Part shown: one piece after another, positions 1-64,000 of the stretch
Layout: every line of letters begins with the position of its first letter
Position numbering within the stretch: position 1 is the first letter of the stretch
NCBI GenBank assembly: GCA_022768745.1
Contig: JALELK010000040.1
Coordinates: 1-64,000, forward strand
From: Lachnospiraceae bacterium
GTDB lineage: Bacteria; Bacillota; Clostridia; Lachnospirales; Lachnospiraceae
Reading direction: 5' to 3'
Length of the DNA: 64,000 nt
The notes under the pieces: model-generated
Databases searched by the model: none
What the model saw: only the letters and a program-made list of their open reading frames with translations
What the model was told of the DNA's origin: nothing
Translations under genes and position numbers: made by a program

Positions 1-2
1 AG

Positions 3-65
3 ACGGAAGGAACACAGGAAACCACAGGCAGTACAGAAAGCAGTAATGGGGAGGTAGCACAATGA
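3..65 (+). CDS. C-terminal tail of an upstream pilus-operon gene (partial)
   Basis: Only the last 20 codons lie in the window. The open frame is rich in Thr, Ser, Gly and Glu, and its TGA stop overlaps the ATG of the next gene (ATGA), a translational-coupling arrangement. Its place directly before a PilO-like gene suggests a PilN- or PilM-like protein, but the visible tail carries no diagnostic motif, so the identity is inference from gene order only. Confidence 0.5.
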   Translation, partial: TEGTQETTGSTESSNGEVAQ

Positions 66-718
66 AAAAAATAGAACATAAAATTCACGTGCAGATTCCT
101 CAGAAGTTGGAACGGATTTTGTTATATGCAGGGGGAATCTTGATGGTTCTTCTGGTCTATGTATTTGTGTTTCAAAATCTTCAACTAAAAAATCAGGATT
201 TGGGAATCAAGGTGTCAAAATTACAGACAGAGCACACCCAGTTGCTGGATATGAAAAATAACCAGAAGGCTCACGCCTCTGATACCAAGGAGATGCAGGG
301 GCAGATAGATAAGCTTTTGAAAAAATATCCTGCAGATGCCAAGGAAGAAGACGCCATTATGTTTGCCAAAAATCTGGAGGATAAAAATGAGATTCATGTA
401 TCGGACATTTCCTTTGCAGGAAAGAATCTGGTAAAGCAGGGGGAGAGTTCCGGATATGTTATGTACGCCACTCCGGTGGAATACACCTATGAGTCAGGCT
501 ATACTGATTTAAAAAAGACGGTTTCTGCTATTTTAAAAGCCGGTGATAAGAAGAATGTGGAAAATATTACCATCGCTTATGATACAGAGACAGGAAAGTT
601 GCAGGGAACTATGACCGTCAACGAGTTTAGTTTACAGGGGGATGACAGGGAGTACGATCCTACCAACATTAAGGATGTGGAAACCGGCAATCAGAATCCC
701 TTTGCAACCGCTGATTAA
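62..718 (+). CDS. PilO-like type IV pilus assembly protein
   Basis: This is a 218-residue bitopic membrane protein. A short basic N-terminus precedes one membrane segment (about residues 19-37), then a heptad-like coiled-coil stretch (about 40-90) and a C-terminal soluble domain. This is the layout of PilO, the alignment-complex protein that links the inner-membrane pilus platform to other assembly proteins. The start overlaps the stop of the upstream gene, and a GGGGAGG ribosome binding site lies about 6 nt upstream. Four prepilin-like genes follow in the same operon, which supports the assignment. Sequence similarity to characterised PilO proteins is weak by eye, so topology and context carry the call. 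Confidence 0.65.
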   Translation: MKKIEHKIHVQIPQKLERILLYAGGILMVLLVYVFVFQNLQLKNQDLGIKVSKLQTEHTQLLDMKNNQKAHASDTKEMQGQIDKLLKKYPADAKEEDAIMFAKNLEDKNEIHVSDISFAGKNLVKQGESSGYVMYATPVEYTYESGYTDLKKTVSAILKAGDKKNVENITIAYDTETGKLQGTMTVNEFSLQGDDREYDPTNIKDVETGNQNPFATAD

Positions 719-738
719 AGGAAAGAATTTAGGATAAT

Positions 739-1842
739 ATGGAAAGAAGAGAAAAGGGCAATCAAAAAGGGTTTACGCTGATTGAATTGTTGGTGGCGAT
801 TGCCATTTTAGCAATAATAGCGGTGCCTCTTTTGAATGCCTTTTTGATGTCTGTAAGGACAGACGCAAAAGCAAAAGTGAAAATGAGAGCAGCCACCGCG
901 GCAAGCAACGTAATGGAGGACATCAAATCCAAGTCCTGGGAGAAGCTGACAGAGGGAAAAAGCCCGGATGCATCCGGCAACTATTCCTATTCGGTGGAGG
1001 AGAGTGTGGATTACAAGAACTTTACGGTGGAGGTGTCCATCTCACCCAATCAGGGAGAGGCGGCTGCCTATAACCGGGAGGAGCTGGCAAAGCTTTACTC
1101 CATAGATGGGGTCCACGACGGAATCTATGTTCAGTCCCAGGAGTTAAACCGGGATATGGCAAAGCAGTTAAAAGGAGATGCCTATCAGACTTCGGATGCC
1201 TTTTCCGGTATTCGGAGAAATATGAAGGTGGACATTGAAAAGAAACCAAATGCTCAGGGATTTCGTGTGACGGTAAATAACACCTATTCATTTGCCGGGG
1301 TTTCCCCCATCAGTGATGATCCGGAAGTGATTTATGAGAGCCAGAGTGCTGCCTATGATTTAAATAACATTTATCTCTTATATTATCCAATGTATAACAG
1401 TAGTGCCATCTCCCTGACGGAGACGGTAACCATAGAAAATACAGATGAGGTGCCAGTGAATTGTTATCTGGTCTGCCAGAATTATGACGCATCAAAGCAA
1501 AACAATGTGCGTCTGCAACTCCGATGTCTGGAAAATAAGAGAGATGATTATAAGGAAAATTGCATCACCCGCATTTGTAGCAACCTTCCATTGACCAAAA
1601 ACGGCAAGGGGTTGTGGCTTACCTATTTACAGGGAAATGCAGGGGATACCTTTACCGACCAGAAGTGGGCGGAGGCATCCAGAACCAACAATGCAAAAAA
1701 GATATTAGATTTTCATGGTTTGGCCAATGAACAACAATCAGATTGGGTTTATACCGTTACGGTTAAGGCTCATGAGGGAAGACCCGGAGAGGATAAGTAT
1801 GACAAAGTGCTTGCCACGTATACGTCGACAATTGAAAAATGA
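739..1842 (+). CDS. Prepilin-type protein with class III signal (minor pilin)
   Basis: The N-terminus has a type III prepilin signal: a short charged leader ending in Gly11, cleavage before Phe12, the Glu at mature position +5 (Glu16), then an unbroken hydrophobic helix to about residue 35. Prepilin peptidase would cut and methylate it before assembly. At 367 residues it is much longer than a typical major pilin (about 150), which fits a minor pilin or a pseudopilin with a large globular head. It follows the PilO-like gene by 20 nt. The next gene starts inside its 3' end, overlapping by 44 nt, so the two are probably translationally coupled. Confidence 0.8.
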   Translation: MERREKGNQKGFTLIELLVAIAILAIIAVPLLNAFLMSVRTDAKAKVKMRAATAASNVMEDIKSKSWEKLTEGKSPDASGNYSYSVEESVDYKNFTVEVSISPNQGEAAAYNREELAKLYSIDGVHDGIYVQSQELNRDMAKQLKGDAYQTSDAFSGIRRNMKVDIEKKPNAQGFRVTVNNTYSFAGVSPISDDPEVIYESQSAAYDLNNIYLLYYPMYNSSAISLTETVTIENTDEVPVNCYLVCQNYDASKQNNVRLQLRCLENKRDDYKENCITRICSNLPLTKNGKGLWLTYLQGNAGDTFTDQKWAEASRTNNAKKILDFHGLANEQQSDWVYTVTVKAHEGRPGEDKYDKVLATYTSTIEK

Positions 1843-4138
1843 TAACCGCGGTGCCTCCTTGGTAACGGTTGTGGTGATAGCCGCTTTGGTTTTGATTATG
1901 GTTACAGTTCTTCTGTCCATGGTGATTCTCAATTATTATATGAAAAACCAGAACATTAAGAGTCAGAAGAATTTTTATGACGCAGAATCCGCCATGGAGG
2001 AAATCCGGCTGGGTCTGACCAAAGAGGTATCTCAGGCATCCGGAACTGCCTATGCCTATGTTTTGTCCAACTACAGTGATTTAACAGAACAGGAAAAAAC
2101 GGAAACCTTTGAAAAAGAGTTTTTTCAGCAGATGCAGTCCCAGATAAAAAAGGACAATAACAAAGCCCTCTATAACTGTCAGCTGTTAGCCTCCTTTTTA
2201 AAGGGTGAGGGGGCTGCTTTCGAAACCCCGGATGACAATGTGACCAATGCCTTGGATGATAAAACACTGGAGGCTGGCAAGCGTTGTCTGGTGCTTCGCA
2301 ATGTAAAGGTGTCCTACACCGATGCAGAGGATAATTATTCGGAGATTCAGACGGATATTGATATCAATTATCCTGACATTGATTTTTCCAATGCCAGTTC
2401 CAGAAATAATATTTTGTGTTACTCCCTGATAGCCGGAGAAGACGCAGATGCAGACAGCGTGATAGTAAAGAATGTCCGGGCAAATGTTTCCGGAAATGTA
2501 TATTTAGGAACCGGTCAGATACAGATTTTCAACCAATCCAATGTGACGTTTGTGAAGTCCGGAAATAGCCGAAATTATGCCATTGGTGGTGATGTGGTAT
2601 TGAATCAGGGAAAGGTACAGTTTGATGGACTGGAGGCCTGGACAAAAAATATTTTTGTCTCCAAAGGTTCTTCCTTTTCGGCGGCGGGAGCAGATACCTA
2701 TCTGCAAAACGATTTAGTGTTAAGCGGAAATGGCACAGAGGCCACCTTGGAGAATGGATTTTATGCCTATGGAAACCCGGAGGCAATCAAATCCTCTGAA
2801 AGCTATAAGGATAACCTGACCAGGGACAATGGAGATAATCTTCAGAAAGCATTGGCAAGTAATGAGGCGGATTTCAGCAGTTCCATTATTTTAGATGGGG
2901 GCAAGACTTCCAAACTGGATATGTCCCAGGTGAGCAATCTGATGATTGCCGGTACATCCTACATCAATACCAACAAGTCAAAACATTCTTTGGTGGAGGG
3001 AATCAAAAATAATTCCATTGAAACCGGTCAGTCTGTGATGACCACCAGTGATCAAAGGGCATATTTAATCCCCGGAGATGTGATTGGAAAGGGTTATGAA
3101 AATGGTGGGGCAAACCCTATGACTGCCCAGATGTATCAGAAACTGAAACAGGAAATTATGGAAGCTAAGGGGTATACCCAGGAGAGCCAAATTCAGTCAG
3201 AGGATTTGGTGGATTTTACCACCGGTGGTTCTCAGCTTGGCAGCAGTCTCCAAAGCCTGGGAGTGAATGGATATGATGTGTCTGCCATTCAGGTTTCCGG
3301 TGTTGGCTCTATGTATTATTTCTTTATGAAATTTGATACCCAGGCTAATCGAAATGCCTTTGTAAAAAAATATTACAGCCAGAGAAATCATTACAATCAG
3401 TTGCAGGAAAACTTAGGAGATTATGCGGGAGCCGGTGTGAAACTGCCGGAAAATTCCGGGAATCCATTGAGTTTTTATCTCCAAGGAAATGCCCTGGTAA
3501 CAGAAGGAAGCAGTTTGCTTGTCAGTGATACTTTAGAGGCAGAAAATGAAGCATCCCTTAAGCAGAGAGAGGCAGAACTTTCAGACTCCTATATGGGGCT
3601 TTTGGCAAAACTGGAGCAAAACTATGACAGTCTCACTACAGCAGAAAAGAGACGGGCACTGTTTGACAACCTGATAGATGGGGATTCCATTGTGGGAGCA
3701 GATAAGTATTTTGTCTCTGCAAATGGCGTTGGAACAGTGGTGACAGGAAATGATATTAAGGTGAGCACCGCTGCGGATAAAGTAAAAAAGAGCAATGTCA
3801 AAGATGCGGGTGGCAATTCCCATTTCGATGCCACGATCAACCTGATTATCTCCAAGGGAAATGTGGTGGTAGATGAAGATTTTGAAGGATTGATTATCTG
3901 TAAGGGAAGCATCACCTTAAAGAAAAACAATTTACAGATAAAGGCGGATGCCAATAAAGCCAGTCAGGCATTTTTTAACAGCGATACACCGGAAAAGAAA
4001 TCTCCGGCAGACTATTTAAAGGATGAAACCGGAAGGTATATGATTGGTGGTATGAAAGAAACCGAGAACACAGATAAGTCGGCAAAGGCAGTGAGACTTT
4101 TGGATTCCGTAACCTATAGTAACTGGGAGAAGCACTAG
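1799..4138 (+). CDS. Large PilX-like pilin-associated protein
   Basis: The start chosen is the ATG at 1799, preceded by GGAGAGG 6 nt upstream; the frame is open further upstream but that part lies inside the previous gene. The product has 779 residues. The N-terminus carries Gly18, then Ala-Ser-Leu-Val-Thr and a long hydrophobic helix (about residues 21-46), resembling PilX/GspK-type pseudopilins that lack the +5 Glu. A very large extracellular part follows, Ser/Asn/Gly-rich with repeated short beta-like segments; near residues 680-715 it has a stretch typical of polymer-forming (bactofilin-like) beta folds, but I cannot confirm that family. It probably forms part of the minor-pilin tip complex with its neighbours. 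Confidence 0.65.
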   Translation: MTKCLPRIRRQLKNDNRGASLVTVVVIAALVLIMVTVLLSMVILNYYMKNQNIKSQKNFYDAESAMEEIRLGLTKEVSQASGTAYAYVLSNYSDLTEQEKTETFEKEFFQQMQSQIKKDNNKALYNCQLLASFLKGEGAAFETPDDNVTNALDDKTLEAGKRCLVLRNVKVSYTDAEDNYSEIQTDIDINYPDIDFSNASSRNNILCYSLIAGEDADADSVIVKNVRANVSGNVYLGTGQIQIFNQSNVTFVKSGNSRNYAIGGDVVLNQGKVQFDGLEAWTKNIFVSKGSSFSAAGADTYLQNDLVLSGNGTEATLENGFYAYGNPEAIKSSESYKDNLTRDNGDNLQKALASNEADFSSSIILDGGKTSKLDMSQVSNLMIAGTSYINTNKSKHSLVEGIKNNSIETGQSVMTTSDQRAYLIPGDVIGKGYENGGANPMTAQMYQKLKQEIMEAKGYTQESQIQSEDLVDFTTGGSQLGSSLQSLGVNGYDVSAIQVSGVGSMYYFFMKFDTQANRNAFVKKYYSQRNHYNQLQENLGDYAGAGVKLPENSGNPLSFYLQGNALVTEGSSLLVSDTLEAENEASLKQREAELSDSYMGLLAKLEQNYDSLTTAEKRRALFDNLIDGDSIVGADKYFVSANGVGTVVTGNDIKVSTAADKVKKSNVKDAGGNSHFDATINLIISKGNVVVDEDFEGLIICKGSITLKKNNLQIKADANKASQAFFNSDTPEKKSPADYLKDETGRYMIGGMKETENTDKSAKAVRLLDSVTYSNWEKH

Positions 4139-4140
4139 GA

Positions 4141-4692
4141 ATGAGAGACAAGAATAAAGGCTTTTCATTAATTGAATTGATTGTGGTAATTGCGGTGATG
4201 ACCGTACTGACACTGGGGATTACTTTGGCACTTTCCTCTGTGGGAAATCGCAAGGTCACATCTGCGGCAGAGACCATTAAGAGTCAGTTAATCTATACCC
4301 AGAATCAGGCTATGTCAAAGACCTTGGCCTATGGACAGATTCGTGAGAATGATGAGGGAATGTATGTATTTGTGCTTACCAGCGGTACCGGAAGTAAGCA
4401 ACGGGTCAGCGAAAAGAAATTGTACGCCTCCGATACCATTGAGATTTATTACAAAACCAATCAGGATGGGGCACAGAGCAGGGGTACAAAGATAGACAAA
4501 CAACATCCCTGCAACATTACCTTTCAAAAAAGTTCCGGTTCTTTAGAGCCTATGGTGGAGATTGGGGCGGATAACAAAATATCCTACCAGACCGGTGTTT
4601 ATATTGATAACATTATGGTTACTTCAAAGGATGGAAAAGAGGTAACATTAAAGCTTTTTTCAAAAACAGGAGAGATTCAGATAGAAGAGTAA
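4141..4692 (+). CDS. GspH/FimT-type prepilin
   Basis: This 183-residue prepilin has the cleavage site Gly7|Phe8, Glu12 at the +5 position and a hydrophobic helix to about residue 31. The following segment, with a conserved pattern of small residues and an Asn-Gln-Ala stretch, resembles GspH/FimT pseudopilins. These sit in the tip complex that primes pilus or type II secretion filament assembly. Only 2 nt separate it from the gene upstream, and a further prepilin follows 9 nt downstream, so it is translated from the same operon. Confidence 0.8.
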   Translation: MRDKNKGFSLIELIVVIAVMTVLTLGITLALSSVGNRKVTSAAETIKSQLIYTQNQAMSKTLAYGQIRENDEGMYVFVLTSGTGSKQRVSEKKLYASDTIEIYYKTNQDGAQSRGTKIDKQHPCNITFQKSSGSLEPMVEIGADNKISYQTGVYIDNIMVTSKDGKEVTLKLFSKTGEIQIEE

Positions 4693-4701
4693 GGAGTCAG
4701 T

Positions 4702-5313
4702 ATGGTAGCAGATGAGAAGGGATTCTCACTAATTGAATTGATTGTTTCCATGGCAATTTTGGTGATTGTGGGTATTGCCATTATGGGATTTTTTACCTAC
4801 AGTGTGGGACAGTACACCAGAGGGAATGAGGAGACGACCATGCAGGTGGAGACCCAGACTACTCAGAATCAGCTACAGGAAATGCTTTTACAGACCAGCG
4901 CCGGAGTGGTGACAGAATCTATGACTCTCTCCGATGGAAATATACATCCCGGCAGAAAACTCACCCTTTATACCAAGGACGAGTCCGATAGATCTGAATA
5001 CATACAGATTACCTTTGATGACAAAGAAAAAGAACTTTACTATCAGGAGTTTCAGCTGGATGGAAGTGAAAAATCCGAAAAGCAGGTATTCGCTTCCAAC
5101 ATTACAGACTGGAAGGTAACACTTTATGATGATAAGGAACAGGAAATTGACGCTACTGCACCAGGAGAGGTGGAAATGCCGGTGAAGGCAAAGGTATGGT
5201 TGCAGGTGGATGTGGGTAGCAGAAGTTATTCTGCCACACAGACGGTGGCCTTTCGAAATGAGATTTATGCAACGGCAAAACAGGCTAAGGAGAAATTAGC
5301 AAAACATGAGTAA
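4702..5313 (+). CDS. Prepilin-type protein (PilW/GspJ-like)
   Basis: A 203-residue protein with a canonical class III signal: Gly7|Phe8-Ser-Leu-Ile-Glu12 followed by a hydrophobic helix to about residue 32. The head domain is beta-rich and ends in a Lys/Glu-rich tail. Length and gene position resemble PilW or GspJ minor pilins, but the exact class is uncertain. Its TAA stop overlaps the ATG of the very large downstream gene by 8 nt, which ties the two products together in stoichiometry. Confidence 0.75.
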   Translation: MVADEKGFSLIELIVSMAILVIVGIAIMGFFTYSVGQYTRGNEETTMQVETQTTQNQLQEMLLQTSAGVVTESMTLSDGNIHPGRKLTLYTKDESDRSEYIQITFDDKEKELYYQEFQLDGSEKSEKQVFASNITDWKVTLYDDKEQEIDATAPGEVEMPVKAKVWLQVDVGSRSYSATQTVAFRNEIYATAKQAKEKLAKHE

Positions 5314-8300
5314 GACGAGACGGAACACATTGGTGGTGTTGGGACTGCTGCTTGGACTTACCCTTGCAGGAATGTACAAGGGTGGCGCTCTGGGAGTGGG
5401 GACTGCTGCTACGCCGGAAAAAATTACATATCAGACAAAGAATACGGAAGAGTCTCTTGGAACCAAGGAGAATCCCTTTACCGTGTTAGAGATTGTCCCA
5501 AATAAAAAGATGGCAGCTGTGGGATATCTGTTTTCTGGCAGTGAACCGGTGGATATATCCAAAAACACGGCGGCTATGTTGGCATATCAGAAAGTCTACG
5601 GGGATTACGATGAAACCGCTGGGACTTATGGGGACAAGGGAATTGCAGATGTATCTATGACGGATTACTGCACCTTTGCCAGTGATTTTCCAAAGGACTT
5701 AGGTTATGGTGCTTCTGAGGAAAACAAGGTTTCAAATGCCGCAGAGGACAAGCTTCACTTCGGACAGTATGGATATTTTGAACATGCAGCCGGGACAGAG
5801 GGAAGCTATAAATATGTGCCGGCAGAGGGAGAGACTTCCGGTTATTTTGCCCCTATTGCAGAGGGAGAAGTGCTGGGAGAAAACCAGGCAACCTACACCT
5901 GGGTTCCCCTTGTAAATTTTGAACAGACCATAGACAATCAGGCACCGGAGAGTGCTCTGGGAACGTATTTTCTCACGGGCAACCGTTATACCAATCAGGG
6001 ATATGATACAACCGACGACAACAATGAGTTTTACGGATTTGAGGAGGGAACCTCAGAGAATCCTTTCTTTGGGGTACCTGTAGTTTCTGATGTGGAGAAA
6101 TATTATCCGGAAAATAATGAGGCACTTACCATTTCTGTTGAGGAGATTGGGACAAATAAGGATGTGCCCCAGAGCCGTTACTACCAGTATCGTTATGAGG
6201 AATTTTATCACACCTATGCAAGATATGAGATTGCCCATAAAAATCAGTGGGTGAAGTCTCTTTTTCCAGCAGTGGAAAAACCGGAGGAGTTTGTGACTCA
6301 GGTGGTGACAGCCACGCCGGAACAGTTAAAGGGTGAGAACATCAGTGGAGAGCATAATATTATTGTAGATGCAGATATGGTGGTTATCCACGATTCCAAG
6401 GTGGCCATTCCTATCAACATATGCACGGAAGAGACACCGGATACTTCCTTTGATCAGACCTTCGATGGTCACGATATGGAGGGGGATTGTTTTAATGCAT
6501 TGATTCACAGACAGGCTTCGGGAAATCCGGCCATGATGCTGATGGATGAGAGCGCTATGGCAAAGGCGGGCACCAATCTGGGAAAACTCTATGCTGTTTT
6601 AGACAACGTAGGGGCAAAGTATTACTACAATGTCTATTGTAACAGTCAGGAGACAGGCGAAGATAATAAGCCTCTTTGGATGGCAGAAAAGAATCCGGAT
6701 GCAGCTGAGAATGCTTCCATATATCAGTTACCTGCAAAGACGGGTTATTTTACAGGAAGCAGTTCCTATGTTTTAAACTGGGATGGATCAGATGATTTCC
6801 TCACAAAGAATATCGGGGAGATCGTAACTCTCACAGGAGAAGGGGATGTAACCGTCTCTTCTGCTATGTCAAAGATGTATGATGCCACCTGCTCCAGAAA
6901 GTATGATGCAGGGGACGGCACCTATTCTGCCATTAAGACCAGTCTTACGATTCTGGAACTGGAGCCTATTGCAGAATTTTATTATGGCAATGAGGGATGG
7001 CGCAGTTACTATATGGATTTGTTGCCCAAGGACTTTGTGGGAACAAGCACAAATATTGCAGATGATGTGAAAGTTACCACCATGGCGACCTATGAGTTTA
7101 ATGGCAAGGTGGAGGATTTAAATTCCACCTATGACATGATTGTGGTGGGAGCGAAGCAGAATGAAACCAACGGTCTTGTGACCAATGGCAAGGGCGGATA
7201 TAATGACAAGAATCTGAACAACTATGATAAAAAGGGCAAGCTGGTCAGCGCTTTGGCTTACTCCACCATTGGAGATTTGGTGAGCACTGATGACGGGGAA
7301 GTGTACTTCAGTGATTATGACCGGTTTAAAAAGGTTTGTAATTTTGACCGGCCGGAAAGATTTGCCCAGGATAACAAGCATTGGATTGCAGGTCGGATTG
7401 ATGCCTGGACGAAAAATGCAGATGACACCGTAGCCCAGAGTGCGTCCTTTATCGGCAGTAACAAGGGCTCTGATATTGCCCAGGCGCAGATTCGTTATAA
7501 TGCCACTGATATTACCCAGAAAAAATACAAGGAGTTACTGGATTTTTCTGTGGAAAATCTTATTGTGATAGACGGATTTTTGTATAACGACGGAAAAGAT
7601 GTGGATGATACGGTGGCAGACAGCAGTTCTTTCATATACAGTCTTGCCAAGATAGGCACCGTTGCCTGGGACAAAAAAGAAAATAAAGTGGTGAAATATG
7701 CAGACGCCATTTCTTCCGCAGTAAGTGATTATGATTCCATGGTATTAGAGTCCAGATGTGATTTGGTATTTTCCCGGGAGCCAAATGAGACCTTAGCGGA
7801 ACAGGGGCAGCAGGGAAAACCGGTGGAATATTCCTATCAGGTGGCAGATGAAGGGAAAAAGACCATCGATAAATCCACCATACGAAACAACAATCAGACC
7901 GATGAAAACGGCAACAATGTTTTGCGGTATCATTTCACTCTGCAGGGACAAAAGGGGGCAAAGTATCGGGTATCACTGGGCATTGACAACAACGGCAACG
8001 GTGATTTTTCCGATGATGAGACCACGGAAGATTTATACATTTTAGATACCACAGCGGGGGTATTGGAAAATACCACCATCGACCAGAGTCAGGGTGGATA
8101 TTTGGAGACTGGACACAGCTATATGGTAGTACGCAAACTGCCTTCTTCCGAAAAGGGAATGTTGCCTTGGAAATTAAAGGTTTACAACGAACAGGTGCAG
8201 AGCATCCGTTACATAGAAAAGGGTTATACCAGAATCCCCGGGGCAAATCCAACTGTCATCAAGGTCCTTCAGATGAATCTGACTTCAGATGATGATATGA

Positions 8301-10552
8301 AGGAAAACAAGGACACAAAGATTAATTTTGCAGACACAAGTACCGGAATTGGAAAGCGGTTTCAGACCTACTTAAAGGGCGTGGAGGATTACGATATTCA
8401 GATGACCTTTATGTCCAACTATAGTCAGGATGCCAAGGTCTTATCCTTCAATAAGTACAGCAGTGATGCAAAGAAATGGACCGACTATCTGATGCAGTAT
8501 GATATGTTAATTCTGGGCTTTCAGGATATGGCAGAGTTTACAGATAATGAAGTGTTCTTAGCCGGATTTAAAGCCTTTGAAAAGGCTGGAAAAAGTGTGA
8601 TTTTAAGTCACGATATGGTATCGGATAAGAGTTTTGCCTATCCCACTGCCTACTTTAATTATGTCAATTGGAACTGGCAATACGAGGATAACGTGGATAC
8701 CTGCTGGGATTTAAATCAGGAGACTTCCGCATATTTGAGACAACTCAGTGGTCAGATGACCAAGAGTTTTTCTATGACACCGGATTTGAAATCCGCTTTT
8801 GGTTCCTATGCCAGAGTCTACAGCAGAGGAAAACAGGTGTCCTTGTTACCGAAAAGTGATTTACAGGTGGCATATTTGTATCGGTGGAAGAGCACCGGTC
8901 TTTTGTCCGGATATTGGGAATTCACAGATAGGGTCTCCGATGGCAAGAGAGACTGCTCTTGGATGACGGACAAGGATTACAAGTATAAAGTTCCGGGAAC
9001 AGGTGAATACATAGGTAACCTTATGGACAACAGTGTTCGGGTTATGACGTTTGCCTCCAGGGTAAAACCGGAAGACCGGGTGGACAGAGTTTTGACAAGT
9101 CCCAAAAATAATAATGCATCTGTGGATAAAAAGGAGTTAACCTGGCCGGACAGTGATTATACCAACACCGTAAAGGTGGCAAATCAAGGACAGATTACGG
9201 AATACCCATTTGCCATTGACGATACCATTTCTGTGGCAAATACCCATGCCCAGAATTACAAACTGAATCTGGAGGAAAACCAGGTTTCCCAGTTTGACCA
9301 GATGTTTGGTGTGGACGGAGACTATATGGAGTGGCAGGATGTACCAAAAACCGAGGTGACCTGGAACCAGTGGTCAAAGGATTTGAACTACGGTGCATTG
9401 GTTTACAGCGATGGTATGGCGTATGGTTATGCCCAGGTGAACGAGGCAAATTCAGCAGGAAGAAACGGAGGAGCGTTCCAGGCCATTAACCTTCAGGTGG
9501 ATACCCAGGATGGAAGAACCATTGACCACCAGTTGAAAATCTTTAGTGCGGATGAAAATGGAAATACCAATTTATATCCTCAGTTGGAGGGGCTGGCTCC
9601 CGGCAATTACGCTTTCTATGTGGGAAGCACCGGATTCAGCAGCCAAAATATTAATAACCTGAATAAAAACCCTTACTGGCATGATGATTATGTCTATGGA
9701 ACCATGAAGATGACCATCACCGACGGACCGGATACCATGGAGTACTCTCTGGATATGTCCTTGGTGGCAAAGTGGATGGGAATTGAAGTGGACGATATTA
9801 AGGATGTTACAGCCTGTGTATATGGTATGTCTTCTATGAATGATTCGCCGCCGCGATTCTCCACAAAAGACACCCAGGACTATGTAAATAATCTGGGTAA
9901 GGCAAGTGGCGGAGACGCCATCGTATGGTTTAATCTGTCAAACGATGGGGATGATGCTACCAATATATACTCTGCTAAGGATGGAGACAGCGCCAATAAC
10001 TATTACATTTACACCAAGGGTAATATTACCTACACCGGGTTTGGACATGCCAATGATATGACCAATGATGAGATACGTCTGTTTATTAACACCATGATTA
10101 GTGCCTATCGCTCCACTCCGGCGGCGCCTTATGTGACTGTGGAGAATGAGGATGTGATTAACAACGGCTCTATCAGTACTCTTTATACAGAAGAGAGAGA
10201 AGAGGGTCAGGATAAGGAAGTGTTACTGAAGGTCAATGATGATTCCAAAACCACCAAAGCAGGCACTACCTATCGCATGAAAATCACATTGAAAAATAAG
10301 AATGTGGAAGGATTAAAGACCGTAGACGGAAATGATGTGCCAAAGAATGCTGACGGCACCTATACCGTGCAAAAGGGAGCCGAATATAAACTGTTAGCTC
10401 CTTACGGGGATGCAAATACAGAGAATACCATTGCCTATGACGGCAAACTGACTTACAAGGTAAGTCTGACAACTACATATGCAGACGGCACCGAGCAGGA
10501 TGCACAAAGAACTGTGCGGGTTATGCTTATGCCATTATTCGGACTGGACTGA
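5306..10552 (+). CDS. Very large exported DUF5057-like protein of the pilus operon
   Basis: The product has 1748 residues. A basic N-terminus and hydrophobic segment (about residues 6-22) form a signal peptide or anchor, and the mature part is rich in Asp, Asn, Tyr and Thr, as in secreted proteins. A segment after the signal (about residues 48-80, with a Leu-Glu-Ile-Val-Pro-Asn core) matches my memory of DUF5057 proteins of Clostridia. An Asp/Asn/Gly-rich loop near residues 892-904 resembles calcium-binding loops, and the last 150 residues look like immunoglobulin-like beta domains. I see no LPXTG sortase signal. Its coupling to minor pilins suggests a pilus-tip adhesin or carbohydrate-binding protein; this is inference. 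Confidence 0.6.
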   Translation: MSKTRRNTLVVLGLLLGLTLAGMYKGGALGVGTAATPEKITYQTKNTEESLGTKENPFTVLEIVPNKKMAAVGYLFSGSEPVDISKNTAAMLAYQKVYGDYDETAGTYGDKGIADVSMTDYCTFASDFPKDLGYGASEENKVSNAAEDKLHFGQYGYFEHAAGTEGSYKYVPAEGETSGYFAPIAEGEVLGENQATYTWVPLVNFEQTIDNQAPESALGTYFLTGNRYTNQGYDTTDDNNEFYGFEEGTSENPFFGVPVVSDVEKYYPENNEALTISVEEIGTNKDVPQSRYYQYRYEEFYHTYARYEIAHKNQWVKSLFPAVEKPEEFVTQVVTATPEQLKGENISGEHNIIVDADMVVIHDSKVAIPINICTEETPDTSFDQTFDGHDMEGDCFNALIHRQASGNPAMMLMDESAMAKAGTNLGKLYAVLDNVGAKYYYNVYCNSQETGEDNKPLWMAEKNPDAAENASIYQLPAKTGYFTGSSSYVLNWDGSDDFLTKNIGEIVTLTGEGDVTVSSAMSKMYDATCSRKYDAGDGTYSAIKTSLTILELEPIAEFYYGNEGWRSYYMDLLPKDFVGTSTNIADDVKVTTMATYEFNGKVEDLNSTYDMIVVGAKQNETNGLVTNGKGGYNDKNLNNYDKKGKLVSALAYSTIGDLVSTDDGEVYFSDYDRFKKVCNFDRPERFAQDNKHWIAGRIDAWTKNADDTVAQSASFIGSNKGSDIAQAQIRYNATDITQKKYKELLDFSVENLIVIDGFLYNDGKDVDDTVADSSSFIYSLAKIGTVAWDKKENKVVKYADAISSAVSDYDSMVLESRCDLVFSREPNETLAEQGQQGKPVEYSYQVADEGKKTIDKSTIRNNNQTDENGNNVLRYHFTLQGQKGAKYRVSLGIDNNGNGDFSDDETTEDLYILDTTAGVLENTTIDQSQGGYLETGHSYMVVRKLPSSEKGMLPWKLKVYNEQVQSIRYIEKGYTRIPGANPTVIKVLQMNLTSDDDMKENKDTKINFADTSTGIGKRFQTYLKGVEDYDIQMTFMSNYSQDAKVLSFNKYSSDAKKWTDYLMQYDMLILGFQDMAEFTDNEVFLAGFKAFEKAGKSVILSHDMVSDKSFAYPTAYFNYVNWNWQYEDNVDTCWDLNQETSAYLRQLSGQMTKSFSMTPDLKSAFGSYARVYSRGKQVSLLPKSDLQVAYLYRWKSTGLLSGYWEFTDRVSDGKRDCSWMTDKDYKYKVPGTGEYIGNLMDNSVRVMTFASRVKPEDRVDRVLTSPKNNNASVDKKELTWPDSDYTNTVKVANQGQITEYPFAIDDTISVANTHAQNYKLNLEENQVSQFDQMFGVDGDYMEWQDVPKTEVTWNQWSKDLNYGALVYSDGMAYGYAQVNEANSAGRNGGAFQAINLQVDTQDGRTIDHQLKIFSADENGNTNLYPQLEGLAPGNYAFYVGSTGFSSQNINNLNKNPYWHDDYVYGTMKMTITDGPDTMEYSLDMSLVAKWMGIEVDDIKDVTACVYGMSSMNDSPPRFSTKDTQDYVNNLGKASGGDAIVWFNLSNDGDDATNIYSAKDGDSANNYYIYTKGNITYTGFGHANDMTNDEIRLFINTMISAYRSTPAAPYVTVENEDVINNGSISTLYTEEREEGQDKEVLLKVNDDSKTTKAGTTYRMKITLKNKNVEGLKTVDGNDVPKNADGTYTVQKGAEYKLLAPYGDANTENTIAYDGKLTYKVSLTTTYADGTEQDAQRTVRVMLMPLFGLD

Positions 10553-10553
10553 G

Positions 10554-10598
10554 CCATTAGGGACGGATACCAATGGCTCTAAGGTCTGTCCCTAGTGG
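10554..10598 (+). repeat. Small REP-like hairpin sharing sequence with the giant palindrome
   Basis: CCATTAGGGAC at 10554-10564 pairs with GTCCCTAGTGG at 10588-10598 with one mismatch, giving a hairpin directly after the pilus operon. The unit shares the 20-mer TAGGGACGGATACCAATGGC and the 14-mer AAGGTCTGTCCCTA with the outer arms of the element at 12093-12761. A related fragment with CTGTCCC follows to about 10617. It lacks a long T-run, so its use as a terminator is uncertain. Confidence 0.75.
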
Positions 10599-10692
10599 TC
10601 TGGAGAACTGTCCCTTTTAACCCTAAGATTAGTTTTTATAGGACTCTATTTTTCTTAAGAAAGTTGTTTTTAAAAAAATGTCATATCTACCC

Positions 10693-10721
10693 TTGCTTAA
10701 TCGGAGTCGTTATACTATGAT
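10693..10721 (+). promoter_or_regulatory. Probable sigma-A promoter of pyrBI
   Basis: TTGCTT at 10693-10698 and TATGAT at 10716-10721 are separated by exactly 17 nt, about 40 nt before the pyrB start. The ribosome binding site CGGAGG lies at about 10750. No pyrimidine attenuator or PyrR-type leader fits in the short 5' leader. Confidence 0.65.
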
Positions 10722-10762
10722 ATTCTAGAAAAAAATGAAATAAGAATATACGGAGGTTTGTT

Positions 10763-11683
10763 ATGCGACATGTTATGAGCCCTCTGGATTTTACCACTGA
10801 GGAATTAGAACAATTAATGGATTTAGCCGACGATATGAAAGAACACCCGGACAAGTATTCCGAGAGCTGTCGAGGCAAAAAGCTGGCCACCTGTTTTTAT
10901 GAGCCAAGCACCAGAACGAGACTGAGTTTTGAAGCAGCTATGTTAAATCTTGGTGGTTCTGTTTTAGGCTTTTCCAGTGCAGATTCCAGTTCTGCATCCA
11001 AAGGAGAAAGTGTTTCTGATACGATTCGTGTTATTTCTTGTTACGCAGATATTTGTGCTATGCGTCATCCAAAGGAAGGTGCTCCACTTGTTGCATCGTC
11101 CCATTCTTTGATTCCTGTAATCAATGCTGGTGATGGAGGTCATCAACATCCAACTCAAACCCTTACCGATTTATATACCATCCGTTCCTTAAATGGTTCT
11201 ATTGGAAATTTAACCATTGGTTTGTGTGGAGATTTAAAATTTGGTCGTACCGTTCACTCTTTGATTAACGCTTTGGTCCGTTACCCGAATATTAAATTTG
11301 TCTTGATTTCTCCGGAGGAGTTAAAGGTGCCGGAATATATCAGAGAGGATGTTTTGGACAAGAATCACATTCCTTACGTGGAGATGGAACGCTTAGAGGA
11401 TGCTATGCCAGAACTTGATATTTTGTATATGACCCGTGTTCAGAGAGAGCGTTTCTTCAATGAAGAGGATTACCTCCGCATGAAAGATTTCTATATATTA
11501 AATGCAGAAAAAATGGAGTTGGCGAAAAAGGATATGATGGTGCTTCATCCTCTTCCTCGTGTCAATGAAATTTCCGTAGATGTGGATGATGATCCAAGAG
11601 CAGCCTACTTCAAGCAGGCACAGTACGGCGTCTATATCCGAATGGCTTTGATTTATACTTTATTGGAGGTGGGATCATGTTAA
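10763..11683 (+). CDS. pyrB: Aspartate carbamoyltransferase catalytic chain
   Basis: The enzyme joins carbamoyl phosphate and L-aspartate to N-carbamoyl-aspartate, the committed step of pyrimidine synthesis. Its 306 residues match the catalytic chain length. The carbamoyl-phosphate signature Ser-Thr-Arg-Thr-Arg with its Phe-Glu context is near residues 51-60, and His-Pro-Thr-Gln-Thr follows in the middle. The C-terminal part has the His-Pro-Leu-Pro-Arg motif of the aspartate-binding domain. The regulatory chain gene overlaps its 3' end by 7 nt, so the product is a class B type PyrB-PyrI holoenzyme. Confidence 0.97.
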
Positions 11684-12099
11684 ATATCAGTGGTATTCAG
11701 GAAGGTTTTGTTTTGGACCATATCAATGCAGGTATGAGTATGAAAATTTATCATGACCTTCACTTAGACGAGTTGGATTGCACTGTGGCAATCATTATGA
11801 ATGTAAAAAGTAGCAAGATGGGCAAGAAGGACATCTTAAAAGTGGAATGTCCTATTGATGCCTTGGACCTTGATATTTTAGGTTACATTGACCACAACAT
11901 TACTGTCAATGTGATTAAGGGAGACAAAATTGTGGAAAAGAAATCCCTTACCTTGCCAAGGGAGATTCACAATGTGATTAAGTGTAAAAACCCTCGTTGC
12001 ATCACTTCCATTGAGCAGGAGTTAGAGCAGATTTTTGTTCTCACCGATGAGGAGAACGAAGTCTATCGTTGCAAGTATTGTGAGGAGAAGAGCCAATAG
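11677..12099 (+). CDS. pyrI: Aspartate carbamoyltransferase regulatory chain
   Basis: This 140-residue chain binds nucleotide effectors through its N-terminal domain and contacts PyrB through a C-terminal zinc domain. The four zinc ligands are visible as Cys103 and Cys108 (CX4C) and Cys132 and Cys135 (CX2C). The start overlaps pyrB and has its own GGAGGTGGG site. The stop codon TAG at 12097-12099 lies inside the first bases of the giant palindrome, so the last codon and stop are shared with the repeat; the protein is still normal in length. Confidence 0.96.
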
Positions 12100-12761
12100 G
12101 GACGGATACCAATGGCACCATGGTCTGGCACCAATGGACCCAAGGTCTGTCCCTAATGGAACAAACATCACTATTTTATAAGCAGGTTTCGGCTGGACCC
12201 TTTTGTCCGGTCCCGGGGAGCCTGCTTTTTCTTATTTGGAGAAAATTTACGGTATCTCTTAATACAGATTTTGTTTGAGATAAACTGTCTCTTTCACGGC
12301 TTCGACTTTTCGCTAAGGATGTGTACGTCGGTGGCAGATATTTAAACACCCGCTTCATAAGAGATTCTAAGAGCTTGATACTTTACATATATGAAATTTA
12401 CGGTACCGGCATAAACGCACCATCCGGGTGCGGTTATGCCTCTCGGGTACATCCTTGTACCCTCGTACCTGATAAAACACCAAGCTCTAAGAATCTCTAA
12501 CTTGCTCTGCAATCATATCTGCCACAGACGAACATCATCCAAGCGATTGTCGAACCTTGAAAAGACAGTTTTAATATGGAAAACAAAATCTGTATTAAGA
12601 GATACGTAAAGATTTCAACATAATAGAAAGCAGGCTCCCCGGGACCGGACAAAAGGGTCCAGCCGAAACCTGCTGACGAAACCATAAAGGTGTTCCAATA
12701 GGGACAGACCTTGGGTCCATTGGTGCCAGACCATGGTGCCATTGGTATCCGTCCCTATTGG
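12093..12761. repeat. Giant near-palindromic element 1 (669 nt)
   Basis: The outer arms 12093-12163 and 12691-12761 are inverted copies matching at 70 of 71 positions. Further inward, 12181-12228 matches the reverse complement of 12627-12674 at all 48 positions, 12252-12276 matches 12581-12605 at 25 of 25, 12331-12341 matches 12515-12525 at 11 of 11, and 12360-12377 matches 12481-12498 at 17 of 18. The tip is branched: a stem GGTAC 12402-12406 with GTACC 12465-12469 encloses hairpins 12408-12440 and 12445-12462. There is no credible gene inside. The element fills the whole pyrI-murE gap. It may be a large structured RNA, a palindromic mobile repeat or a pair of inverted REPs; the sequence alone does not decide. 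Confidence 0.9.
12181..12230 (+). terminator. Possible pyrBI terminator within element 1
   Basis: AGCAGG at 12181-12186 can pair with CCTGCT at 12221-12226, with an inner GGAC/GTCC stem, followed by TTTTT. It would end transcripts leaving pyrI, but the same arm can also pair with its distant inverted copy at 12627-12674. Confidence 0.45.
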
Positions 12762-12786
12762 CTCAGGACTTCAGGTATGTTATACT
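12758..12786 (+). promoter_or_regulatory. Probable promoter of the murE-thiN operon
   Basis: TTGGCT at 12758-12763 and TATACT at 12781-12786 have a 17-nt spacer and lie 27 nt before the murE start. The first four bases of the -35 box are the last four bases of palindrome element 1, so the repeat end contributes to this promoter. Confidence 0.65.
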
Positions 12787-12813
12787 ATAAGGCTGTAAGG
12801 AGAGTGCAAAAAT

Positions 12814-14280
12814 ATGAGAGAATTAAAACATTTATTAGAAAAGTTAGACTATAAATTGATACAGGGAGATTTGGATAAAACCATCACCACTTTGGTGTAT
12901 GACTCCAGAAAAGCGGAAAAAGACTGCATGTTTGTGTGCGTCAAGGGAGCAGTGGTAGATGGTCATACCTTTGCAAAGGAAGTGGCAGAAAAGGGAGCTT
13001 CTGTGCTGGTGGTGGAAGAGAATGTGGAAGTCCCGGAGAATGTGACTGTGATTCAGGTGGAGGATACCAGAGTGGCGTTGGCATTTTTGTCCGCAGCATA
13101 CTTTGATTATCCGGCAGACACCCTAAAGGTGATTGGAATTACCGGAACCAAGGGAAAAACCACCACTACTTATATGGTGAAATCCATTCTGGAAAATGCC
13201 GGATATAAAACAGGACTTATCGGAACCATTGAGGCTATTACCGGAGATGAAAAAATCCCCTCAGCCAATACCACTCCGGAGTCTTATAAGGTACAGGAAT
13301 ATTTTAGAAAAATGCTAGATGCCGGATGTGAGTGTGCGGTGATGGAAGTGTCTTCCCAGGGGCTGATGATGCACCGTGTGGATGGTTTTACTTTTGATAT
13401 CGGTATCTTTACTAATATTGAGCCGGATCACATCGGTCCTAACGAGCATGCTTCCTTTGAGGAGTATATGGCCTGCAAGGCAATGCTGTTTCAAAGATGT
13501 AAGCTTGGAATTGTCAACGGGGATGATGCCCACGTGGAGACCATTTTAAAAGACCATACCTGTGAAGTGGAAAGATACGGATTTTCAGAGGATGCAGATA
13601 TCCGGGCTACCAATGTAAAATTGGTCAATCGTCCGGGATATCTGGGGGTATCCTATGACGTGGCAGGATTGGTAAACGGTCCTATTGAAATTGATGTGCC
13701 GGGCAGGTTTAGTGTTTATAATTCCCTTACTGCCATTGCTATCTGCCATCACTTCAACGTGACTTTGGAGGATATGCAAAAGGCCTTGAAGGTGGCAAAG
13801 GTAAAGGGCCGTATTGAGATGATACCGGTTTCCGATGACTTTACTTTAATGATTGATTATGCTCACAATGCCATGAGTCTGGAGAGTCTGCTCACCACAT
13901 TAAAGGAGTACAATCCCACTCGTTTGGTGTGCCTGTTTGGTTGTGGAGGAAATCGCTCCAAACTCCGTCGCTATGAGATGGGTGAGGTGTCAGGAAAACT
14001 GGCAGATTTAACCATTATCACCTCAGATAATCCTCGTTTTGAAGAGCCTCAGGACATTATCGATGATATCAAAATCGGTATTGGAAAAACCTCAGGAGAA
14101 TATGTGGAGATTATTAACCGTAAGGATGCCATTAAGTACGCCATTGAGCATAGCAGAAAGGGCGATGTCATTGTGTTGGCAGGAAAAGGTCATGAGGATT
14201 ATCAGGAGATAAAAGGCAAGAAATATCCAATGGATGAGCGAGTGCTCATTGCAGAGGTGCTGAAAGAATTAGGACGATAG
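12814..14280 (+). CDS. murE: UDP-MurNAc-L-Ala-D-Glu:meso-diaminopimelate ligase
   Basis: This cytoplasmic Mur ligase adds the third amino acid to the peptidoglycan stem peptide. The 488 residues include the ATP-binding motif Gly-Thr-Lys-Gly-Lys-Thr-Thr-Thr near residues 112-119, the Lys of the Cys-Lys-Ala-Met-Leu-Phe segment that is carbamylated in the family, and Asp-Asn-Pro-Arg near residue 407. The DNPR form is the signature for meso-diaminopimelate, against the DDPN-like form of lysine-adding enzymes. The ribosome binding site is AAGGAGAG. It heads a co-directional operon, with priA starting 16 nt downstream. Confidence 0.95.
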   Translation: MRELKHLLEKLDYKLIQGDLDKTITTLVYDSRKAEKDCMFVCVKGAVVDGHTFAKEVAEKGASVLVVEENVEVPENVTVIQVEDTRVALAFLSAAYFDYPADTLKVIGITGTKGKTTTTYMVKSILENAGYKTGLIGTIEAITGDEKIPSANTTPESYKVQEYFRKMLDAGCECAVMEVSSQGLMMHRVDGFTFDIGIFTNIEPDHIGPNEHASFEEYMACKAMLFQRCKLGIVNGDDAHVETILKDHTCEVERYGFSEDADIRATNVKLVNRPGYLGVSYDVAGLVNGPIEIDVPGRFSVYNSLTAIAICHHFNVTLEDMQKALKVAKVKGRIEMIPVSDDFTLMIDYAHNAMSLESLLTTLKEYNPTRLVCLFGCGGNRSKLRRYEMGEVSGKLADLTIITSDNPRFEEPQDIIDDIKIGIGKTSGEYVEIINRKDAIKYAIEHSRKGDVIVLAGKGHEDYQEIKGKKYPMDERVLIAEVLKELGR

Positions 14281-14296
14281 AAGGTACGAATCAGGT

Positions 14297-16528
14297 ATGA
14301 AATACGCAGATGTGATTATAGATATCTCTCACGAAAAATTGGATAAAACCTTTCAGTATGAAATACCGGATTCATTGACGGATAAGGTGGAAATCGGCAC
14401 TCAGGTGGTGATTCCTTTTGGCAGAGGAGAACGAAAAATCAAAGGCTATGTGGTGGATTTTTCCCGGGAGCCAAAGATTGCACCGGAAAAAATAAAACCT
14501 GTCTGTGGAGTGGCAAAGGACAGTCTCGCTATTGAATCCCAGTTGATTGCACTGGCGGCGTGGATGAAACGCAATTATGGTTCCACTATGAACCAGGCGT
14601 TAAAGACAGTGATCCCCATCAAGAAAAAGGAGAACATCCGGGAAAAGAAAACCGTGACATTTTTACTGGATGAGGCGCAGGCGAAAACCGAGTTTACCCA
14701 ATTGATGGCAAGAAAAAATCATAGTGTTGCCAAGGAACGTCTGTTACAGGAATTGATGGAGCACAGGTCCATTTCCTGGGAAGATATCACAGGCAGACTT
14801 CACGTGCCCTCCTCGGTTATCCGGGATTTTGAAAAAGCTGGCTGGGTGGAGGTGACCTCTGCCAGAGCTTACCGCAATCCCATCTCTGTGGGAGAGGGGG
14901 AGAAGAAACAGGTCATATTAAATGAAGAGCAGAAACAGGCGGTAAACACAGTGCTGGAGGATTGGAATCAAAATATTTTTACCACCTATCTTTTGCACGG
15001 TGTCACCGGAAGTGGAAAGACCCAGGTGTATATGGAACTGATTGATGCATGTATCCGTCGGGGAAAATCCGCCATTGTGCTGATACCGGAGATTGCTCTG
15101 ACTTATCAGACAGTAATGCGTTTTTATGGTCGATTTGGAAATCAGGTGTCCATTATCAATTCTAGAATGAGTCCCGGGGAGAGATTTGACCAGTTTGAGC
15201 GGGCAAAATCCGGGGACATCCGCATTATGGTGGGACCAAGGAGCGCCCTGTTCACACCTTTTTCAAATTTGGGTCTTATCATCATTGATGAGGAACATGA
15301 GACTACATATAAAAGTGAGACGGTGCCCAAATATCACGCCAGAGAGACAGCGATTGCCCGGGGGATGATGAATCAGGCTTCTGTGGTGTTGGGGTCAGCT
15401 ACTCCCTCTGTGGAGAGTTTTTACAAAGCAAAAAGCGGAACTTACAAGCTTTTGACTCTGACCAAAAGAGTGGAAAACAAACCCTTGCCGGAGTGTGAAA
15501 TCGTGGATTTGCGACAGGAACTGAGAAGTGGCAACCGCTCCATCTTAAGCCGGCGGCTGACAGAACTTATGGAGGACCGGTTAAAAAAGAAGGAACAGAT
15601 TATGCTCTTTGTAAACCGCCGGGGACTGCTGGGGTTCGTTTCTTGCAGGGCCTGTGGCCATGTGATAAAATGTCCTCATTGTGATGTTTCCCTAAGTCTG
15701 CATCAGGGAAACAAAATGCAGTGTCATTACTGTGGTTATGAGGTGAGCAAGCCCACGGTCTGTCCGGAGTGCGGCTCAAAATACATCGGTGGATTTAAGG
15801 CGGGAACCCAGAAGTTTGAGGAAGTGGTAAAACAGAGATTTCCACAGGCAAGGGTGTTGCGTATGGATATGGATACCACCCGTGGCAAAGGCGGTCATCA
15901 GGAGATTTTGGAAGCCTTTTCCAATCAGGAGGCAGACATTTTGATTGGCACTCAGATGATTGTCAAGGGACATGATTTTCCAAATGTGACATTGGTGGGA
16001 GTCTTGGCGGCAGATTTGTCTTTGAATGCCGGAGATTTTCACAGTGGAGAGAGAACCTTTCAGCTGCTGACCCAGGCGGCGGGAAGAGCTGGGAGAGGAA
16101 ATACACCGGGGCAGGTGGTGTTTCAGACTTACCAACCACAGCATTACAGTATTGTAGCGGCAAAGGAGCAGGATTATCTTAAGTTTTATGAGCAGGAGAT
16201 TGTTTACCGCAAGATGCTTGGTTATCCTCCGGCAGCCCATATGCTAGTGATTCTGGTGACATCACCTATGGAGGAACATGCAGTCGCTATGGCGCAAAAT
16301 CTGGCAGAACTGGTTGAAAAAAGTCAGGAGAAAGTGGTCTGTATGGGACCATCGGAGCCTTCCGTGGCAAAGATTAATGACATTTACAGAAGAGTGCTTT
16401 ATCTGAAGTGGCCAAAGTATCAGGTGTTGGTTCAGATAAAAGATAAAATAGAACAGTATTTATTAGAGAAAAATGATATGAGAGATGTATCCGTCTGGTT
16501 TGATTTTGACCCCATGAGCGGATTTTAA
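14297..16528 (+). CDS. priA: Primosomal protein N' (PriA helicase)
   Basis: PriA restarts collapsed replication forks. Of 743 residues, the N-terminal third is the DNA-binding region. Walker A (Gly-Val-Thr-Gly-Ser-Gly-Lys-Thr) is near residue 235, and the DEEH Walker B near 335. Eight cysteines in CX2C pairs between about residues 449 and 493 form the two zinc sites. Helicase motifs V and VI (with a Gln-Ala-Ala-Gly-Arg-Ala-Gly-Arg core) follow. Length and domain order match the family, and def follows after 15 nt. Confidence 0.97.
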   Translation: MKYADVIIDISHEKLDKTFQYEIPDSLTDKVEIGTQVVIPFGRGERKIKGYVVDFSREPKIAPEKIKPVCGVAKDSLAIESQLIALAAWMKRNYGSTMNQALKTVIPIKKKENIREKKTVTFLLDEAQAKTEFTQLMARKNHSVAKERLLQELMEHRSISWEDITGRLHVPSSVIRDFEKAGWVEVTSARAYRNPISVGEGEKKQVILNEEQKQAVNTVLEDWNQNIFTTYLLHGVTGSGKTQVYMELIDACIRRGKSAIVLIPEIALTYQTVMRFYGRFGNQVSIINSRMSPGERFDQFERAKSGDIRIMVGPRSALFTPFSNLGLIIIDEEHETTYKSETVPKYHARETAIARGMMNQASVVLGSATPSVESFYKAKSGTYKLLTLTKRVENKPLPECEIVDLRQELRSGNRSILSRRLTELMEDRLKKKEQIMLFVNRRGLLGFVSCRACGHVIKCPHCDVSLSLHQGNKMQCHYCGYEVSKPTVCPECGSKYIGGFKAGTQKFEEVVKQRFPQARVLRMDMDTTRGKGGHQEILEAFSNQEADILIGTQMIVKGHDFPNVTLVGVLAADLSLNAGDFHSGERTFQLLTQAAGRAGRGNTPGQVVFQTYQPQHYSIVAAKEQDYLKFYEQEIVYRKMLGYPPAAHMLVILVTSPMEEHAVAMAQNLAELVEKSQEKVVCMGPSEPSVAKINDIYRRVLYLKWPKYQVLVQIKDKIEQYLLEKNDMRDVSVWFDFDPMSGF

Positions 16529-16543
16529 ATTTAGGAGGTAGTT

Positions 16544-17020
16544 ATGGCTTTAAGACAAATTAGAATTCAGGGAGACAGTGTATTGGAAAAGGTGTGCCGT
16601 CCGGTGGAGAAGATTTCTCCCCGTATTGCCACATTAATCGAGGATATGATAGATACCATGTATGAAAATAATGGTGTGGGACTGGCAGCACCTCAGGTAG
16701 GCGTGCTTCGTCGTATTGCCGTTATTGATGTGGGGGAAGGCCCTATTGTACTGGTAAATCCGGTGGTTTTGGAGACATCCGGAGAGCAGACCGGTGAGGA
16801 GGGATGTCTTTCTCTTCCGGGCAAATCAGGACAGGTGACCAGACCAAATTATGCAAAGGTGCGTGCCTTTGACGCTGAGATGAACGAATTTGAAATTGAG
16901 GGTGAAGAGCTTTTGGCCAGAGCCCTTTTGCATGAGATTGACCATTTGGATGGTCATATGTACACAGAGTTGGTGGAGGGACCACTTCACGATGTGACTT
17001 ATGACGAGGAGGAAGAATAG
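16544..17020 (+). CDS. def: Peptide deformylase
   Basis: The enzyme removes the formyl group from nascent proteins. All three family motifs are present in 158 residues: Gly-Val-Gly-Leu-Ala-Ala-Pro-Gln near residue 45, Glu-Gly-Cys-Leu-Ser with metal ligand Cys88, and His-Glu-Ile-Asp-His with ligands His130 and His134 and catalytic Glu131. The ribosome binding site is TTTAGGAGG. Its TAG stop shares a base with the GTG start of fmt, so the two formyl-methionine enzymes are translationally coupled. Confidence 0.97.
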   Translation: MALRQIRIQGDSVLEKVCRPVEKISPRIATLIEDMIDTMYENNGVGLAAPQVGVLRRIAVIDVGEGPIVLVNPVVLETSGEQTGEEGCLSLPGKSGQVTRPNYAKVRAFDAEMNEFEIEGEELLARALLHEIDHLDGHMYTELVEGPLHDVTYDEEEE

Positions 17021-17961
17021 TGAAAATCGTTTTTATGGGGACACCGGATTTTGCGGTTTCCACAGTGGATGCCCTGCAAAAAGCGGGACATGAAATCGTT
17101 CTTGTGGTAACCCAGCCGGATAAGCCAAAGGGTAGAGGAAAAGAAGTGCAGTTTCCGGCAGTAAAGCAGTGGGCTGTGGAAAAAGACATCCCTGTTTTTC
17201 AGCCAAAAAGAATTCGTGAGCCGGAGGCAATCGAGACTTTGAGACAGTATCCTGCAGATATCTTTGTGGTGGCTGCCTTTGGACAGATTTTGCCGGAGGA
17301 GATTTTAAATATGCCACCTTTTGGATGTGTCAATGTGCACGCATCTCTGCTTCCAAAATATAGGGGAGCAGCACCGATTCAGTGGGCTGTGATAAACGGA
17401 GATAAAGTCAGCGGTGTCACCACCATGCAGATGGGAGTGGGACTGGATGACGGAGATATGCTTTTAAAGAGAGAAGTGCCCCTGGCAAAAGAGGAAACCG
17501 GCGGCAGTCTTTTTGACCGCCTGGCAGAAGTAGGGGGAGAGTTGATTGTGGAGACCCTAAAGGGCTTAGAAGAGAAAACAATCACTCCGATTCCTCAGAA
17601 GGAAGAAGAGGCAACCCATGTGGGAATGATTAAGAAAAGCATGGGACAGATGGATTTTTCAAAGAGTGCCATAGAATTGGAGCGTCTGATTCGAGGCTTA
17701 AACCCATGGCCCAGTGCATTTACGAAACTTGGTAATAAAACCCTTAAAATATGGAAAGCCTATGTGCAGGAGAATCCTTGTGAGTCAGCAAAACCTGTGG
17801 ATGCAGGTTGCATCTGTGCCTGTGATGAAGAGGGCATCTGGGTGGCGACAGGTCAGGGATATTTGGTATTAAAAGAAGTCCAGTTGGAAGGAAAGAAGCG
17901 AATGGACGTGGCCGATTTTCTGCGGGGACGTTCCGTTGAAATCGGTACAAAGCTGGGATAA
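17020..17961 (+). CDS. fmt: Methionyl-tRNA formyltransferase
   Basis: The enzyme formylates initiator Met-tRNA using 10-formyl-tetrahydrofolate. The GTG start at 17020 overlaps the def stop (TAGTG), and GAGGAGGAAG lies just upstream. The N-terminal formyltransferase fold opens with a Phe-Met-Gly-Thr-Pro-Asp-Phe motif. The catalytic His and Ser of the His-Ala-Ser-Leu-Leu-Pro-Lys-Tyr-Arg-Gly segment lie near residues 107-115, and the C-terminal OB-like domain follows. The length of 313 is typical. Confidence 0.97.
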   Translation: MKIVFMGTPDFAVSTVDALQKAGHEIVLVVTQPDKPKGRGKEVQFPAVKQWAVEKDIPVFQPKRIREPEAIETLRQYPADIFVVAAFGQILPEEILNMPPFGCVNVHASLLPKYRGAAPIQWAVINGDKVSGVTTMQMGVGLDDGDMLLKREVPLAKEETGGSLFDRLAEVGGELIVETLKGLEEKTITPIPQKEEEATHVGMIKKSMGQMDFSKSAIELERLIRGLNPWPSAFTKLGNKTLKIWKAYVQENPCESAKPVDAGCICACDEEGIWVATGQGYLVLKEVQLEGKKRMDVADFLRGRSVEIGTKLG

Positions 17962-17975
17962 AAGGAGGTCATAAT

Positions 17976-18689
17976 ATGTACGGTGGTTATTATGGATGGT
18001 ATTGGGATCCTACTTATTTTTTAGTAGTTATCGGAGCAATCATTTGCCTTTTGGCATCTGCTAAAGTAAATACCACATTTAAGCGATTTAATAAGGTGAG
18101 AAGTGCATCCGGGATGACCGGCGCCCAGGCGGCAGAGAGAATGTTGCAGATGTCGGGGATTTATGATGTGAAGGTACAGCACATTTCCGGTAATCTTACC
18201 GACAATTACAATCCGGGAAACAAAACCCTAAATCTTTCGGACAGTGTTTATGGTTCCAGCAGTGTGGCGGCAATCGGAGTGGCAGCCCATGAGTGTGGTC
18301 ACGCCATTCAGCACCAGAAAGAATATGTACCTTTAAAACTCAGAAGTGCCATTGTTCCGGTGGCTAATATTGGTTCTACCCTGGCATGGCCTCTTATTAT
18401 TATAGGCTTACTTTTTAACAGCACCACCGGTTCTATGTTGATTACCATCGGTATTTGGGCGTTTTCTTTGGCAGTGTTGTTCCAGTTGGTGACTTTGCCG
18501 GTGGAATTCAATGCCTCTGCCAGAGCGGTAAACTTTTTGGACAGCACCGGAATGCTGTCTCATGAGGAATTAAAAGGAACCAAGAAGGTGTTAAAGGCAG
18601 CGGCATTTACCTATGTGGCCAGTGCGGCGGCAGCAATTTTGCAATTGCTTCGTCTGGTGCTTTTATTTGGAGGAAGAGATCGTGACTGA
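17976..18689 (+). CDS. Membrane zinc metallopeptidase, YugP family
   Basis: The 237-residue integral membrane protein has a hydrophobic N-terminal helix (about residues 8-28), a soluble stretch with the zinc signature His-Glu-Cys-Gly-His (HEXXH) near residues 106-110, and two to three hydrophobic helices in the second half. This is the layout of the YugP neutral zinc metallopeptidase family, whose substrate is unknown. It stands between fmt and rsmB, as in many Clostridia. The last 8 nt overlap the start of rsmB. Confidence 0.85.
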   Translation: MYGGYYGWYWDPTYFLVVIGAIICLLASAKVNTTFKRFNKVRSASGMTGAQAAERMLQMSGIYDVKVQHISGNLTDNYNPGNKTLNLSDSVYGSSSVAAIGVAAHECGHAIQHQKEYVPLKLRSAIVPVANIGSTLAWPLIIIGLLFNSTTGSMLITIGIWAFSLAVLFQLVTLPVEFNASARAVNFLDSTGMLSHEELKGTKKVLKAAAFTYVASAAAAILQLLRLVLLFGGRDRD

Positions 18690-19965
18690 TCCCAATCTTA
18701 GAGAGATAATTATTGATATATTAGATGAAATTTTAGAGCAGGATGGCTATCTGCATCTGGTGTTAAATCAGGCATTGGATAAATATCAGTATTTGAGCAA
18801 ACAGCAGAGAGCCTTTATCAGCAGGGTTAGCCGTGGCTGTGTGGAACAGCTGATACAGATTGATGCGGTTTTGGGGCAATTCGTAAAAAAGCCCAAGGTT
18901 TCCAAAATGAAGCCTGCTATCCGCTGTATTTTAAGAAGCAGTGTCTATCAGATATTGTATATGGGCGGTGTGCCGGATTCCGCAGTTTGTAACGAGGCGG
19001 TAAAGCTTGCCAAAAAGAAGGGGTATGGCGGCCTCGGTGGCTTTGTCAACGGAGTTCTCCGCAACATTTCCAGAAATAAGGAGGGCATTTCATTTTCCAC
19101 TTTGTCTGAGCAGTATTCTATGCCCCAGTGGATTATTGATTTGTGGGAAAATCAGTACGGAGAAGACAAAACAAAGGAGATGCTTAGTGCTCTTTTGGAG
19201 AAAAAGAAAACGGCTATCCGGGTGAATACTTCCAAAATTTCTGTGGAGGAATTAAGGACTCAGTTAGAAGACCAGGGGATTAAGGTGGAGAAGTGTCCTG
19301 AGATTTCTTATGGTCTTTACATAGGAGATTATGATTATTTAAAGGCGATTCCCCAGTTTGTACAGGGACTTTTTTATGTGCAGGATTTCAGTTCTATGAT
19401 GGTTGCCCATGTGGCGGAAATCAAAAAAGACGATTACATCATGGACGTGTGTGCAGCACCGGGAGGAAAGAGTTTGCATGCCGCAGAACTTTTACAGGGA
19501 AGCGGAATGGTGGAAGCCAGGGATGTATCAGATTACAAAGTGTCTCTGATGCAGGAAAATATTGATAAAAGCGGAATGAAAAATATCCGTGCCGTGAAAT
19601 GGGATGCTACAGTTTTGGACGAGGCATCGGTGGAAAAAGCAGATGTGGTTATCTGTGATGCACCTTGTTCCGGTTTGGGCGTGATTTCCGGAAAGCCGGA
19701 CATTAAGTATCATATGAGCCGGGAAAAGCAGTTGGAATTGGCCAAGTTACAGAGAAACATTTTGTCTACGGTATGGCGTTATGTGAAGCCGGAAGGAACC
19801 CTTTTGTATTCTACCTGTACTGTTTGTCAGGAGGAAAATCAGAAAAACGTGGAATGGTTTTTGAAGGAATATCGGTCCTTTGAACTGGTGGAAATGAGAC
19901 AGCTATTCCCTGTGGACGGAACCCAGGATGGCTTTTTCTATGCAAAAATGAAACGAGGTAAGTAA
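18682..19965 (+). CDS. rsmB: 16S rRNA (cytosine-967-C5)-methyltransferase
   Basis: The start chosen is the GTG at 18682, with GGAGG at 18669-18673 and an 8-nt overlap with the preceding gene; the open frame extends further upstream, but only inside that gene. The product has 427 residues. The N-terminal third is a NusB-like RNA-binding domain. The SAM-binding motif Ala-Ala-Pro-Gly-Gly-Lys and the two catalytic cysteine motifs Asp-Ala-Pro-Cys-Ser-Gly and Ser-Thr-Cys-Thr are in order in the C-terminal methyltransferase domain. It modifies C967 of 16S rRNA. Confidence 0.95.
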   Translation: MTDPNLREIIIDILDEILEQDGYLHLVLNQALDKYQYLSKQQRAFISRVSRGCVEQLIQIDAVLGQFVKKPKVSKMKPAIRCILRSSVYQILYMGGVPDSAVCNEAVKLAKKKGYGGLGGFVNGVLRNISRNKEGISFSTLSEQYSMPQWIIDLWENQYGEDKTKEMLSALLEKKKTAIRVNTSKISVEELRTQLEDQGIKVEKCPEISYGLYIGDYDYLKAIPQFVQGLFYVQDFSSMMVAHVAEIKKDDYIMDVCAAPGGKSLHAAELLQGSGMVEARDVSDYKVSLMQENIDKSGMKNIRAVKWDATVLDEASVEKADVVICDAPCSGLGVISGKPDIKYHMSREKQLELAKLQRNILSTVWRYVKPEGTLLYSTCTVCQEENQKNVEWFLKEYRSFELVEMRQLFPVDGTQDGFFYAKMKRGK

Positions 19966-19968
19966 TCT

Positions 19969-21024
19969 TTGGAAGAGAGTAGGAATCCGGGAAAAATTGA
20001 TATAAAATCTTTGACCTATCAGGAGACTTTAGAGTATGTAACTACTCTGGGAGAAAAGTCTTTTCGTGGGAAACAGCTTTATGAATGGATGCATGTACAT
20101 AAGGTTCCTTCCTATGAGGAGATGACAAATCTTCCTAAAAAGCTCAGAGAGGAGCTAAAGGAAAAGACCACCTACACCTCATTGAAAAAGGTGGATTGTC
20201 AGATTTCCAAGGAGGATGGAACCAGAAAGTACCTGTTTGCCTTAGAGGATGGCAATGTGGTGGAGAGCGTGTTTATGCGTTATAAACACGGTAACTCCGT
20301 CTGTGTATCTTCTCAGGTGGGATGTCGTATGGGGTGTCGTTTTTGTGCCTCCACCTTGGATGGACTTTTGCGAAATTTGACAGCCTCAGAGATTTTGGAC
20401 CAGATTTATTCCATTGAGAGAGATACCGGTGAGCGAGTGTCCAATGTAGTGGTTATGGGCACAGGAGAACCTATGGACAATTATGACAATCTGGTTCGGT
20501 TTATCCGTCTGCTCTCAGATGAGCACGGAGCAGATATCAGCCAGAGAAACATAACGGTTTCCACCTGTGGAATTGTGCCGAATATGAGAAGACTAGCAGA
20601 GGAAGGGCTTCAGATTACCTTAGCACTTTCTCTTCACGCACCCAATCAGGAAAAGAGGCTGGAACTGATGCCGGTGGCAAATAAATATCATATTACAGAG
20701 GCGGTGGATGCCTGCCGTTACTATTTTGAGCAGACCGGACGGCGGATAACTTTTGAGTACAGTCTGGTGGGTGGGGTCAATGACAGCCAGCAGGATGCCA
20801 AGGAATTGGCGGAACTTATCCGGGGAATTAACTGTCACGTAAATCTGATTCCGGTGAACCCCATCAAGGAGAGAAGCTATATACAGTCCAATCGTACAGT
20901 GATTGAGGCGTTCAAAAATAAACTTGAAAAATACGGAATAAATGTTACTATTAGAAGGGAAATGGGTCGGGATATTGATGGGGCCTGTGGACAGCTAAGA
21001 AGAAAACATATTTCAATGACGTAG
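19969..21024 (+). CDS. rlmN: 23S rRNA (A2503-C2)/tRNA (A37-C2)-methyltransferase
   Basis: RlmN is a radical-SAM enzyme that methylates A2503 of 23S rRNA and A37 of some tRNAs. The cluster-binding motif CX3CX2C is Cys119, Cys123 and Cys126. The C-terminal part has the Cys-Gly-Gln-Leu motif, whose Cys forms the methyl-transfer intermediate. The best start is TTG at 19969, 3 nt after the rsmB stop, with GAGG 10 nt upstream; a rare start codon here may keep expression low. The length of 351 is typical. Confidence 0.95.
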   Translation: MEESRNPGKIDIKSLTYQETLEYVTTLGEKSFRGKQLYEWMHVHKVPSYEEMTNLPKKLREELKEKTTYTSLKKVDCQISKEDGTRKYLFALEDGNVVESVFMRYKHGNSVCVSSQVGCRMGCRFCASTLDGLLRNLTASEILDQIYSIERDTGERVSNVVVMGTGEPMDNYDNLVRFIRLLSDEHGADISQRNITVSTCGIVPNMRRLAEEGLQITLALSLHAPNQEKRLELMPVANKYHITEAVDACRYYFEQTGRRITFEYSLVGGVNDSQQDAKELAELIRGINCHVNLIPVNPIKERSYIQSNRTVIEAFKNKLEKYGINVTIRREMGRDIDGACGQLRRKHISMT

Positions 21025-21037
21025 GAAAGGTTGCATC

Positions 21038-21775
21038 ATGAAGGTATCTTTCAAAACGGATATCGGGTGTACCCGTTCTCAAAATCAGGATGCGGTATTT
21101 GTATCAGAGAAGCCTGTGGGACCTCTTGAAAATCTGTTTATCGTAGCAGATGGTATGGGAGGACATAACGCAGGAGATTATGCATCAAAGAAAGCAATCG
21201 ATTTGATTTTTTCCTCTATCAGAGAGGATGAGGAGGACAGTGGTATCTCCGCGATTCAAAGAGGGATTACAATTGCAAACAGAGAGATTTTCATAGAGGC
21301 ATCTCAGAATCAGGAGAAGTCCGGTATGGGAACCACCGTTGTGGTTGCCACCATAGAAAATGGGATGCTTGAAGTGGCAAATGTGGGAGACAGCAGATTG
21401 TATGTTTTGTCCAAGGGTGATTTGATTCAGGTGACAAGGGACCATTCTGTGATTGAAGAGATGGTTCGCAAAGGTGAAGTCTCCAGAGAAATGGCACAGA
21501 AGCATCCAAAGAGAAATCTGATTACCAGAGCAGTGGGAGCAGAGGAAGAAGTACGCATCGATTTGTTTGATGTGGATTTATCTGATGTGGATGCTGTTTT
21601 AATGTGTACCGATGGTCTAACCACCATGGTAGAGGACGCCAAGATAGCCGAGATTATGTCGTTGGGAATGACAGTAGAACATAAGGTAGCCGCATTGATA
21701 AAGGAAGCAAATGCCGGCGGAGGAAAAGACAATATCACAGTTTTGATGATAGAATCAATGTTTGATGAGGTGTAA
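21038..21775 (+). CDS. stp: PP2C-type Ser/Thr protein phosphatase
   Basis: The protein (245 residues) has the PP2C motif set: an early Asp with Gln-Asp, Asp-Gly-Met-Gly-Gly-His near residues 39-44, Gly-Thr-Thr near 96, Val-Gly-Asp-Ser-Arg near 112, Cys-Thr-Asp-Gly-Leu near 190 and Gly-Lys-Asp-Asn-Ile near 229. These acidic residues bind two or three Mn/Mg ions. It dephosphorylates targets of the PASTA kinase that starts 2 nt after its stop codon, the standard pair controlling cell-wall and division functions in Gram-positive bacteria (also named prpC). Confidence 0.95.
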   Translation: MKVSFKTDIGCTRSQNQDAVFVSEKPVGPLENLFIVADGMGGHNAGDYASKKAIDLIFSSIREDEEDSGISAIQRGITIANREIFIEASQNQEKSGMGTTVVVATIENGMLEVANVGDSRLYVLSKGDLIQVTRDHSVIEEMVRKGEVSREMAQKHPKRNLITRAVGAEEEVRIDLFDVDLSDVDAVLMCTDGLTTMVEDAKIAEIMSLGMTVEHKVAALIKEANAGGGKDNITVLMIESMFDEV

Positions 21776-21777
21776 AC

Positions 21778-23736
21778 ATGTTAGTAAAGGGAAATTATAT
21801 TGCAGATCGCTATGAGGTTTTAGATAAAATTGGCACCGGCGGAATGTCAGATGTGTATAAGGCCAAGGATCACATTTTGGGCAGAGAAGTTGCGGTAAAG
21901 GTGTTGAAGCAGGAGTTTGCGGAGGACGTTACCTTTGTGACAAAGTTCCGTTCAGAGGCTCAGTCAGCAGCAGGCCTTGAGCATGCCAACATTGTCAATA
22001 TCTATGATGTAGGCAGTGAAAACGGAATGTACTACATTGTGATGGAGTATGTGGAGGGTATTACCCTTAAGACTTACATCGAGAAAAAAGGTCGTTTAAA
22101 CTTTAAAGAGGCAATCAGTATTGCCATTCAGGTGGGCAGAGGAATTGAGGCAGCTCACAACAAGGGCATTATTCATAGAGATATCAAACCACAGAATATT
22201 ATCATTTCCACAGAAGGAAAGGTAAAGGTTACAGATTTTGGTATCGCCAGAGCGTCCAGCAGTAACACCATCCATGCAGATGTGATGGGATCCGTACATT
22301 ATTCTTCACCGGAGCAGGTGAGAAACGGATATGTGGATGGCAAGAGCGATATTTACTCCCTGGGTGTTGTTATGTATGAGATGGTGACCGGACGGGTGCC
22401 TTTTGACGGGGACACCACAGTAGCTGTAGCATTACAGCATTTGCAGGAGGATATGGTGGCTCCTTCCGCATATGCACCGGATTTGCCAATCAGTTTAGAG
22501 CGGATTATTCAAAAAGCTACTATGAAAAGTGCAGACCGCAGATATGCTTCTATGGGAGATTTGCTCATGGATTTGAAAAAAGCATTGGTGAGCCCCAATG
22601 AGGATTTTGTCACCATTGTGGATGCTGATGAGGCAGAGAAGACCAGAGTGATTTCTCCGGAGGAACAGGCACAGATTCAGAAGGAATTGTTAGAGTCCGG
22701 CGATGAAAACGAACAGGATGAACTTCTTGAGGATGAAGAGGAAGATGACGGTCCTGTAAATCCTAAACTGGATAAGGCCATTACTATTATGGCAGTGGCT
22801 GCCGCAGTGGTAATTCTTGGTATTGTGATTTATCTTGTGGGAAGTTTTGCAGGAATTTTCCATTTTGGCAATAAATCGAAAGACAAAAATGCCACAGAAA
22901 AAGTGGAAAAAGTTGAGATGATTAATGTAGTTGGTATGGAGGAAAAAGAGGCAACGGTTGCCTTGAAGAAAGCCAAGATTCCATACACAATTGAATACGC
23001 TTCTTCAGATGATGTGGATGAAGGCGTAGTTATGAAGCAGGAATATGAAAAGGGCGAGATGGTTTCTACCGACAAAAAGGTCAAGATTACAGTCAGCAGT
23101 GGAGCCGGAGAATTGGAGATTCCAAATGTTGCCGGTATGACAGAAGATGCAGCTATCAAGATGTTGAAAGATAAGGGATTTAAGTATAACCGCACTTATC
23201 AGTATACAGCAGATGTGGCTGAGGGAACGGTTATCAGCCAGACTCCTACAGGAAACGGCAAGAAGGGAGATACCATCACCATTGAAGTCAGTGCAGGTAT
23301 CCAGTCAGTACAGGTGCCGGATGTACTTGGAAAGACACAGCAGGATGCAAACAATGCTTTGGCCGGTGCAGGACTTACTGTAGGAAATATCACCACAGAA
23401 TATAGTGACAATGTAAAGGCCGGATGTGTTATCAGCCAGGGAATTGCCCAGGGTAAGACGGTAGATTCCGGAACTTCTGTGGATTTGGTTATCAGCGATG
23501 GACCGAAACCGGTTTATTATAGCTATTCAGGTTCTCTGAATAAAACCTATGAGGTGGATGTTACTGTAAAACTTTACGATGCTGAGGGAACAGAGATTCC
23601 GGGAGGAAGTTGGAATGTTCCGGCAGGTAAGACCTTGTCTATTAATGCAAGTAACATTGCTACTTCTACCGGTACTTTAAAGATTACCGGTGATGGTGTG
23701 GATGAAGAAGAAAAAGTGACTTTCACAAAACAATAG
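21778..23736 (+). CDS. pknB: PASTA-domain Ser/Thr protein kinase
   Basis: The kinase (652 residues; also called prkC) has its catalytic domain at about residues 10-270, with the Gly-rich loop, the Ala-Val-Lys ATP-binding lysine, His-Arg-Asp-Ile-Lys-Pro-Gln-Asn catalytic loop and Asp-Phe-Gly. An acidic juxtamembrane stretch leads to one membrane helix (about 334-357). Three PASTA repeats (about 380-445, 446-513, 514-580) face outward and bind muropeptides or lipid II in this family. A further beta-rich domain of about 70 residues ends the protein. The gene is coupled to the phosphatase upstream. Confidence 0.96.
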   Translation: MLVKGNYIADRYEVLDKIGTGGMSDVYKAKDHILGREVAVKVLKQEFAEDVTFVTKFRSEAQSAAGLEHANIVNIYDVGSENGMYYIVMEYVEGITLKTYIEKKGRLNFKEAISIAIQVGRGIEAAHNKGIIHRDIKPQNIIISTEGKVKVTDFGIARASSSNTIHADVMGSVHYSSPEQVRNGYVDGKSDIYSLGVVMYEMVTGRVPFDGDTTVAVALQHLQEDMVAPSAYAPDLPISLERIIQKATMKSADRRYASMGDLLMDLKKALVSPNEDFVTIVDADEAEKTRVISPEEQAQIQKELLESGDENEQDELLEDEEEDDGPVNPKLDKAITIMAVAAAVVILGIVIYLVGSFAGIFHFGNKSKDKNATEKVEKVEMINVVGMEEKEATVALKKAKIPYTIEYASSDDVDEGVVMKQEYEKGEMVSTDKKVKITVSSGAGELEIPNVAGMTEDAAIKMLKDKGFKYNRTYQYTADVAEGTVISQTPTGNGKKGDTITIEVSAGIQSVQVPDVLGKTQQDANNALAGAGLTVGNITTEYSDNVKAGCVISQGIAQGKTVDSGTSVDLVISDGPKPVYYSYSGSLNKTYEVDVTVKLYDAEGTEIPGGSWNVPAGKTLSINASNIATSTGTLKITGDGVDEEEKVTFTKQ

Positions 23737-23750
23737 TATAAGGAATCTTT

Positions 23751-24629
23751 ATGATAGGAAAGATTGTTAAAGGAATTTCCGGGTTCTACTACGTTTTCGT
23801 AGTAGGAGCCGGAATTTATGAATGTAAGGCAAAAGGGGTTTTTCGGAATAAGCAGGTAAAACCTTTAGTGGGAGACAATGTAGAAATTGATGTGTTGGAT
23901 GAGCAGGCGCACCTGGGAAATGTCACAAAGATACTTCCCAGAAAGAATGCATTGATTCGCCCGGCGGTGGCAAATGTGGATCAGGCATTGGTGATTTTTG
24001 CCACAGAATCCCCAAAGCCGAACTTAAATTTGTTGGATCGATTTTTGGTTATGATGGAGTATCAGGATGTTCCTGTACACATCTGTTTTAACAAAAAGGA
24101 CTTATGCGAAAAAGACTGGAGAGATGAACTGGCAGGTATTTATGAGAGTGCCGGATATCAGGTGCATTTTACCCATGCACTTTCCGGGGATGGTAAGGAT
24201 GCCATTTTGTCTGTTTTGGATGGGAAGACCACCACAGTGGCAGGACCTTCCGGCGTGGGAAAATCCTCCCTTATCAATCAGTTACAAAAGGATGTGGTTA
24301 TGGAGACCGGAGTTATCAGTGAAAAAATCGGAAGGGGAAAACATACCACCAGACACAGCGAACTGATTGCTATCAATGAAAACACTTTTATTATGGATAC
24401 GCCGGGATTTAGTTCCATGTACGTGCCGGAGATTGAAAAAGAACAGTTGAAGGAGTGCTTTCCTGAGTTTGATAAATACCGGGATGAGTGCAGGTTCTTG
24501 GGCTGTGTTCATATGAATGAACCGGATTGCGGAGTGAAAAATGCTTTGGAACGGGGAGAGATTGCAATCACCCGTTATGAAAACTACAGACTTCTTTTTG
24601 AGGAGTTGAATAATAAGAAAAAATATTGA
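23751..24629 (+). CDS. rsgA: Ribosome small-subunit biogenesis GTPase
   Basis: RsgA is a circularly permuted GTPase that checks late 30S maturation. The OB-fold is N-terminal, then Asn-Lys-Lys-Asp (G4), the Ser-Gly-Val-Gly-Lys-Ser P-loop (G1) near residue 168, the Gly-Lys-His-Thr-Thr switch (G2) and Asp-Thr-Pro-Gly (G3), in the permuted order typical of the family. A C-terminal zinc site has Cys, Cys, His and Cys ligands near residues 246-260. Its 292 residues and its place after pknB are standard. Confidence 0.95.
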   Translation: MIGKIVKGISGFYYVFVVGAGIYECKAKGVFRNKQVKPLVGDNVEIDVLDEQAHLGNVTKILPRKNALIRPAVANVDQALVIFATESPKPNLNLLDRFLVMMEYQDVPVHICFNKKDLCEKDWRDELAGIYESAGYQVHFTHALSGDGKDAILSVLDGKTTTVAGPSGVGKSSLINQLQKDVVMETGVISEKIGRGKHTTRHSELIAINENTFIMDTPGFSSMYVPEIEKEQLKECFPEFDKYRDECRFLGCVHMNEPDCGVKNALERGEIAITRYENYRLLFEELNNKKKY

Positions 24630-24643
24630 TTAAGGAGTGAGCG

Positions 24644-25294
24644 ATGAACTGTTTATCACCATCTATTTTGGCAGCGGATTACGGAAAACTTGCACAGGAG
24701 ATAGAAACCATAGATCGGGCAGGCGCACAGTATATTCATATTGATGTTATGGACGGAGACTTTGTGCCCAATATTACCATTGGTGCCCCGGTGGTGGCAG
24801 ATCTTAGAAAATACACAGACAGAATTTTTGATGTGCATCTGATGGTGACAGAACCGGACCGCTTCGTGGAGGACTTTGCCAAGGCGGGAGCGGATATTAT
24901 TACAGTACATGCAGAGGCCTGCACCCATTTGGACAGAACCATTGCCCATATTAAGGAGTTGGATGTTTTGGCAGGAGTGGCGTTAAATCCGGCAACTCCA
25001 ATAGAGACCATCAAACACGTACTTGATATGGTGGATATGGTACTGATTATGTCAGTGAATCCGGGATTCGGCGGTCAGAAGTTCATTCCATATACTCTGG
25101 ATAAGGTAAGGGAACTTCGCACCCTTTTGGAAGAAAAGAATTTGAAAACAGATGTGGAGATTGACGGTGGTGTCTGTCTTGACAATGTGGATGATGTTTT
25201 GGATGCAGGAGTCAATATTGTGGTGGCAGGAAGTGCCGTGTTCTCCGGTGATGCCACTGAAAATGTGGAGAGATTCTTAGAGCATATGCAATAG
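24644..25294 (+). CDS. rpe: Ribulose-phosphate 3-epimerase
   Basis: The enzyme interconverts ribulose 5-phosphate and xylulose 5-phosphate in the pentose phosphate pathway. The 216-residue TIM barrel shows the metal-binding His-Ile-Asp-Val-Met-Asp-Gly motif near residues 33-39, the second metal His in the His-Leu-Met-Val segment, and the Glu-Ile-Asp-Gly-Gly phosphate/metal motif near residue 175. It lies between rsgA and thiN, an order common in Clostridia and Bacilli. Confidence 0.96.
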   Translation: MNCLSPSILAADYGKLAQEIETIDRAGAQYIHIDVMDGDFVPNITIGAPVVADLRKYTDRIFDVHLMVTEPDRFVEDFAKAGADIITVHAEACTHLDRTIAHIKELDVLAGVALNPATPIETIKHVLDMVDMVLIMSVNPGFGGQKFIPYTLDKVRELRTLLEEKNLKTDVEIDGGVCLDNVDDVLDAGVNIVVAGSAVFSGDATENVERFLEHMQ

Positions 25295-25305
25295 AGAGTG
25301 AAACT

Positions 25306-25953
25306 ATGGGTACGTATATTTTTTCAGGTGGAGAATTAAATCCGTCATTGGCAGAGAAAGTGATGGAAAAAGATACAGAAGTGGTGACGGTGATTGCCGC
25401 GGATAAAGGGGTTGAGAGTTGCTCTGCTATGGGAGTGGAGCCGGATTACATTGTGGGAGATTTTGACTCTACCTCTGATTCTATGAAGGAATATCTGGAC
25501 AACAGAAGGGACAGGGTGACTCGTCTTAATCCCATTAAGGATGATACAGACACAGAGGCGGCACTTCGTCTGGCATTTGAAAAAACCAAGGGAGATATTA
25601 TCATATTTGGAGGCACAGGCACAAGACTTGATCATGTCCTTGGAAATATTTCCATTCTTGGATTGGGATTTGAAGAGAACCGTCAGGTCTTTTTAGTGGA
25701 TGAACACAATCGTATCCGTCTGGTAAAGGATCGTCTGGTTTTAGAGAAAAAAGAACAATTTGGAAAATATGTCTCCGTGGTGCCCCTGTGGAAACAGGCA
25801 AAAGGGGTGACGTTGAAGGGCTTTGCATATCCACTGGAAAATGCCGTGATGGAGGGATTTACATCCCTTGGCATCAGCAATGAAATCGCTGAGGATAGAG
25901 CAGAGATTTCAGTGGAGGAAGGAATTTTGATTGTCATTGAATCAAAAGATTGA
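25306..25953 (+). CDS. thiN: Thiamine pyrophosphokinase
   Basis: The enzyme transfers pyrophosphate from ATP to thiamine. In 215 residues it has the Gly-Asp-Phe-Asp-Ser metal-binding motif near residues 51-55, Asp-Asp-Thr-Asp-Thr-Glu near 77-82, and the Gly-Gly-Thr-Gly-X-Arg-X-Asp-His motif near 101-109. It is the last gene of the murE-led operon; the next gene has its own promoter. Confidence 0.93.
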   Translation: MGTYIFSGGELNPSLAEKVMEKDTEVVTVIAADKGVESCSAMGVEPDYIVGDFDSTSDSMKEYLDNRRDRVTRLNPIKDDTDTEAALRLAFEKTKGDIIIFGGTGTRLDHVLGNISILGLGFEENRQVFLVDEHNRIRLVKDRLVLEKKEQFGKYVSVVPLWKQAKGVTLKGFAYPLENAVMEGFTSLGISNEIAEDRAEISVEEGILIVIESKD

Positions 25954-25960
25954 TGACAAG

Positions 25961-25988
25961 TTGCACTATCTGAGAACTTGTGTATAAT
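25961..25988 (+). promoter_or_regulatory. Probable promoter of the DUF975 gene
   Basis: TTGCAC at 25961-25966 and a perfect TATAAT at 25983-25988 are 16 nt apart, 53 nt before the ATG. The ribosome binding site is ATGGAGGAC at about 26027. Confidence 0.7.
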
Positions 25989-26041
25989 AAGTAACATAGT
26001 TTGCGCAACTGTGTAGTGAGTGAAAATGGAGGACATAGCTT

Positions 26042-26785
26042 ATGTGGAATCGAAGTGCAATCAAGGAAAAAGCGAAGGGACGAATCTCAGTAAACTATTG
26101 GAAAATGGTTGTTGCAGGTCTGGTGGCCGCATTTTTTACAGGCTCCAGCCCATCCTTTAATATTAATTATAACAATAATGAATTTGACAGTTTTGGAGAT
26201 GCCGTTGCCCATAACATTCCGTTTGTTGGGGATGGATTTGACTTTGGTATGTTGATGGGATTAGGAGCTATGCTGGTGGGTGTGGCAATTGTTGTAGCAA
26301 TCGCAGCCATTGCCCTTTCTGTCTTTGTTATCAATCCGTTGTTGGTTGGTACAAAGAGATTCTTCTATATCAACATTTTTAATGTGGCAGAGCTTAGAGA
26401 ACTGGGTACCGGGTTTGAAACCGGATATCGCAACAAGGTAAAGACCATGTTCTTAAAGGATTTGTATACTTTCCTGTGGTCACTTTTATTTATTGTTCCG
26501 GGAATTATCAAGGCATATGAATACCGTATGATTCCGTATATTTTGGCAGAAAATCCGGAAATCAGTACAGAGGAAGCTTTTCGTATGAGCCATGACATGA
26601 TGATGGGAAATAAGTGGGATGCCTTTGTTTTTGACCTTTCTTATATCGGATGGTTTATTCTTTCCGCAATCACCTTTGGCATTGTGGGCATCTTCTACGT
26701 GAACCCATACTATCATCAGGGTTGCGCTATGCTTTATGATGCAATCAAATACGATTGGAATACGAAATCTGAAGTAGAGTTTTAA
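26042..26785 (+). CDS. DUF975 family membrane protein
   Basis: The 247-residue protein opens with the Ile-Lys-Glu-Lys-Ala-Lys segment typical of DUF975 proteins. It has about five hydrophobic stretches (near residues 20-35, 75-105, 143-160, 200-222 and a shorter last one). The family is widespread in Firmicutes and has no assigned function. It is a single-gene unit with its own promoter upstream and a strong terminator downstream. Confidence 0.8.
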   Translation: MWNRSAIKEKAKGRISVNYWKMVVAGLVAAFFTGSSPSFNINYNNNEFDSFGDAVAHNIPFVGDGFDFGMLMGLGAMLVGVAIVVAIAAIALSVFVINPLLVGTKRFFYINIFNVAELRELGTGFETGYRNKVKTMFLKDLYTFLWSLLFIVPGIIKAYEYRMIPYILAENPEISTEEAFRMSHDMMMGNKWDAFVFDLSYIGWFILSAITFGIVGIFYVNPYYHQGCAMLYDAIKYDWNTKSEVEF

Positions 26786-26810
26786 ACCATAATTGGAGAA
26801 TACTTAAGGA

Positions 26811-26855
26811 AAGTGTATGCTGTGGAAGATATCAATTTGGCATACACTTTTTTTA
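26811..26855 (+). terminator. Rho-independent terminator of the DUF975 gene
   Basis: AAGTGTATGC at 26811-26820 pairs with GCATACACTT at 26840-26849 over 10 bp, followed by a run of T residues. It ends 4 nt before palindrome element 2. Confidence 0.85.
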
Positions 26856-26858
26856 TAG

Positions 26859-27374
26859 TAGGCGTTTTTGAAACTCTTAGGGGGAGAGCTGCCGGTCCGG
26901 TCCAGGATTTCCGGCGGCAGGATTTTAGACAGAATTGCTAAATTTGTGAAAGGGCGCATTCCCTTAACGTTTGTGTCCGGGCATCGTTTCGACTGCAAAC
27001 TTACGCTGTACCTCTGTCACAGACACCCTCAGACTTTCTAGTCTGTCTAAGTGGGGTGCTTCACAAATTTTATTGTGCCCGCTCTTGGTTATGTCGCCCA
27101 TCGAAAGTTTCATCTATGCACTATGGTATATGGGCGCAAACACAAACCGCGGGCACGGTATTGTTTATCACCCCACGTAAGGCAGACACGAAACCCTTCG
27201 AAAGGTGTTCTGTGCCCAGAGGTACAGTGTAAGTTCCTGTCGAAACTTGCCCGGACATAAATCATAAGAAAAGGGAATGCGCCTTTTCTTACAAATTTGC
27301 GATTCTGACTAGTGAGTGCCGCCGGAAATCCTGGACCGGACCGGCAACACCCCTGGGAGTTTCAAAAACGCCTA
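26859..27374. repeat. Giant near-palindromic element 2 (516 nt)
   Basis: The outer 18 nt (26859-26876) match the reverse complement of 27357-27374 exactly, and 26891-26919 match 27317-27345 at 29 of 29. Inner perfect pairs include 26953-26965 with 27271-27283 (13), 26974-26983 with 27248-27257 (10), 26986-26993 with 27239-27246 (8) and 27006-27016 with 27217-27227 (11). The tip is a multi-way junction: hairpin 27030-27045, a long arm closed by 27051-27058/27169-27176 with inner stems 27075-27082/27149-27156 and 27096-27101/27130-27135, and a small hairpin near 27193-27206. No credible gene lies inside. The element fills the gap between the terminator and addB and resembles element 1 in plan but not in overall sequence. 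Confidence 0.88.
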
Positions 27375-27401
27375 TTTTTGTTTATGTATAAGGAGAAAAC
27401 T

Positions 27402-30400
27402 ATGTCTTTGCAGTTTATTGTGGGCTCAGCCGGAAGTGGAAAATCCACATACCTTTATCAAAACGTGATAGAGGAAGCCATAAAAAATCCCAAGAAAAAT
27501 TATCTGGTGGTAGTTCCGGAGCAGTTTACTATGCATACCCAGCAGCAGTTGGTGCAGATGCATCCGGCACACAGTATTATGAATATCGATATTCTAAGCT
27601 TTGAGCGTATGGCTTATAGAGTGTTTGATGAGTTGGGAACGGATACATTGGAAGTACTGGAAGAAACCGGAAAGCATCTTCTGCTCAGAAAGATTTCCCA
27701 GGAGAAAAAGGATTCTTTAGAGGTTTTGTCCAAGAACGTGAAAAAGCCGGGATATATTACACAGATAAAATCCTTGATTTCGGAATTTATGCAGTATGAC
27801 ATTTCTCCGGAGACGGTGGAGGAGATGGTGGAGCATCCTGCTATGAGCAAGGCTTTTAAAAAGAAAACAGGGGATATTCTGATTTTGTACCGGGAGTATA
27901 AAAACCGTCTGGAGGGCAGTTATATCACCGGAGAAGAAGTACTTCAAAAGCTGATGGATGTGGCAGAACAGTCCGAAATTTTAAGGGGAGCCTGCGTGGT
28001 ATTTGACGGATTTACCGGATTTACTCCTATTCAAAACCAGTTTTTGCAAATTCTCCTTACCTTAGCGGAAAAAGTGGTGGTTACGGTGACTTGTGATCCG
28101 AGTGAACCTCTGTTTGAAAAGCCTAGGGAAGAAGAACTTTTTGCAATGAGCAAGGAGATGGTTTTTCGCCTTTCCAAAATGGCTCAGTCTGTGGGCGTTG
28201 AACTGGAGGAAACGGTGTATATTGCTTCTGAGGGAAGAGGTCGTTTTTGTCAGGGGGGATATCTGTCTCATCTGGAGAAAAATATTTTTCGACCGGGGGC
28301 GAATGCCTATGAGCCGGAGGATAAAGTACAGGATGAAATTGAGATGGTCAGCCTTGCAAATCCCAGACAGGAGCTGTCCTATGTGGCCTGTGATATAGAA
28401 AATCAGGTGAGGGACAAAGGTCTGCGCTATAGGGATTTTGCGGTGGTATGTGCAGATATGGAATCCTATGCCCATCTGGTGGATGGGATTTTTCAAAAAT
28501 TACACATTCCCTATTTTCTGGATTTGAAATCCCAGGTGTTATTTCAGCCCTTTGTGGAGAGCATCAAGGGTCTTTTTATGGTTGTGGAGGAAAACTATTC
28601 CTACCAGGGAGTCCTGCGGCTTTTAAGAACGGGAATGACAGATTTGTCTGTAGAAGAAATTGATTTGTTGGAAAATTATATCTTAGCGGCAAACATTCGC
28701 GGAAAGAGCGCCTATAGTAATCCTTTTCTATTTATGCCAATGGGTTATACCGGGGATGATATGGTGCGTATAAATGAAATCAGAGAAAAATTTATGGCAC
28801 CTATTCGTTCTTTTAGCGATGCTTTTCCAAGCAAGAGAGGGACAGCGAGAGATATTTCCGTGGCTCTTTATCAGTGGATTTGTCACTATGATATGGAGGC
28901 AAAGCTACAGCGCAAAAAAGAAGAATATGAGGCGAGTCATCAGGAGGCAAAGGCAAAAGAGTATGACCAGATTTATGGTGTGGTCATGGGACTTTTGGAC
29001 AAGTTGGTAAGCATCTTAGGACAAGAAGAGATGACGCTGGATGAATACCGGGAACTATTGTCCACCGGATTTGAATCTCTGGGTATTGGAGTGATTCCAC
29101 CGGAAAATGATGTGGTGATGATAGGAGATATGGAAAGATCCAGACTTTCCGATGTAAAGGTTTTATATTTGGTGGGAGTCAGAGATGGTGCTATTCCTCA
29201 AAATGCCTCCGGGGGAGGAATTCTGTCACAGATGGAGAGACAGCAGTTGAAGGATGCAGATTTTGAATTGGCACCTTCGGATCGGGAAAAAGCTTTTATG
29301 CAGAGGTTTTATCTGTACTTGGTTATGACCAAACCCTCTGATAAATTAGTGGTTACCTACGGCAGAATGGACGGAAGCGGTAAGGCCACCAGGCGTTCCT
29401 ACCTTCTTGGTGTATTGGAACATCTTTTTCCAACTTTAAAGGTGAAGGTCTTGGAACATCTTCCTTTGCAGTGGCAGATGATGACACCGGAGATGGGAGA
29501 GGATTTTCTGGTAAACGGATTGCGGGAATATGCAGAAAGTGGAGTGAAATCAGGAGAGCTGGAAGAATTCTTATGGTGGGAGAAAAAGCACCGGAGTGAG
29601 AATTTGAACCGTTGGTTAAAAGCGGCTTATTTTGAACATAATAAAGAACTTTTATCTCCGGACTCCATATCCTCAGTGTTTGCCGAACATATGACAGAGA
29701 GTGTAAGCCGGTTGGAGCAGTATGCCAAATGTGCCTACGCATATTTTCTCCGCTATGGTTTGGAACTTTTGCCCAGACAGGAGCACAGCTTTGAACAGAT
29801 GGATATGGGAAATCTGTATCACACGGCACTGGAGTATTACTCTGTGGAGCTGCAAAAGAGGAAGGATGTAAACTGGTATACCATTTCAGAGGAGCAGATG
29901 GGAGCTTTGCTCAAAGAGGCTATCCTCCACAGTTATCAGACCATTACAAAGACCCAGGTGTTTTCCCAGGCAAGAGATGCCTATGTTTTGCACCGAATGG
30001 AAATCACCCTGCAACAGACCATCTGGGCACTGACAGAACAGGTGAGAAGGGGAAGCTTTGTTCCCACGGATTTTGAGGTAGATTTCACGGAGGTTGGAGA
30101 TTTGAAAAGTATGAACATCCAGTTAGATGAGATGCATACTATGAAACTCCGGGGGAAAATCGACCGGATTGATTTGTGTAAGGATGATAACAAGGTATAT
30201 GTAAAAATTGTGGATTATAAATCCGGACAGAAAGATTTAGATTTCAATCAGCTTTACAATGGTTTGCAGGTGCAATTGGTACTCTACCTCAACGCCACCA
30301 TGGAGGGACTGAAGAAGAAGTATCCGGACCGGGAGATTGAACCGGGGGCAATGTTTTATTATCACATTCACAGACCTCTGGTGGGAATGGATACTGTGGA

Positions 30401-30893
30401 AAAGTCCTCCAGAGAGGATGCAATTTTAAAGTCACTTAAGATGAAGGGAGTGTTAAACCGGGATCCGCAAATCGTTGAGGCTATGGACCACGGACTCAGC
30501 GGAAAGTCCAATGTGATTCCAGTGGGAGTAAAAAAAGACGGCAGTCTGGATGCCACATCCAGTGTAGTTTCAAAAGAGGATTTTTCTCTTATGGAACAGT
30601 ATGTGGATATGTTACTTGAGAAAACCGGACATGCCATTTTAAGGGGAGAAATAGACTGCAACCCCTATAAAATGGGTGCAGAAAACGGATGTGAGTATTG
30701 CGATTATCAGGGCATCTGTGGCTTTGATGTAAAGATTCCGGGATATGAATACAGAGCCTGCAAAGACGGAATGGAGAGAGAAGAGGCTCTTTCACAAATG
30801 GAGCAGGAGTTAGCAATTTATCACGGAAAAAACAGGGAGAAAGGAGGAAAAATCAATGCCGAACTGGACCAGGGAACAGAGACAGGTCATTGA
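27402..30893 (+). CDS. addB: ATP-dependent helicase/nuclease subunit B
   Basis: AddB works with AddA as the Gram-positive counterpart of RecBCD in double-strand-break repair. The start is the ATG at 27402 with AAGGAG 6 nt upstream; the frame is open further upstream inside element 2, but that part has no homology. The 1163-residue product has Walker A (Gly-Ser-Ala-Gly-Ser-Gly-Lys-Ser) at residues 7-14 and a C-terminal nuclease domain with Asp-Tyr-Lys. Its iron-sulfur cysteines are a single Cys in the Tyr-Ala-Lys-Cys segment near residue 777 and the CX2CX5C group close to the C-terminus. addA begins inside its last 38 nt. Confidence 0.95.
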   Translation: MSLQFIVGSAGSGKSTYLYQNVIEEAIKNPKKNYLVVVPEQFTMHTQQQLVQMHPAHSIMNIDILSFERMAYRVFDELGTDTLEVLEETGKHLLLRKISQEKKDSLEVLSKNVKKPGYITQIKSLISEFMQYDISPETVEEMVEHPAMSKAFKKKTGDILILYREYKNRLEGSYITGEEVLQKLMDVAEQSEILRGACVVFDGFTGFTPIQNQFLQILLTLAEKVVVTVTCDPSEPLFEKPREEELFAMSKEMVFRLSKMAQSVGVELEETVYIASEGRGRFCQGGYLSHLEKNIFRPGANAYEPEDKVQDEIEMVSLANPRQELSYVACDIENQVRDKGLRYRDFAVVCADMESYAHLVDGIFQKLHIPYFLDLKSQVLFQPFVESIKGLFMVVEENYSYQGVLRLLRTGMTDLSVEEIDLLENYILAANIRGKSAYSNPFLFMPMGYTGDDMVRINEIREKFMAPIRSFSDAFPSKRGTARDISVALYQWICHYDMEAKLQRKKEEYEASHQEAKAKEYDQIYGVVMGLLDKLVSILGQEEMTLDEYRELLSTGFESLGIGVIPPENDVVMIGDMERSRLSDVKVLYLVGVRDGAIPQNASGGGILSQMERQQLKDADFELAPSDREKAFMQRFYLYLVMTKPSDKLVVTYGRMDGSGKATRRSYLLGVLEHLFPTLKVKVLEHLPLQWQMMTPEMGEDFLVNGLREYAESGVKSGELEEFLWWEKKHRSENLNRWLKAAYFEHNKELLSPDSISSVFAEHMTESVSRLEQYAKCAYAYFLRYGLELLPRQEHSFEQMDMGNLYHTALEYYSVELQKRKDVNWYTISEEQMGALLKEAILHSYQTITKTQVFSQARDAYVLHRMEITLQQTIWALTEQVRRGSFVPTDFEVDFTEVGDLKSMNIQLDEMHTMKLRGKIDRIDLCKDDNKVYVKIVDYKSGQKDLDFNQLYNGLQVQLVLYLNATMEGLKKKYPDREIEPGAMFYYHIHRPLVGMDTVEKSSREDAILKSLKMKGVLNRDPQIVEAMDHGLSGKSNVIPVGVKKDGSLDATSSVVSKEDFSLMEQYVDMLLEKTGHAILRGEIDCNPYKMGAENGCEYCDYQGICGFDVKIPGYEYRACKDGMEREEALSQMEQELAIYHGKNREKGGKINAELDQGTETGH

Positions 30894-33800
30894 TACCAGA
30901 GATAAAAATATGCTGGTTTCTGCCGCAGCAGGCTCAGGAAAAACAGCTGTTTTGGTAGAGAGAATTGTTCAGAGAGTTCTGGATAAGGACCACCCGGTGG
31001 ACATTGATAAAATCTTGGTGGTGACTTTTACCAGAGCTGCGGCAGCAGAGATGCGGGAGCGTGTTTTGGATGCCATTAACAGGGAATTGGAAAAGTCTCC
31101 TTCCAATCCCCACCTGTTGAGACAGTCCACTTTGGTGCACAATGCTTTTATCACCACCATTGACAGTTTTTGCAACTATGTGGTGAGAAATTATTTTTAC
31201 CGAATTGATGTGGATCCGGGATTCCGTATCGGTGATGAAGGGGAGATGAAATTGATGCGTGCCGGTGTGCTGGAGAACCTTATGGAGGAACAGTACCAAC
31301 AGGCAAAGGGAGAAAAGGATTCAGCTTTTTTAGACTTGATTGATGCCTATGGCAAAGGGGTATCCGATAGTGCTGTGGCAGATATGATTCTCACAGTGTA
31401 TGAAAAGTCCCAGAGTTATCCCTGGCCTGAAAAATGGCTGAGACAGTTGGGAGAACCTTATCAGGTTTCTGCGGTAGCAGATGTGGAAAACAGCCCTTGG
31501 TTTACATGGATTATGGGGGTAATCAGAAACACAGTGGAGGAAGCCTGTGAGGAGACCAAGTATTTGCTTGAGATATGCAATCAGCCTCAGGGACCACAGT
31601 GTTATGCTGCCGGTTTACAAAGGGACATTCAGATGTATGAGGACCTTCTGGTGTTTGAGGACGATACCAGATTTTATCAGGCATTAAGAGAGTGTAAATA
31701 CGGAGCCATAGGAAGAAAGCCCGCCTCCTTTACCGGAGATGAGGAGTTGCTTACTGCAGTTAAAAGTAAAAGAGATGAAATCAAAAAGCAAATTGATAAA
31801 ATCAAAACCGATTATTGCAGGGGAACGCTGGAGGAAGTGGTAGAGCAGATGCAGACCCAGAAACCCTTTGTGGAAGAAATTATCCGGTTGACCACAGAAT
31901 TTTCCCACGCCTTTGCAAAGCAAAAGAGAAAGAAAAATGTCTTGGATTTTAATGATGTGGAACATTTTGCACTTCAAATCTTAAGGGATGAAAAAAGCGG
32001 CGAGAGAACGGAAACCGCCGCAGAATTTGCAAGTCGGTTTGCGGAGATTATGATTGATGAATATCAGGACAGCAACTATATTCAGGAGGAAATCTTAACG
32101 GCTGTGTCTATGGAGGAAACCGGCAGACATAATATGTTTATGGTGGGGGATGTAAAGCAGAGCATTTATAGCTTCCGACAGGCCTGCCCTGAGATTTTTA
32201 TGGACAAATATCAGCGGTTTAAGGAGGGCGAAGAGGGTTGTATTGTCATTGATTTACAGAAGAACTTCCGTAGCCGGCCTCAGGTTTTAGAGTTTGCCAA
32301 TGATGTGTTTTATCCCCTGATGCACAAGGATTTAGGAGGCGTGGAGTATAATGATGCCGCGGCTTTGTATCCCGGTGCATCCTATCCGGGACAGGAGGAA
32401 ATGTTTGCAGGAGAGATAGTGGCAGCTGAGGTGGACAAGGAGTTGGCAGAACTTTGGCAGTTGGAAAATAAAACTGCCTATGAGGCCAAGGTGACTGCGG
32501 ATAAAATCAATGAGTTCAGAGAAAAATTGTTTGTGACGGACAAGGCCACCGGAGAGTTGAGACGTATGCGCTATTCAGATGTGGTGATTTTAATGCGAAG
32601 TCCAAACAAGCTGGCAGATGATATGATTGCCGTGCTGGAAGAAAACGGAATACCTGCATTTGCAGAGAGTAAAACCGGATATTTTGATACCACTGAAGTA
32701 CGCACGGTTTTAAATCTTTTGCGGGTAGTGGATAATCCGTATCAGGATATTCCTCTTGCGGCGGTGTTGCACTCGCCTATGTTTGGTTTTTCCAATGATG
32801 ATTTTGTAACCATACATCAAAAGAAGAAACCTTTGATAGAGTCGCTCAGGGAATATGCCGCAGAACATCCGGATTCAGAGGTCAAGAAGTTTTGTGATTT
32901 TTTAGATGAGAAGAGAAAACTGGTCAGTGAACTGCCTATTCACAGACTGATTGAACTTTTACTGGAGGATACGGGATATCTCTCCTATGTGACAGCCATG
33001 CCAAGAGGGGCCAATCGCCGGGCAAATCTCCAGAAACTTATGGATGAAGCAGTGGCGTATGAGAGTACCAGTTATCAGGGATTGTTTCATTTTGTCAACT
33101 ACATTGAACAGTTGAAAAAGTATGATGTGGAGATGGGTGAGGCGGTATTAATCGGTGAAAATGACGATGCCGTATCCATTATGAGTATTCACAAGAGTAA
33201 GGGTTTGGAATTCCCGGTGGTGATTCTGGCAGGAACCGGCAGACAATTTAATGATATGGACACCAGAGGCAGTATGATTTTGCACTCTGCCATGGGCATG
33301 GGACTGGATTTGATTGATGCCAAAAATCAGGTAAAGGAGACAACCCTTTACAAGAAAACCGTGGCAAGGGCCATGAAGTGGGATATGTATGGTGAGGAGA
33401 TGCGTATCCTTTATGTGGCAATGACCAGAGCAAAAGAAAAAATGGTGGTGCTTGGGGTCCTTCCTCAGATGGAAGAAAAACTGGAAAAATGGAGAGAGGT
33501 TTCCTATCCCCTTTCCATAGGCGCAAGGGAAGGGGCAAAGAATTATCTGGAATGGGTGGTTCGTGCCACGGAAAAAAAGAGAAATCTTTATCCCATTACC
33601 TTGGTTAGTCCGGAGTCTATGGTGGCAAATGACCTCAGGGAGCAGTTGAAAAGACAGTGGGGCAGAGAGGAATTGCTTCAGTCGGTGGAGCAGATGCCTG
33701 CTCAGACAAAAAAAGAGGTAGAAGAAAAACTTGGCTTTGTATATCCCTTTGCAGACAGAGGAAGGTACAAAAATAAGTATTCCGTCTCAGAGATTAAACA

Positions 33801-34434
33801 CCGGTCTATGGAGGAGTTGTTTACGGAGAAGACAGCGGAACAACCGGAGTTTTTACAGCAGAAGGAAACCTCTGTGATTCCGCAGTTTATGATGGAGGAA
33901 ACAGTCGCGGAGGAAAACTTAGGGGCTCTTCGGGGAACGGCAATGCATCGCTTTATGGAGTGCTTTGATTTTACGGGAGAACTGGACGCAAAATCTGTTT
34001 TCCACCAGGAGCAGAAGATGACTTCGGAGGGACGACTTTCATCAAAAGAGCAGGAATTGCTGTCAAGGGATAAGTTGCAGAACTTCTTTTTGACGGACTT
34101 GGCAGTGAGGATGCAGCAGGCGGCAAGAGGTGGCGAATTGTACAAAGAAAAGCCTTTTGTGATGCAGGCTAATCCTTCAGAACTTTTCACGGATGCAAAA
34201 AAGGATGAGGAAAGTGTTTTGATTCAGGGAATTATCGATGCCTTTTTTGTGGAGGAGGGGCAGATTGTTCTTTTGGATTATAAAACCGACCGGGTGCAGA
34301 CCAAAGAGGAGCTGGTGGACCGCTACCGGATACAGTTGCAGTTGTATGCAAAGGCATTACAGAGAACTCTTGGTATGCCGGTGAAAGAGATATATATTTA
34401 TTCTTTTCATCTGAATGAAACAATTTTGGTATAG
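30856..34434 (+). CDS. addA: ATP-dependent helicase/nuclease subunit A
   Basis: AddA is the UvrD-like motor and nuclease subunit. Walker A (Ala-Ala-Ala-Gly-Ser-Gly-Lys-Thr) is near residue 22, the Asp-Glu-Tyr-Gln-Asp Walker B near 400, and the C-terminal RecB-type nuclease motif Asp-Tyr-Lys-Thr-Asp near 1143. The 1192 residues are typical. The start overlaps addB and has an AAAGGAGG site, so both subunits are made from one message. Confidence 0.96.
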   Translation: MPNWTREQRQVIDTRDKNMLVSAAAGSGKTAVLVERIVQRVLDKDHPVDIDKILVVTFTRAAAAEMRERVLDAINRELEKSPSNPHLLRQSTLVHNAFITTIDSFCNYVVRNYFYRIDVDPGFRIGDEGEMKLMRAGVLENLMEEQYQQAKGEKDSAFLDLIDAYGKGVSDSAVADMILTVYEKSQSYPWPEKWLRQLGEPYQVSAVADVENSPWFTWIMGVIRNTVEEACEETKYLLEICNQPQGPQCYAAGLQRDIQMYEDLLVFEDDTRFYQALRECKYGAIGRKPASFTGDEELLTAVKSKRDEIKKQIDKIKTDYCRGTLEEVVEQMQTQKPFVEEIIRLTTEFSHAFAKQKRKKNVLDFNDVEHFALQILRDEKSGERTETAAEFASRFAEIMIDEYQDSNYIQEEILTAVSMEETGRHNMFMVGDVKQSIYSFRQACPEIFMDKYQRFKEGEEGCIVIDLQKNFRSRPQVLEFANDVFYPLMHKDLGGVEYNDAAALYPGASYPGQEEMFAGEIVAAEVDKELAELWQLENKTAYEAKVTADKINEFREKLFVTDKATGELRRMRYSDVVILMRSPNKLADDMIAVLEENGIPAFAESKTGYFDTTEVRTVLNLLRVVDNPYQDIPLAAVLHSPMFGFSNDDFVTIHQKKKPLIESLREYAAEHPDSEVKKFCDFLDEKRKLVSELPIHRLIELLLEDTGYLSYVTAMPRGANRRANLQKLMDEAVAYESTSYQGLFHFVNYIEQLKKYDVEMGEAVLIGENDDAVSIMSIHKSKGLEFPVVILAGTGRQFNDMDTRGSMILHSAMGMGLDLIDAKNQVKETTLYKKTVARAMKWDMYGEEMRILYVAMTRAKEKMVVLGVLPQMEEKLEKWREVSYPLSIGAREGAKNYLEWVVRATEKKRNLYPITLVSPESMVANDLREQLKRQWGREELLQSVEQMPAQTKKEVEEKLGFVYPFADRGRYKNKYSVSEIKHRSMEELFTEKTAEQPEFLQQKETSVIPQFMMEETVAEENLGALRGTAMHRFMECFDFTGELDAKSVFHQEQKMTSEGRLSSKEQELLSRDKLQNFFLTDLAVRMQQAARGGELYKEKPFVMQANPSELFTDAKKDEESVLIQGIIDAFFVEEGQIVLLDYKTDRVQTKEELVDRYRIQLQLYAKALQRTLGMPVKEIYIYSFHLNETILV

Positions 34435-34437
34435 ATA

Positions 34438-34466
34438 TTGCATTGCTTGGAAATTCTTTATATACT
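34438..34466 (+). promoter_or_regulatory. Probable promoter for the small acidic gene and the lipoprotein
   Basis: TTGCAT at 34438-34443 and TATACT at 34461-34466 have a 17-nt spacer, just after addA and 35 nt before the next start. Confidence 0.65.
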
Positions 34467-34501
34467 ATAACTTGCTTTTAGAAATTTAGGAGGTCATTGA
34501 A

Positions 34502-34768
34502 ATGAGTAGTTATGAGTATGATGAGGCCTGTGTAGAGGCTTTCCTTGAAAATCAGTTGCAGTTACTGCCGGAGAAAGTGGCAGGGACATACGAGGAAGCT
34601 GAGGACTTTTTGGAGAGTTGTATGGCTATCGTCTGTGAAAATAAAAAGGAAGTGTTGGAATATCTGGAAGAGGAAATGGATATTGTAGGCATGGATGAAG
34701 AAGAGGTCCTTCAGGCGGAAGAGGTTTTTGACATCGGCGATGGACGTTATCTGGTGGTAGAAGGATAG
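34502..34768 (+). CDS. Small acidic conserved protein of unknown function
   Basis: The 88-residue protein is strongly acidic, with more than a quarter Asp and Glu, and is predicted helical with a short C-terminal beta segment. From memory, similar proteins occur in Lachnospiraceae, sometimes labelled glyoxalase, but it is far too short for a glyoxalase fold and shows no metal-ligand pattern. The start has a TAGGAGGTC site 8 nt upstream. It ends 3 nt before the lipoprotein gene and shares its promoter. Confidence 0.75.
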   Translation: MSSYEYDEACVEAFLENQLQLLPEKVAGTYEEAEDFLESCMAIVCENKKEVLEYLEEEMDIVGMDEEEVLQAEEVFDIGDGRYLVVEG

Positions 34769-34771
34769 AAT

Positions 34772-35767
34772 ATGAAATTAATTAAGAAAAATAAAGTGAG
34801 AATTCTCAGTCTTTGTCTGCTGATTACCCTGTTGTTTACCGGTTGTTCCATCGGTGACAGACAGGTGTATTTTGCATCAAAAAGCGGTATGGGAAATGTA
34901 TTTAAGATTGGGGACTTTGCGTGCTCTGAGGATGAGGCAAAGGTCTATCTTGCCAATTACAAAAATCTTTATGGCAAGTTATACGGCACAGATCTTTGGA
35001 ATGAAAAGTACGATACCAATCAGATGGGGGAGAGCATAAAGGATGCGGTCATCAGCCATCTGACAAAGGTGTATGCTCTGAATGTATATGCCCAGGAAAA
35101 TGACATCACTCTTACAGAAGCAGAGGAAGATGGAGTGGCAAGTGCCGCAAAAAAATACTACGATTCTCTCAATAAAATTGAGCGCCATTATACAGGGGCA
35201 TCCCAGAAGGAAATCAAGGAAATGTATCATAAGTATGCTTTGGCAGAAAAAGTATATGTGCAATTGATGAACAATGTGGATGAGAATGTCAGTGAGGATG
35301 AGGCAAGGGTGATGGATGCCTATGTCCTTTATGTAAAAGAGGAAAAACTGGCAAAGAAGCTTAACACCAAAATCAAGAATGGTGCCACCTTTGAGAGATT
35401 GGCAAGCACCTATAACGAAGGGGAATCCACCAGGGTTACCTTTGGGCGAAATACCTACGATTCAGCAATCGAAGATGTGGTATTCCAGTTGGATAATGAT
35501 GAAGTCTCTGACATGATTCAGACGAAGGATGGCTATTATTTCTTTGAATGTATCAACAAGTACAATGAAAAGCTATCCGAGGAGAACAAGGCTAACATTG
35601 TAGAACAGCGACAAAAACAGGCTATGGACGATGTGATATCCCAGGTGGAAAAGGAATATTATTCTGATTTTAACCAAAAGAAATGGGACAAGGTAGAGGT
35701 GTCCGATAGTGCAGATGTAACAACAAACAGCTTCTTTTCCACTTTAGATTCATTCATATCATACTAG
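34772..35767 (+). CDS. PpiC-type peptidyl-prolyl isomerase lipoprotein
   Basis: The 331-residue protein has a lipoprotein signal: basic N-terminus, hydrophobic core, and lipobox Leu-Phe-Thr-Gly-Cys with Cys25 as the lipidated residue. A helical SurA/PrsA-like chaperone region (about residues 45-180) follows, then a parvulin/PpiC-like domain (about 185-275), with the Ala-Thr-Phe-Glu-Arg-Leu-Ala segment typical of the family. It is probably a PrsA-like foldase for secreted proteins on the outer face of the membrane. The parvulin domain is divergent, so catalytic activity is not assured. Confidence 0.75.
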   Translation: MKLIKKNKVRILSLCLLITLLFTGCSIGDRQVYFASKSGMGNVFKIGDFACSEDEAKVYLANYKNLYGKLYGTDLWNEKYDTNQMGESIKDAVISHLTKVYALNVYAQENDITLTEAEEDGVASAAKKYYDSLNKIERHYTGASQKEIKEMYHKYALAEKVYVQLMNNVDENVSEDEARVMDAYVLYVKEEKLAKKLNTKIKNGATFERLASTYNEGESTRVTFGRNTYDSAIEDVVFQLDNDEVSDMIQTKDGYYFFECINKYNEKLSEENKANIVEQRQKQAMDDVISQVEKEYYSDFNQKKWDKVEVSDSADVTTNSFFSTLDSFISY

Positions 35768-35793
35768 ATTTTTACAAATGGATTGTATATAAT
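35765..35793 (+). promoter_or_regulatory. Possible promoter of the DUF6465 gene
   Basis: A perfect TATAAT is at 35788-35793, but the -35 candidate TAGATT at 35765-35770 (17-nt spacer) is weak. Confidence 0.4.
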
Positions 35794-35842
35794 TAAGAAC
35801 ATAGAAACTTATGAAACTTAATTGTAAAAAGGAGCTAGGGTT

Positions 35843-36256
35843 ATGGCAGAGAGTAAAAAGGTGGACGTAAAGAAAGTCGCACAGGAAGCAAAGAAAGCGA
35901 CCGAAACAGTAAAGGCAACTGCTGAAAAGGCTACTGAGACAGTGAAAGCAACAGCGGAAAAGGCAGCAGCAACTGCTGAAAAGAAGGTGGCAACCACAAA
36001 GAAAGTTGCAGCGAAAAAGCCTGCAGCAAAGAGAACCACAAAGAAGAAGGAAGTTACCAAGACAGCAGTTCTTCAGTTCTCAGGATGTGACTTCAAGGTG
36101 GATGACATCATCGCTAACGCAGAGGCAGCATTCAAGGCTGAAAACAAGAGAAAGGCTGTTGACGACATCAAAGTATACATAAAGCCGGAAGAGAGAGCTG
36201 CATACTATGTGGTTACTTCCGGAGACAACGAGTACGTTGGACGAATCGACTTATAA
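35843..36256 (+). CDS. DUF6465-like protein with histone-H1-like N-terminus
   Basis: The 137-residue protein has two parts. Residues 1 to about 70 are built almost only of Lys, Ala, Thr, Glu and Val, with an 11-residue unit (Lys-Ala-Thr-Glu-Thr-Val-Lys-Ala-Thr-Ala-Glu) seen about twice and a very basic Lys/Arg/Ala-rich end, as in bacterial histone-H1-like proteins. Residues 75-137 form a compact domain matching the DUF6465 proteins I remember from Lachnospiraceae. A DNA- or RNA-binding role is inferred from composition only. The start has AAGGAG 9 nt upstream, and a strong terminator follows. Confidence 0.75.
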   Translation: MAESKKVDVKKVAQEAKKATETVKATAEKATETVKATAEKAAATAEKKVATTKKVAAKKPAAKRTTKKKEVTKTAVLQFSGCDFKVDDIIANAEAAFKAENKRKAVDDIKVYIKPEERAAYYVVTSGDNEYVGRIDL

Positions 36257-36270
36257 TTGAGGCTCTATGA

Positions 36271-36296
36271 AGAGTGGCTTAGGCCACTCTTTTTTT
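36271..36296 (+). terminator. Rho-independent terminator after the DUF6465 gene
   Basis: AGAGTGGC at 36271-36278 pairs perfectly with GCCACTCT at 36283-36290 around a TTAG loop, followed by a run of T residues. Confidence 0.92.
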
Positions 36297-36303
36297 GTGC
36301 CCA

Positions 36304-36362
36304 ATTTTCCCTACCCTTCTTGGCTGTGGGAGGGGAAGCCCTTAGATTTTTTGAGGGAAAAT
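36304..36362 (+). repeat. Inverted repeat in the leader region of the redox cluster
   Basis: ATTTTCCCT at 36304-36312 is complementary to AGGGAAAAT at 36354-36362. The 36257-36556 gap holds the terminator, this repeat and a possible promoter, and otherwise nothing I recognise; no known riboswitch consensus is evident. Confidence 0.4.
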
Positions 36363-36476
36363 AGTGTGCTACAAAAAAAGAGAGAGCGTGGCATAAAACC
36401 CATTAGTGATAATTTATGAAAGTAAGTGCCTGATTTTGTGTAATGTGCTATTTTTCCACAAATGAGGATTTATGAG

Positions 36477-36505
36477 TCGAAAAACGGCGATGGTTATGTT
36501 AAAAT
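36477..36505 (+). promoter_or_regulatory. Possible promoter of the redox cluster
   Basis: TCGAAA at 36477-36482 and TAAAAT at 36500-36505 are 17 nt apart. A small CCCC-TACT-GGGG hairpin at 36515-36526 follows near the expected transcript start. Confidence 0.4.
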
Positions 36506-36556
36506 TTTTAAAGACCCCTACTGGGGGATATTGTATTAAGAATAAGGGAGACAGAC

Positions 36557-37333
36557 ATGAGTACAGAAACAAATGATGCCAAGATTCTTGCTGTGGCAGG
36601 CAAGGGTGGTGTCGGAAAAACATCCCTTGCAGCGGTTATGGTGAAGCTTTTGGTAGCAGCGTATCCGGATAAGAGGATATTGGCTATTGATGCGGATCCG
36701 GCAGTGGGACTCTCCACAGCCTTGGGGGTGGATGTGAAGATGACCGTGGACGACATCCGAAAGGAAGTTGTGGCCAATGCAGAAGATGGAGATGCCAAAG
36801 CAGCGATTGAGCTTTTAGGAGAAGCCAGATATCAGATTATGGATGCTTTAGTGGAGATGGACGGATTTTCTTTCATTGCCATTGGACGTCCGGAGGCAGC
36901 AGGATGTTATTGCAAGATTAACAGCTACCTCAAGGAAGTGATTGGTATTTTAGCAGCCAATTATGACTATATTGTTATTGACGGGGAAGCAGGAATTGAA
37001 CAGATTAACCGTCGTGTAATGGAGAAAGTTACACATTTATTGTTGATTACAGATTCCAGCAAAAAGGGAACACAGGTAGTACAGACGATAAAGAAAGTCG
37101 CAGATGAACTTGTGATGTATGACAAGGTGGGGGCCATTGCCAATCGTTTGCCTGATTTAGGAGTTAAGGAATATATGGATTTGGGAGATATACCGGTTCT
37201 TTCGTATATCTTATCGGACGCATCTCTGGCAGAGTTTGATTTAAAGGGAGACAGCGTCTTTTATCTTGATGATAATGCAACAATCGTTCAGGGAGCCAGG
37301 GAAGCCCTGATTAAGATCGGAATATTAGAGTAA
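36557..37333 (+). CDS. CooC/AcsF-like P-loop ATPase (nickel-site maturation type)
   Basis: The 258-residue protein is a MinD/SIMIBI-class ATPase. Its deviant Walker A, Gly-Lys-Gly-Gly-Val-Gly-Lys-Thr, spans residues 15-22, and an [15 protein letters not shown] motif near 47-51 is the Walker A' region. This pattern is typical of CooC and AcsF, which load nickel into CO dehydrogenase and acetyl-CoA synthase, and also of the related NifH-like and ArsA-like ATPases. A Cys-Tyr-Cys (CXC) motif near residues 117-119 could be the metal-binding site seen at the CooC dimer interface. It leads a cluster that also holds an ACS-like protein and a HypA-like protein, so a nickel-linked role is plausible. 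Confidence 0.75.
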   Translation: MSTETNDAKILAVAGKGGVGKTSLAAVMVKLLVAAYPDKRILAIDADPAVGLSTALGVDVKMTVDDIRKEVVANAEDGDAKAAIELLGEARYQIMDALVEMDGFSFIAIGRPEAAGCYCKINSYLKEVIGILAANYDYIVIDGEAGIEQINRRVMEKVTHLLLITDSSKKGTQVVQTIKKVADELVMYDKVGAIANRLPDLGVKEYMDLGDIPVLSYILSDASLAEFDLKGDSVFYLDDNATIVQGAREALIKIGILE

Positions 37334-37346
37334 AAGGGGGAACAAG

Positions 37347-38543
37347 ATGAAAGATTTAAAGCATTTGTATTTCTTTGAAAAGCTTTTGGAAGAGGCCAAT
37401 AATGACCTGATTCGTCAAGCTCAGTCAGAGGGAAAGAAATGTGTGGCTACCACCTGTGAAAACGTGCCGGAGCCACTACTGAATTTGCCGGGTACATTTT
37501 CTGTGCGACTTCGTGCACCTCGTACCGGTTCTATGGAGATGGCTACATATTATATGACCAGCTTTTTGTGCGAGTACTCCAGAGCACTTTTGGAGAGAGC
37601 CATTGAGGGTGGATTCAATTTTACGGATTGTATCATCACACCGGATGGTTGCACTATGATGAATCGTTGTGTGGAAAATATGGAGTTGCTCAAGACTATG
37701 GGACAGGGCAAGGAAAACTTTTTCTACGAGTACATGGAGATTCCGCAAAAGGGAGACCAGAATGGATTAGATCTTTATGTGTTACAGTGCCAGAATCATA
37801 TTTTAAATCCTTTAAAGGAGAAATTCGGCATTGATATTTCCGATGCAGCAGTTCGCAAGGCTGTGGAGGAGCACAATGAAGTCTGCCGCCTGATTCGTGA
37901 AATCGGAGACTTTAGAAAAGAGGAAAATCCTCGTATTACAGGTTATGAATATCACATTATTACCATGGCTACCTATGTAGCACCAAAGTATCTTTTGATT
38001 GACAAGTTAAAAGAGACTTTGGAGGAATTAAAAACCAGAGAGCCGGATGCAGAAAACAAGTTCCGTGCCAGGGTGGTATTTGTTGGTTCCGAAGTGGATG
38101 ATGTGGATGTAATTAAATTGGTGGAGGAATCCGGAGCATATGTATGCGCAGACCGTTTCTGCTATGGCTCTTTGCCGGGACGTGACGAGATTATCTTAAA
38201 TGATGATGAGGATGCGTTGACCCAGGTATGCCGTCAGTATCAGCAGAGAGGACAGTGCCCACGTTATTGGGATACACCAAAGGTTGTAGGCCGACGCAGT
38301 TATGTGGACCAGATTGCAAAGGAATATCACGCAGACGGAATCATTTATGAGCAGATGAAATTCTGTGATCCTTGGGCATATGAGAGAATGGTTGGTACCG
38401 TGGTATTACGAGATGAATACGGTTATCCGGTACTTGCTGTTGACAGACCTTACTCCATCGGAACTTCCGGTCAGATGCGTACCCGTGTACAGGCATTTGT
38501 GGAGAGCATTGAGATCAAGAAAATCCAGGGAGGTGTAAAATAA
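37347..38543 (+). CDS. 2-hydroxyacyl-CoA dehydratase-like / double-cubane protein, smaller subunit
   Basis: The 398-residue protein belongs to the HgdB/FldC/BcrC superfamily, which binds iron-sulfur clusters in two-domain subunits. Candidate cluster ligands are Cys37 (in a Cys-Glu-Asn-Val-Pro-Glu segment), Cys102 (in Asp-Gly-Cys) and Cys340 (in Lys-Phe-Cys-Asp), matching the three-Cys pattern of the family. True dehydratases make enoyl-CoA from amino-acid-derived hydroxyacyl-CoA, while double-cubane proteins reduce small molecules using the same activator. No CoA-transferase or acyl-CoA dehydrogenase is near, so the substrate is open. The stop codon shares a base with the start of the partner subunit. 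Confidence 0.8.
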   Translation: MKDLKHLYFFEKLLEEANNDLIRQAQSEGKKCVATTCENVPEPLLNLPGTFSVRLRAPRTGSMEMATYYMTSFLCEYSRALLERAIEGGFNFTDCIITPDGCTMMNRCVENMELLKTMGQGKENFFYEYMEIPQKGDQNGLDLYVLQCQNHILNPLKEKFGIDISDAAVRKAVEEHNEVCRLIREIGDFRKEENPRITGYEYHIITMATYVAPKYLLIDKLKETLEELKTREPDAENKFRARVVFVGSEVDDVDVIKLVEESGAYVCADRFCYGSLPGRDEIILNDDEDALTQVCRQYQQRGQCPRYWDTPKVVGRRSYVDQIAKEYHADGIIYEQMKFCDPWAYERMVGTVVLRDEYGYPVLAVDRPYSIGTSGQMRTRVQAFVESIEIKKIQGGVK

Positions 38544-40105
38544 TGGCAAAAGAAATTGGAAAAGACAGATTAGGCGATTTTTTCACCACCGGAAAGGTTA
38601 GAAAGCGCCGTGAATGGCGTGGATTTAAAGATACCTGGTATGATTACACTAGATGGCTTTATATTATGAAACAGCTGGCAGGATTTTTGGTAAAGCCGAG
38701 AAATATTAAGGCCATGTTCCGTTATCGCTGGATGGTGAACTACCTGGCAGTGCCTATGATGGTAGATAAGCACACCCAGGGACTTCGCGGACCATATCTT
38801 AGAATCTGCCACTTAGAGCAGGATTTGGTTGTGTATGATGTGGCTAAGCTTTTGGATAATCTGTTCCGTGGCGACCGCCGTATCGGCAATGACAAGGCAT
38901 TCTCAGACAAGGTTGTCCTGGTGGATGAAAATGAGATGACAGCAGTTATGATGGGATTTCCGACTTTGAAGGGACTCAGTCGTGAGACTCCATCTACCTA
39001 TGTTGCGGTTCTCTTGAATCAGACAGCAGCCCTTCATTATATTGATGTGGCACAGGAGTACGGACTTCCCGGAGATGTGTGTCCTATGCCTGAGGCAGAA
39101 GCCGGACTTTCTATTGATGATGATGCACCTATTTTGGGAGCTTGTGCAGTTCAGTGTAATACGACTTGTGATGGTTCTCTGATGGGAAATGGAGTTATCT
39201 CCAAGAGATTGGAATTAGAGGATGGAATCCCGGTATTCCAGCTGGCAGCACCTCTTCGTCACAGAGAGGATGATGTGCAGGAATATGCAGCACAGGAAAT
39301 CAGAAATGCCATCGCATTTATCGAGGAACACACCGGAGAGAAATGGGATTGGAAATATTACTTTGAATGTGCAAAACGTGTCAATGAATCCACCCGTCAT
39401 CGTATGGACTGGTTGGATATGAACAAAACCGATTACCCACAGGTATTTGGTTCCAACCTTGCTCTTTACACAGAGACCAACTATATGGCTATCTGCGGAA
39501 AGGTACCTGAGTTCGTAGAGGTTGACCGCAAGATTTCTGCTTTGGCAGAAAAGGCATACAAAGACAAGATGATGATGGCAAAAGAATATCGTCATCGTGC
39601 CATTGTCTGGGGTGTGCAGTCACACTTCTATATGGACTTTTTGCTCTGGTTGTTAAACTGCTGGGGAATCGTTCCACTTACCGATATGCTTTCTATGGTT
39701 AATACAGATATGATTGCTGAGGAAGACACACCGGAAAACAGAGAGCAGGCATACTACGATATGGCTTGGCTGACAGAAAATATGATTATGAGAAACCGTA
39801 CTCACGGTGGATATAAGGTACTTTTGGATGCACTTTGGGAGTACTGCGAAGAGTTCAATGCAGACACGGTTATTCTTTGGGAGCATATGGCTTGTAAGGC
39901 TCTTGATGGTATGCATGGTCAGTTTGAGGAAAAGGCCAGAGAACATGGTATCCATTTAATTTGGGTAACCCACGATTTGTTTGATCCCCGTATCGTTTCC
40001 CGTCAGGGCATCAGAGATCAGGTAAACCGTTATATGAGAACAGTATTCCATGAGGAGCCGTTGGATCCTTCTCTGGAAGTTTTACCGGACGATCATTCTT
40101 GGTAA
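38543..40105 (+). CDS. 2-hydroxyacyl-CoA dehydratase-like protein, larger subunit
   Basis: The 520-residue protein is a divergent member of the same superfamily as its neighbour. A Cys-rich stretch near residues 180-215 (Cys-Pro-Met-Pro, then several Cys including Gln-Cys-Asn-Thr-Thr-Cys-Asp) and a late Ala-Cys-Lys segment near 453 would supply cluster ligands. The last 70 residues (Arg-Asp-Gln-Val-Asn-Arg-Tyr region) recall the end of HgdA-type subunits. It is longer than typical subunits (about 380-430 residues) because of an extended N-terminal region with several aromatic and basic residues. It probably forms a heterodimer with the 398-residue protein. Confidence 0.72.
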   Translation: MAKEIGKDRLGDFFTTGKVRKRREWRGFKDTWYDYTRWLYIMKQLAGFLVKPRNIKAMFRYRWMVNYLAVPMMVDKHTQGLRGPYLRICHLEQDLVVYDVAKLLDNLFRGDRRIGNDKAFSDKVVLVDENEMTAVMMGFPTLKGLSRETPSTYVAVLLNQTAALHYIDVAQEYGLPGDVCPMPEAEAGLSIDDDAPILGACAVQCNTTCDGSLMGNGVISKRLELEDGIPVFQLAAPLRHREDDVQEYAAQEIRNAIAFIEEHTGEKWDWKYYFECAKRVNESTRHRMDWLDMNKTDYPQVFGSNLALYTETNYMAICGKVPEFVEVDRKISALAEKAYKDKMMMAKEYRHRAIVWGVQSHFYMDFLLWLLNCWGIVPLTDMLSMVNTDMIAEEDTPENREQAYYDMAWLTENMIMRNRTHGGYKVLLDALWEYCEEFNADTVILWEHMACKALDGMHGQFEEKAREHGIHLIWVTHDLFDPRIVSRQGIRDQVNRYMRTVFHEEPLDPSLEVLPDDHSW

Positions 40106-40143
40106 AAACGTTGGAGATTAGATAAAGTAAGGAGTGTATGAAA

Positions 40144-40941
40144 ATGAAATATTATGGTGGATGTGATTCGGGAAGTACATTTACAAAATGCGTTATCATC
40201 GACGAAACAGGCAAGATGGTAGCAGATGTGACTCTTCGTTCCCGCATCAATGCGGTACTCAGTTGCGAGGAGTCAATCAAAGAGGCAATTGCACAGGTGC
40301 CTGACTTAAACAGTGCAGAGGATTTGGATTATCTGGTGGGAACAGGATACGGACGTAACAAGGTTCCTTTCGCAGATGAAAACATTTCAGAGATTAGCTG
40401 CCACGCTATGGGTGTTCACATTGCTGACCCAAGCGTAAAGGCCATTATTGATATCGGTGGACAGGATGTCAAGGGTATTGCAGTAGATACCGACGGTACC
40501 GTTTTAAACTTTGCTATGAATGACAAATGCGCAGCCGGAACTGGACGTTTCTTTGAGGCGATGGCAAAGGCATTCGAGATGACACTGGATGATTTTTCCA
40601 AACTTTCTTTGAAGGCAAAGAACGTGATTCCGATTACAGCACAGTGTACCGTGTTTGCTGAGTCTGAGGTTATCTCCTTAGTAGGAGAAGGAAAGCCTAT
40701 GGATGAAATTGCAGCAGGTATTGAGCTTTCTGTTGCAAAGAGATGTTTTGTAATGTCAAAGAAGGCAGGTGCTGTGGATTCCATTACCTTGACCGGTGGA
40801 TGTGCGAAAAATGACGGCTTGAAGGAAGCCATCGAAAAGGTATTAAACTTAAAGGTTATCGACCTGCCGATTGACCCACAGTTGATGGGAGCCTTGGGAG
40901 CAGCAGAATTTGCCCGTCAAAAAGGTATGGCTAAAAAATAG
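40144..40941 (+). CDS. Acyl-CoA dehydratase activase-type ATPase
   Basis: The protein (265 residues from this start) is an ASKHA-fold ATPase of the HgdC/BcrA-type activator family. It opens with Gly-Cys-Asp-Ser-Gly-Ser-Thr, the phosphate-1 loop. The paired cluster ligands are in Lys-Cys-Ala-Ala-Gly-Thr-Gly and Gln-Cys-Thr-Val-Phe-Ala-Glu-Ser-Glu, and these two Cys bridge one [4Fe-4S] cluster between two subunits. ATP hydrolysis drives electrons at very low potential onto the partner protein. The ATG at 40144 is chosen because AAGGAG sits 9 nt upstream; the ATG at 40138 would leave only 3 nt. It serves the two proteins encoded just upstream. Confidence 0.9.
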   Translation: MKYYGGCDSGSTFTKCVIIDETGKMVADVTLRSRINAVLSCEESIKEAIAQVPDLNSAEDLDYLVGTGYGRNKVPFADENISEISCHAMGVHIADPSVKAIIDIGGQDVKGIAVDTDGTVLNFAMNDKCAAGTGRFFEAMAKAFEMTLDDFSKLSLKAKNVIPITAQCTVFAESEVISLVGEGKPMDEIAAGIELSVAKRCFVMSKKAGAVDSITLTGGCAKNDGLKEAIEKVLNLKVIDLPIDPQLMGALGAAEFARQKGMAKK

Positions 40942-40955
40942 AAAGAGGTGTTAAC

Positions 40956-41123
40956 ATGGCTACATTTTTACACGTATTATTGATTATTGCGATTGTGTTT
41001 GTCTGCTTATTTGTATTGAGTTTTATTGTATACTTCTTCAATCTTGATATGAAAATGCTGTCTCTCATCGAGCCATTGATGAACAAGCATTATGACAAAA
41101 TTGAGAGGGATAAGCACCTGTAA
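40956..41123 (+). CDS. Small single-pass membrane protein (55 aa)
   Basis: This short frame has a clear start (AAAGAGGTG about 7 nt before the ATG) and ends 2 nt before the next gene. The product begins with a hydrophobic helix (about residues 4-28, with Leu, Ile, Val and Phe) followed by a charged tail rich in Lys, Asp, Glu and His. The tight fit between coding neighbours shows that it is a real gene. It could anchor the redox complex to the membrane or assist a transporter; no homologue is recognised. Confidence 0.75.
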   Translation: MATFLHVLLIIAIVFVCLFVLSFIVYFFNLDMKMLSLIEPLMNKHYDKIERDKHL

Positions 41124-41125
41124 TT

Positions 41126-41842
41126 ATGAAATTATATGATGAAATCATAACAAACTGGGGCACTCTGATAGGTGAGTGCCCTGTAAAATCCTTGCCGGTT
41201 ACCGGAGAGGCTGTTTGGGAGGACGCAGGGAATTCCAACCTGATTCTCCGTTCGGACATGGCCTATGAATTGGGTGGAAGCACTGCTTCGTTGCCGGCAC
41301 TGGGGGGTACGGCAGTCACAGATGATGTGGATTTGGTTCCAAAGGACGAGATACTTTTGGTGGGACCGGATTTGCCGGAGATAAAGGGGGATGTCCCCTA
41401 TGCCAGACTGGCGGTGGCCAGAGTAAAAAGTCAGGAGATGGGCGAGGGAAACACGCTGTATAATGCCATTCGTAAAATCGAGTATGTCCGTTATCATGTG
41501 AGTCCAAAGGGATTTATGATGCGGGTATCGCCCCTTCACGAAAGGGAGAGCGTGAGAGTTTCCAGGGAGGCTTTGTCTCAGGGACTGGACTTTGAAAAAG
41601 TGGGAAATCTTATGTTGGAGAGTTTTCACAAAAACTCCAAGGTGGAAGCGGTGAAATTAATATTCATAACCCACCCGGATTTTCCATACAATGAATTAAA
41701 AAACGAAATCAGACAAGCAGAGAGAATCACAAAGACTATTGACCACATTTTAAAGAATGTGATGTCAGACTGCAAAACCTGTAGTTTGCAGGAAATTTGT
41801 GATGAAGTGGAAGGCCTGAGGGAGTTACACTTCAAACAATGA
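41126..41842 (+). CDS. Acetyl-CoA synthase (CdhC/AcsB)-like partial-domain protein
   Basis: The 238-residue protein resembles, from memory, the middle-to-late region of ACS that precedes the nickel A-cluster. The matching pattern is an aromatic/basic run, Gly-Phe-Met, an Arg-Val-Ser-Arg-Glu-Ala segment, the Gly-Asn-Leu region, then Lys-Leu-Ile-Phe-Ile-Thr. The C-terminus has Cys216, Cys219 and Cys225 (CX2CX5C), close to the CX2CX8C of the ACS A-cluster. It is far shorter than ACS (about 700 residues), so it is at most a domain. With CooC- and HypA-like genes nearby, a nickel or iron-sulfur site is likely. The similarity needs a profile search. Confidence 0.6.
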   Translation: MKLYDEIITNWGTLIGECPVKSLPVTGEAVWEDAGNSNLILRSDMAYELGGSTASLPALGGTAVTDDVDLVPKDEILLVGPDLPEIKGDVPYARLAVARVKSQEMGEGNTLYNAIRKIEYVRYHVSPKGFMMRVSPLHERESVRVSREALSQGLDFEKVGNLMLESFHKNSKVEAVKLIFITHPDFPYNELKNEIRQAERITKTIDHILKNVMSDCKTCSLQEICDEVEGLRELHFKQ

Positions 41843-41847
41843 TTTTG

Positions 41848-41876
41848 TTGAGAAAAATGTAAAAAACAGATAAAAT
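41848..41876 (+). promoter_or_regulatory. Possible internal promoter before the ferredoxin-flavoprotein gene
   Basis: TTGAGA at 41848-41853 and TAAAAT at 41871-41876 are 17 nt apart. The expected transcript start, near 41883, falls inside the 5' arm of the hairpin at 41879-41905, so transcripts from here would not form it. Confidence 0.5.
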
Positions 41877-41878
41877 AG

Positions 41879-41906
41879 AAAATAAGCATAAGAGGTGCTT
41901 ATTTTT
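41879..41906 (+). terminator. Terminator-like hairpin inside the redox cluster
   Basis: AAAATAAGCA at 41879-41888 pairs with TGCTTATTTT at 41896-41905 over 10 bp with a 7-nt loop and ends in T residues. It may attenuate transcription entering the flavoprotein gene from upstream. Confidence 0.6.
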
Positions 41907-41948
41907 GGATAAACAAAGCAAAAATAAGAAAAGAGGAGAAACGAAGAT

Positions 41949-44822
41949 ATGGACATGAACAAGTATAATGAGTGGCCTGCAAACCACAAGCATGATGCTG
42001 CGCCTAGTCAGGCAATTATCGACTTGGGCAAGAGAATCACAGATGTGGCTGGTCACATGATTGGGGGCGTGAAAGTCGAAGACCCTGAGTATTGGGGATT
42101 AGCTGAGATTATCACAGAAGAGATGGCTGAAGTTGGTCTCACAATGAAAAAGAGAGAGCACTACACCTTTGAACAGCTTTGCGATATGAACAAAGAGAAG
42201 GTTGCAAAGCTTGGTAAGGATGGTTTCCAGAAGCTTCTTGATGATATGAGCTACATCGGATTGTTGGAGTACGATTATGGTTATCACTATGATCACAATG
42301 GACGTACAGCTCCACAGTCAGAGCGCAGATACATCCTTCCTATGTTTGTACCGGGTTCTGCTGAGTTGTTTAACATGGAAGAGTTGGAGGACAGAAGCAA
42401 TCCTAGACTTGCAGATCATCCGGATGTGGCATCCTTCTTTGAGAGAATGACTTACCTTCCATTGGAAGGCATTACCCAGATGGTACCTCCAGGAGGTGCT
42501 GGTGTAGGTATGCACGTTATTCCGGTAGAGAAGGCTATCGAGATGGAAAATGAATCCATCGACATTGAGCATTTGTCATACTGGTTGGATAAGTACGAAG
42601 GACACATCGGTGTAGGTCGTTGCAGCTGTCGTGCTTCTCGTAAGGCAATCGGTGACGGATGTGCAGATGATGATTTCGCTTGGTGTATCGGTGTGGGGGA
42701 CTTCGCTGATTACTGTCGTGAGACAAACAAGGGTCATGACATTACCAAAGAAGAAGCACTTGCTATTTTAAAGAGAGCTGAGGACAATGGTTTTGTTCAT
42801 CAGATTACAAATATTGACGGTGAGAACAAGATTTTTGGTATCTGTAACTGTAACGTAGAGATTTGTAACGCTCTTCGTACATCACAGCTTTTCAACACAC
42901 CAAATATGTCACGTTCCGCTTATGTGGCACATGTTGACAAGGATAAGTGTGTGGCTTGTGGTCGATGCGTTGAGTACTGTCCTGCAGGTGCAACCAGATT
43001 AGGACAGAAGCTTTGCCAGAAGGATGGTACAGAAGTACAGTATCCAAAGCAGTTGCTTCCGGATCATGTTAAATGGGGCAAGGAATTCTACGATCCTGAT
43101 TATCGTGATAACAACCGTATCAATACACATAAGACCGGTACTGCACCATGTAAGACCGCTTGTCCTGCACATATCGCAGTACAGGGTTACTTAAAGAAAG
43201 CCGCACAGGGTGAATACACAGAGGCTTTGGCTTTGATTAAGAAGCAGAATCCATTCCCTGCAGTTTGCGGACATATCTGTAACCGTCGCTGCGAGGATGC
43301 ATGTACCCGCGGTACTATTGATGATCCAATCGCAATCGATGCAGTTAAGAGATTTATTGCAGAGAGAGATTTGAAGGCTGAGACAAGATACATCCCACCT
43401 GTTGTTATTCCTGCTAGTACATACAAGTCACGTTGGGATGAAAAGATTGCTATTATCGGTGGTGGCCCTGCAGGACTTTCCGCAGCATTCTTCCTTGCAG
43501 AAAAAGGATATTATCCAACTGTATTTGAGAAGAACGCTGAGCCAGGTGGTATGCTTCGCTATGGTATTCCTTCTTACAAATTGGAGAAGAACTTAATCGC
43601 AGCAGAAATCGATGTTATGAAGGAGATGGGCGTTGAGATTAAGACCGGTGTTGAAGTTGGTAAAGATATTACATTAGATGAATTGAGAGCACAGGGCTAC
43701 AAGGCATTCTACATTGCAATCGGATGTAGTGCGGGTCGTCGCCCTGGAGTTCCGGGAGATGACGCAGAAGGAACCTTTACTGCTATTGATTACTTGGCAG
43801 AGGCTAACTGCGGTGGCAAGGAATATAATGGTCGTGTCGTTGTTGTCGGTGGTGGTAATGTTGCTATCGATGCATCCAGAGTCAGCGCAAGAAATGGTGC
43901 TGCTGAAGTGACACAGCTTTGCCTTGAGTCTGAAAGTGAGATGCCTGCATCTGACGAAGAAGTAAGAGAAGCCGGAGAAGATGGCGTAACCATCAAGTGT
44001 GGTTGGGGACCAAAGGAAGTTTTGGTTACCGACGGAAAAGTTTCCGGTATTGTATTTAAGAAGTGTACACAGGTTAAGAACGCAGAGGGCAGATTTGATC
44101 CTCAGTACGATGAGAACGAGACAATTACCATCGAATGTGATAGAGTTATCTTTGCTGTAGGTCAGGCTTCTGTATGGGGCGACTTGTTAAAGAACGAGAA
44201 CGTTCAGTTCCGCGGACCTGCTTTGGTGGCAGACGGACTTACCTATCAGGTAGAAGGTGCTCCTGATTTGTTCGTAGGTGGTGATGTTTATACCGGACCT
44301 AAGTTTGCAATTGACGCAATTGCAGCCGGACATTGGGCATCTGAATCTCTTCACCGCTATGTACAGAACGGACATATGAAGATTGGACGTAACCGTTGGG
44401 AGTTCATTGAACTTGACAAGGACAACATCAATGTTGAGAGCTATGACAACTCATCCCGTCAGTCTCAGGGTGTAAATCCTGCTGTAAATCCAAAGGGATT
44501 CGAGGATGCAAGTCTTGCGCTCACCGAAGAGCAGGTTAAGACAGAGACCGCTCGCTGTCTTGGATGTGGTGCTACAATTATTGATGCTAACAAGTGTATC
44601 GGTTGTGGTGTATGTACAACCAAGTGTATGTTTGATGCGATTACTCTTAAGAGAGATAACCCGGCATGCTCAGAAATGACTGTGGCAGAAGACAAGTTCA
44701 AGAAGATTTTGCCATACGAATTGAAGAGAGCTGCAAAGATTGTATTCACTCCAAAGACTGCCGAAGAGAAGCGTCAGATTAAGGAATACAAAGAGGCTTA
44801 CGCAGCAAAAAATAATGAATAA
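41949..44822 (+). CDS. 957-residue ferredoxin-flavoprotein NAD(P)H oxidoreductase
   Basis: The order of domains is clear. An N-terminal region of about 220 residues begins winged-helix-like and leads to a Cys-rich stretch (Cys-Ser-Cys-Arg, then more Cys to about 310). A [4Fe-4S] motif CX2CX2CX3C is near residues 334-344. A GltD/NfnB-type cluster domain (Cys-Lys-Thr-Ala-Cys-Pro and three later Cys) spans about 400-450. The FAD site Gly-Gly-Gly-Pro-Ala-Gly is near 503 and the NAD(P) site Gly-Gly-Gly-Asn-Val-Ala near 634. A C-terminal 2[4Fe-4S]-like ferredoxin is near 866-890. It probably feeds electrons from NAD(P)H or ferredoxin to the ATP-driven partner proteins. Confidence 0.85.
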   Translation: MDMNKYNEWPANHKHDAAPSQAIIDLGKRITDVAGHMIGGVKVEDPEYWGLAEIITEEMAEVGLTMKKREHYTFEQLCDMNKEKVAKLGKDGFQKLLDDMSYIGLLEYDYGYHYDHNGRTAPQSERRYILPMFVPGSAELFNMEELEDRSNPRLADHPDVASFFERMTYLPLEGITQMVPPGGAGVGMHVIPVEKAIEMENESIDIEHLSYWLDKYEGHIGVGRCSCRASRKAIGDGCADDDFAWCIGVGDFADYCRETNKGHDITKEEALAILKRAEDNGFVHQITNIDGENKIFGICNCNVEICNALRTSQLFNTPNMSRSAYVAHVDKDKCVACGRCVEYCPAGATRLGQKLCQKDGTEVQYPKQLLPDHVKWGKEFYDPDYRDNNRINTHKTGTAPCKTACPAHIAVQGYLKKAAQGEYTEALALIKKQNPFPAVCGHICNRRCEDACTRGTIDDPIAIDAVKRFIAERDLKAETRYIPPVVIPASTYKSRWDEKIAIIGGGPAGLSAAFFLAEKGYYPTVFEKNAEPGGMLRYGIPSYKLEKNLIAAEIDVMKEMGVEIKTGVEVGKDITLDELRAQGYKAFYIAIGCSAGRRPGVPGDDAEGTFTAIDYLAEANCGGKEYNGRVVVVGGGNVAIDASRVSARNGAAEVTQLCLESESEMPASDEEVREAGEDGVTIKCGWGPKEVLVTDGKVSGIVFKKCTQVKNAEGRFDPQYDENETITIECDRVIFAVGQASVWGDLLKNENVQFRGPALVADGLTYQVEGAPDLFVGGDVYTGPKFAIDAIAAGHWASESLHRYVQNGHMKIGRNRWEFIELDKDNINVESYDNSSRQSQGVNPAVNPKGFEDASLALTEEQVKTETARCLGCGATIIDANKCIGCGVCTTKCMFDAITLKRDNPACSEMTVAEDKFKKILPYELKRAAKIVFTPKTAEEKRQIKEYKEAYAAKNNE

Positions 44823-44837
44823 AGGAACAGAAATTAC

Positions 44838-45260
44838 ATGCATGAATTAGGAATCGTATTTCACATTGCCAACACAGTGGAAAAACTGGCTGTGGAAAAC
44901 CATGTGAATCGAGTAAACAAAGTGACCCTTCAAGTGGGCGAAGTTTCAACAGTCATACCGGATTATCTGGTGGACTGTTGGAATTGGAAATGTACCAAGA
45001 GTGAGATTTTAAAGGATTGTAAGCTGGAGGTAGAGATGATTCCTGCTGTGACCTACTGTGAGGACTGTGAAAAGACTTATGGTACCGTGGAACACGGCAA
45101 GATTTGTCCATATTGCGGAAGCGAACATACCTATCTGGTACAGGGAAATGAGCACGCTATCAAGGAAATCGAAGTTTACAATGATGATGAGGCGGAGAGT
45201 ACACCTCACATCAGTGAAGAAGCAGACGGCTTGGAACGTCTGGAAGATCCTGAAGAATAA
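44838..45260 (+). CDS. HypA-like nickel metallochaperone
   Basis: The 140-residue protein starts Met-His-Glu, the family signature whose N-terminal amine and His2 bind nickel. Two CX2C pairs (Cys-Glu-Asp-Cys near residues 74-77 and Cys-Pro-Tyr-Cys near 92-95) form the zinc site. It is longer than a typical HypA (about 115) because of an acidic tail. HypA normally delivers nickel to NiFe hydrogenase or urease, but no such genes are visible. Its place at the end of the redox cluster suggests delivery to a nickel site there. Confidence 0.85.
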   Translation: MHELGIVFHIANTVEKLAVENHVNRVNKVTLQVGEVSTVIPDYLVDCWNWKCTKSEILKDCKLEVEMIPAVTYCEDCEKTYGTVEHGKICPYCGSEHTYLVQGNEHAIKEIEVYNDDEAESTPHISEEADGLERLEDPEE

Positions 45261-45274
45261 TAGGAAATGAAAAG

Positions 45275-45302
45275 GAAAAGGTCGCACCAATGTGCGACCT
45301 TT
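45275..45302. terminator. Bidirectional terminator between the HypA-like and DtxR-type genes
   Basis: AAAAGGTCGCAC at 45275-45286 pairs with GTGCGACCTTTT at 45291-45302 around CAAT over 12 bp. The A and T ends allow termination on both strands of these convergent genes. Confidence 0.9.
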
Positions 45303-45316
45303 TGTCTCCTTCAGTT

Positions 45317-45712
45317 TTATTTCATCTTTTTCATAGCCTGTTCCATTTTGGCAGCAGCCTTTTTTAAAGCGTCAAAGCTTTCTTTACTAATCACATGCTC
45401 AATACGGCAGGCATCTTCGGAGGCAATCTCTGCAGGGACTCCCAGAGAAATCAAAGTCTCAGAAATCCATGTGTGTCTCTCATAAATCATCTCTGCAATT
45501 TCCCTTCCGGAATCTGTCAGATAGATGAATCCTGCATCGGTGACAGTGATGTGATTTTTCTCCCGGAGATTTTTCATTGCAATGCTGACGCTGGATTTTT
45601 TAAAGTCTAATTCATTGGCAATATCCACGGAGCGAACCACTGGTAATTTTTGACTGAGAACTAAGATAGTCTCCAAATAATTTTCGGCTGATTCATTGTT
45701 GGGTAATTTCAC
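45317..45712 (-). CDS. DtxR/MntR-type metal-dependent regulator
   Basis: The start is GTG at 45712, with a perfect AGGAGG (complement of 45720-45725) 7 nt upstream; the frame is open 15 codons further without a site. The 131 residues give an N-terminal winged helix-turn-helix (about 5-65) with Asn-Tyr-Leu-Glu-Thr-Ile, and a dimerisation/metal domain with Arg-His, Glu-Asp-Ala-Cys-Arg-Ile-Glu-His as candidate ligands. The short form without an SH3-like domain fits MntR-like or other divalent-metal sensors. It points toward the HypA-like gene and the redox cluster and may sense manganese, iron or nickel; the metal is not decided by sequence. Confidence 0.85.
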   Translation of the reverse strand: MKLPNNESAENYLETILVLSQKLPVVRSVDIANELDFKKSSVSIAMKNLREKNHITVTDAGFIYLTDSGREIAEMIYERHTWISETLISLGVPAEIASEDACRIEHVISKESFDALKKAAAKMEQAMKKMK

Positions 45713-45815
45713 GGAAAAACCTCCTAATAAATATGTAGTATATATAATATAACACAAAATGCCTTTTCTAGAAACCTTTTTATTATAAAGAGAGGCTTAT
45801 TCCCGAATATCCCCA

Positions 45816-45844
45816 TTGACAAAACCCCGCGGAAAAGCTAAACT
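45816..45844 (+). promoter_or_regulatory. Promoter of the Rrf2-family regulator
   Basis: A perfect TTGACA at 45816-45821 and TAAACT at 45839-45844 have a 17-nt spacer. Confidence 0.75.
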
Positions 45845-45860
45845 CAGAGATATACCAAAT

Positions 45861-45877
45861 CCTATCAAAATGGTAGG
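45861..45877 (+). promoter_or_regulatory. Candidate Rrf2 operator
   Basis: CCTATCAAAATGGTAGG is an inverted repeat with 6-nt arms (one mismatch) just downstream of the promoter, a place consistent with autoregulation by the Rrf2 protein encoded next. Confidence 0.5.
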
Positions 45878-45894
45878 AAAAAGGAGTTTGATTT

Positions 45895-46299
45895 ATGAAA
45901 GTATCTACAAAGGGGCGATATGCTCTTAGATTTATGATTGATTTGGCACAGAATAGTAACGGTCAGCCTATCAGAATTAAGGATGTGGCGAAACGTCAGG
46001 AAATCTCAGATAAATATTTGGAACAGGTGGTATCTCTTTTAAATAAGGCGAATTTTGTGAAAAGCGTCAGAGGTCCTCAGGGAGGATACACCCTTACCAG
46101 AGAGCCAAAGGATTACACGGTGGGAGAAATTCTTCGTATGACAGAAGGGGATATGGTTCCGGTTTCCTGTCTGGCAGGGGATACCAATAATTGCGAGCGG
46201 GCCAATGGATGCGTCACCTTAAAACTCTGGGAAAAATTAGACAATGCCATCAGCGATGTGATTGATAATACCACCTTAGAGGATTTGCTTGAAGAGTAA
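45895..46299 (+). CDS. Rrf2-family transcriptional regulator
   Basis: The 134-residue protein has a winged helix-turn-helix with the Lys-Gly-Arg-Tyr-Ala-Leu opening of the IscR/CymR group. Three Cys near residues 91-105 (Cys-Leu-Ala-Gly, then CX5C spacing) could bind an iron-sulfur cluster, as in IscR. Unlike usual contexts, no cysteine desulfurase or scaffold gene follows; a small Cys-tailed gene does. The ribosome binding site is AAAAAGGAG. Confidence 0.92.
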   Translation: MKVSTKGRYALRFMIDLAQNSNGQPIRIKDVAKRQEISDKYLEQVVSLLNKANFVKSVRGPQGGYTLTREPKDYTVGEILRMTEGDMVPVSCLAGDTNNCERANGCVTLKLWEKLDNAISDVIDNTTLEDLLEE

Positions 46300-46365
46300 A
46301 TTAGCCTTTTTCTTTGCTGGCGAGAGTGATATAATATCTCCTAAAGATGTGTGGGAGGTGTAATT

Positions 46366-46548
46366 ATGAATCAGGCACAGGAAGAATACTTGGAGCGCTT
46401 TTGTGCTCACAAAGATATTACAAAAGAACAGGCTATGGAATATGCAGTGGTAAAGGGTGTTTTAAAGCAGTTAGAGCACTATAAACCACCGGTTTACGGG
46501 AAACAGGGAGGCGACGGATTGGACCAGTTGAGCTGTAACTGTTCATAA
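46366..46548 (+). CDS. Small protein with Cys-rich C-terminus (60 aa)
   Basis: The ATG at 46366 is chosen because GGGAGGTG lies about 8 nt upstream; an ATG 15 nt earlier overlaps that site. The product is helical and Glu/Lys-rich, and ends Leu-Ser-Cys-Asn-Cys-Ser, with one further Cys near residue 13. A TATAAT box at 46330-46335 may be its -10, and a strong terminator follows. No family is recognised; a metal- or cluster-linked role beside an Rrf2 regulator is speculation. Confidence 0.65.
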   Translation: MNQAQEEYLERFCAHKDITKEQAMEYAVVKGVLKQLEHYKPPVYGKQGGDGLDQLSCNCS

Positions 46549-46559
46549 CAGAGAGTAAA

Positions 46560-46591
46560 ACACAAAATCCACAAGATTTTGTGTTTTTTTT
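46560..46591 (+). terminator. Rho-independent terminator after the 60-residue protein
   Basis: ACACAAAATC at 46560-46569 pairs with GATTTTGTGT at 46575-46584 over 10 bp, followed by a run of T residues. Confidence 0.92.
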
Positions 46592-46683
46592 GTTGAAATA
46601 TTGAAAAATCCTACACAATATCGTAAAATATGGGTAGTTTATTTGGGGGATATAGAATTTATTAGCAAAGAGAGGTACAGAGG

Positions 46684-48153
46684 ATGTCTTTACGAGAGAA
46701 ACAGATGGGGGAAAGAAACCGGATTGGTATGATTATCGGTTTGATGATTTCCGGTGCATTGGTTGTATTGGAAATTGCAGCGTTAATGCAGGGAGAATCG
46801 ATGCTTCCCCGGACGGTGGCATTGGTGGCAGGTGTGATTGCAATCATCGTTCAGGTGATTGGATTTAAGAAACATCAGTTTCAGGAAAACTTCTATCATT
46901 ACAGTATTTACCCGGTGTTTATTTTTTATCTGATTGTTCTTTTCACAGGAAGTAACTTCTTTTACTTTGTAACCATCTTCCCGATTGCGGTTTTGGTTAT
47001 GATGTTCCAGAAGGTAAAAGTGGTGAAGTTGGGAGCGGTTTTTGCGGTTATTACTTCCATTGTATATGATATTTATTATGCAAATTTTATTGCTACCGAG
47101 AGTTTTATGAACAACTATATTATTCAGGTGGCGGCAGTGGTAGTTGCGGCTACAGCGGAGCTTTTCATTTCTGCTCAGCAGCAAAAACATCAGGAGGAAA
47201 CTATTTCACAGATCGAATCCGATGCGGCTAAGCAGGCCAATGTGGCAAAGGAGATTGTGGACTATGCCAATGATTTGACAAATCAGTTCCAGCAGGCGAA
47301 GGAAGTGGCAGAGACCTTAAATGGTTGTATGCAGAGTAGCCATGATTCCACCAATGAGATTGCAGAGAGTACAAAGCTTACGGCGGAAGCCATTGAGCAT
47401 CAGACAGAGCAGACGGTAGAAATTCAAAATATTCTTCAGGATGTGGACGAGCAGACCAAGGAGATGAGCAATCTTTCTGAATCCACCAGAGTTACAGTGG
47501 AGGAAGGGGTTGATTTGATTCATAAGCTTGAGGAACAGGCAAAGGAAGTGGCAGAGATGAATCGTCAGACAGAGACCTCTGCTAATAATTTGAGCAATCG
47601 TATTCACGAGGTGGATGCTATTACCGAGACCATTCTGGGAATCTCCTCCCAGACAAATCTGTTAGCGCTTAATGCTTCTATTGAGGCGGCCAGAGCCGGA
47701 GAAGCCGGCAAAGGATTCGCGGTGGTTGCAGACGAAATCCGAAATCTGGCTGAAGAAACCAGACAGGCAACAGAACAGATTGGAGAGATTATCGGTAAGC
47801 TGACAGCGGAAGCAGATATTGCTATTACCAGTATGGGCAAATCCACAGAGTGCATCGTCCGTCAGAATGAGATGATTAATTCCACCGGAGAAAAGTTGGC
47901 TGACATTCAGAACAATACCGTATCACTTACAGACGGCGTGGAGAAGGTGGCAGATTCTGTGGCAGATGTTTTGGGAGCTAACTCGGAAATCACAGACAGC
48001 ATCGCAAATCTTTCTGCTACATCCCAGGAAGTGGCTGCTTCCTCAGAGACAGCGCTTTCTCTTAGTGACAGCAATATGGATGCTATGAGAGATATGAATA
48101 CATACTTACAGAAAATTTCTGACATTGCGGAGGCTATGAAGAGTATCTCATAA
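46684..48153 (+). CDS. Methyl-accepting chemotaxis protein without extracellular sensor domain
   Basis: The 489-residue receptor has five or six membrane helices in the first 170 residues with only short loops. It then carries a coiled-coil signalling domain with the hairpin tip [11 protein letters not shown] and flanking methylation-type heptads. The membrane block replaces the usual ligand-binding domain, so the ligand may be membrane-associated, such as redox state, pH or lipids. The gene stands alone, ends in a terminator, and implies a chemotaxis or pilus-motility pathway elsewhere in the genome. Confidence 0.9.
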
Positions 48154-48167
48154 TAGAAAAAAGTTGG

Positions 48168-48199
48168 GACCCTTGCCTTTTTTAGGTGAGGGTCTTTTT
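48168..48199 (+). terminator. Rho-independent terminator after the chemoreceptor
   Basis: GACCCTTGCC at 48168-48177 pairs with GGTGAGGGTC at 48185-48194 (two G-T wobbles), followed by TTTTT. Confidence 0.8.
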
Positions 48200-48221
48200 G
48201 CATATTTATGCAATGTTCATA

Positions 48222-48250
48222 TTGAAAACATAGGGTAAATACTTTATTAT
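48222..48250 (+). promoter_or_regulatory. Promoter of the leuB-ilv-ser run
   Basis: TTGAAA at 48222-48227 and TATTAT at 48245-48250 are separated by 17 nt, 55 nt before leuB. The leader has no room for a T-box or a peptide attenuator. Confidence 0.7.
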
Positions 48251-48260
48251 AGTAAAGTAT
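48239..48260 (+). promoter_or_regulatory. Palindromic candidate operator over the leuB -10 box
   Basis: ATACTTTA at 48239-48246, a 6-nt spacer and TAAAGTAT at 48253-48260 form a perfect 8-bp-arm palindrome that covers the -10 box. Such a position fits repression of the downstream operon. The motif does not match the CodY consensus. Confidence 0.6.
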
Positions 48261-48304
48261 AGATTCAAATAGCAGAATCTAAGCGATATAGGAGGAAAGT
48301 TAAC

Positions 48305-49405
48305 ATGAATTACAAGGTTGGAGTGATTTATGGTGATGGGATCGGACCGGAAGTTGTAAGGGAAGCACAGAAAGTTTTAGACAAGATTTGTGCTACCTAT
48401 GGCCACACATTCACCTATGATGAGATACTGATGGGAGGATGCTCCATTGATGCTACAGGTTCGCCACTTACAGACGAGGCCATTGCCCAGGCAAAAGCCA
48501 GCGATGCGGTATTGATGGGATCAATTGGCGGAAATACAGCCACTTCTCCATGGTATCAGTTGCCACCACAACTTCGTCCGGAAGCGGGATTGTTGAAATT
48601 GAGAAAAGAGTTAAATCTTTTTGCAAACCTGAGACCGGCATACCTCTATCAGGAGTTAAAGGCAGCCTGCCCTCTTCGGGATGATATTATCGGAGACGGT
48701 TTTGATATGATGATTATGCGTGAGCTGACAGGCGGCTTGTACTTTGGTGAGCGAAGCACCAAGGAGATTGACGGTGTGATGACCGCTTGTGATTCACTTA
48801 CATATAACGAAAATGAGATTAGACGTATTGCAAAACGCGGATTTGACATTGCTATGAAGCGTCGCAAGAAGGTGACCAGTGTAGATAAGGCAAATGTTTT
48901 GGATTCTTCCAGACTTTGGAGAAAGATTGTGGAAGAGGTGGCAAAGGATTATCCGGAAGTTACCTACGAACATATGCTGGTAGACAACTGTGCAATGCAG
49001 TTGGTAAAGGATCCAAAACAGTTTGATGTGATTCTCACAGAGAATATGTTTGGAGATATTTTATCAGATGAGGCAAGTATGGTAACCGGTTCCATCGGAA
49101 TGCTTTCCTCAGCCAGCTTAAACGAGACAAAATTTGGTTTATATGAGCCAAGTGGCGGATCGGCTCCGGACATTGCAGGCAAGGGAATTGCAAATCCTAT
49201 AGCCACCATTTTAAGTGCAGCTATGATGCTCCGCTACAGCTTTGACTTGGATAAAGAGGCAGACGCCATTGAGCAGGCAGTAAAGAAAGCCCTTCATGAC
49301 GGATATCGTACCATCGACATTATGCCTCGAGAGGGTGAATCCTCAAAGGGCATCACCCAGGTAGGTACAGAAAAAATGGGAGACATCATCTGCTCATATA
49401 TTTAA
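48305..49405 (+). CDS. leuB: 3-isopropylmalate dehydrogenase
   Basis: LeuB oxidises and decarboxylates 3-isopropylmalate in leucine synthesis using NAD. The 366-residue protein has the Gly-Asp-Gly-Ile-Gly-Pro-Glu opening, the substrate Arg-containing segments (Arg-Lys, Leu-Arg-Pro, Arg-Glu-Leu-Thr-Gly-Gly) and the late Glu-Pro-Ser-Gly-Gly-Ser-Ala-Pro-Asp motif of NAD-type enzymes. The ribosome binding site is ATAGGAGGAAAG. leuA, leuC and leuD are not adjacent. Confidence 0.95.
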
Positions 49406-49439
49406 TGCGGGTAATAAAGGAAGAAAAGAGGAGAACAGA

Positions 49440-51107
49440 ATGCGAAGTGATAATGTAAAGACTGGAATGCAACAGGCTCCACACAGAAGTTTGTTTAATG
49501 CTTTGGGATTTACCGAAGAAGAAATGAAAAAACCTTTGATTGGTATTGTAAGTTCCTACAATGAAATTGTACCGGGACATATGAATTTGGATAAGATTGT
49601 AAATGCAGTAAAGCTTGGAGTTGCAGAGGCTGGTGGTGTGCCGGTGGTATTCCCTGCCATTGCGGTTTGTGATGGTATTGCCATGGGACATACCGGAATG
49701 AAATACTCTCTGGTCACTAGAGATTTGATTGCAGATTCCACAGAATGTATGGCTTTGGCACATCAGTTTGACGCTTTGGTTATGGTGCCAAACTGTGATA
49801 AAAATGTTCCGGGACTTTTGATGGCAGCTGCAAGAGTAAATGTCCCTACTGTGTTTGTATCCGGTGGTCCGATGCTTGCAGGTCATGTAAAGGGACAGAA
49901 GAGATCTTTGTCATCTATGTTTGAGGCTGTGGGCGCTTATGAGGCAGGCAAGATGACAGAGGAGGATGTAAAGGAATATGAGCAGAAGGTATGTCCTACC
50001 TGTGGTTCCTGCTCAGGAATGTATACAGCAAACTCTATGAACTGTCTGACAGAAGCTCTTGGTATGGGCTTAGGCGGAAATGGAACCATTCCTGCTGTTT
50101 ATTCTGACCGTATCCGTCTTGCAAAGCATGCCGGTATGGCGGTTATGGATATGTATCGCAAGGACATCCGTCCGAGAGACATTATGACAAAAGAGGCTAT
50201 TATCAATGCCCTTACTGTGGATATGGCATTGGGCTGTTCCACAAACTCTATGCTTCATTTGCCTGCAATTGCTCATGAAGTGGGATTTGATTTTGATATT
50301 TCATACGCAAATCCAATCAGTGAAAGAACACCAAACCTTTGCCATTTGGCACCGGCAGGCCCTACTTACATGGAGGACTTAAATGAAGCCGGCGGTGTGT
50401 ATGCAGTGATGAAGGAGTTGGCAGATATTGGTTTGTTGAACTTGGATTGTATGACCGTTACCGGTAAGACCGTAGGTGAAAATATTAAAGATGCAGTAAA
50501 CAAGAATCCTGAGGTTATTCGTCCGGTAGATAATCCTTATTCAAAGACAGGCGGTCTTGCTGTATTAAAGGGAAATATCGCTCCGGATGGTGGTGTGGTA
50601 AAACGCTCCGCCGTTGTGGATGAGATGTTGGTACATACCGGTCCTGCCAGAGTCTTTGACTGTGAGGAAGATGCCATTGCAGCGATTAAGGGTGGCAAGA
50701 TTGTAGACGGAGATGTGGTGGTTATTCGCTATGAGGGACCAAAGGGTGGTCCGGGTATGAGAGAGATGTTAAATCCAACCTCTGCCATTGCAGGTATGGG
50801 CCTTGGCTCTACCGTAGCGCTGATTACAGACGGACGTTTCTCCGGTGCATCCAGAGGAGCTTCCATCGGACATATTTCTCCTGAGGCAGCTGTAGGCGGA
50901 CCAATAGCTTTGGTACAGGAGGGAGATATGATTTCCATCGACATTCCGAATATGACCATCAACATGGATGTGTCAGAGGAGGAACTGGCAAAGCGTCGTG
51001 AGGCTTGGCAGCCAAGAGAACCAAAGATAAAAGAAGGCTATTTGCGCAGATATGCGGCACAGGTTACATCAGGAAATATGGGTGCAATCTTAAAGCAGCC
51101 TGAGTAG
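49440..51107 (+). CDS. ilvD: Dihydroxy-acid dehydratase
   Basis: The iron-sulfur enzyme dehydrates the dihydroxy acids leading to valine, isoleucine and leucine. The 555 residues include Cys-Asp-Lys-Asn-Val-Pro-Gly near residue 119, and Cys-Gly-Ser-Cys-Ser-Gly-Met-Tyr-Thr near 190, two hallmark cluster/active-site segments. It follows leuB by 34 nt and precedes ilvB by 13 nt. Confidence 0.97.
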
Positions 51108-51120
51108 GGGGATAGAAGTT

Positions 51121-52806
51121 ATGCAATTGACAGGAGCACAAATTGTTATTCAGTGCTTAAAGGAACAAAAAGTGGACACGGTTTTCGGTTATCCGGGAGG
51201 CGCCATTTTAAATCTTTATGATGAATTATATAAACACAAGGATGAAATTAAACATATTTTGACATCCCATGAACAGGGAGCCAGCCATGCGGCTGATGGA
51301 TATGCCAGAAGTACAGGCAAGGTTGGTGTGTGTCTGGCAACCAGCGGACCGGGAGCTACAAACTTGGTTACCGGAATCGCCACTGCTTATATGGATTCTG
51401 TGCCCATGGTGGCAATCACCTGTAATGTCACAGTACCTCTTCTTGGCAAGGACAGTTTCCAGGAGGTGGATATCGCCGGAGTGACTATGCCGATTACCAA
51501 GCACAATTTTATTGTAAAAGATGTGACAAAGCTGGCAGATACCATTCGCCGTGCATTTACCATTGCCAGAACCGGAAGACCGGGTCCGGTTTTGGTAGAT
51601 ATTCCAAAGGATGTTACCGGAGCAAAGACAGAGTATACCTTTGTGGAAGCAAAGCCTATTGAGCCTCTCACCAAAAACATTACAGAGGAGTCCTTGGAAA
51701 AGGCAGTGGATTTGATTCAAAAGGCGAAGAAACCATATATTTTTGTAGGTGGCGGAGCTGTTATCAGTGAAGCAGATAAAGAATTGGCAGAATTTGCAGA
51801 ACTTGTGGATGCACCGGTTTGTGATTCCCTTATGGGTAAGGGGGCATTTAGCGGAGAGTCCTCCCGTTACACAGGAATGCTGGGAATGCATGGAACAAAA
51901 GTTTCCAACCTTGGGGTCAGCCAGTGTGATCTTTTGATTGCCGTTGGCACCAGATTCAGTGATCGTGTACTGGGCAATCCAAAGCAGTTTGCAAAGCAGG
52001 CGAAAATCTTACAGTTTGATGTAGATCCGGCAGAAATCAATAAAAATGTAGTGGTTACGGAGTCGGTCATCGGGGACATCAAAGAGATTTTAAAGAGAAT
52101 CAATCCGATGCTGGAGAAAAAAGAGCATTCCGAATGGATGCAGCATATTATGGATATGAAGGAACAGTATCCGGCTTCTTACAATGAGGAGGGACTTTCC
52201 GGTCCGTTTGTCATTGAGGAGATTTACCGACAGACCAAGGGAGATGCCATTATGGTTACCGAGGTTGGACAGCATCAGATGTGGGCAGCACAGTATTACA
52301 AATACAACAGACCACATCAGCTTCTGACTTCCGGCGGACTTGGAACCATGGGATATGGTTTGGGAGCAGCCATTGGTGCCCAGGTGGGAAATCCTGATAA
52401 GCAGGTGGTAAACATTGCAGGAGACGGTTGTTTCCGTATGAATATGAATGAGGTGGCTACAGCCGTGAGACAGCAGTTGCCACTGATACAAGTGGTCATT
52501 AACAACCATGTGTTAGGTATGGTTCGTCAATGGCAGACCTTGTTCTATGAACAGCGATATTCTTCCACTGTTTTAAACGACAGTGTTGATTTTGTAAAAC
52601 TGGCAGAGGCTATGGGGGCTACAGGTCTTCGTGCCACTACTAAGGAAGAGTTTAAGGAGGCATTTAAAAAGGCCCTTGAGAGCAAAACACCGGTAGTACT
52701 TGATTGTATTATCGATTGCGATGACAAGGTTTGGCCAATGGTGGCTCCGGGCACTCCAATCAGTGAGTGTTTTGACGAAAAAGATTTAAAGGAGAGAGAA
52801 GAGTAA
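51121..52806 (+). CDS. ilvB: Acetolactate synthase, large (catalytic) subunit
   Basis: The thiamine-diphosphate enzyme condenses pyruvate into acetolactate, the first step of branched-chain amino-acid synthesis. The 561 residues have the catalytic Glu in the His-Glu-Gln-Gly-Ala segment near residue 58. The Gly-Asp-Gly-Cys-Phe-Arg-Met-Asn start of the ThDP-binding motif near 434 is closed by Asn-Asn near 460. It looks biosynthetic rather than AlsS-type, because of the operon. No small regulatory subunit gene (ilvN/ilvH) follows; serC does, after 1 nt. Confidence 0.95.
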
Positions 52807-52807
52807 A

Positions 52808-53890
52808 ATGAGCAGAGTGTACAATTTTTCAGCAGGACCTGCAGTACTCCCGGAAGAAGTATTGCGTGAAGCAGCAGATGAAATGATGGATTATAGAGGA
52901 TGCGGAATGTCGGTTATGGAGATGTCCCATCGCTCCAAGGTTTATGACACAATTATCAAAGAAGCAGAGGCTGATTTGAGAGAGATTATGAATATCCCTG
53001 ATAACTACAAGGTATTATTCCTTCAGGGCGGTGCGTCCCAGCAGTTTGCTGCGATTCCTATGAATCTTATGAAAAATAGGAAGGCTGGATATATTGTAAC
53101 AGGTCAGTGGGCAAAGAAAGCGTTCCAGGAGGCAAAGATTTACGGTGAGGCTATTGAGTTGGCATCCTCTGCTGATGAGACCTTTTCTTATATCCCTGAT
53201 TGCTCAGATTTAGATATTCCTGAGGATTTGGACTATGTTTATATCTGTGAAAACAACACCATCTATGGTACAAAGTACAAGACACTTCCAAATACCAAGG
53301 GACATATTTTGGTATCCGATGTATCTTCCTGCTTTTTGTCTGAGCCAGTAGATGTATCAAAATATGGTATTATCTACGGTGGCGTTCAAAAGAACATCGG
53401 ACCGGCAGGTGTTGTCATTGTAATCATCAGAGAAGATTTGATTTCCGAAGACGTATTGCCGGGCACACCTACTATGTTAAAATACAAGACACAGGCAGAT
53501 GCAGATTCTTTGTATAACACTCCTCCGTGCTATGGCATTTACATTTGCGGCAAGGTATTCAAGTGGATTAAGAAGATGGGAGGTCTCGAAGTGATGAAAC
53601 AGAGAAACGAGGAGAAGGCAAAAATTCTCTATGATTTCTTAGACCAGAGTAAGCTATTCAAGGGTACCGTTCGCAAGGAAGACCGTTCTCTTATGAACGT
53701 TCCTTTTGTCACAGGAGATGCAGATTTAGATGCTAAGTTTGTAGCTGAGGCAAAGGCAGCAGGTCTTGAAAACTTAAAGGGACACAGAACCGTAGGTGGA
53801 ATGAGAGCTTCTATTTACAATGCTATGCCAAAGGAAGGCGTAGAGGCATTGGTTGCATTTATGAAGAAGTTTGAGGAAGAGAACGTATAG
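52808..53890 (+). CDS. serC: Phosphoserine aminotransferase
   Basis: SerC transfers an amino group to 3-phosphohydroxypyruvate with PLP. The 360-residue protein has the opening Asn-Phe-Ser-Ala-Gly-Pro-Ala and the PLP-binding Lys195 in Gly-Val-Gln-Lys-Asn-Ile-Gly. It starts 1 nt after ilvB and is followed by serA, so serine synthesis is transcribed together with branched-chain synthesis. Confidence 0.96.
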   Translation: MSRVYNFSAGPAVLPEEVLREAADEMMDYRGCGMSVMEMSHRSKVYDTIIKEAEADLREIMNIPDNYKVLFLQGGASQQFAAIPMNLMKNRKAGYIVTGQWAKKAFQEAKIYGEAIELASSADETFSYIPDCSDLDIPEDLDYVYICENNTIYGTKYKTLPNTKGHILVSDVSSCFLSEPVDVSKYGIIYGGVQKNIGPAGVVIVIIREDLISEDVLPGTPTMLKYKTQADADSLYNTPPCYGIYICGKVFKWIKKMGGLEVMKQRNEEKAKILYDFLDQSKLFKGTVRKEDRSLMNVPFVTGDADLDAKFVAEAKAAGLENLKGHRTVGGMRASIYNAMPKEGVEALVAFMKKFEEENV

Positions 53891-53900
53891 GAGGAAGATT

Positions 53901-55064
53901 ATGTTTTCATATCATTGTTTAAATCCAATCGCTGAGGTTGGTTTGGATCAGTTTTCAACAGATTATAAAAAAGTAGATGACGTAAAGGATGCGGAGGCTA
54001 TTTTGGTTCGTAGCGCATCTATGCACGATATGGAGTTGTCTGAGAACTTAATGGCTGTGGCAAGAGCCGGAGCCGGAGTGAACAACATTCCCTTGGATAA
54101 ATGTGCAGAAAATGGTATTGTGGTATTTAACACACCGGGAGCAAATGCAAATGCAGTAAAGGAATTGGTATTTGCCGGAATGCTTTTGGCTTCTCGAGAT
54201 ATCATTGGCGGAATCGACTGGGTAAAGGAAAATAAAAACGAGACTGATATTTCAAAGATGGCAGAAAAGGCAAAGAAGGCTTTTGCCGGAACCGAGATTG
54301 CAGGCAAAAAGTTAGGTGTTATCGGTCTGGGAGCCATCGGTGTCAATGTGGCTAACGCTGCAACACACTTGGGCATGGATGTTTACGGCTATGACCCATA
54401 TATCTCTGTCCAGGCTGCATGGAACTTAAGCCGTTCCGTGAAGCATATCAACTCCGTAGAGGATATTTACAAGGAATGTGACTTTATTACCATTCACGTT
54501 CCTCTTTTGGACGACACCAGAAAAATGATTAGCAAGGAAGCCATCCAGTTGATGAAGAAAGATGTTATCATCTTAAACTTTGCAAGAGATGCTCTGGTAG
54601 ACGAGGAGGCTGTATTGGATGGCATTGCTGCTGGAAAGATCCGCAAGTATGTATCTGATTTTGCAAATCCGACTACCGCAGGAGAAGAGGGAGTGATTTT
54701 ACTTCCACACTTAGGAGCTTCCACGGCAGAGGCTGAGGATAACTGCGCCAAGATGGCAGTACAGGAGATTGCTGACTTTATGGAAAACGGAAATATTACC
54801 CATTCTGTCAACTATCCGGATTGCCATATGGGTGTATGTCACACCGCAGGTCGTGTTACCATTATGCATCACAATAATAAGGGTGTCATTGCTCAGTACA
54901 CCACCATTTTAGGTGATGCCAACATTAACATTGCAGATATGTTCAACAAGACCAGAGGCAACTATGCCTATGCAGTTTTGGATATTGATGCACCGGTTAC
55001 AGACGAAGTAGTTGAGAAGTTAAATGCAATTGAGGATGTAATTAAAGTACGAGTTGTAAAGTAG
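53901..55064 (+). CDS. serA: D-3-phosphoglycerate dehydrogenase
   Basis: The start is the ATG at 53901 with AGGAGG 7 nt upstream; an upstream in-frame ATG lies inside serC. The 387 residues include the Ala-Arg-Ala-Gly-Ala-Gly-Val-Asn-Asn substrate loop, the NAD motif Gly-Leu-Gly-Ala-Ile-Gly near residue 142 and a C-terminal ACT domain (about 315-387) that often mediates serine feedback. It belongs to the shorter, one-ACT class. Confidence 0.95.
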   Translation: MFSYHCLNPIAEVGLDQFSTDYKKVDDVKDAEAILVRSASMHDMELSENLMAVARAGAGVNNIPLDKCAENGIVVFNTPGANANAVKELVFAGMLLASRDIIGGIDWVKENKNETDISKMAEKAKKAFAGTEIAGKKLGVIGLGAIGVNVANAATHLGMDVYGYDPYISVQAAWNLSRSVKHINSVEDIYKECDFITIHVPLLDDTRKMISKEAIQLMKKDVIILNFARDALVDEEAVLDGIAAGKIRKYVSDFANPTTAGEEGVILLPHLGASTAEAEDNCAKMAVQEIADFMENGNITHSVNYPDCHMGVCHTAGRVTIMHHNNKGVIAQYTTILGDANINIADMFNKTRGNYAYAVLDIDAPVTDEVVEKLNAIEDVIKVRVVK

Positions 55065-55070
55065 GAGACT

Positions 55071-56312
55071 ATGGCTAAAATTTTACCATTTAGAGGAATC
55101 AGACCATCGAAAGAGAGAGCGGCAAAAATTGCTGCTCTCCCTTATGATGTTTATAACAGAAAAGAAGCAAAGGCAGTGGTGGAGAAAAATCCGGAGAGTT
55201 TTTTAGCCATTGATCGGGCGGAAACCAATTTTTCGGATGAGGTGGACACCTACGATGAGGCGGTGTATCAGAAGGCACACGATTTGCTTTGGCAGTGGGT
55301 GGAAGAGGGGCGTTTCGTTCAGGACGAAAAGCCTTGTTATTATTTGTACGAGCTTACTATGGATGGGAGAGCCCAGACGGGAATCGTGGCTTGTGCATCC
55401 ATTGACGACTATGAAAATGAAGTAATTAAAAAACATGAGAACACCAGAGCCGAAAAGGAGGCAGATCGGATTCATCATGTGGATAGCTGTAATGCCCAGA
55501 CCGGACCGATTTTTTTGGCTTATCGGGGACAAAAAGAAATCGATGCTTTAGTGAATCAGGTGAAGAAAAGAGAAGCCCTTTACGATTTCGTCTCAGAGGA
55601 TGGAATCAGACACAGAGTTTTTGTGATCGATGATGAAGGGGAAATCAAAATCATTGCAAAAGCATTTTCTGCTATGTCAGAGATTTACATTGCAGACGGA
55701 CACCACAGAGCGGCCTCTGCAGTGCGGGTAGGACAGAAAAGAAGAGCGGCAAATCCGGGTTATACCGGGGAAGAGGAGTTTAACTACTTCTTGTCTGTAT
55801 TATTTCCGGATAATCAGTTGATGATTATGGATTATAATCGTGTGGTAAAAGATTTAAACGGTTTGTCAGAAGATGACTTTATGACGGAAATTAAAAATAG
55901 ATTTGATATTATAGACACTAGGAAAGAGCCAATTCACCCGGAGAAAAAAGGACAGTTTTCTATGCTGTTAAACCACAGTTGGTACCTTCTTCAAATTCGC
56001 AAAGAAGACCAAAGTGCTGATCCGGTGGAGGGCCTTGATGTGTCTCTGTTACAAAATTTATTGTTGGATCCGATTCTTGGAATCAAAAATCCAAAGACCG
56101 ATGACCGCATTGACTTTGTAGGCGGAATCCGTGGGTTGCAGGAATTGGAGCGCAGATGTGATACGGATTGTAAAGTGGCTTTTGCCATGTATCCTACAGA
56201 CATATCTGAATTGTTTGCTGTGGCGGACGCAGGTCGTCTGATGCCGCCAAAATCCACTTGGTTTGAGCCGAAACTGCGCAGTGGATTATTTATCCATTCT
56301 TTGGAAGACTAA
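55071..56312 (+). CDS. DUF1015 family protein linked to serine synthesis
   Basis: The 413-residue protein opens with Pro-Phe-Arg-Gly-Ile-Arg-Pro and has Asp209-Gly-His-His-Arg213 in Ala-Asp-Gly-His-His-Arg-Ala-Ala-Ser-Ala. This matches the nucleotide-binding motif of ParB/SerK-like proteins. The family is often encoded with serC and serA in anaerobes. No phosphoserine phosphatase gene is adjacent. A SerK-like serine kinase or phosphoserine-linked role is therefore a reasonable guess, but unproven for DUF1015. Confidence 0.8.
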   Translation: MAKILPFRGIRPSKERAAKIAALPYDVYNRKEAKAVVEKNPESFLAIDRAETNFSDEVDTYDEAVYQKAHDLLWQWVEEGRFVQDEKPCYYLYELTMDGRAQTGIVACASIDDYENEVIKKHENTRAEKEADRIHHVDSCNAQTGPIFLAYRGQKEIDALVNQVKKREALYDFVSEDGIRHRVFVIDDEGEIKIIAKAFSAMSEIYIADGHHRAASAVRVGQKRRAANPGYTGEEEFNYFLSVLFPDNQLMIMDYNRVVKDLNGLSEDDFMTEIKNRFDIIDTRKEPIHPEKKGQFSMLLNHSWYLLQIRKEDQSADPVEGLDVSLLQNLLLDPILGIKNPKTDDRIDFVGGIRGLQELERRCDTDCKVAFAMYPTDISELFAVADAGRLMPPKSTWFEPKLRSGLFIHSLED

Positions 56313-56323
56313 AGGAGAACAAT

Positions 56324-57193
56324 ATGCTGGTATTATCACAGGTGTTATCGGACAACATTATAAAAGGATTAGAGGACGGCGTTTTAAAGAGCTGGTTAGA
56401 ATCTGTGCTCCCTTCTGTATTTGGATTTTTCTGGAGTGTGGTTTTAGCACTTTTGGTTGCCTATATTGGTGGAAAAGTGATAAAATCCTTGCGGAAAATT
56501 TTTAGGAAGTCCTTGGAGAGAAGAGATGCAGAAGAGGGAGTAAAACAGTTCGCAGACCAGGTGTTTAAGGTGTTCCTCTGGATTGTTGTAGTCATTATTA
56601 TTTTAGGTCTCTTTGGAGTTACAGCATCTTCTTTGGCTGCGGCGGTGGCATCCTTAGGTGTGACGGCAGGTCTTGCCTTGCAGGGAAGCTTGTCCAATTT
56701 TGCCGGAGGAATGTTGATTTTAATGTTGCATCCTTTCAGAGTTGGGGATTATATTATTGAAGATACCAATAAAAATGAGGGAACTGTTTTTGAAATCTCC
56801 ATTTTTTATACCAAGCTTCGCACGGTGGACAACAAAATTGTGGTGATTCCTAACGGAACTCTGGCAAACAGCAGTTTGACCAACGCCACGAAAAGTAACC
56901 GGAGACAGCTGGACTTAGTGGTTCCAATCAGTTATGATGCAGATATCAAAAAAGCAAAAGAACTTCTGATGGAACTATCTCAAAAGGAAACCAGACGTTT
57001 GACAGAAGAAGGCGTAAAGGTTTTTGTAAAGGAATTAAACGGAAGTTCTGTGGATTTGGGGCTTCGTTTTTGGGTTCCTACAGAGGAATATTGGAACGTT
57101 CGATGGGATATGCTAGAAAATATTAAGCTGACCTTTGATGCTGAGGGAATCGGCATACCATATACTCAGTTGGATGTTCATATGAAAGAGTAA
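56324..57193 (+). CDS. Small-conductance mechanosensitive channel (MscS family)
   Basis: The 289-residue protein has three hydrophobic segments in the first 130 residues. The pore-lining helix is rich in Gly and Ala and ends in Gly-Ser-Leu-Ser-Asn-Phe-Ala-Gly-Gly, and the beta domain with Phe-Arg-Val-Gly-Asp-Tyr-Ile follows directly. This is the MscS signature, with the mixed C-terminal domain after it. It releases solutes on hypo-osmotic shock. It fits the operon by spacing (11 nt after the gene before), not by pathway. Confidence 0.93.
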   Translation: MLVLSQVLSDNIIKGLEDGVLKSWLESVLPSVFGFFWSVVLALLVAYIGGKVIKSLRKIFRKSLERRDAEEGVKQFADQVFKVFLWIVVVIIILGLFGVTASSLAAAVASLGVTAGLALQGSLSNFAGGMLILMLHPFRVGDYIIEDTNKNEGTVFEISIFYTKLRTVDNKIVVIPNGTLANSSLTNATKSNRRQLDLVVPISYDADIKKAKELLMELSQKETRRLTEEGVKVFVKELNGSSVDLGLRFWVPTEEYWNVRWDMLENIKLTFDAEGIGIPYTQLDVHMKE

Positions 57194-57229
57194 CATTGCA
57201 GACAGATGCAAGGTGTCGGGAGGAATAAA

Positions 57230-60130
57230 ATGCATCAGGCATACGAATTGATTCGTGAGGAAAATTTAAAAGATATCAATGCAAAGGGATATGTGTTGCG
57301 TCACAAGAAAAGTGGCGCACATATTAGTTTGGTGGAAAACGATGATGAAAACAAGGTGTTTTACATCGGATTTCGTACACCGCCGACGGACTCTACAGGT
57401 GTACCTCATATTGTGGAGCACACGGTTTTGTGCGGATCGGACAAATATCCTTTGAAGGATCCCTTTGTGGAATTGGTAAAGGGGTCTTTAAATACTTTTT
57501 TAAATGCCATGACCTATCCGGACAAGACGGTATATCCTATTGCCAGTTGCAATGATAAGGATTTCAAGAATCTGATGGATGTGTATATGGACGCGGTGTT
57601 GCATCCAAACATTTATCATGACCCTGAGATTTTTATGCAGGAGGGATGGCATTACGAACTGGAGAGCCGTGAGGATGAACTGACTTTAAACGGTGTTGTG
57701 TACAACGAGATGAAGGGAGCTTTTTCTTCTCCGGATGATGTGGTAAACCGTGAAGTGTTAAACTCACTTTTCCCGGACAATACCTATGGCAATGAATCCG
57801 GCGGAGACCCAAAGGTGATTCCGAAACTGACCTATGAGGATTTTATTTCCTTCCACAAGCGTTACTACCATCCATGTAACTCCTATATTTATCTCTATGG
57901 TAATATGGATATGCAGGAGAGACTGGATTATCTGGATAGAGAGTATCTCTCAAAATATGAGGATATCCATTTGGACTCCACCATTGCAAAGCAGAAGCCT
58001 TTTGAACAGGTGTTGATGGTGGATAAGACCTACCCTATTTCCTCTGCAGAGGATACAGAGGACGGCACTTATCTTGCCTATTCTTTTGCTGTGGGGGATG
58101 CATTGGATCAGGAATTATACCAGGCATTTGACGTGTTAGAGTATGCCCTTATCAGTGCACCGGGAGCTCCGGTTAAGCAGACACTTTTGGAGCGGGGCAT
58201 CGGAAAAGATATTATGGGGTCTTATGACACTGGTATGTTACAGCCTATGTTTTCTGTGGTTGCCAAGGGGGCAAACCCGGAGGACAAGCAGGCATTTATG
58301 GATACTGTAAAAGAAGTCTTAGAGCAGCAGGCCAAAGACGGCATTGATAAAAAGGCCTTGCTGGCAGGTATCAATGCGGCACAATTCAGCTTCCGGGAGG
58401 CGGACTTCGGAAGTTTCCCCAAAGGTCTTATCTTTGGACTAAACTGTATGGATAGCTGGCTTTATGACCCGGAGCAGCCTTTCGTACATCTCTATGGTGT
58501 TCAGGTGTTAGATGCGTTAAAGAAAAAGGTGGACACCGGATATTTTGAGGATTTAATCGAAAAGTATCTCCTTTCCAATCACCATGCATCTGTGCTGATG
58601 GTGGAGCCGAAAAAGGGACTCTTGACCCAGGAAGAGGATAAACTGAAAAAAGAACTGGCAGAGAAGAAAGCGGCCATGTCCGAGGAGGAACTGGACCGGT
58701 TGATTCAGCAGACTAAACTTTTGAAACAGCACCAGCAGGAGCCATCCTCCAAAGAGGATTTGGAATGTCTGCCCATGTTAAAAAGAGAGGATTTGCGAAA
58801 GGAAGCCAGACCTCTTGATTTGGAAGTAAAACAGGTGGATGGAACCACGGTCCTTCACCATGAGTTATACAGCAACGGCATTCACTATCTCTGTCTGGGC
58901 TTTGATGCATCAAAGGTATCCCAGGATGACTGGGGATATCTGTCACTGATGTGTCGGATGCTGGGACTGGTAGACACCCAAAATTACAGCTACGGTGAAC
59001 TGGCAAATGAGATTAACATTCACACCGGAGGTCTTGGAGTTTCTCTTGGCATCTATCCGAGAGAAGACGGAGATTATCGGTTTATTTGTGAAGCAAAGAG
59101 TAAGTTCTTATATGAGAATGCTAAGATGGGAATGGGGCTTTTACAGGAGGTGATTCTCACATCTGATTTCTCCGATGAAAACCGGTTGAGAGAGATGATT
59201 TCGTTGCAAAAATCCAGATTGGAAATGCGCATGAACAGTGCGGGAAATACTCTGGCAGCAGGTCGTGCCATGGCAGGATTTTCTGTGGCGGCAAAGATTT
59301 CTGAGATGACTTCAGGAATTTCCTATTACAAGTTTTTAAAAGACTTGGAGGAAAACTTTGAGGAGAGAAAAGAAACCATACAGACAAAGTGTCAGGAGCT
59401 TATGAGAGAGGTGTTCCGTCCGGAAAATCTCTTTGTCAGTACAACAGGGGATAAAACTTCCTTTGACCAGGTAAAGCAGTACCTTCCGGAAATAAAGGAA
59501 AAATTGTTTACCACAGACTATACTCCGGTTCACAATGAAATTAAACTGGAACCAAAGAAGGAAGGCTTCAAAGATGCCTCTCAGGTACAATATGTATGCA
59601 GAGCAGGTAATTATATGGATGCAGGCTACAAAAAGACCGGGGTGCTTAACATCTTAAAGGTGATTTTAAGTTACGATTATTTCTGGATTAACGTCAGGGT
59701 AAAGGGCGGAGCCTATGGATGCCGGAGTTTCTTTGGAAGCAACGGAGATACCTACTTTGTGTCCTACCGTGACCCAAATCTGGAAAAGACCAACGAGGTA
59801 TTTGAAAATACAGCTAAGTATCTGGAAGAATTTGATGCAGACGAGCGGGATATGACCAAATACATTATCGGAACTATCAGCGAGATGGATACACCTTTGA
59901 CACCATCCCAAAGAGGTGTCCGGGGTATGGCGGCTTATTTGAAAGGAACTACCTTTGAGGAAATCCAGCGCAACCGGGATCAGGTGATTAACGCAGTGGC
60001 TGAGGACGTTCGGGCTACGGCAAATCTGGTTCGGGATACCATGGAGCAGGGATACTTCTGCGTGGTAGGAAACGAGGACGTGCTTGAGTCTTCGGAAGAT
60101 ATGTTTGATGAACTTTGTAATTTGTTTTAG
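57230..60130 (+). CDS. M16C zinc metallopeptidase (presequence-protease-like)
   Basis: The ATG at 57230 is chosen because GGGAGG is 6 nt upstream; an ATG 24 nt earlier has no site. The 966-residue product has the inverted zinc motif HXXEH at His60-Ile-Val-Glu63-His64 and the distal Glu in the Tyr-Asn-Glu-Met-Lys-Gly segment. Two homologous halves follow, the second lacking the zinc motif. This is the PreP/Cym1 layout that forms a closed chamber degrading peptides up to about 70 residues. It has no signal peptide, so it acts in the cytoplasm. Confidence 0.9.
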   Translation: MHQAYELIREENLKDINAKGYVLRHKKSGAHISLVENDDENKVFYIGFRTPPTDSTGVPHIVEHTVLCGSDKYPLKDPFVELVKGSLNTFLNAMTYPDKTVYPIASCNDKDFKNLMDVYMDAVLHPNIYHDPEIFMQEGWHYELESREDELTLNGVVYNEMKGAFSSPDDVVNREVLNSLFPDNTYGNESGGDPKVIPKLTYEDFISFHKRYYHPCNSYIYLYGNMDMQERLDYLDREYLSKYEDIHLDSTIAKQKPFEQVLMVDKTYPISSAEDTEDGTYLAYSFAVGDALDQELYQAFDVLEYALISAPGAPVKQTLLERGIGKDIMGSYDTGMLQPMFSVVAKGANPEDKQAFMDTVKEVLEQQAKDGIDKKALLAGINAAQFSFREADFGSFPKGLIFGLNCMDSWLYDPEQPFVHLYGVQVLDALKKKVDTGYFEDLIEKYLLSNHHASVLMVEPKKGLLTQEEDKLKKELAEKKAAMSEEELDRLIQQTKLLKQHQQEPSSKEDLECLPMLKREDLRKEARPLDLEVKQVDGTTVLHHELYSNGIHYLCLGFDASKVSQDDWGYLSLMCRMLGLVDTQNYSYGELANEINIHTGGLGVSLGIYPREDGDYRFICEAKSKFLYENAKMGMGLLQEVILTSDFSDENRLREMISLQKSRLEMRMNSAGNTLAAGRAMAGFSVAAKISEMTSGISYYKFLKDLEENFEERKETIQTKCQELMREVFRPENLFVSTTGDKTSFDQVKQYLPEIKEKLFTTDYTPVHNEIKLEPKKEGFKDASQVQYVCRAGNYMDAGYKKTGVLNILKVILSYDYFWINVRVKGGAYGCRSFFGSNGDTYFVSYRDPNLEKTNEVFENTAKYLEEFDADERDMTKYIIGTISEMDTPLTPSQRGVRGMAAYLKGTTFEEIQRNRDQVINAVAEDVRATANLVRDTMEQGYFCVVGNEDVLESSEDMFDELCNLF

Positions 60131-60141
60131 AGGAAAGATAC

Positions 60142-61056
60142 ATGACAGATAATTTTAAATCCGGTTTTGTAACCATTATCGGACGCCCTAATGTGGGAAA
60201 GTCCACCTTGATGAATCATTTGATTGGACAAAAAATTGCCATCACGTCCAACAAGCCACAGACCACCAGAAACCGCATCCAGACAGTTTACACAGACCCC
60301 AACGTGGGACAGATTGTGTTTTTGGATACCCCGGGTATCCATCAGGCAAAAAACAAACTGGGTGAGTATATGGTCAATGTGGCCCAGCATACGATGAAGG
60401 ATGTGGATGTAATTTTATGGCTGGTAGAGCCTTCGGATTACATTGGTGGTGGAGACCGGCATATCATTGAGCAGTTGAAAAAAACCACCACGCCGGTAAT
60501 TCTTGTAATCAATAAGATTGACTCTGTGGACAAGGAGTCCATCTTTGGGGTGATAGAGGCATACAGCAAACTCTATGACTTCGCAGAGGTGGTGCCTCTT
60601 TCTGCCCTTCGTGGACAGAATTGCTCTGTTTTATTGGAGCAGATTTTTAAATATTTACCTTACGGACCGGCTTATTATGATGAGGATGTGGTGACGGATC
60701 AGCCTCAGCGTCAGATTGTAGCAGAGATTATCCGGGAAAAGGCATTACATGCCTTGAGCGAGGAAGTGCCCCACGGCATTGCCGTTTCCATTGACCAGAT
60801 GAAGTGGAGAGAGGGCAAGCCGGGAATTTATGATATTGACGCCACCATTGTCTGTGAGCGGGATTCTCACAAGGGCATTATCATTGGAAAAGGCGGCGCT
60901 ATGCTGAAAAAAATCGGCAGCAACGCCAGATTTGAGTGTGAGAGAATGCTGGATGCCAAGGTAAATTTAAAGCTTTGGGTTAAGGTAAAGAAGGATTGGC
61001 GTGACAGCGATTTTATGCTGAAAAACTTTGGATATCGCAAGGATGATATGGAGTAA
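60142..61056 (+). CDS. era: GTPase Era
   Basis: Era binds 16S rRNA and helps 30S assembly. The 304-residue protein has G1 Gly-Arg-Pro-Asn-Val-Gly-Lys-Ser near residues 14-21, G3 Asp-Thr-Pro-Gly near 61, G4 Asn-Lys-Ile-Asp near 124, and a KH domain with the Gly-Lys-Gly-Gly loop near 251. It is followed by yqzL and recO, the usual Firmicutes order. Confidence 0.97.
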   Translation: MTDNFKSGFVTIIGRPNVGKSTLMNHLIGQKIAITSNKPQTTRNRIQTVYTDPNVGQIVFLDTPGIHQAKNKLGEYMVNVAQHTMKDVDVILWLVEPSDYIGGGDRHIIEQLKKTTTPVILVINKIDSVDKESIFGVIEAYSKLYDFAEVVPLSALRGQNCSVLLEQIFKYLPYGPAYYDEDVVTDQPQRQIVAEIIREKALHALSEEVPHGIAVSIDQMKWREGKPGIYDIDATIVCERDSHKGIIIGKGGAMLKKIGSNARFECERMLDAKVNLKLWVKVKKDWRDSDFMLKNFGYRKDDME

Positions 61057-61135
61057 CCTTTCCATTTTTTCTCTCGTATAGCCTTTAGGCAAATGGTCAT
61101 TCTAATTACAAAGGATGACATCATGGAGGCAGACT

Positions 61136-61336
61136 ATGGGAGATTTGTGGGACAGATTTGCTGCAACGGGAAAGGTGAGCGATTACCTGGAATACTGTAG
61201 GGAAGGAGAGGACAAAAACTGTGGGATTCAATATCGTTCTGACGGGGATGGTTCTCTCAGCGATTCCTATCGGGGAGTACGACAAGCGGATTACAATTCT
61301 GACAAAGGAGAGGGGGAAAATCACGGCCTTTGTTAA
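61136..61336 (+). CDS. yqzL: YqzL-like small protein
   Basis: The N-terminal 30 residues (Asp-Leu-Trp, then Phe-Ala-Ala-Thr-Gly and Tyr-Leu-Glu-Tyr) match my memory of YqzL, a roughly 45-residue protein encoded between era and recO. The start at 61136 has GGAGG 6 nt upstream. Unlike typical YqzL, the frame runs on for 66 residues and overlaps recO by 116 nt; the extra half is rich in Asp, Ser and Gly and looks non-conserved. The function of the family is unknown. Confidence 0.6.
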   Translation: MGDLWDRFAATGKVSDYLEYCREGEDKNCGIQYRSDGDGSLSDSYRGVRQADYNSDKGEGENHGLC

Positions 61337-61958
61337 GGGGGCCAGACGTTCCAACAATCAGATGTTGGCGGCGGCGAATCCTTTTGCCTTTGGTCAGTTT
61401 GAGGTGTATCAGGGCAAAAGTACATATACAGTAGTCAGAGCAGAAATATCAAATTATTTTCGGGAATTGGCAGAAGATTTTGATATGGTTTGCTATGGCT
61501 ATTATTTTTTGGAAATGACAGAGTATTACGCTCAGGAAAATTTGGATGAAAAAGAACGGCTCAAGCTCTTATATCAGACCATGAGAGCGTTGGAAAGTCG
61601 CAAGTTTGCCTTCCCCTTTATCCGGGGAATTTATGAATTGCGAACTATGGCAATCAACGGCGAATATCCCAACGTGTATTCCTGCGTTAAATGCGGAAAA
61701 GAAGAAAAGTTAGAATTTTTTAGCATGCCCTTAAGAGGCTGTGTCTGTACAGAGTGTCAGAAGGAGTCGGGGGGCAACCCTATCGACCACTCCACTTTAT
61801 ATGCTATGCAGTTTGTGATTTCCACCCCTATAGAAAAGTTATACACCTTCCAACTGTCAGAAAAGGTTATGGGAGAATTTTTAAATCTTTTAAATACTTA
61901 TCGGAGCCATTATGTTGGGCACAGGTTTCGCTCAGAGGAGTTTTTGGAACTGTTGTAA
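61221..61958 (+). CDS. recO: DNA repair protein RecO
   Basis: RecO helps load RecA onto single-stranded DNA coated by SSB. The 245-residue protein has the N-terminal OB-fold with Thr-Gly-Met-Val-Leu and Gly-Glu-Tyr-Asp segments, a helical middle, and zinc Cys pairs near residues 155-158 and 176-180. The start is GTG at 61221, supported by an AAGGAGAGG site about 10 nt upstream and by homology beginning at once after it. Confidence 0.95.
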   Translation: MGFNIVLTGMVLSAIPIGEYDKRITILTKERGKITAFVKGARRSNNQMLAAANPFAFGQFEVYQGKSTYTVVRAEISNYFRELAEDFDMVCYGYYFLEMTEYYAQENLDEKERLKLLYQTMRALESRKFAFPFIRGIYELRTMAINGEYPNVYSCVKCGKEEKLEFFSMPLRGCVCTECQKESGGNPIDHSTLYAMQFVISTPIEKLYTFQLSEKVMGEFLNLLNTYRSHYVGHRFRSEEFLELL

Positions 61959-61973
61959 TAAGAGGGCTTGGTC

Positions 61974-62002
61974 TTGAAAAAAAGATGTTGACATAGTATA
62001 AT
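61974..62002 (+). promoter_or_regulatory. Probable promoter of the membrane-anchored unknown gene
   Basis: TTGAAA at 61974-61979 and TATAAT at 61997-62002 are 17 nt apart. A TTGACA at 61990-61995 is too close to the -10 to be its -35. Confidence 0.7.
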
Positions 62003-62042
62003 AGTGCGGATTGAATTTAGAGATGTTGTGAGGAGAATTGTC

Positions 62043-62753
62043 ATGAGTGAAGTGAAAAATAGAAAATCTTCAACGAATGGGGACAGATCGAAGAACAGAC
62101 AGCTACAGAGAAAAAAGGTGATGCGGAATCGCCTGATTGCCCTGATTATTATCTGTGTAGCCGTGGTGGCACTGATTGTCTTAGGCGTGTGTAAATTGAC
62201 CGGAATCTTTGACAAGATGCCGGAGAACAGCACCCTTGCAGTGGGCAGTGACGGCAAGGTGGTATACCAGGAAGTGACTTCCTTTGGAGAGGACTTTTAT
62301 AATAAAAATGAGTTAAAATCCTTTGTGAAGGACGCTATTAAGGAATACAATGACAAAAACGGTAACAAGATTAAGCTTGATACGGTTAAGGTCAAAGGTG
62401 ACGTGGCATATGCAAAAACTACTTATGCTTCCGTAAAGGACTACAGTAAGTTTACCGGTATTGAGTTGTCTTCAGGCAAGATGAAGCAGATAAAGAAAAA
62501 TTATGATTTTGACGATGCTTTTGTATCTGTAAAGGATGGCAAGAAGGGGGCGACTGCAAAGGCAGTTGATATCACTTCCCAGTCAAAATTAAAGGTATTG
62601 GTAATCAAGGAAAATGTGACGGTTCAGGTGGATGGTACGATTTGCTATGTCTCAGATGCAGACACAGAGATGGTGGATGAGAGTACCGTTACCATTTCAC
62701 AGCCGGATGGCAATGAAGATGCAACTCAGTTGACATATATTATTTATAAATAG
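62043..62753 (+). CDS. Membrane-anchored extracytoplasmic protein of unknown function
   Basis: The start is the ATG at 62043 with GAGGAG about 8 nt upstream. Of 236 residues, the first 28 are basic and polar, one hydrophobic helix (about 29-50) follows, and the rest is a Lys/Asp/Val-rich domain with no Cys-based or catalytic motif. The helix is not followed by a lipobox. The topology is type II, with the domain outside. No known family is recognised. It sits directly upstream of glyS with 14 nt between them, so they may be co-transcribed. Confidence 0.7.
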
Positions 62754-62767
62754 AGAGGGAAAAATCA

Positions 62768-64000
62768 TGGAAAAAACAATGGACAAAATCGTTGCTCTTT
62801 GCAAATCAAGAGGATTTGTGTACCCGGGTTCAGAAATTTATGGTGGTCTGGCAAACAGCTGGGACTACGGAAACCTTGGTGTGGAGTTGAAAAACAATAT
62901 TAAGAAGGCTTGGTGGCAGAAGTTTGTACAGGAGAATCCTTACAACGTTGGTATCGACAGTGCCATTATTATGAATCCTCAGACATGGGTGGCTTCTGGT
63001 CACTTAGGTGGTTTCTCCGACCCTCTGATGGATTGTAGAGAATGTCACGAGCGTTTCCGTGCTGACAAAATTATCGAAGATTTTGCAGGAGAAAATGACA
63101 TTACATTGGAGACATCTGTGGATGGATGGACTGCAGAGGAAATGATGGACTTTATCAAAGAACACAGTGTTCCGTGTCCGACCTGCGGCAAGCATAACTT
63201 TACCGATATCCGTCAGTTTAACCTGATGTTCAAGAGTTTTATGGGTGTTACCGAGGATGCAAAGAATACCGTTTATTTAAGACCTGAGACTGCGCAGGGT
63301 ATCTTTGTAAACTTCAAGAATGTACAGCGTACTTCCAGAAAGAAGCTTCCATTTGGTATCGGCCAGATTGGTAAGTCTTTCAGAAATGAAATTACACCTG
63401 GTAACTTTATTTTCCGTACCAGAGAGTTTGAGCAGATGGAATTGGAGTTTTTCTGCGAGCCCGGAACAGATTTGGAGTGGTTCCAGTACTGGAGAGGTTT
63501 CTGTCGTGACTGGTTACTTTCTCTGGGAATGAAAGAGGAAGAACTTCGTCTCCGTGACCATGATCCGGCGGAACTGGCATTCTACTCAAAGGGTACTACC
63601 GATATTGAGTTTATGTTCCCATTCGGTTGGGGCGAACTCTGGGGTATTGCCGACAGAACCGATTATGATTTAACTCAGCATCAGAATACATCCGGTCAGG
63701 ATTTGACCTACTTTGACGATGCAAAGGGTGAGAGATATGTTCCATATGTCATTGAGCCATCTCTGGGAGCAGACAGAATTTTACTTGCTTTCCTCTGTGC
63801 AGCTTATGACGAGGAAAACATCGGAACAGAAGAAAAGCCGGATATGAGAACCGTGCTTCATCTTCATCCGGTATTGGCACCGGTTAAGATTGGCGTGTTG
63901 CCACTTTCTAAGAAGTTAAATGAGGGCGCAGAAAAGGTATTTGCTCAGTTGTCAAAGAAGTATAACTGTGAGTTCGATGACAGAGGAAACATCGGAAAGC
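62768..64000 (+). CDS. glyS: Glycyl-tRNA synthetase, single-chain type (5' part)
   Basis: The first 411 codons are in the window and the gene continues beyond it. The protein opens with the Arg-Gly-Phe-Val-Tyr-Pro-Gly-Ser-Glu motif and Gly-Leu-Ala-Asn-Ser-Trp-Asp-Tyr-Gly. Cysteine pairs (Cys-Arg-Glu-Cys near 92 and Cys-Pro-Thr-Cys near 138) suggest zinc. Class II motif 2 has Arg-Pro-Glu-Thr-Ala-Gln-Gly and Gly-Lys-Ser-Phe-Arg-Asn-Glu. This is the alpha-2 single-chain form, not the alpha/beta form. The 14-nt gap before it leaves no room for a T-box. Confidence 0.96.

Follow-up and report, generated by a model that had tools for sequence, protein, structure and literature searches.

The window analysed here, a 64,000-nt stretch of a Lachnospiraceae draft genome, carries just 5' of addB a 516-nt giant palindromic hairpin (element B, 26859-27374), which raises the question of what such a structure is, an RNA selected for its fold or a mobile piece of DNA. 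A preliminary description had left both readings standing, after recognising that B repeats the plan of another element in the window, at 12093-12761. We think it rather probable that B is a copy of a dispersed, non-autonomous, MITE-like giant palindromic DNA element, which belongs to the same superfamily as that other element (element A, and with it TwoAYGGAY), and whose arms are re-symmetrised by copying.

B contains no gene. Its outer inverted-repeat arms (26859-26883 and 27350-27374) match perfectly over their first 18 nt and at 92% over 25 nt, the left one holding an end motif, TTTTTGAAACT, which reads TTTGCGAAACT in other copies. Further in are the GC-rich arms (26883-26919 and 27317-27353), within which a perfect stretch of 29-30 nt (26890-26919 with 27317-27346) is specific to this copy, and these enclose an imperfect rod, the conserved bulged core of about 395 nt (26920-27316), whose 171-nt tip (27030-27200, minus strand) served to build a covariance model, R1. 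Folded as RNA, B reaches -306 to -321 kcal/mol compared with about -150 in shuffled sequences (z about -22 on either strand, with none of 100 shuffles equally stable). The arms, the rod and the plan common to A and B are as the preliminary description had them. The multi-way-junction tip that it gave to B did not hold, the best predicted fold being an essentially unbranched rod; of the two elements, A alone is branched at its tip (TwoAYGGAY). As for the GGTCCGG-like core that it saw in both elements, the motif sits in copy-specific arms and is not retained in other copies, and this resemblance is best taken as a coincidence.

On the plus strand, B is placed between the terminator hairpin of an upstream DUF975 gene (26805-26855) and the ribosome-binding site AAGGAG (27390-27395) of addB (27402-30893; AddAB subunit B, TIGR02773), whose ATG at 27402 lies 28 nt beyond the end of the element. 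A -10-like TATAGT (26854-26859, plus strand) that abuts B is a reading by eye, as are the -10-like boxes adjoining some other copies, and one copy in Roseburia faecis has a strong promoter (TTGACA-16-TATACT). The promoter scan showed no enrichment, and the idea that these elements insert at transcription start sites was dropped because promoter scores over ten copies equal those of shuffles (7.7 vs 7.6).

Eight copies of B, at unrelated loci, were found in this genome. A DNA search of the genome returned nine places beyond the window's own, which amount to seven other elements once aligned; there are split elements across contig ends (L018+L022 and L019+L021) and one truncated copy (L020, G000:C80), which has a T-box leader and its terminator on one side and trpD on the other. 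Because the genome is a draft (116 contigs, 88% completeness), these and all other copy numbers, which come from searches, are lower bounds. The cores of different copies are 89-94% identical (mean 91% over five full copies) and the outer arms of about 57 nt have diverged (left-arm identity between copies averages 65%), while within each copy the two arms remain 87-100% self-complementary. Seven of the eight copies end 25-31 nt from a start codon, as chosen by a simple script (for one of the seven the distance is 11 nt by automatic boundary and about 26 by eye), and the eighth sits between convergent stop codons. The downstream genes (addB, arsR-type, ferredoxin-like, spoIIAA, pth and trpD) share no function. 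A lone B-end motif, GGCAGTTTCGCAAACGTC, precedes the ribosome-binding site of a gene elsewhere in the genome (L085, G000:C106) and is possibly a scar.

The addB site itself was compared in four congeners. The gap is short and has no B in three of them (G002, G003 and G004), and in the fourth (G001) it is filled by a different hairpin of about 200 nt. Outside the genus, an exact 24-nt word of B led to R. faecis M72, which has four diverged B elements. All four adjoin start codons, two of them at 29 and 32 nt, the automatic boundary being unreliable for the other two. One R. faecis element occupies the spoVG-pth gap, as L019/L021 does in this genome. Comparison between strains rests on unverified faecal scaffolds, in which three further observations were made: (i) MT839852 (L038) has about 100 nearly perfect arm pairs at the R. 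faecis pth locus, which we did not use as evidence of arm length since comparison with M72 shows the right arm folding back on the left flank, and this fold-back may be an amplification artefact, (ii) in MT836710 (L186) the element at this pth site has no core, through natural deletion or artefact, and (iii) L039 (MT837534) and L163/L168 of M72 are the same element with half of it deleted in one and with different downstream genes, as if by a recombination break at the element or by an assembly joining two copies.

How does B relate to its neighbour in the window? Element A was found 15 times in this genome, and its copies repeat the plan of B, with a conserved core and arms that differ from copy to copy; unlike B, most of them abut stop codons. 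With eight copies of B and 15 of A, the family on one plan that the preliminary description envisaged does exist. The A element of the window spans 12090-12764 including its arms and is bounded by two inverted copies of a REP-like hairpin, which take up the last 74 nt at either end (12090-12163 and 12691-12764). Its tip (12350-12512, minus strand) matches the Rfam covariance model TwoAYGGAY (RF01731) at 103 bits, above the gathering score, as a full-length member. There are 12 such matches in this genome, plus at least three A elements in which the tip is lost or shortened. An Rfam search of B returned nothing relevant, with no match to RF01731 even at E 10. The two are nevertheless joined by elements of G003 (L122/L125), which match the B tip model R1 (E 1.9e-10 and 1.6e-8) and also the rods of A (E 3e-10, with a reversed-sequence control no better than 0.012). 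Because these intermediates carry an A rod together with a B-type tip, A and B are, judging by such matches, distantly homologous and form one superfamily. The preliminary description had called them two unrelated sequences, which is wrong, and its remark that they differ overall is right at face value and misses their distant homology.

The distribution of the superfamily is sporadic. Among 397 genomes of the family, R1 has matches in three, which are this genome, G003 (two matches) and G089, where a deeper search lists 20 short relatives; only 6-7 candidates were scored per genome in such large-set model searches, so that absence from them carries little weight. A blastn search for B gave no match in the four congeners and 200 family genomes. 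RF01731 is present in 64 of the 397 genomes, often in several copies, where it tops shorter hairpins of roughly 240-350 nt (for the loci that could be placed), and it is missing from the four congeners searched. The core of B was not found in plasmids, nor exact B words in viral contigs. Matches to B in a phage collection were set aside, as they are unverified faecal scaffolds matching R. faecis chromosomal loci. No literature on such elements in these bacteria was found.

These observations fit a MITE-like element well. B is dispersed over eight unrelated loci, has inverted ends and no coding gene, has arms that evolve in concert against a conserved core, and has relatives in R. faecis and other members of the family. 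The mobile hairpin family that the preliminary description suggested is supported by the dispersed copies, the empty addB sites of congeners and the sporadic distribution. A candidate mobilising enzyme would act in trans and recognise the bulged core, probably in the form of a folded single-stranded DNA hairpin. As for the arms, they would matter only through their pairing, and either template switching, which is reported to make and maintain perfect stems (PMC8794818), or hairpin correction would keep them symmetrical, the DNA of one arm serving as template for the other. Such copying would let arm sequence drift fast and yet stay complementary. Copies would mostly settle 25-32 nt 5' of start codons, where insertion may be tolerated because the RNA of B, lying in the 5' untranslated region, would fold away and leave the ribosome-binding site free. 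Against this reading, (i) no transposase or autonomous partner for B was seen among the loci read, (ii) direct repeats in the flanks (e.g. TATTA, AATTTAT), whose excess over mismatched flank pairings (a sum of 34 compared with 27 +/- 1.8) would favour mobility, are short and AT-rich, (iii) function or vertical inheritance could account for the 5'-UTR bias and for the spoVG-pth site shared by two genera, (iv) mismatches in B lean to one strand (7 vs 21), the copies being non-independent, and (v) since the bulges of the core are conserved, arm copying would have to spare the core or be selected against there. A broader proposal is a good deal more tentative, possible rather than probable, namely that giant palindromes including TwoAYGGAY form a class of bacterial selfish elements, which would be moved as folded single-stranded DNA, with one arm rebuilt from the other at each move or replication (whereby the two arms of a copy would evolve together), the bulged core as recognition site and insertion aimed just upstream of ribosome-binding sites.

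The rival that survives best, unlikely as we consider it, is that B is a large structured RNA, either a cis-regulatory leader or a trans-acting RNA, selected for RNA folding. The very stable fold, the conserved core with its internal loops, the compensatory changes in 6 of 53 pairs of the tip, the position in 5' UTRs at a near-constant distance from start codons, and the filing of the related TwoAYGGAY as RNA by Rfam all speak for it. Under selection for pairing in RNA, one expects many G-U pairs, and more of them than of A-C on the strand that folds. A count of isolated mismatches within helices gave, for A (44 elements, 5766 pairs), 45 GU, 39 AC and 70 transversions, and for B (12 elements, 2058 pairs, core orientation) 7, 21 and 14, respectively, a lean to A-C (i.e. 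G-U on the opposite strand) that comes from few, non-independent positions. Wobbles make up less than 1.5% of helix pairs, with no G-U excess, and neither A nor B shows the helix evolution through one-strand G-U pairs that a cis-regulatory RNA would. Nor does B have a fixed orientation to genes, which lie on the left of the core in six cases and on the right in one here, and on the left in one and the right in three in R. faecis (i.e. seven one way and four the other). The lack of a common function downstream also counts against an RNA, as does an Rfam search in which B had no meaningful match even up to E 10. Because of the mismatch pattern and of the two orientations of B, pairing in A and B looks to be kept at the DNA level rather than the RNA level, as far as sequence comparison can tell. 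The claim that these are large structured RNAs is hence unsupported for both elements (there is no RNA-strand bias in A).

The same count in an RNA-like comparison family (G, 696 pairs) gave 13 GU, 3 AC and 16 transversions. This third family, a 90-nt tip with paired arms, occurs in about 16-18 copies in each of the congeners G001 and G003 (L100-L119; e.g. G001:C113:17821-18033), mostly on the sense strand in the 5' UTRs of varied genes, with common orthologous sites at a rlmCD-like gene, ksgA and an MFS gene. Changes on both sides affect 34 of its 51 pairs, G-U exceeds A-C (61 to 21), and none of 14 loci scanned matches Rfam, which together make it a candidate new structured RNA. An end motif, GCGATTGCGAAACT, was considered as common to B and this family, but only about five of 20 G copies have it, and it is left as a lead.

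It is decidedly less likely that B is an element of the REPIN/BIME type moved by the REP-associated tyrosine transposase (RAYT) of the genome. A REP-like hairpin of 67 nt (AGGGACGGATACC...GGTCTGTCCCT) occurs at about 41 places; about nine of the 15 A elements have it, in inverted copies, on their flanks. The single Y1_Tnp/RAYT-like gene (G000:C7:18840-19172; NF047646, 74 bits, just below the cut-off of 80) stands between copies of this hairpin (G000:C7:18346-19477). However, none of the roughly 41 REP-like places in this genome is at a copy of B, about six of the 15 A copies have no such hairpin, and in the congeners G001 and G003 a RAYT-like gene occurs although TwoAYGGAY is missing. In this genome, the link of the RAYT-like gene is to the REP-like hairpins beside some copies of A, not to B.

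Very unlikely is a vertically inherited 5'-UTR element, which would protect mRNA 5' ends or tune translation and would have been lost in most relatives. The spoVG-pth gap occupied both here and in R. faecis, the 3' boundary mostly 25-32 nt 5' of start codons and the other hairpin family in the addB leader of G001 would fit it, but three congeners lack B at addB and a fourth, G001, has another hairpin in its place, the distribution of B is sporadic, promoters are not enriched at the outer boundary and one copy has convergent stop codons on either side. Chance inverted repeats, a possibility weighed in the preliminary description, are already refuted by the z of about -22 and by the seven further copies of B.

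The MITE-like reading can finally be set against known systems. Like REP/BIME/REPIN sequences and their RAYT, A and B are extragenic palindromes, and A often has inverted REP-like hairpins on its flanks, to which a RAYT-like gene is linked, but both are about ten times larger and B has no REP-like hairpin. With MITEs, B shares a short, gene-free body with inverted ends, many dispersed copies and possible short target duplications; it differs in that almost all of it is a single hairpin, whose bulged core is conserved and whose arms are specific to each copy, and in having no known autonomous partner. As for TwoAYGGAY (RF01731, clan CL00106), the tip of A is a full-length member, and B is a distant relative of the TwoAYGGAY-bearing element because the G003 elements join an A rod to a B-type tip, although B itself has no RF01731 match. 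Rfam models only the 168-nt tip, which it classes as cis-regulatory RNA; in this genome that tip caps a palindrome of 550-670 nt without RNA-type wobbles. This orphan Rfam family would therefore gain a home, as the apparent tip of a giant palindromic repeat, with B as a second family, new to Rfam, that belongs with it. The concerted evolution of the arms is in turn a caution that covariation alone is no proof of a functional RNA. Lastly, quasipalindrome correction by template switching (PMC8794818, PMC7202029) would account for arms whose sequence varies from copy to copy and which stay complementary within each; it is a general mutational process rather than a family of elements, and if it does act on A and B, as we infer, the concerted evolution of arms in each copy would be a clean natural case of template switching in the upkeep of perfect stems.

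Follow-up and report, generated by a model that had tools for sequence, protein, structure and literature searches.

Why does a Lachnospiraceae bacterium carry, as a gene of its own, what looks like a fragment of acetyl-CoA synthase (ACS), and what might such a fragment do among the genes that surround it? The gene, here called ACSL (41126..41842, + strand), lies in a stretch of 64,000 nucleotides (positions 1 to 64,000 of contig JALELK010000040.1; hereafter the window). Its reading frame is intact, running from an ATG start over 238 residues and including Cys216, Cys219 and Cys225. It belongs to a tight run of genes on the same strand, which encode a CooC-like ATPase, the two subunits HGD1 and HGD2, an activase, a 55-residue protein, ACSL, a 957-residue oxidoreductase and HypA. 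Searches of an open-access literature library returned no description of this gene set.

By sequence and predicted fold, ACSL is a reduced relative of ACS. Residues 40–184 match the Pfam family CdhC (PF03598; E 4e-6, 27.2 bits against a cut-off of 24), and this match is common to 50 of 52 ACSL homologues. The NCBIfam models of ACS are covered by ACSL only at model residues ~308–477 of ~705–710, which is the stretch that precedes the A-cluster. As a single sequence, ACSL has no relevant match in the PDB, and ACS structures are found only by a profile, built from nine homologues (E 1.8e-5). The family profile also picks up full-length ACS ORFs (~700 residues) in other genomes, with E-values from 1e-11 to 7e-4; it overlooks some full-length ACS, e.g. 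one in genome G032, so the counts of full ACS obtained with it are lower bounds. An AlphaFold2 model of ACSL built from 52 sequences has a mean pLDDT of 89, and the first 22 Foldseek matches of this model are all ACS. VIA-align superimposes its residues 26–210 on residues 315–496 of ACS (1oao_D) with a Z-score of 18.0 and an rmsd of 2.4 Å over 172 residues, against a Z-score of 3.3 for the best non-ACS chain. Because Pfam, the curated models, the profile and the predicted fold agree, the homology is firm. According to these comparisons, it is limited to the ACS middle domain (residues ~26–210) and the start of the A-cluster motif. The proposal of the sequence-only reading that the protein is a stand-alone domain resembling the region of ACS before the A-cluster is thus borne out, also by the structure prediction that it had suggested as a check.

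The C-terminal tail of ACSL has the pattern C216-x2-C219-x5-C225-x9-H235 (41771..41830, + strand) and is the counterpart of the C-x2-C-x8-C-x9-C motif of ACS. All three cysteines noticed in ACSL are retained without exception in 77 proteins (that of the window and those of 76 of 80 fetched loci, the remaining four having been dropped as the ORF caller missed the gene), so that the second objection named by the sequence-only reading, cysteines not kept among homologues, does not apply. The Cys motif is also present at all 29 additional stand-alone loci taken from whole genomes, which are partly the same genomes (27 of them at first reading). When ACSL is aligned together with 10 of the 28 full-length ACS sequences, its cysteines occupy the columns of the first three cubane cysteines of the A-cluster, and the ACSL tail is three residues shorter between the second and the third. 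On this alignment, the tail itself belongs to the A-cluster motif and does not just lie next to it. We take the A-cluster residues of ACS to be 506, 509, 518 and 528 (cubane cysteines) and 595 and 597 (the CGC motif), and Cys219 is presumably the counterpart of the ACS cysteine that bridges to nickel. Ten residues past the third cysteine, where ACS has its fourth, 76 of the 77 proteins have a histidine (one has a tyrosine), and so do 25 of 27 further ones, again partly from the same genomes (the exceptions are a valine in L107 and an arginine in L141, the deepest member). All 28 full-length ACS that were checked show C-x2-C-x8-C-x9-C plus CGC, whereas ACSL has C-x2-C-x5-C-x9-H in place of the four-cysteine motif and ends 13 residues past Cys225, so that the nickel-binding CGC and the rest of the A-cluster domain are absent. 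Therefore, nickel binding of the ACS type cannot be copied in ACSL. Residues 211–238 are modelled at low confidence (pLDDT 57–63).

A protein truncated in this way could be a decaying, functionless leftover of a lost CODH/ACS, and most carriers do indeed have no other part of CODH/ACS. The residues invariant in 77 of 77 proteins and the constant operon partners refute this explanation, which we consider hardly credible. Moreover, the frames of the stand-alone copies that were read are open; for G084 a stop was reported in the matched range, yet its ORF is open over 243 residues. A second suggestion, that ACSL is an ancestral form, is not supported, as the phylum sample contains one ACSL genome besides the window against 37 genomes with longer ACS-type ORFs only. 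This distribution fits a derived, patchily spread protein. A search of viral contigs for ACSL relatives found none, and a role in anti-phage defence was ruled out, since neither ACSL nor HGD1 nor HGD2 has a match in PADLOC. An ACSL fusion in L079 (a 571-residue ORF) was also discarded: by eye, its N-terminal extra part looks like the preceding gene read in the wrong frame.

ACSL and an ATP-driven double-cubane reductase are obligate partners, and this pairing is what is new about the locus. Among the 59 loci whose sequence extends 6 kb or more upstream of ACSL, CooC and the activase are each found in 58, and HGD1 and HGD2 each in 53. Where the ACSL contig carries no HGD genes (L038, L040, L055, L056, L058, L070 and L077), HGD2 is located elsewhere in the genome in seven cases out of seven, which rules out loss of the pair; HGD2 is present in 12 of 12 ACSL genomes tested. 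In three of those genomes inspected (L184, L186, L190), the relocated HGD2 adjoins HGD1. In a family sample of 397 genomes, with HGD2 scored at E below 1e-60, stand-alone ACSL occurs in 30 and HGD2 in 31: all 30 ACSL genomes have HGD2, as does one of the 367 others (Fisher p 2.8e-44, with genomes treated as unrelated). The lone genome with HGD2 and no ACSL (G378) is 87% complete, and its HGD2 is truncated. Gene order varies in L127 and L130 while the gene set stays the same. In the distant genome G581, HGD1, an HGD2-like gene, two activase genes, ACSL and CooC lie beside two acyl-CoA dehydrogenases. The 55-residue ORF that precedes ACSL (40956..41123, + strand) has a conserved FNLDMK motif, is found by tblastn in 75 of 80 loci and, judged by eye, is predicted to be a small single-pass membrane protein.

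Beyond this core, the ACSL neighbourhoods contain no constant substrate or target gene: the acyl-CoA dehydrogenases of G581 are a single case, and so is an OYE-type reductase encoded next to the cluster of G279. HGD1–HGD2 pairs also stand alone, apart from ACSL, CooC and the activase (L184, L185, L186, L187, L190), in L190 with a formate/nitrite transporter gene ~1.5 kb away. Several ACSL genomes (G279, G108, G265, G334, G261) have two or three HGD2 paralogues, and in G279 a second HGD1–HGD2 pair lies directly beside the ACSL operon (L188 6734-13748). In G581 (L170 13687-16186), two large helical-looking proteins adjoin HGD1, the 594-residue one being without a Pfam match. In the window, the operon is followed by a DtxR-type metal regulator identified with Pfam (45317-45757, − strand) and by a look-alike, judged by eye, of an Rrf2/IscR-type regulator (45895-46299, + strand); metal or Fe–S control of the operon is possible.

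What kind of reductase is it? HGD1 (398 residues, 37347..38543, + strand; PF06050, 5e-87) is a subunit of the 2-hydroxyacyl-CoA dehydratase/DCCP type, and a profile of it finds BzdN (8s02_B) as its nearest PDB match (3e-32), with DCCP also near. The six ligands of the [8Fe-9S] cluster in BzdN, given as C36, C73, C100, C263, C293 and C327 in PMC11971306, fall on HGD1 C37, C75, C102, C272, C304 and C340, all six in register. In the homologues these positions are Cys wherever a residue could be called. Compared with the named equivalogs, HGD1 scores 139.6 of 350 bits (double_cubane), 106.1 of 453.8 (BzdN) and 94 of 700 (HadC), and it is a member of none of the three. HGD2 (520 residues, 38543..40105, + strand; PF06050, 1e-33) is a BzdO-like partner subunit with a fold of the DCCP/HadB/BzdO type (Z-score 26.1 to DCCP). 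Its C180 and C209 align with BzdO, and its C451 aligns with MbdO; by inference from these alignments, C451 would correspond to C380 among the catalytic-cluster cysteines C95, C128 and C380 of BzdO. HGD2 has two extra conserved cysteines near the catalytic C209, C201 (58 of 60) and C205 (59 of 60), which in alignments are absent from DCCP and BzdO; by eye, C201 is seemingly not conserved in the HGD2-like protein of G581. Further conserved cysteines are C373 in HGD2 and C295 in HGD1. The ATP-dependent activase is of the HgdC/BadF type (267 residues, 40138..40941, + strand; PF01869, 2e-55) and matches the acyl-CoA dehydratase activase model TIGR00241 over its cut-off (3e-64). Judged by homology and modelling, HGD1, HGD2 and the activase are a BzdNO-like, ATP-driven low-potential reductase. 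Enzymes of the HGD family act on CoA esters. Viewed as a reductase, the operon encodes a BCR-I/HAD/DCCP variant; viewed as an ACS, it falls outside the class.

The reading we prefer, tentatively and as somewhat short of probable, is that an undescribed ATP-driven reductase, of the Fe–S or perhaps the Ni–Fe–S type, has ACSL as its metal-cluster subunit, to which CoA may also bind. This reading is supported by the fold, the Cys register, the pairing with HGD2, the retained HGD1 ligands and the metal site of CooC. The last of these bears on nickel. The CooC-type nickel-insertion ATPase (258 residues, 36557..37333, + strand) has both a deviant Walker motif and a CXC metal site. Its best PDB match is CooC1 of Carboxydothermus (3kje, 1e-14), in whose CYC motif C112 and C114 align with C117 and C119 of the ATPase. 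C117 and C119 are conserved in 59 of 59 CooC-like proteins. In CooC1, according to PMC6006190, C112 and C114 bind Zn, and Ni competes for the site. The ATPase shares 34.5% identity with a CooC that a relative encodes next to CODH, and no CODH over the cut-off was found in the window genome, which is 88% complete. CooC suggests nickel use, and in this respect the earlier idea that the neighbouring genes point to nickel is supported, with CooC and its CXC site kept in 58 of 59 loci. Of note, the canonical CODH/ACS clusters of Lachnospiraceae (L125 4780-10420; L126/L132, G030) contain two different CooC-type genes.

The same genes can be read with nickel left out of ACSL: it might be a subunit that simply transfers electrons through a [4Fe-4S] cluster or docks CoA, with CooC feeding C201/C205 of HGD2 or having drifted in function, and the whole would be an iron-only double-cubane reductase with an adaptor. 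The missing CGC, found in every full-length ACS checked, favours this explanation, as do the two extra HGD2 cysteines close to the catalytic site and the fact that HypA is accounted for by another gene (see below). It is difficult, however, to explain without nickel use why 58 of 59 loci, and the cluster of the distant G581 as well, should contain a CooC with its CXC site; in G581, moreover, C201 of HGD2 seems not to be kept. We consider this alternative unlikely, if a serious one.

The second gene that had been taken as a sign of nickel, HypA (44838..45260, + strand; PF01155, 5e-30), leads to a different neighbour. ACSL is followed by an NAD(P)H/FAD/[4Fe-4S] oxidoreductase of 957 residues (41949..44822, + strand), which by Pfam combines FAD/NAD and [4Fe-4S] domains and has two CxC motifs in a six-cysteine site (C225, C227, C246, C299, C301 and C306 of the oxidoreductase, all invariant). 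It thereby resembles IsrA, a putative isoprene reductase with such a CxC...CxC six-cysteine site, whose homologues are described in PMC10134865 as having HypA as a neighbour in 73% and HypB in 56% of cases. In our loci, HypB always accompanies the IsrA-like oxidoreductase (14 of 14), and HypA occurs with no IsrA-like gene nearby in only 4 of the 60 loci with 5 kb downstream (L038, L040, L055, L058). HypA thus probably serves the neighbouring oxidoreductase. Scored at E 1e-20 or better, the IsrA-like gene is present in 88 of the 397 family genomes, 24 of 30 with ACSL against 64 of 367 without (p 2.5e-12); it is a frequent neighbour, not an obligate one, six ACSL genomes having none. Since the IsrA-like oxidoreductase is a linked but separate module, HypA says little about nickel in ACSL, and this half of the nickel argument is withdrawn: apart from the four loci, HypA tracks the IsrA-like gene better.

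This linkage raises the possibility that the operon matures or reductively activates some other nickel enzyme, e.g. the adjacent IsrA-like oxidoreductase, much as methyl-CoM reductase of methanogens is activated by HgdC/double-cubane-like proteins. The enrichment of the IsrA-like gene among ACSL genomes and its position directly adjacent to ACSL in many loci would agree with such a role. Against it stand the six ACSL genomes without the gene, the 64 of 88 genomes in which it occurs without ACSL, the G581 locus, in which tblastn finds no IsrA-like gene, and the lack of any other constant target gene in the neighbourhoods. A maturation role therefore appears rather improbable.

Could the operon instead make acetyl-CoA? 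The parts are of the right kind (an ACS domain, CooC and a low-potential reductase), CODH over the family cut-off is missing from 25 of 30 ACSL genomes, and Ca. Galacturonibacter soehngenii, a Lachnospiraceae acetogen, is described in PMC7000372 as having CODH activity with CODH/ACS genes absent. Because of this report, we examined the idea that the operon is an alternative CODH/ACS, which would join CO2/CO and a methyl group into acetyl-CoA and explain acetogenesis in that organism. CODH over the cut-off is present in 5 of the 30 ACSL genomes, whereas CFeSP, a full ACS and a true AcsE are found in one alone, G030, leaving 29 without them; the other AcsE-like matches are mostly in ORFs of at least ~800 residues, as in MetH. 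G030 has two full-length ACS genes besides ACSL. G171, the genome matched to Ca. Galacturonibacter soehngenii, gives no ACSL match even when the threshold is relaxed to E 1 and is absent among the listed HGD2 matches, which largely refutes the idea for this organism and led us to reject the operon as its missing CODH/ACS. Given the partners absent from 29 of 30 carriers and the absence of ACSL from Ca. Galacturonibacter soehngenii, we regard an alternative CODH/ACS as very unlikely. G171 does encode an IsrA-like oxidoreductase (contig 5, ~8419-9246; 1.7e-35), which is a possible further candidate for the unexplained redox activities of that organism.

If ACSL is a metal-cluster subunit of the reductase, as we prefer to think, the system might work as follows. 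The HgdC-type activase would hydrolyse ATP and charge the double cubane of HGD1, which would store low-potential electrons on its [8Fe-9S] cluster and pass them on to HGD2, bearing a BzdO-type [4Fe-4S] site and two extra conserved cysteines. We infer that the ACSL tail binds a site-differentiated [4Fe-4S] cluster via C216, C219 and C225, perhaps together with H235, and that ACSL would dock on HGD1–HGD2 and take up electrons at this cluster. More speculatively, CooC could load nickel beside the ACSL cluster at C219, or at C201/C205 of HGD2, and the resulting Ni–Fe–S centre might reduce a small or CoA-linked substrate. As the ACS middle domain is reported to contact CoA (PMC12289521), ACSL might bind CoA itself or one of its esters. 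The boldest version of this scheme, improbable but worth stating, is that the operon represents an undescribed class of Ni–Fe–S enzyme, in which an A-cluster-derived Ni-[4Fe-4S] centre (Cys3His) on the 27-kDa ACSL is driven below ferredoxin potential by an ATP-fuelled [8Fe-9S] reductase. Its substrate would be CoA-linked or a one-carbon compound, and its hosts would be gut anaerobes, most of them lacking the carbonyl branch of the Wood–Ljungdahl pathway.

ACS is generally seen as an ancient enzyme that serves one purpose, in the Wood–Ljungdahl pathway. If the preferred reading is true, the ACS scaffold has been re-used in other redox chemistry, locked to a nitrogenase-like, ATP-driven double-cubane reductase, and the gut and rumen would contain a new enzyme system. 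The cultured carriers, which include Pseudobutyrivibrio, Butyrivibrio fibrisolvens 16/4 and Clostridium gasigenes, make this system testable. Acetogenesis should not be deduced from short CdhC matches in genomes of this kind.

Each part of the locus has a known relative from which it departs. ACSL shares with the middle domain of ACS (AcsB/CdhC) the predicted fold over residues 26–210, an R-[VI]-S-K-[DE]-A motif and the three cubane cysteines in register. Unlike ACS, it is 238 residues long instead of ~400 (archaeal) or ~710–730, has a different cubane spacing and no CGC nickel site, and occurs without CFeSP, full ACS and AcsE partners in all but one of 30 genomes. HGD1, HGD2 and the activase are similar to the class I benzoyl-CoA reductases BzdNO/MbdNO, to DCCP and to the 2-hydroxyacyl-CoA dehydratases in the six [8Fe-9S] ligands of HGD1, in the fold and three [4Fe-4S] cysteines of HGD2 and in the HgdC-type activase; they differ from BzdNO/MbdNO and DCCP in an N-terminal extension of HGD2, in C201/C205 and in their obligate ACSL partner and CooC, and from the double-cubane, BzdN and HadC equivalogs in scores far under the cut-offs. 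The CooC-like ATPase is like the CooC of CODH in its best PDB match, Walker motif and aligned CXC, but there is no CODH in the ACSL operon. Finally, the downstream genes resemble, by description, the IsrA operon (isrA, hypA, hypB) of Acetobacterium wieringae, with which they share an oxidoreductase with FAD/NAD and Fe–S domains, the CxC...CxC six-cysteine site, HypA and sometimes HypB; that operon, as far as its description in PMC10134865 goes, has no ACSL, CooC or HGD genes.
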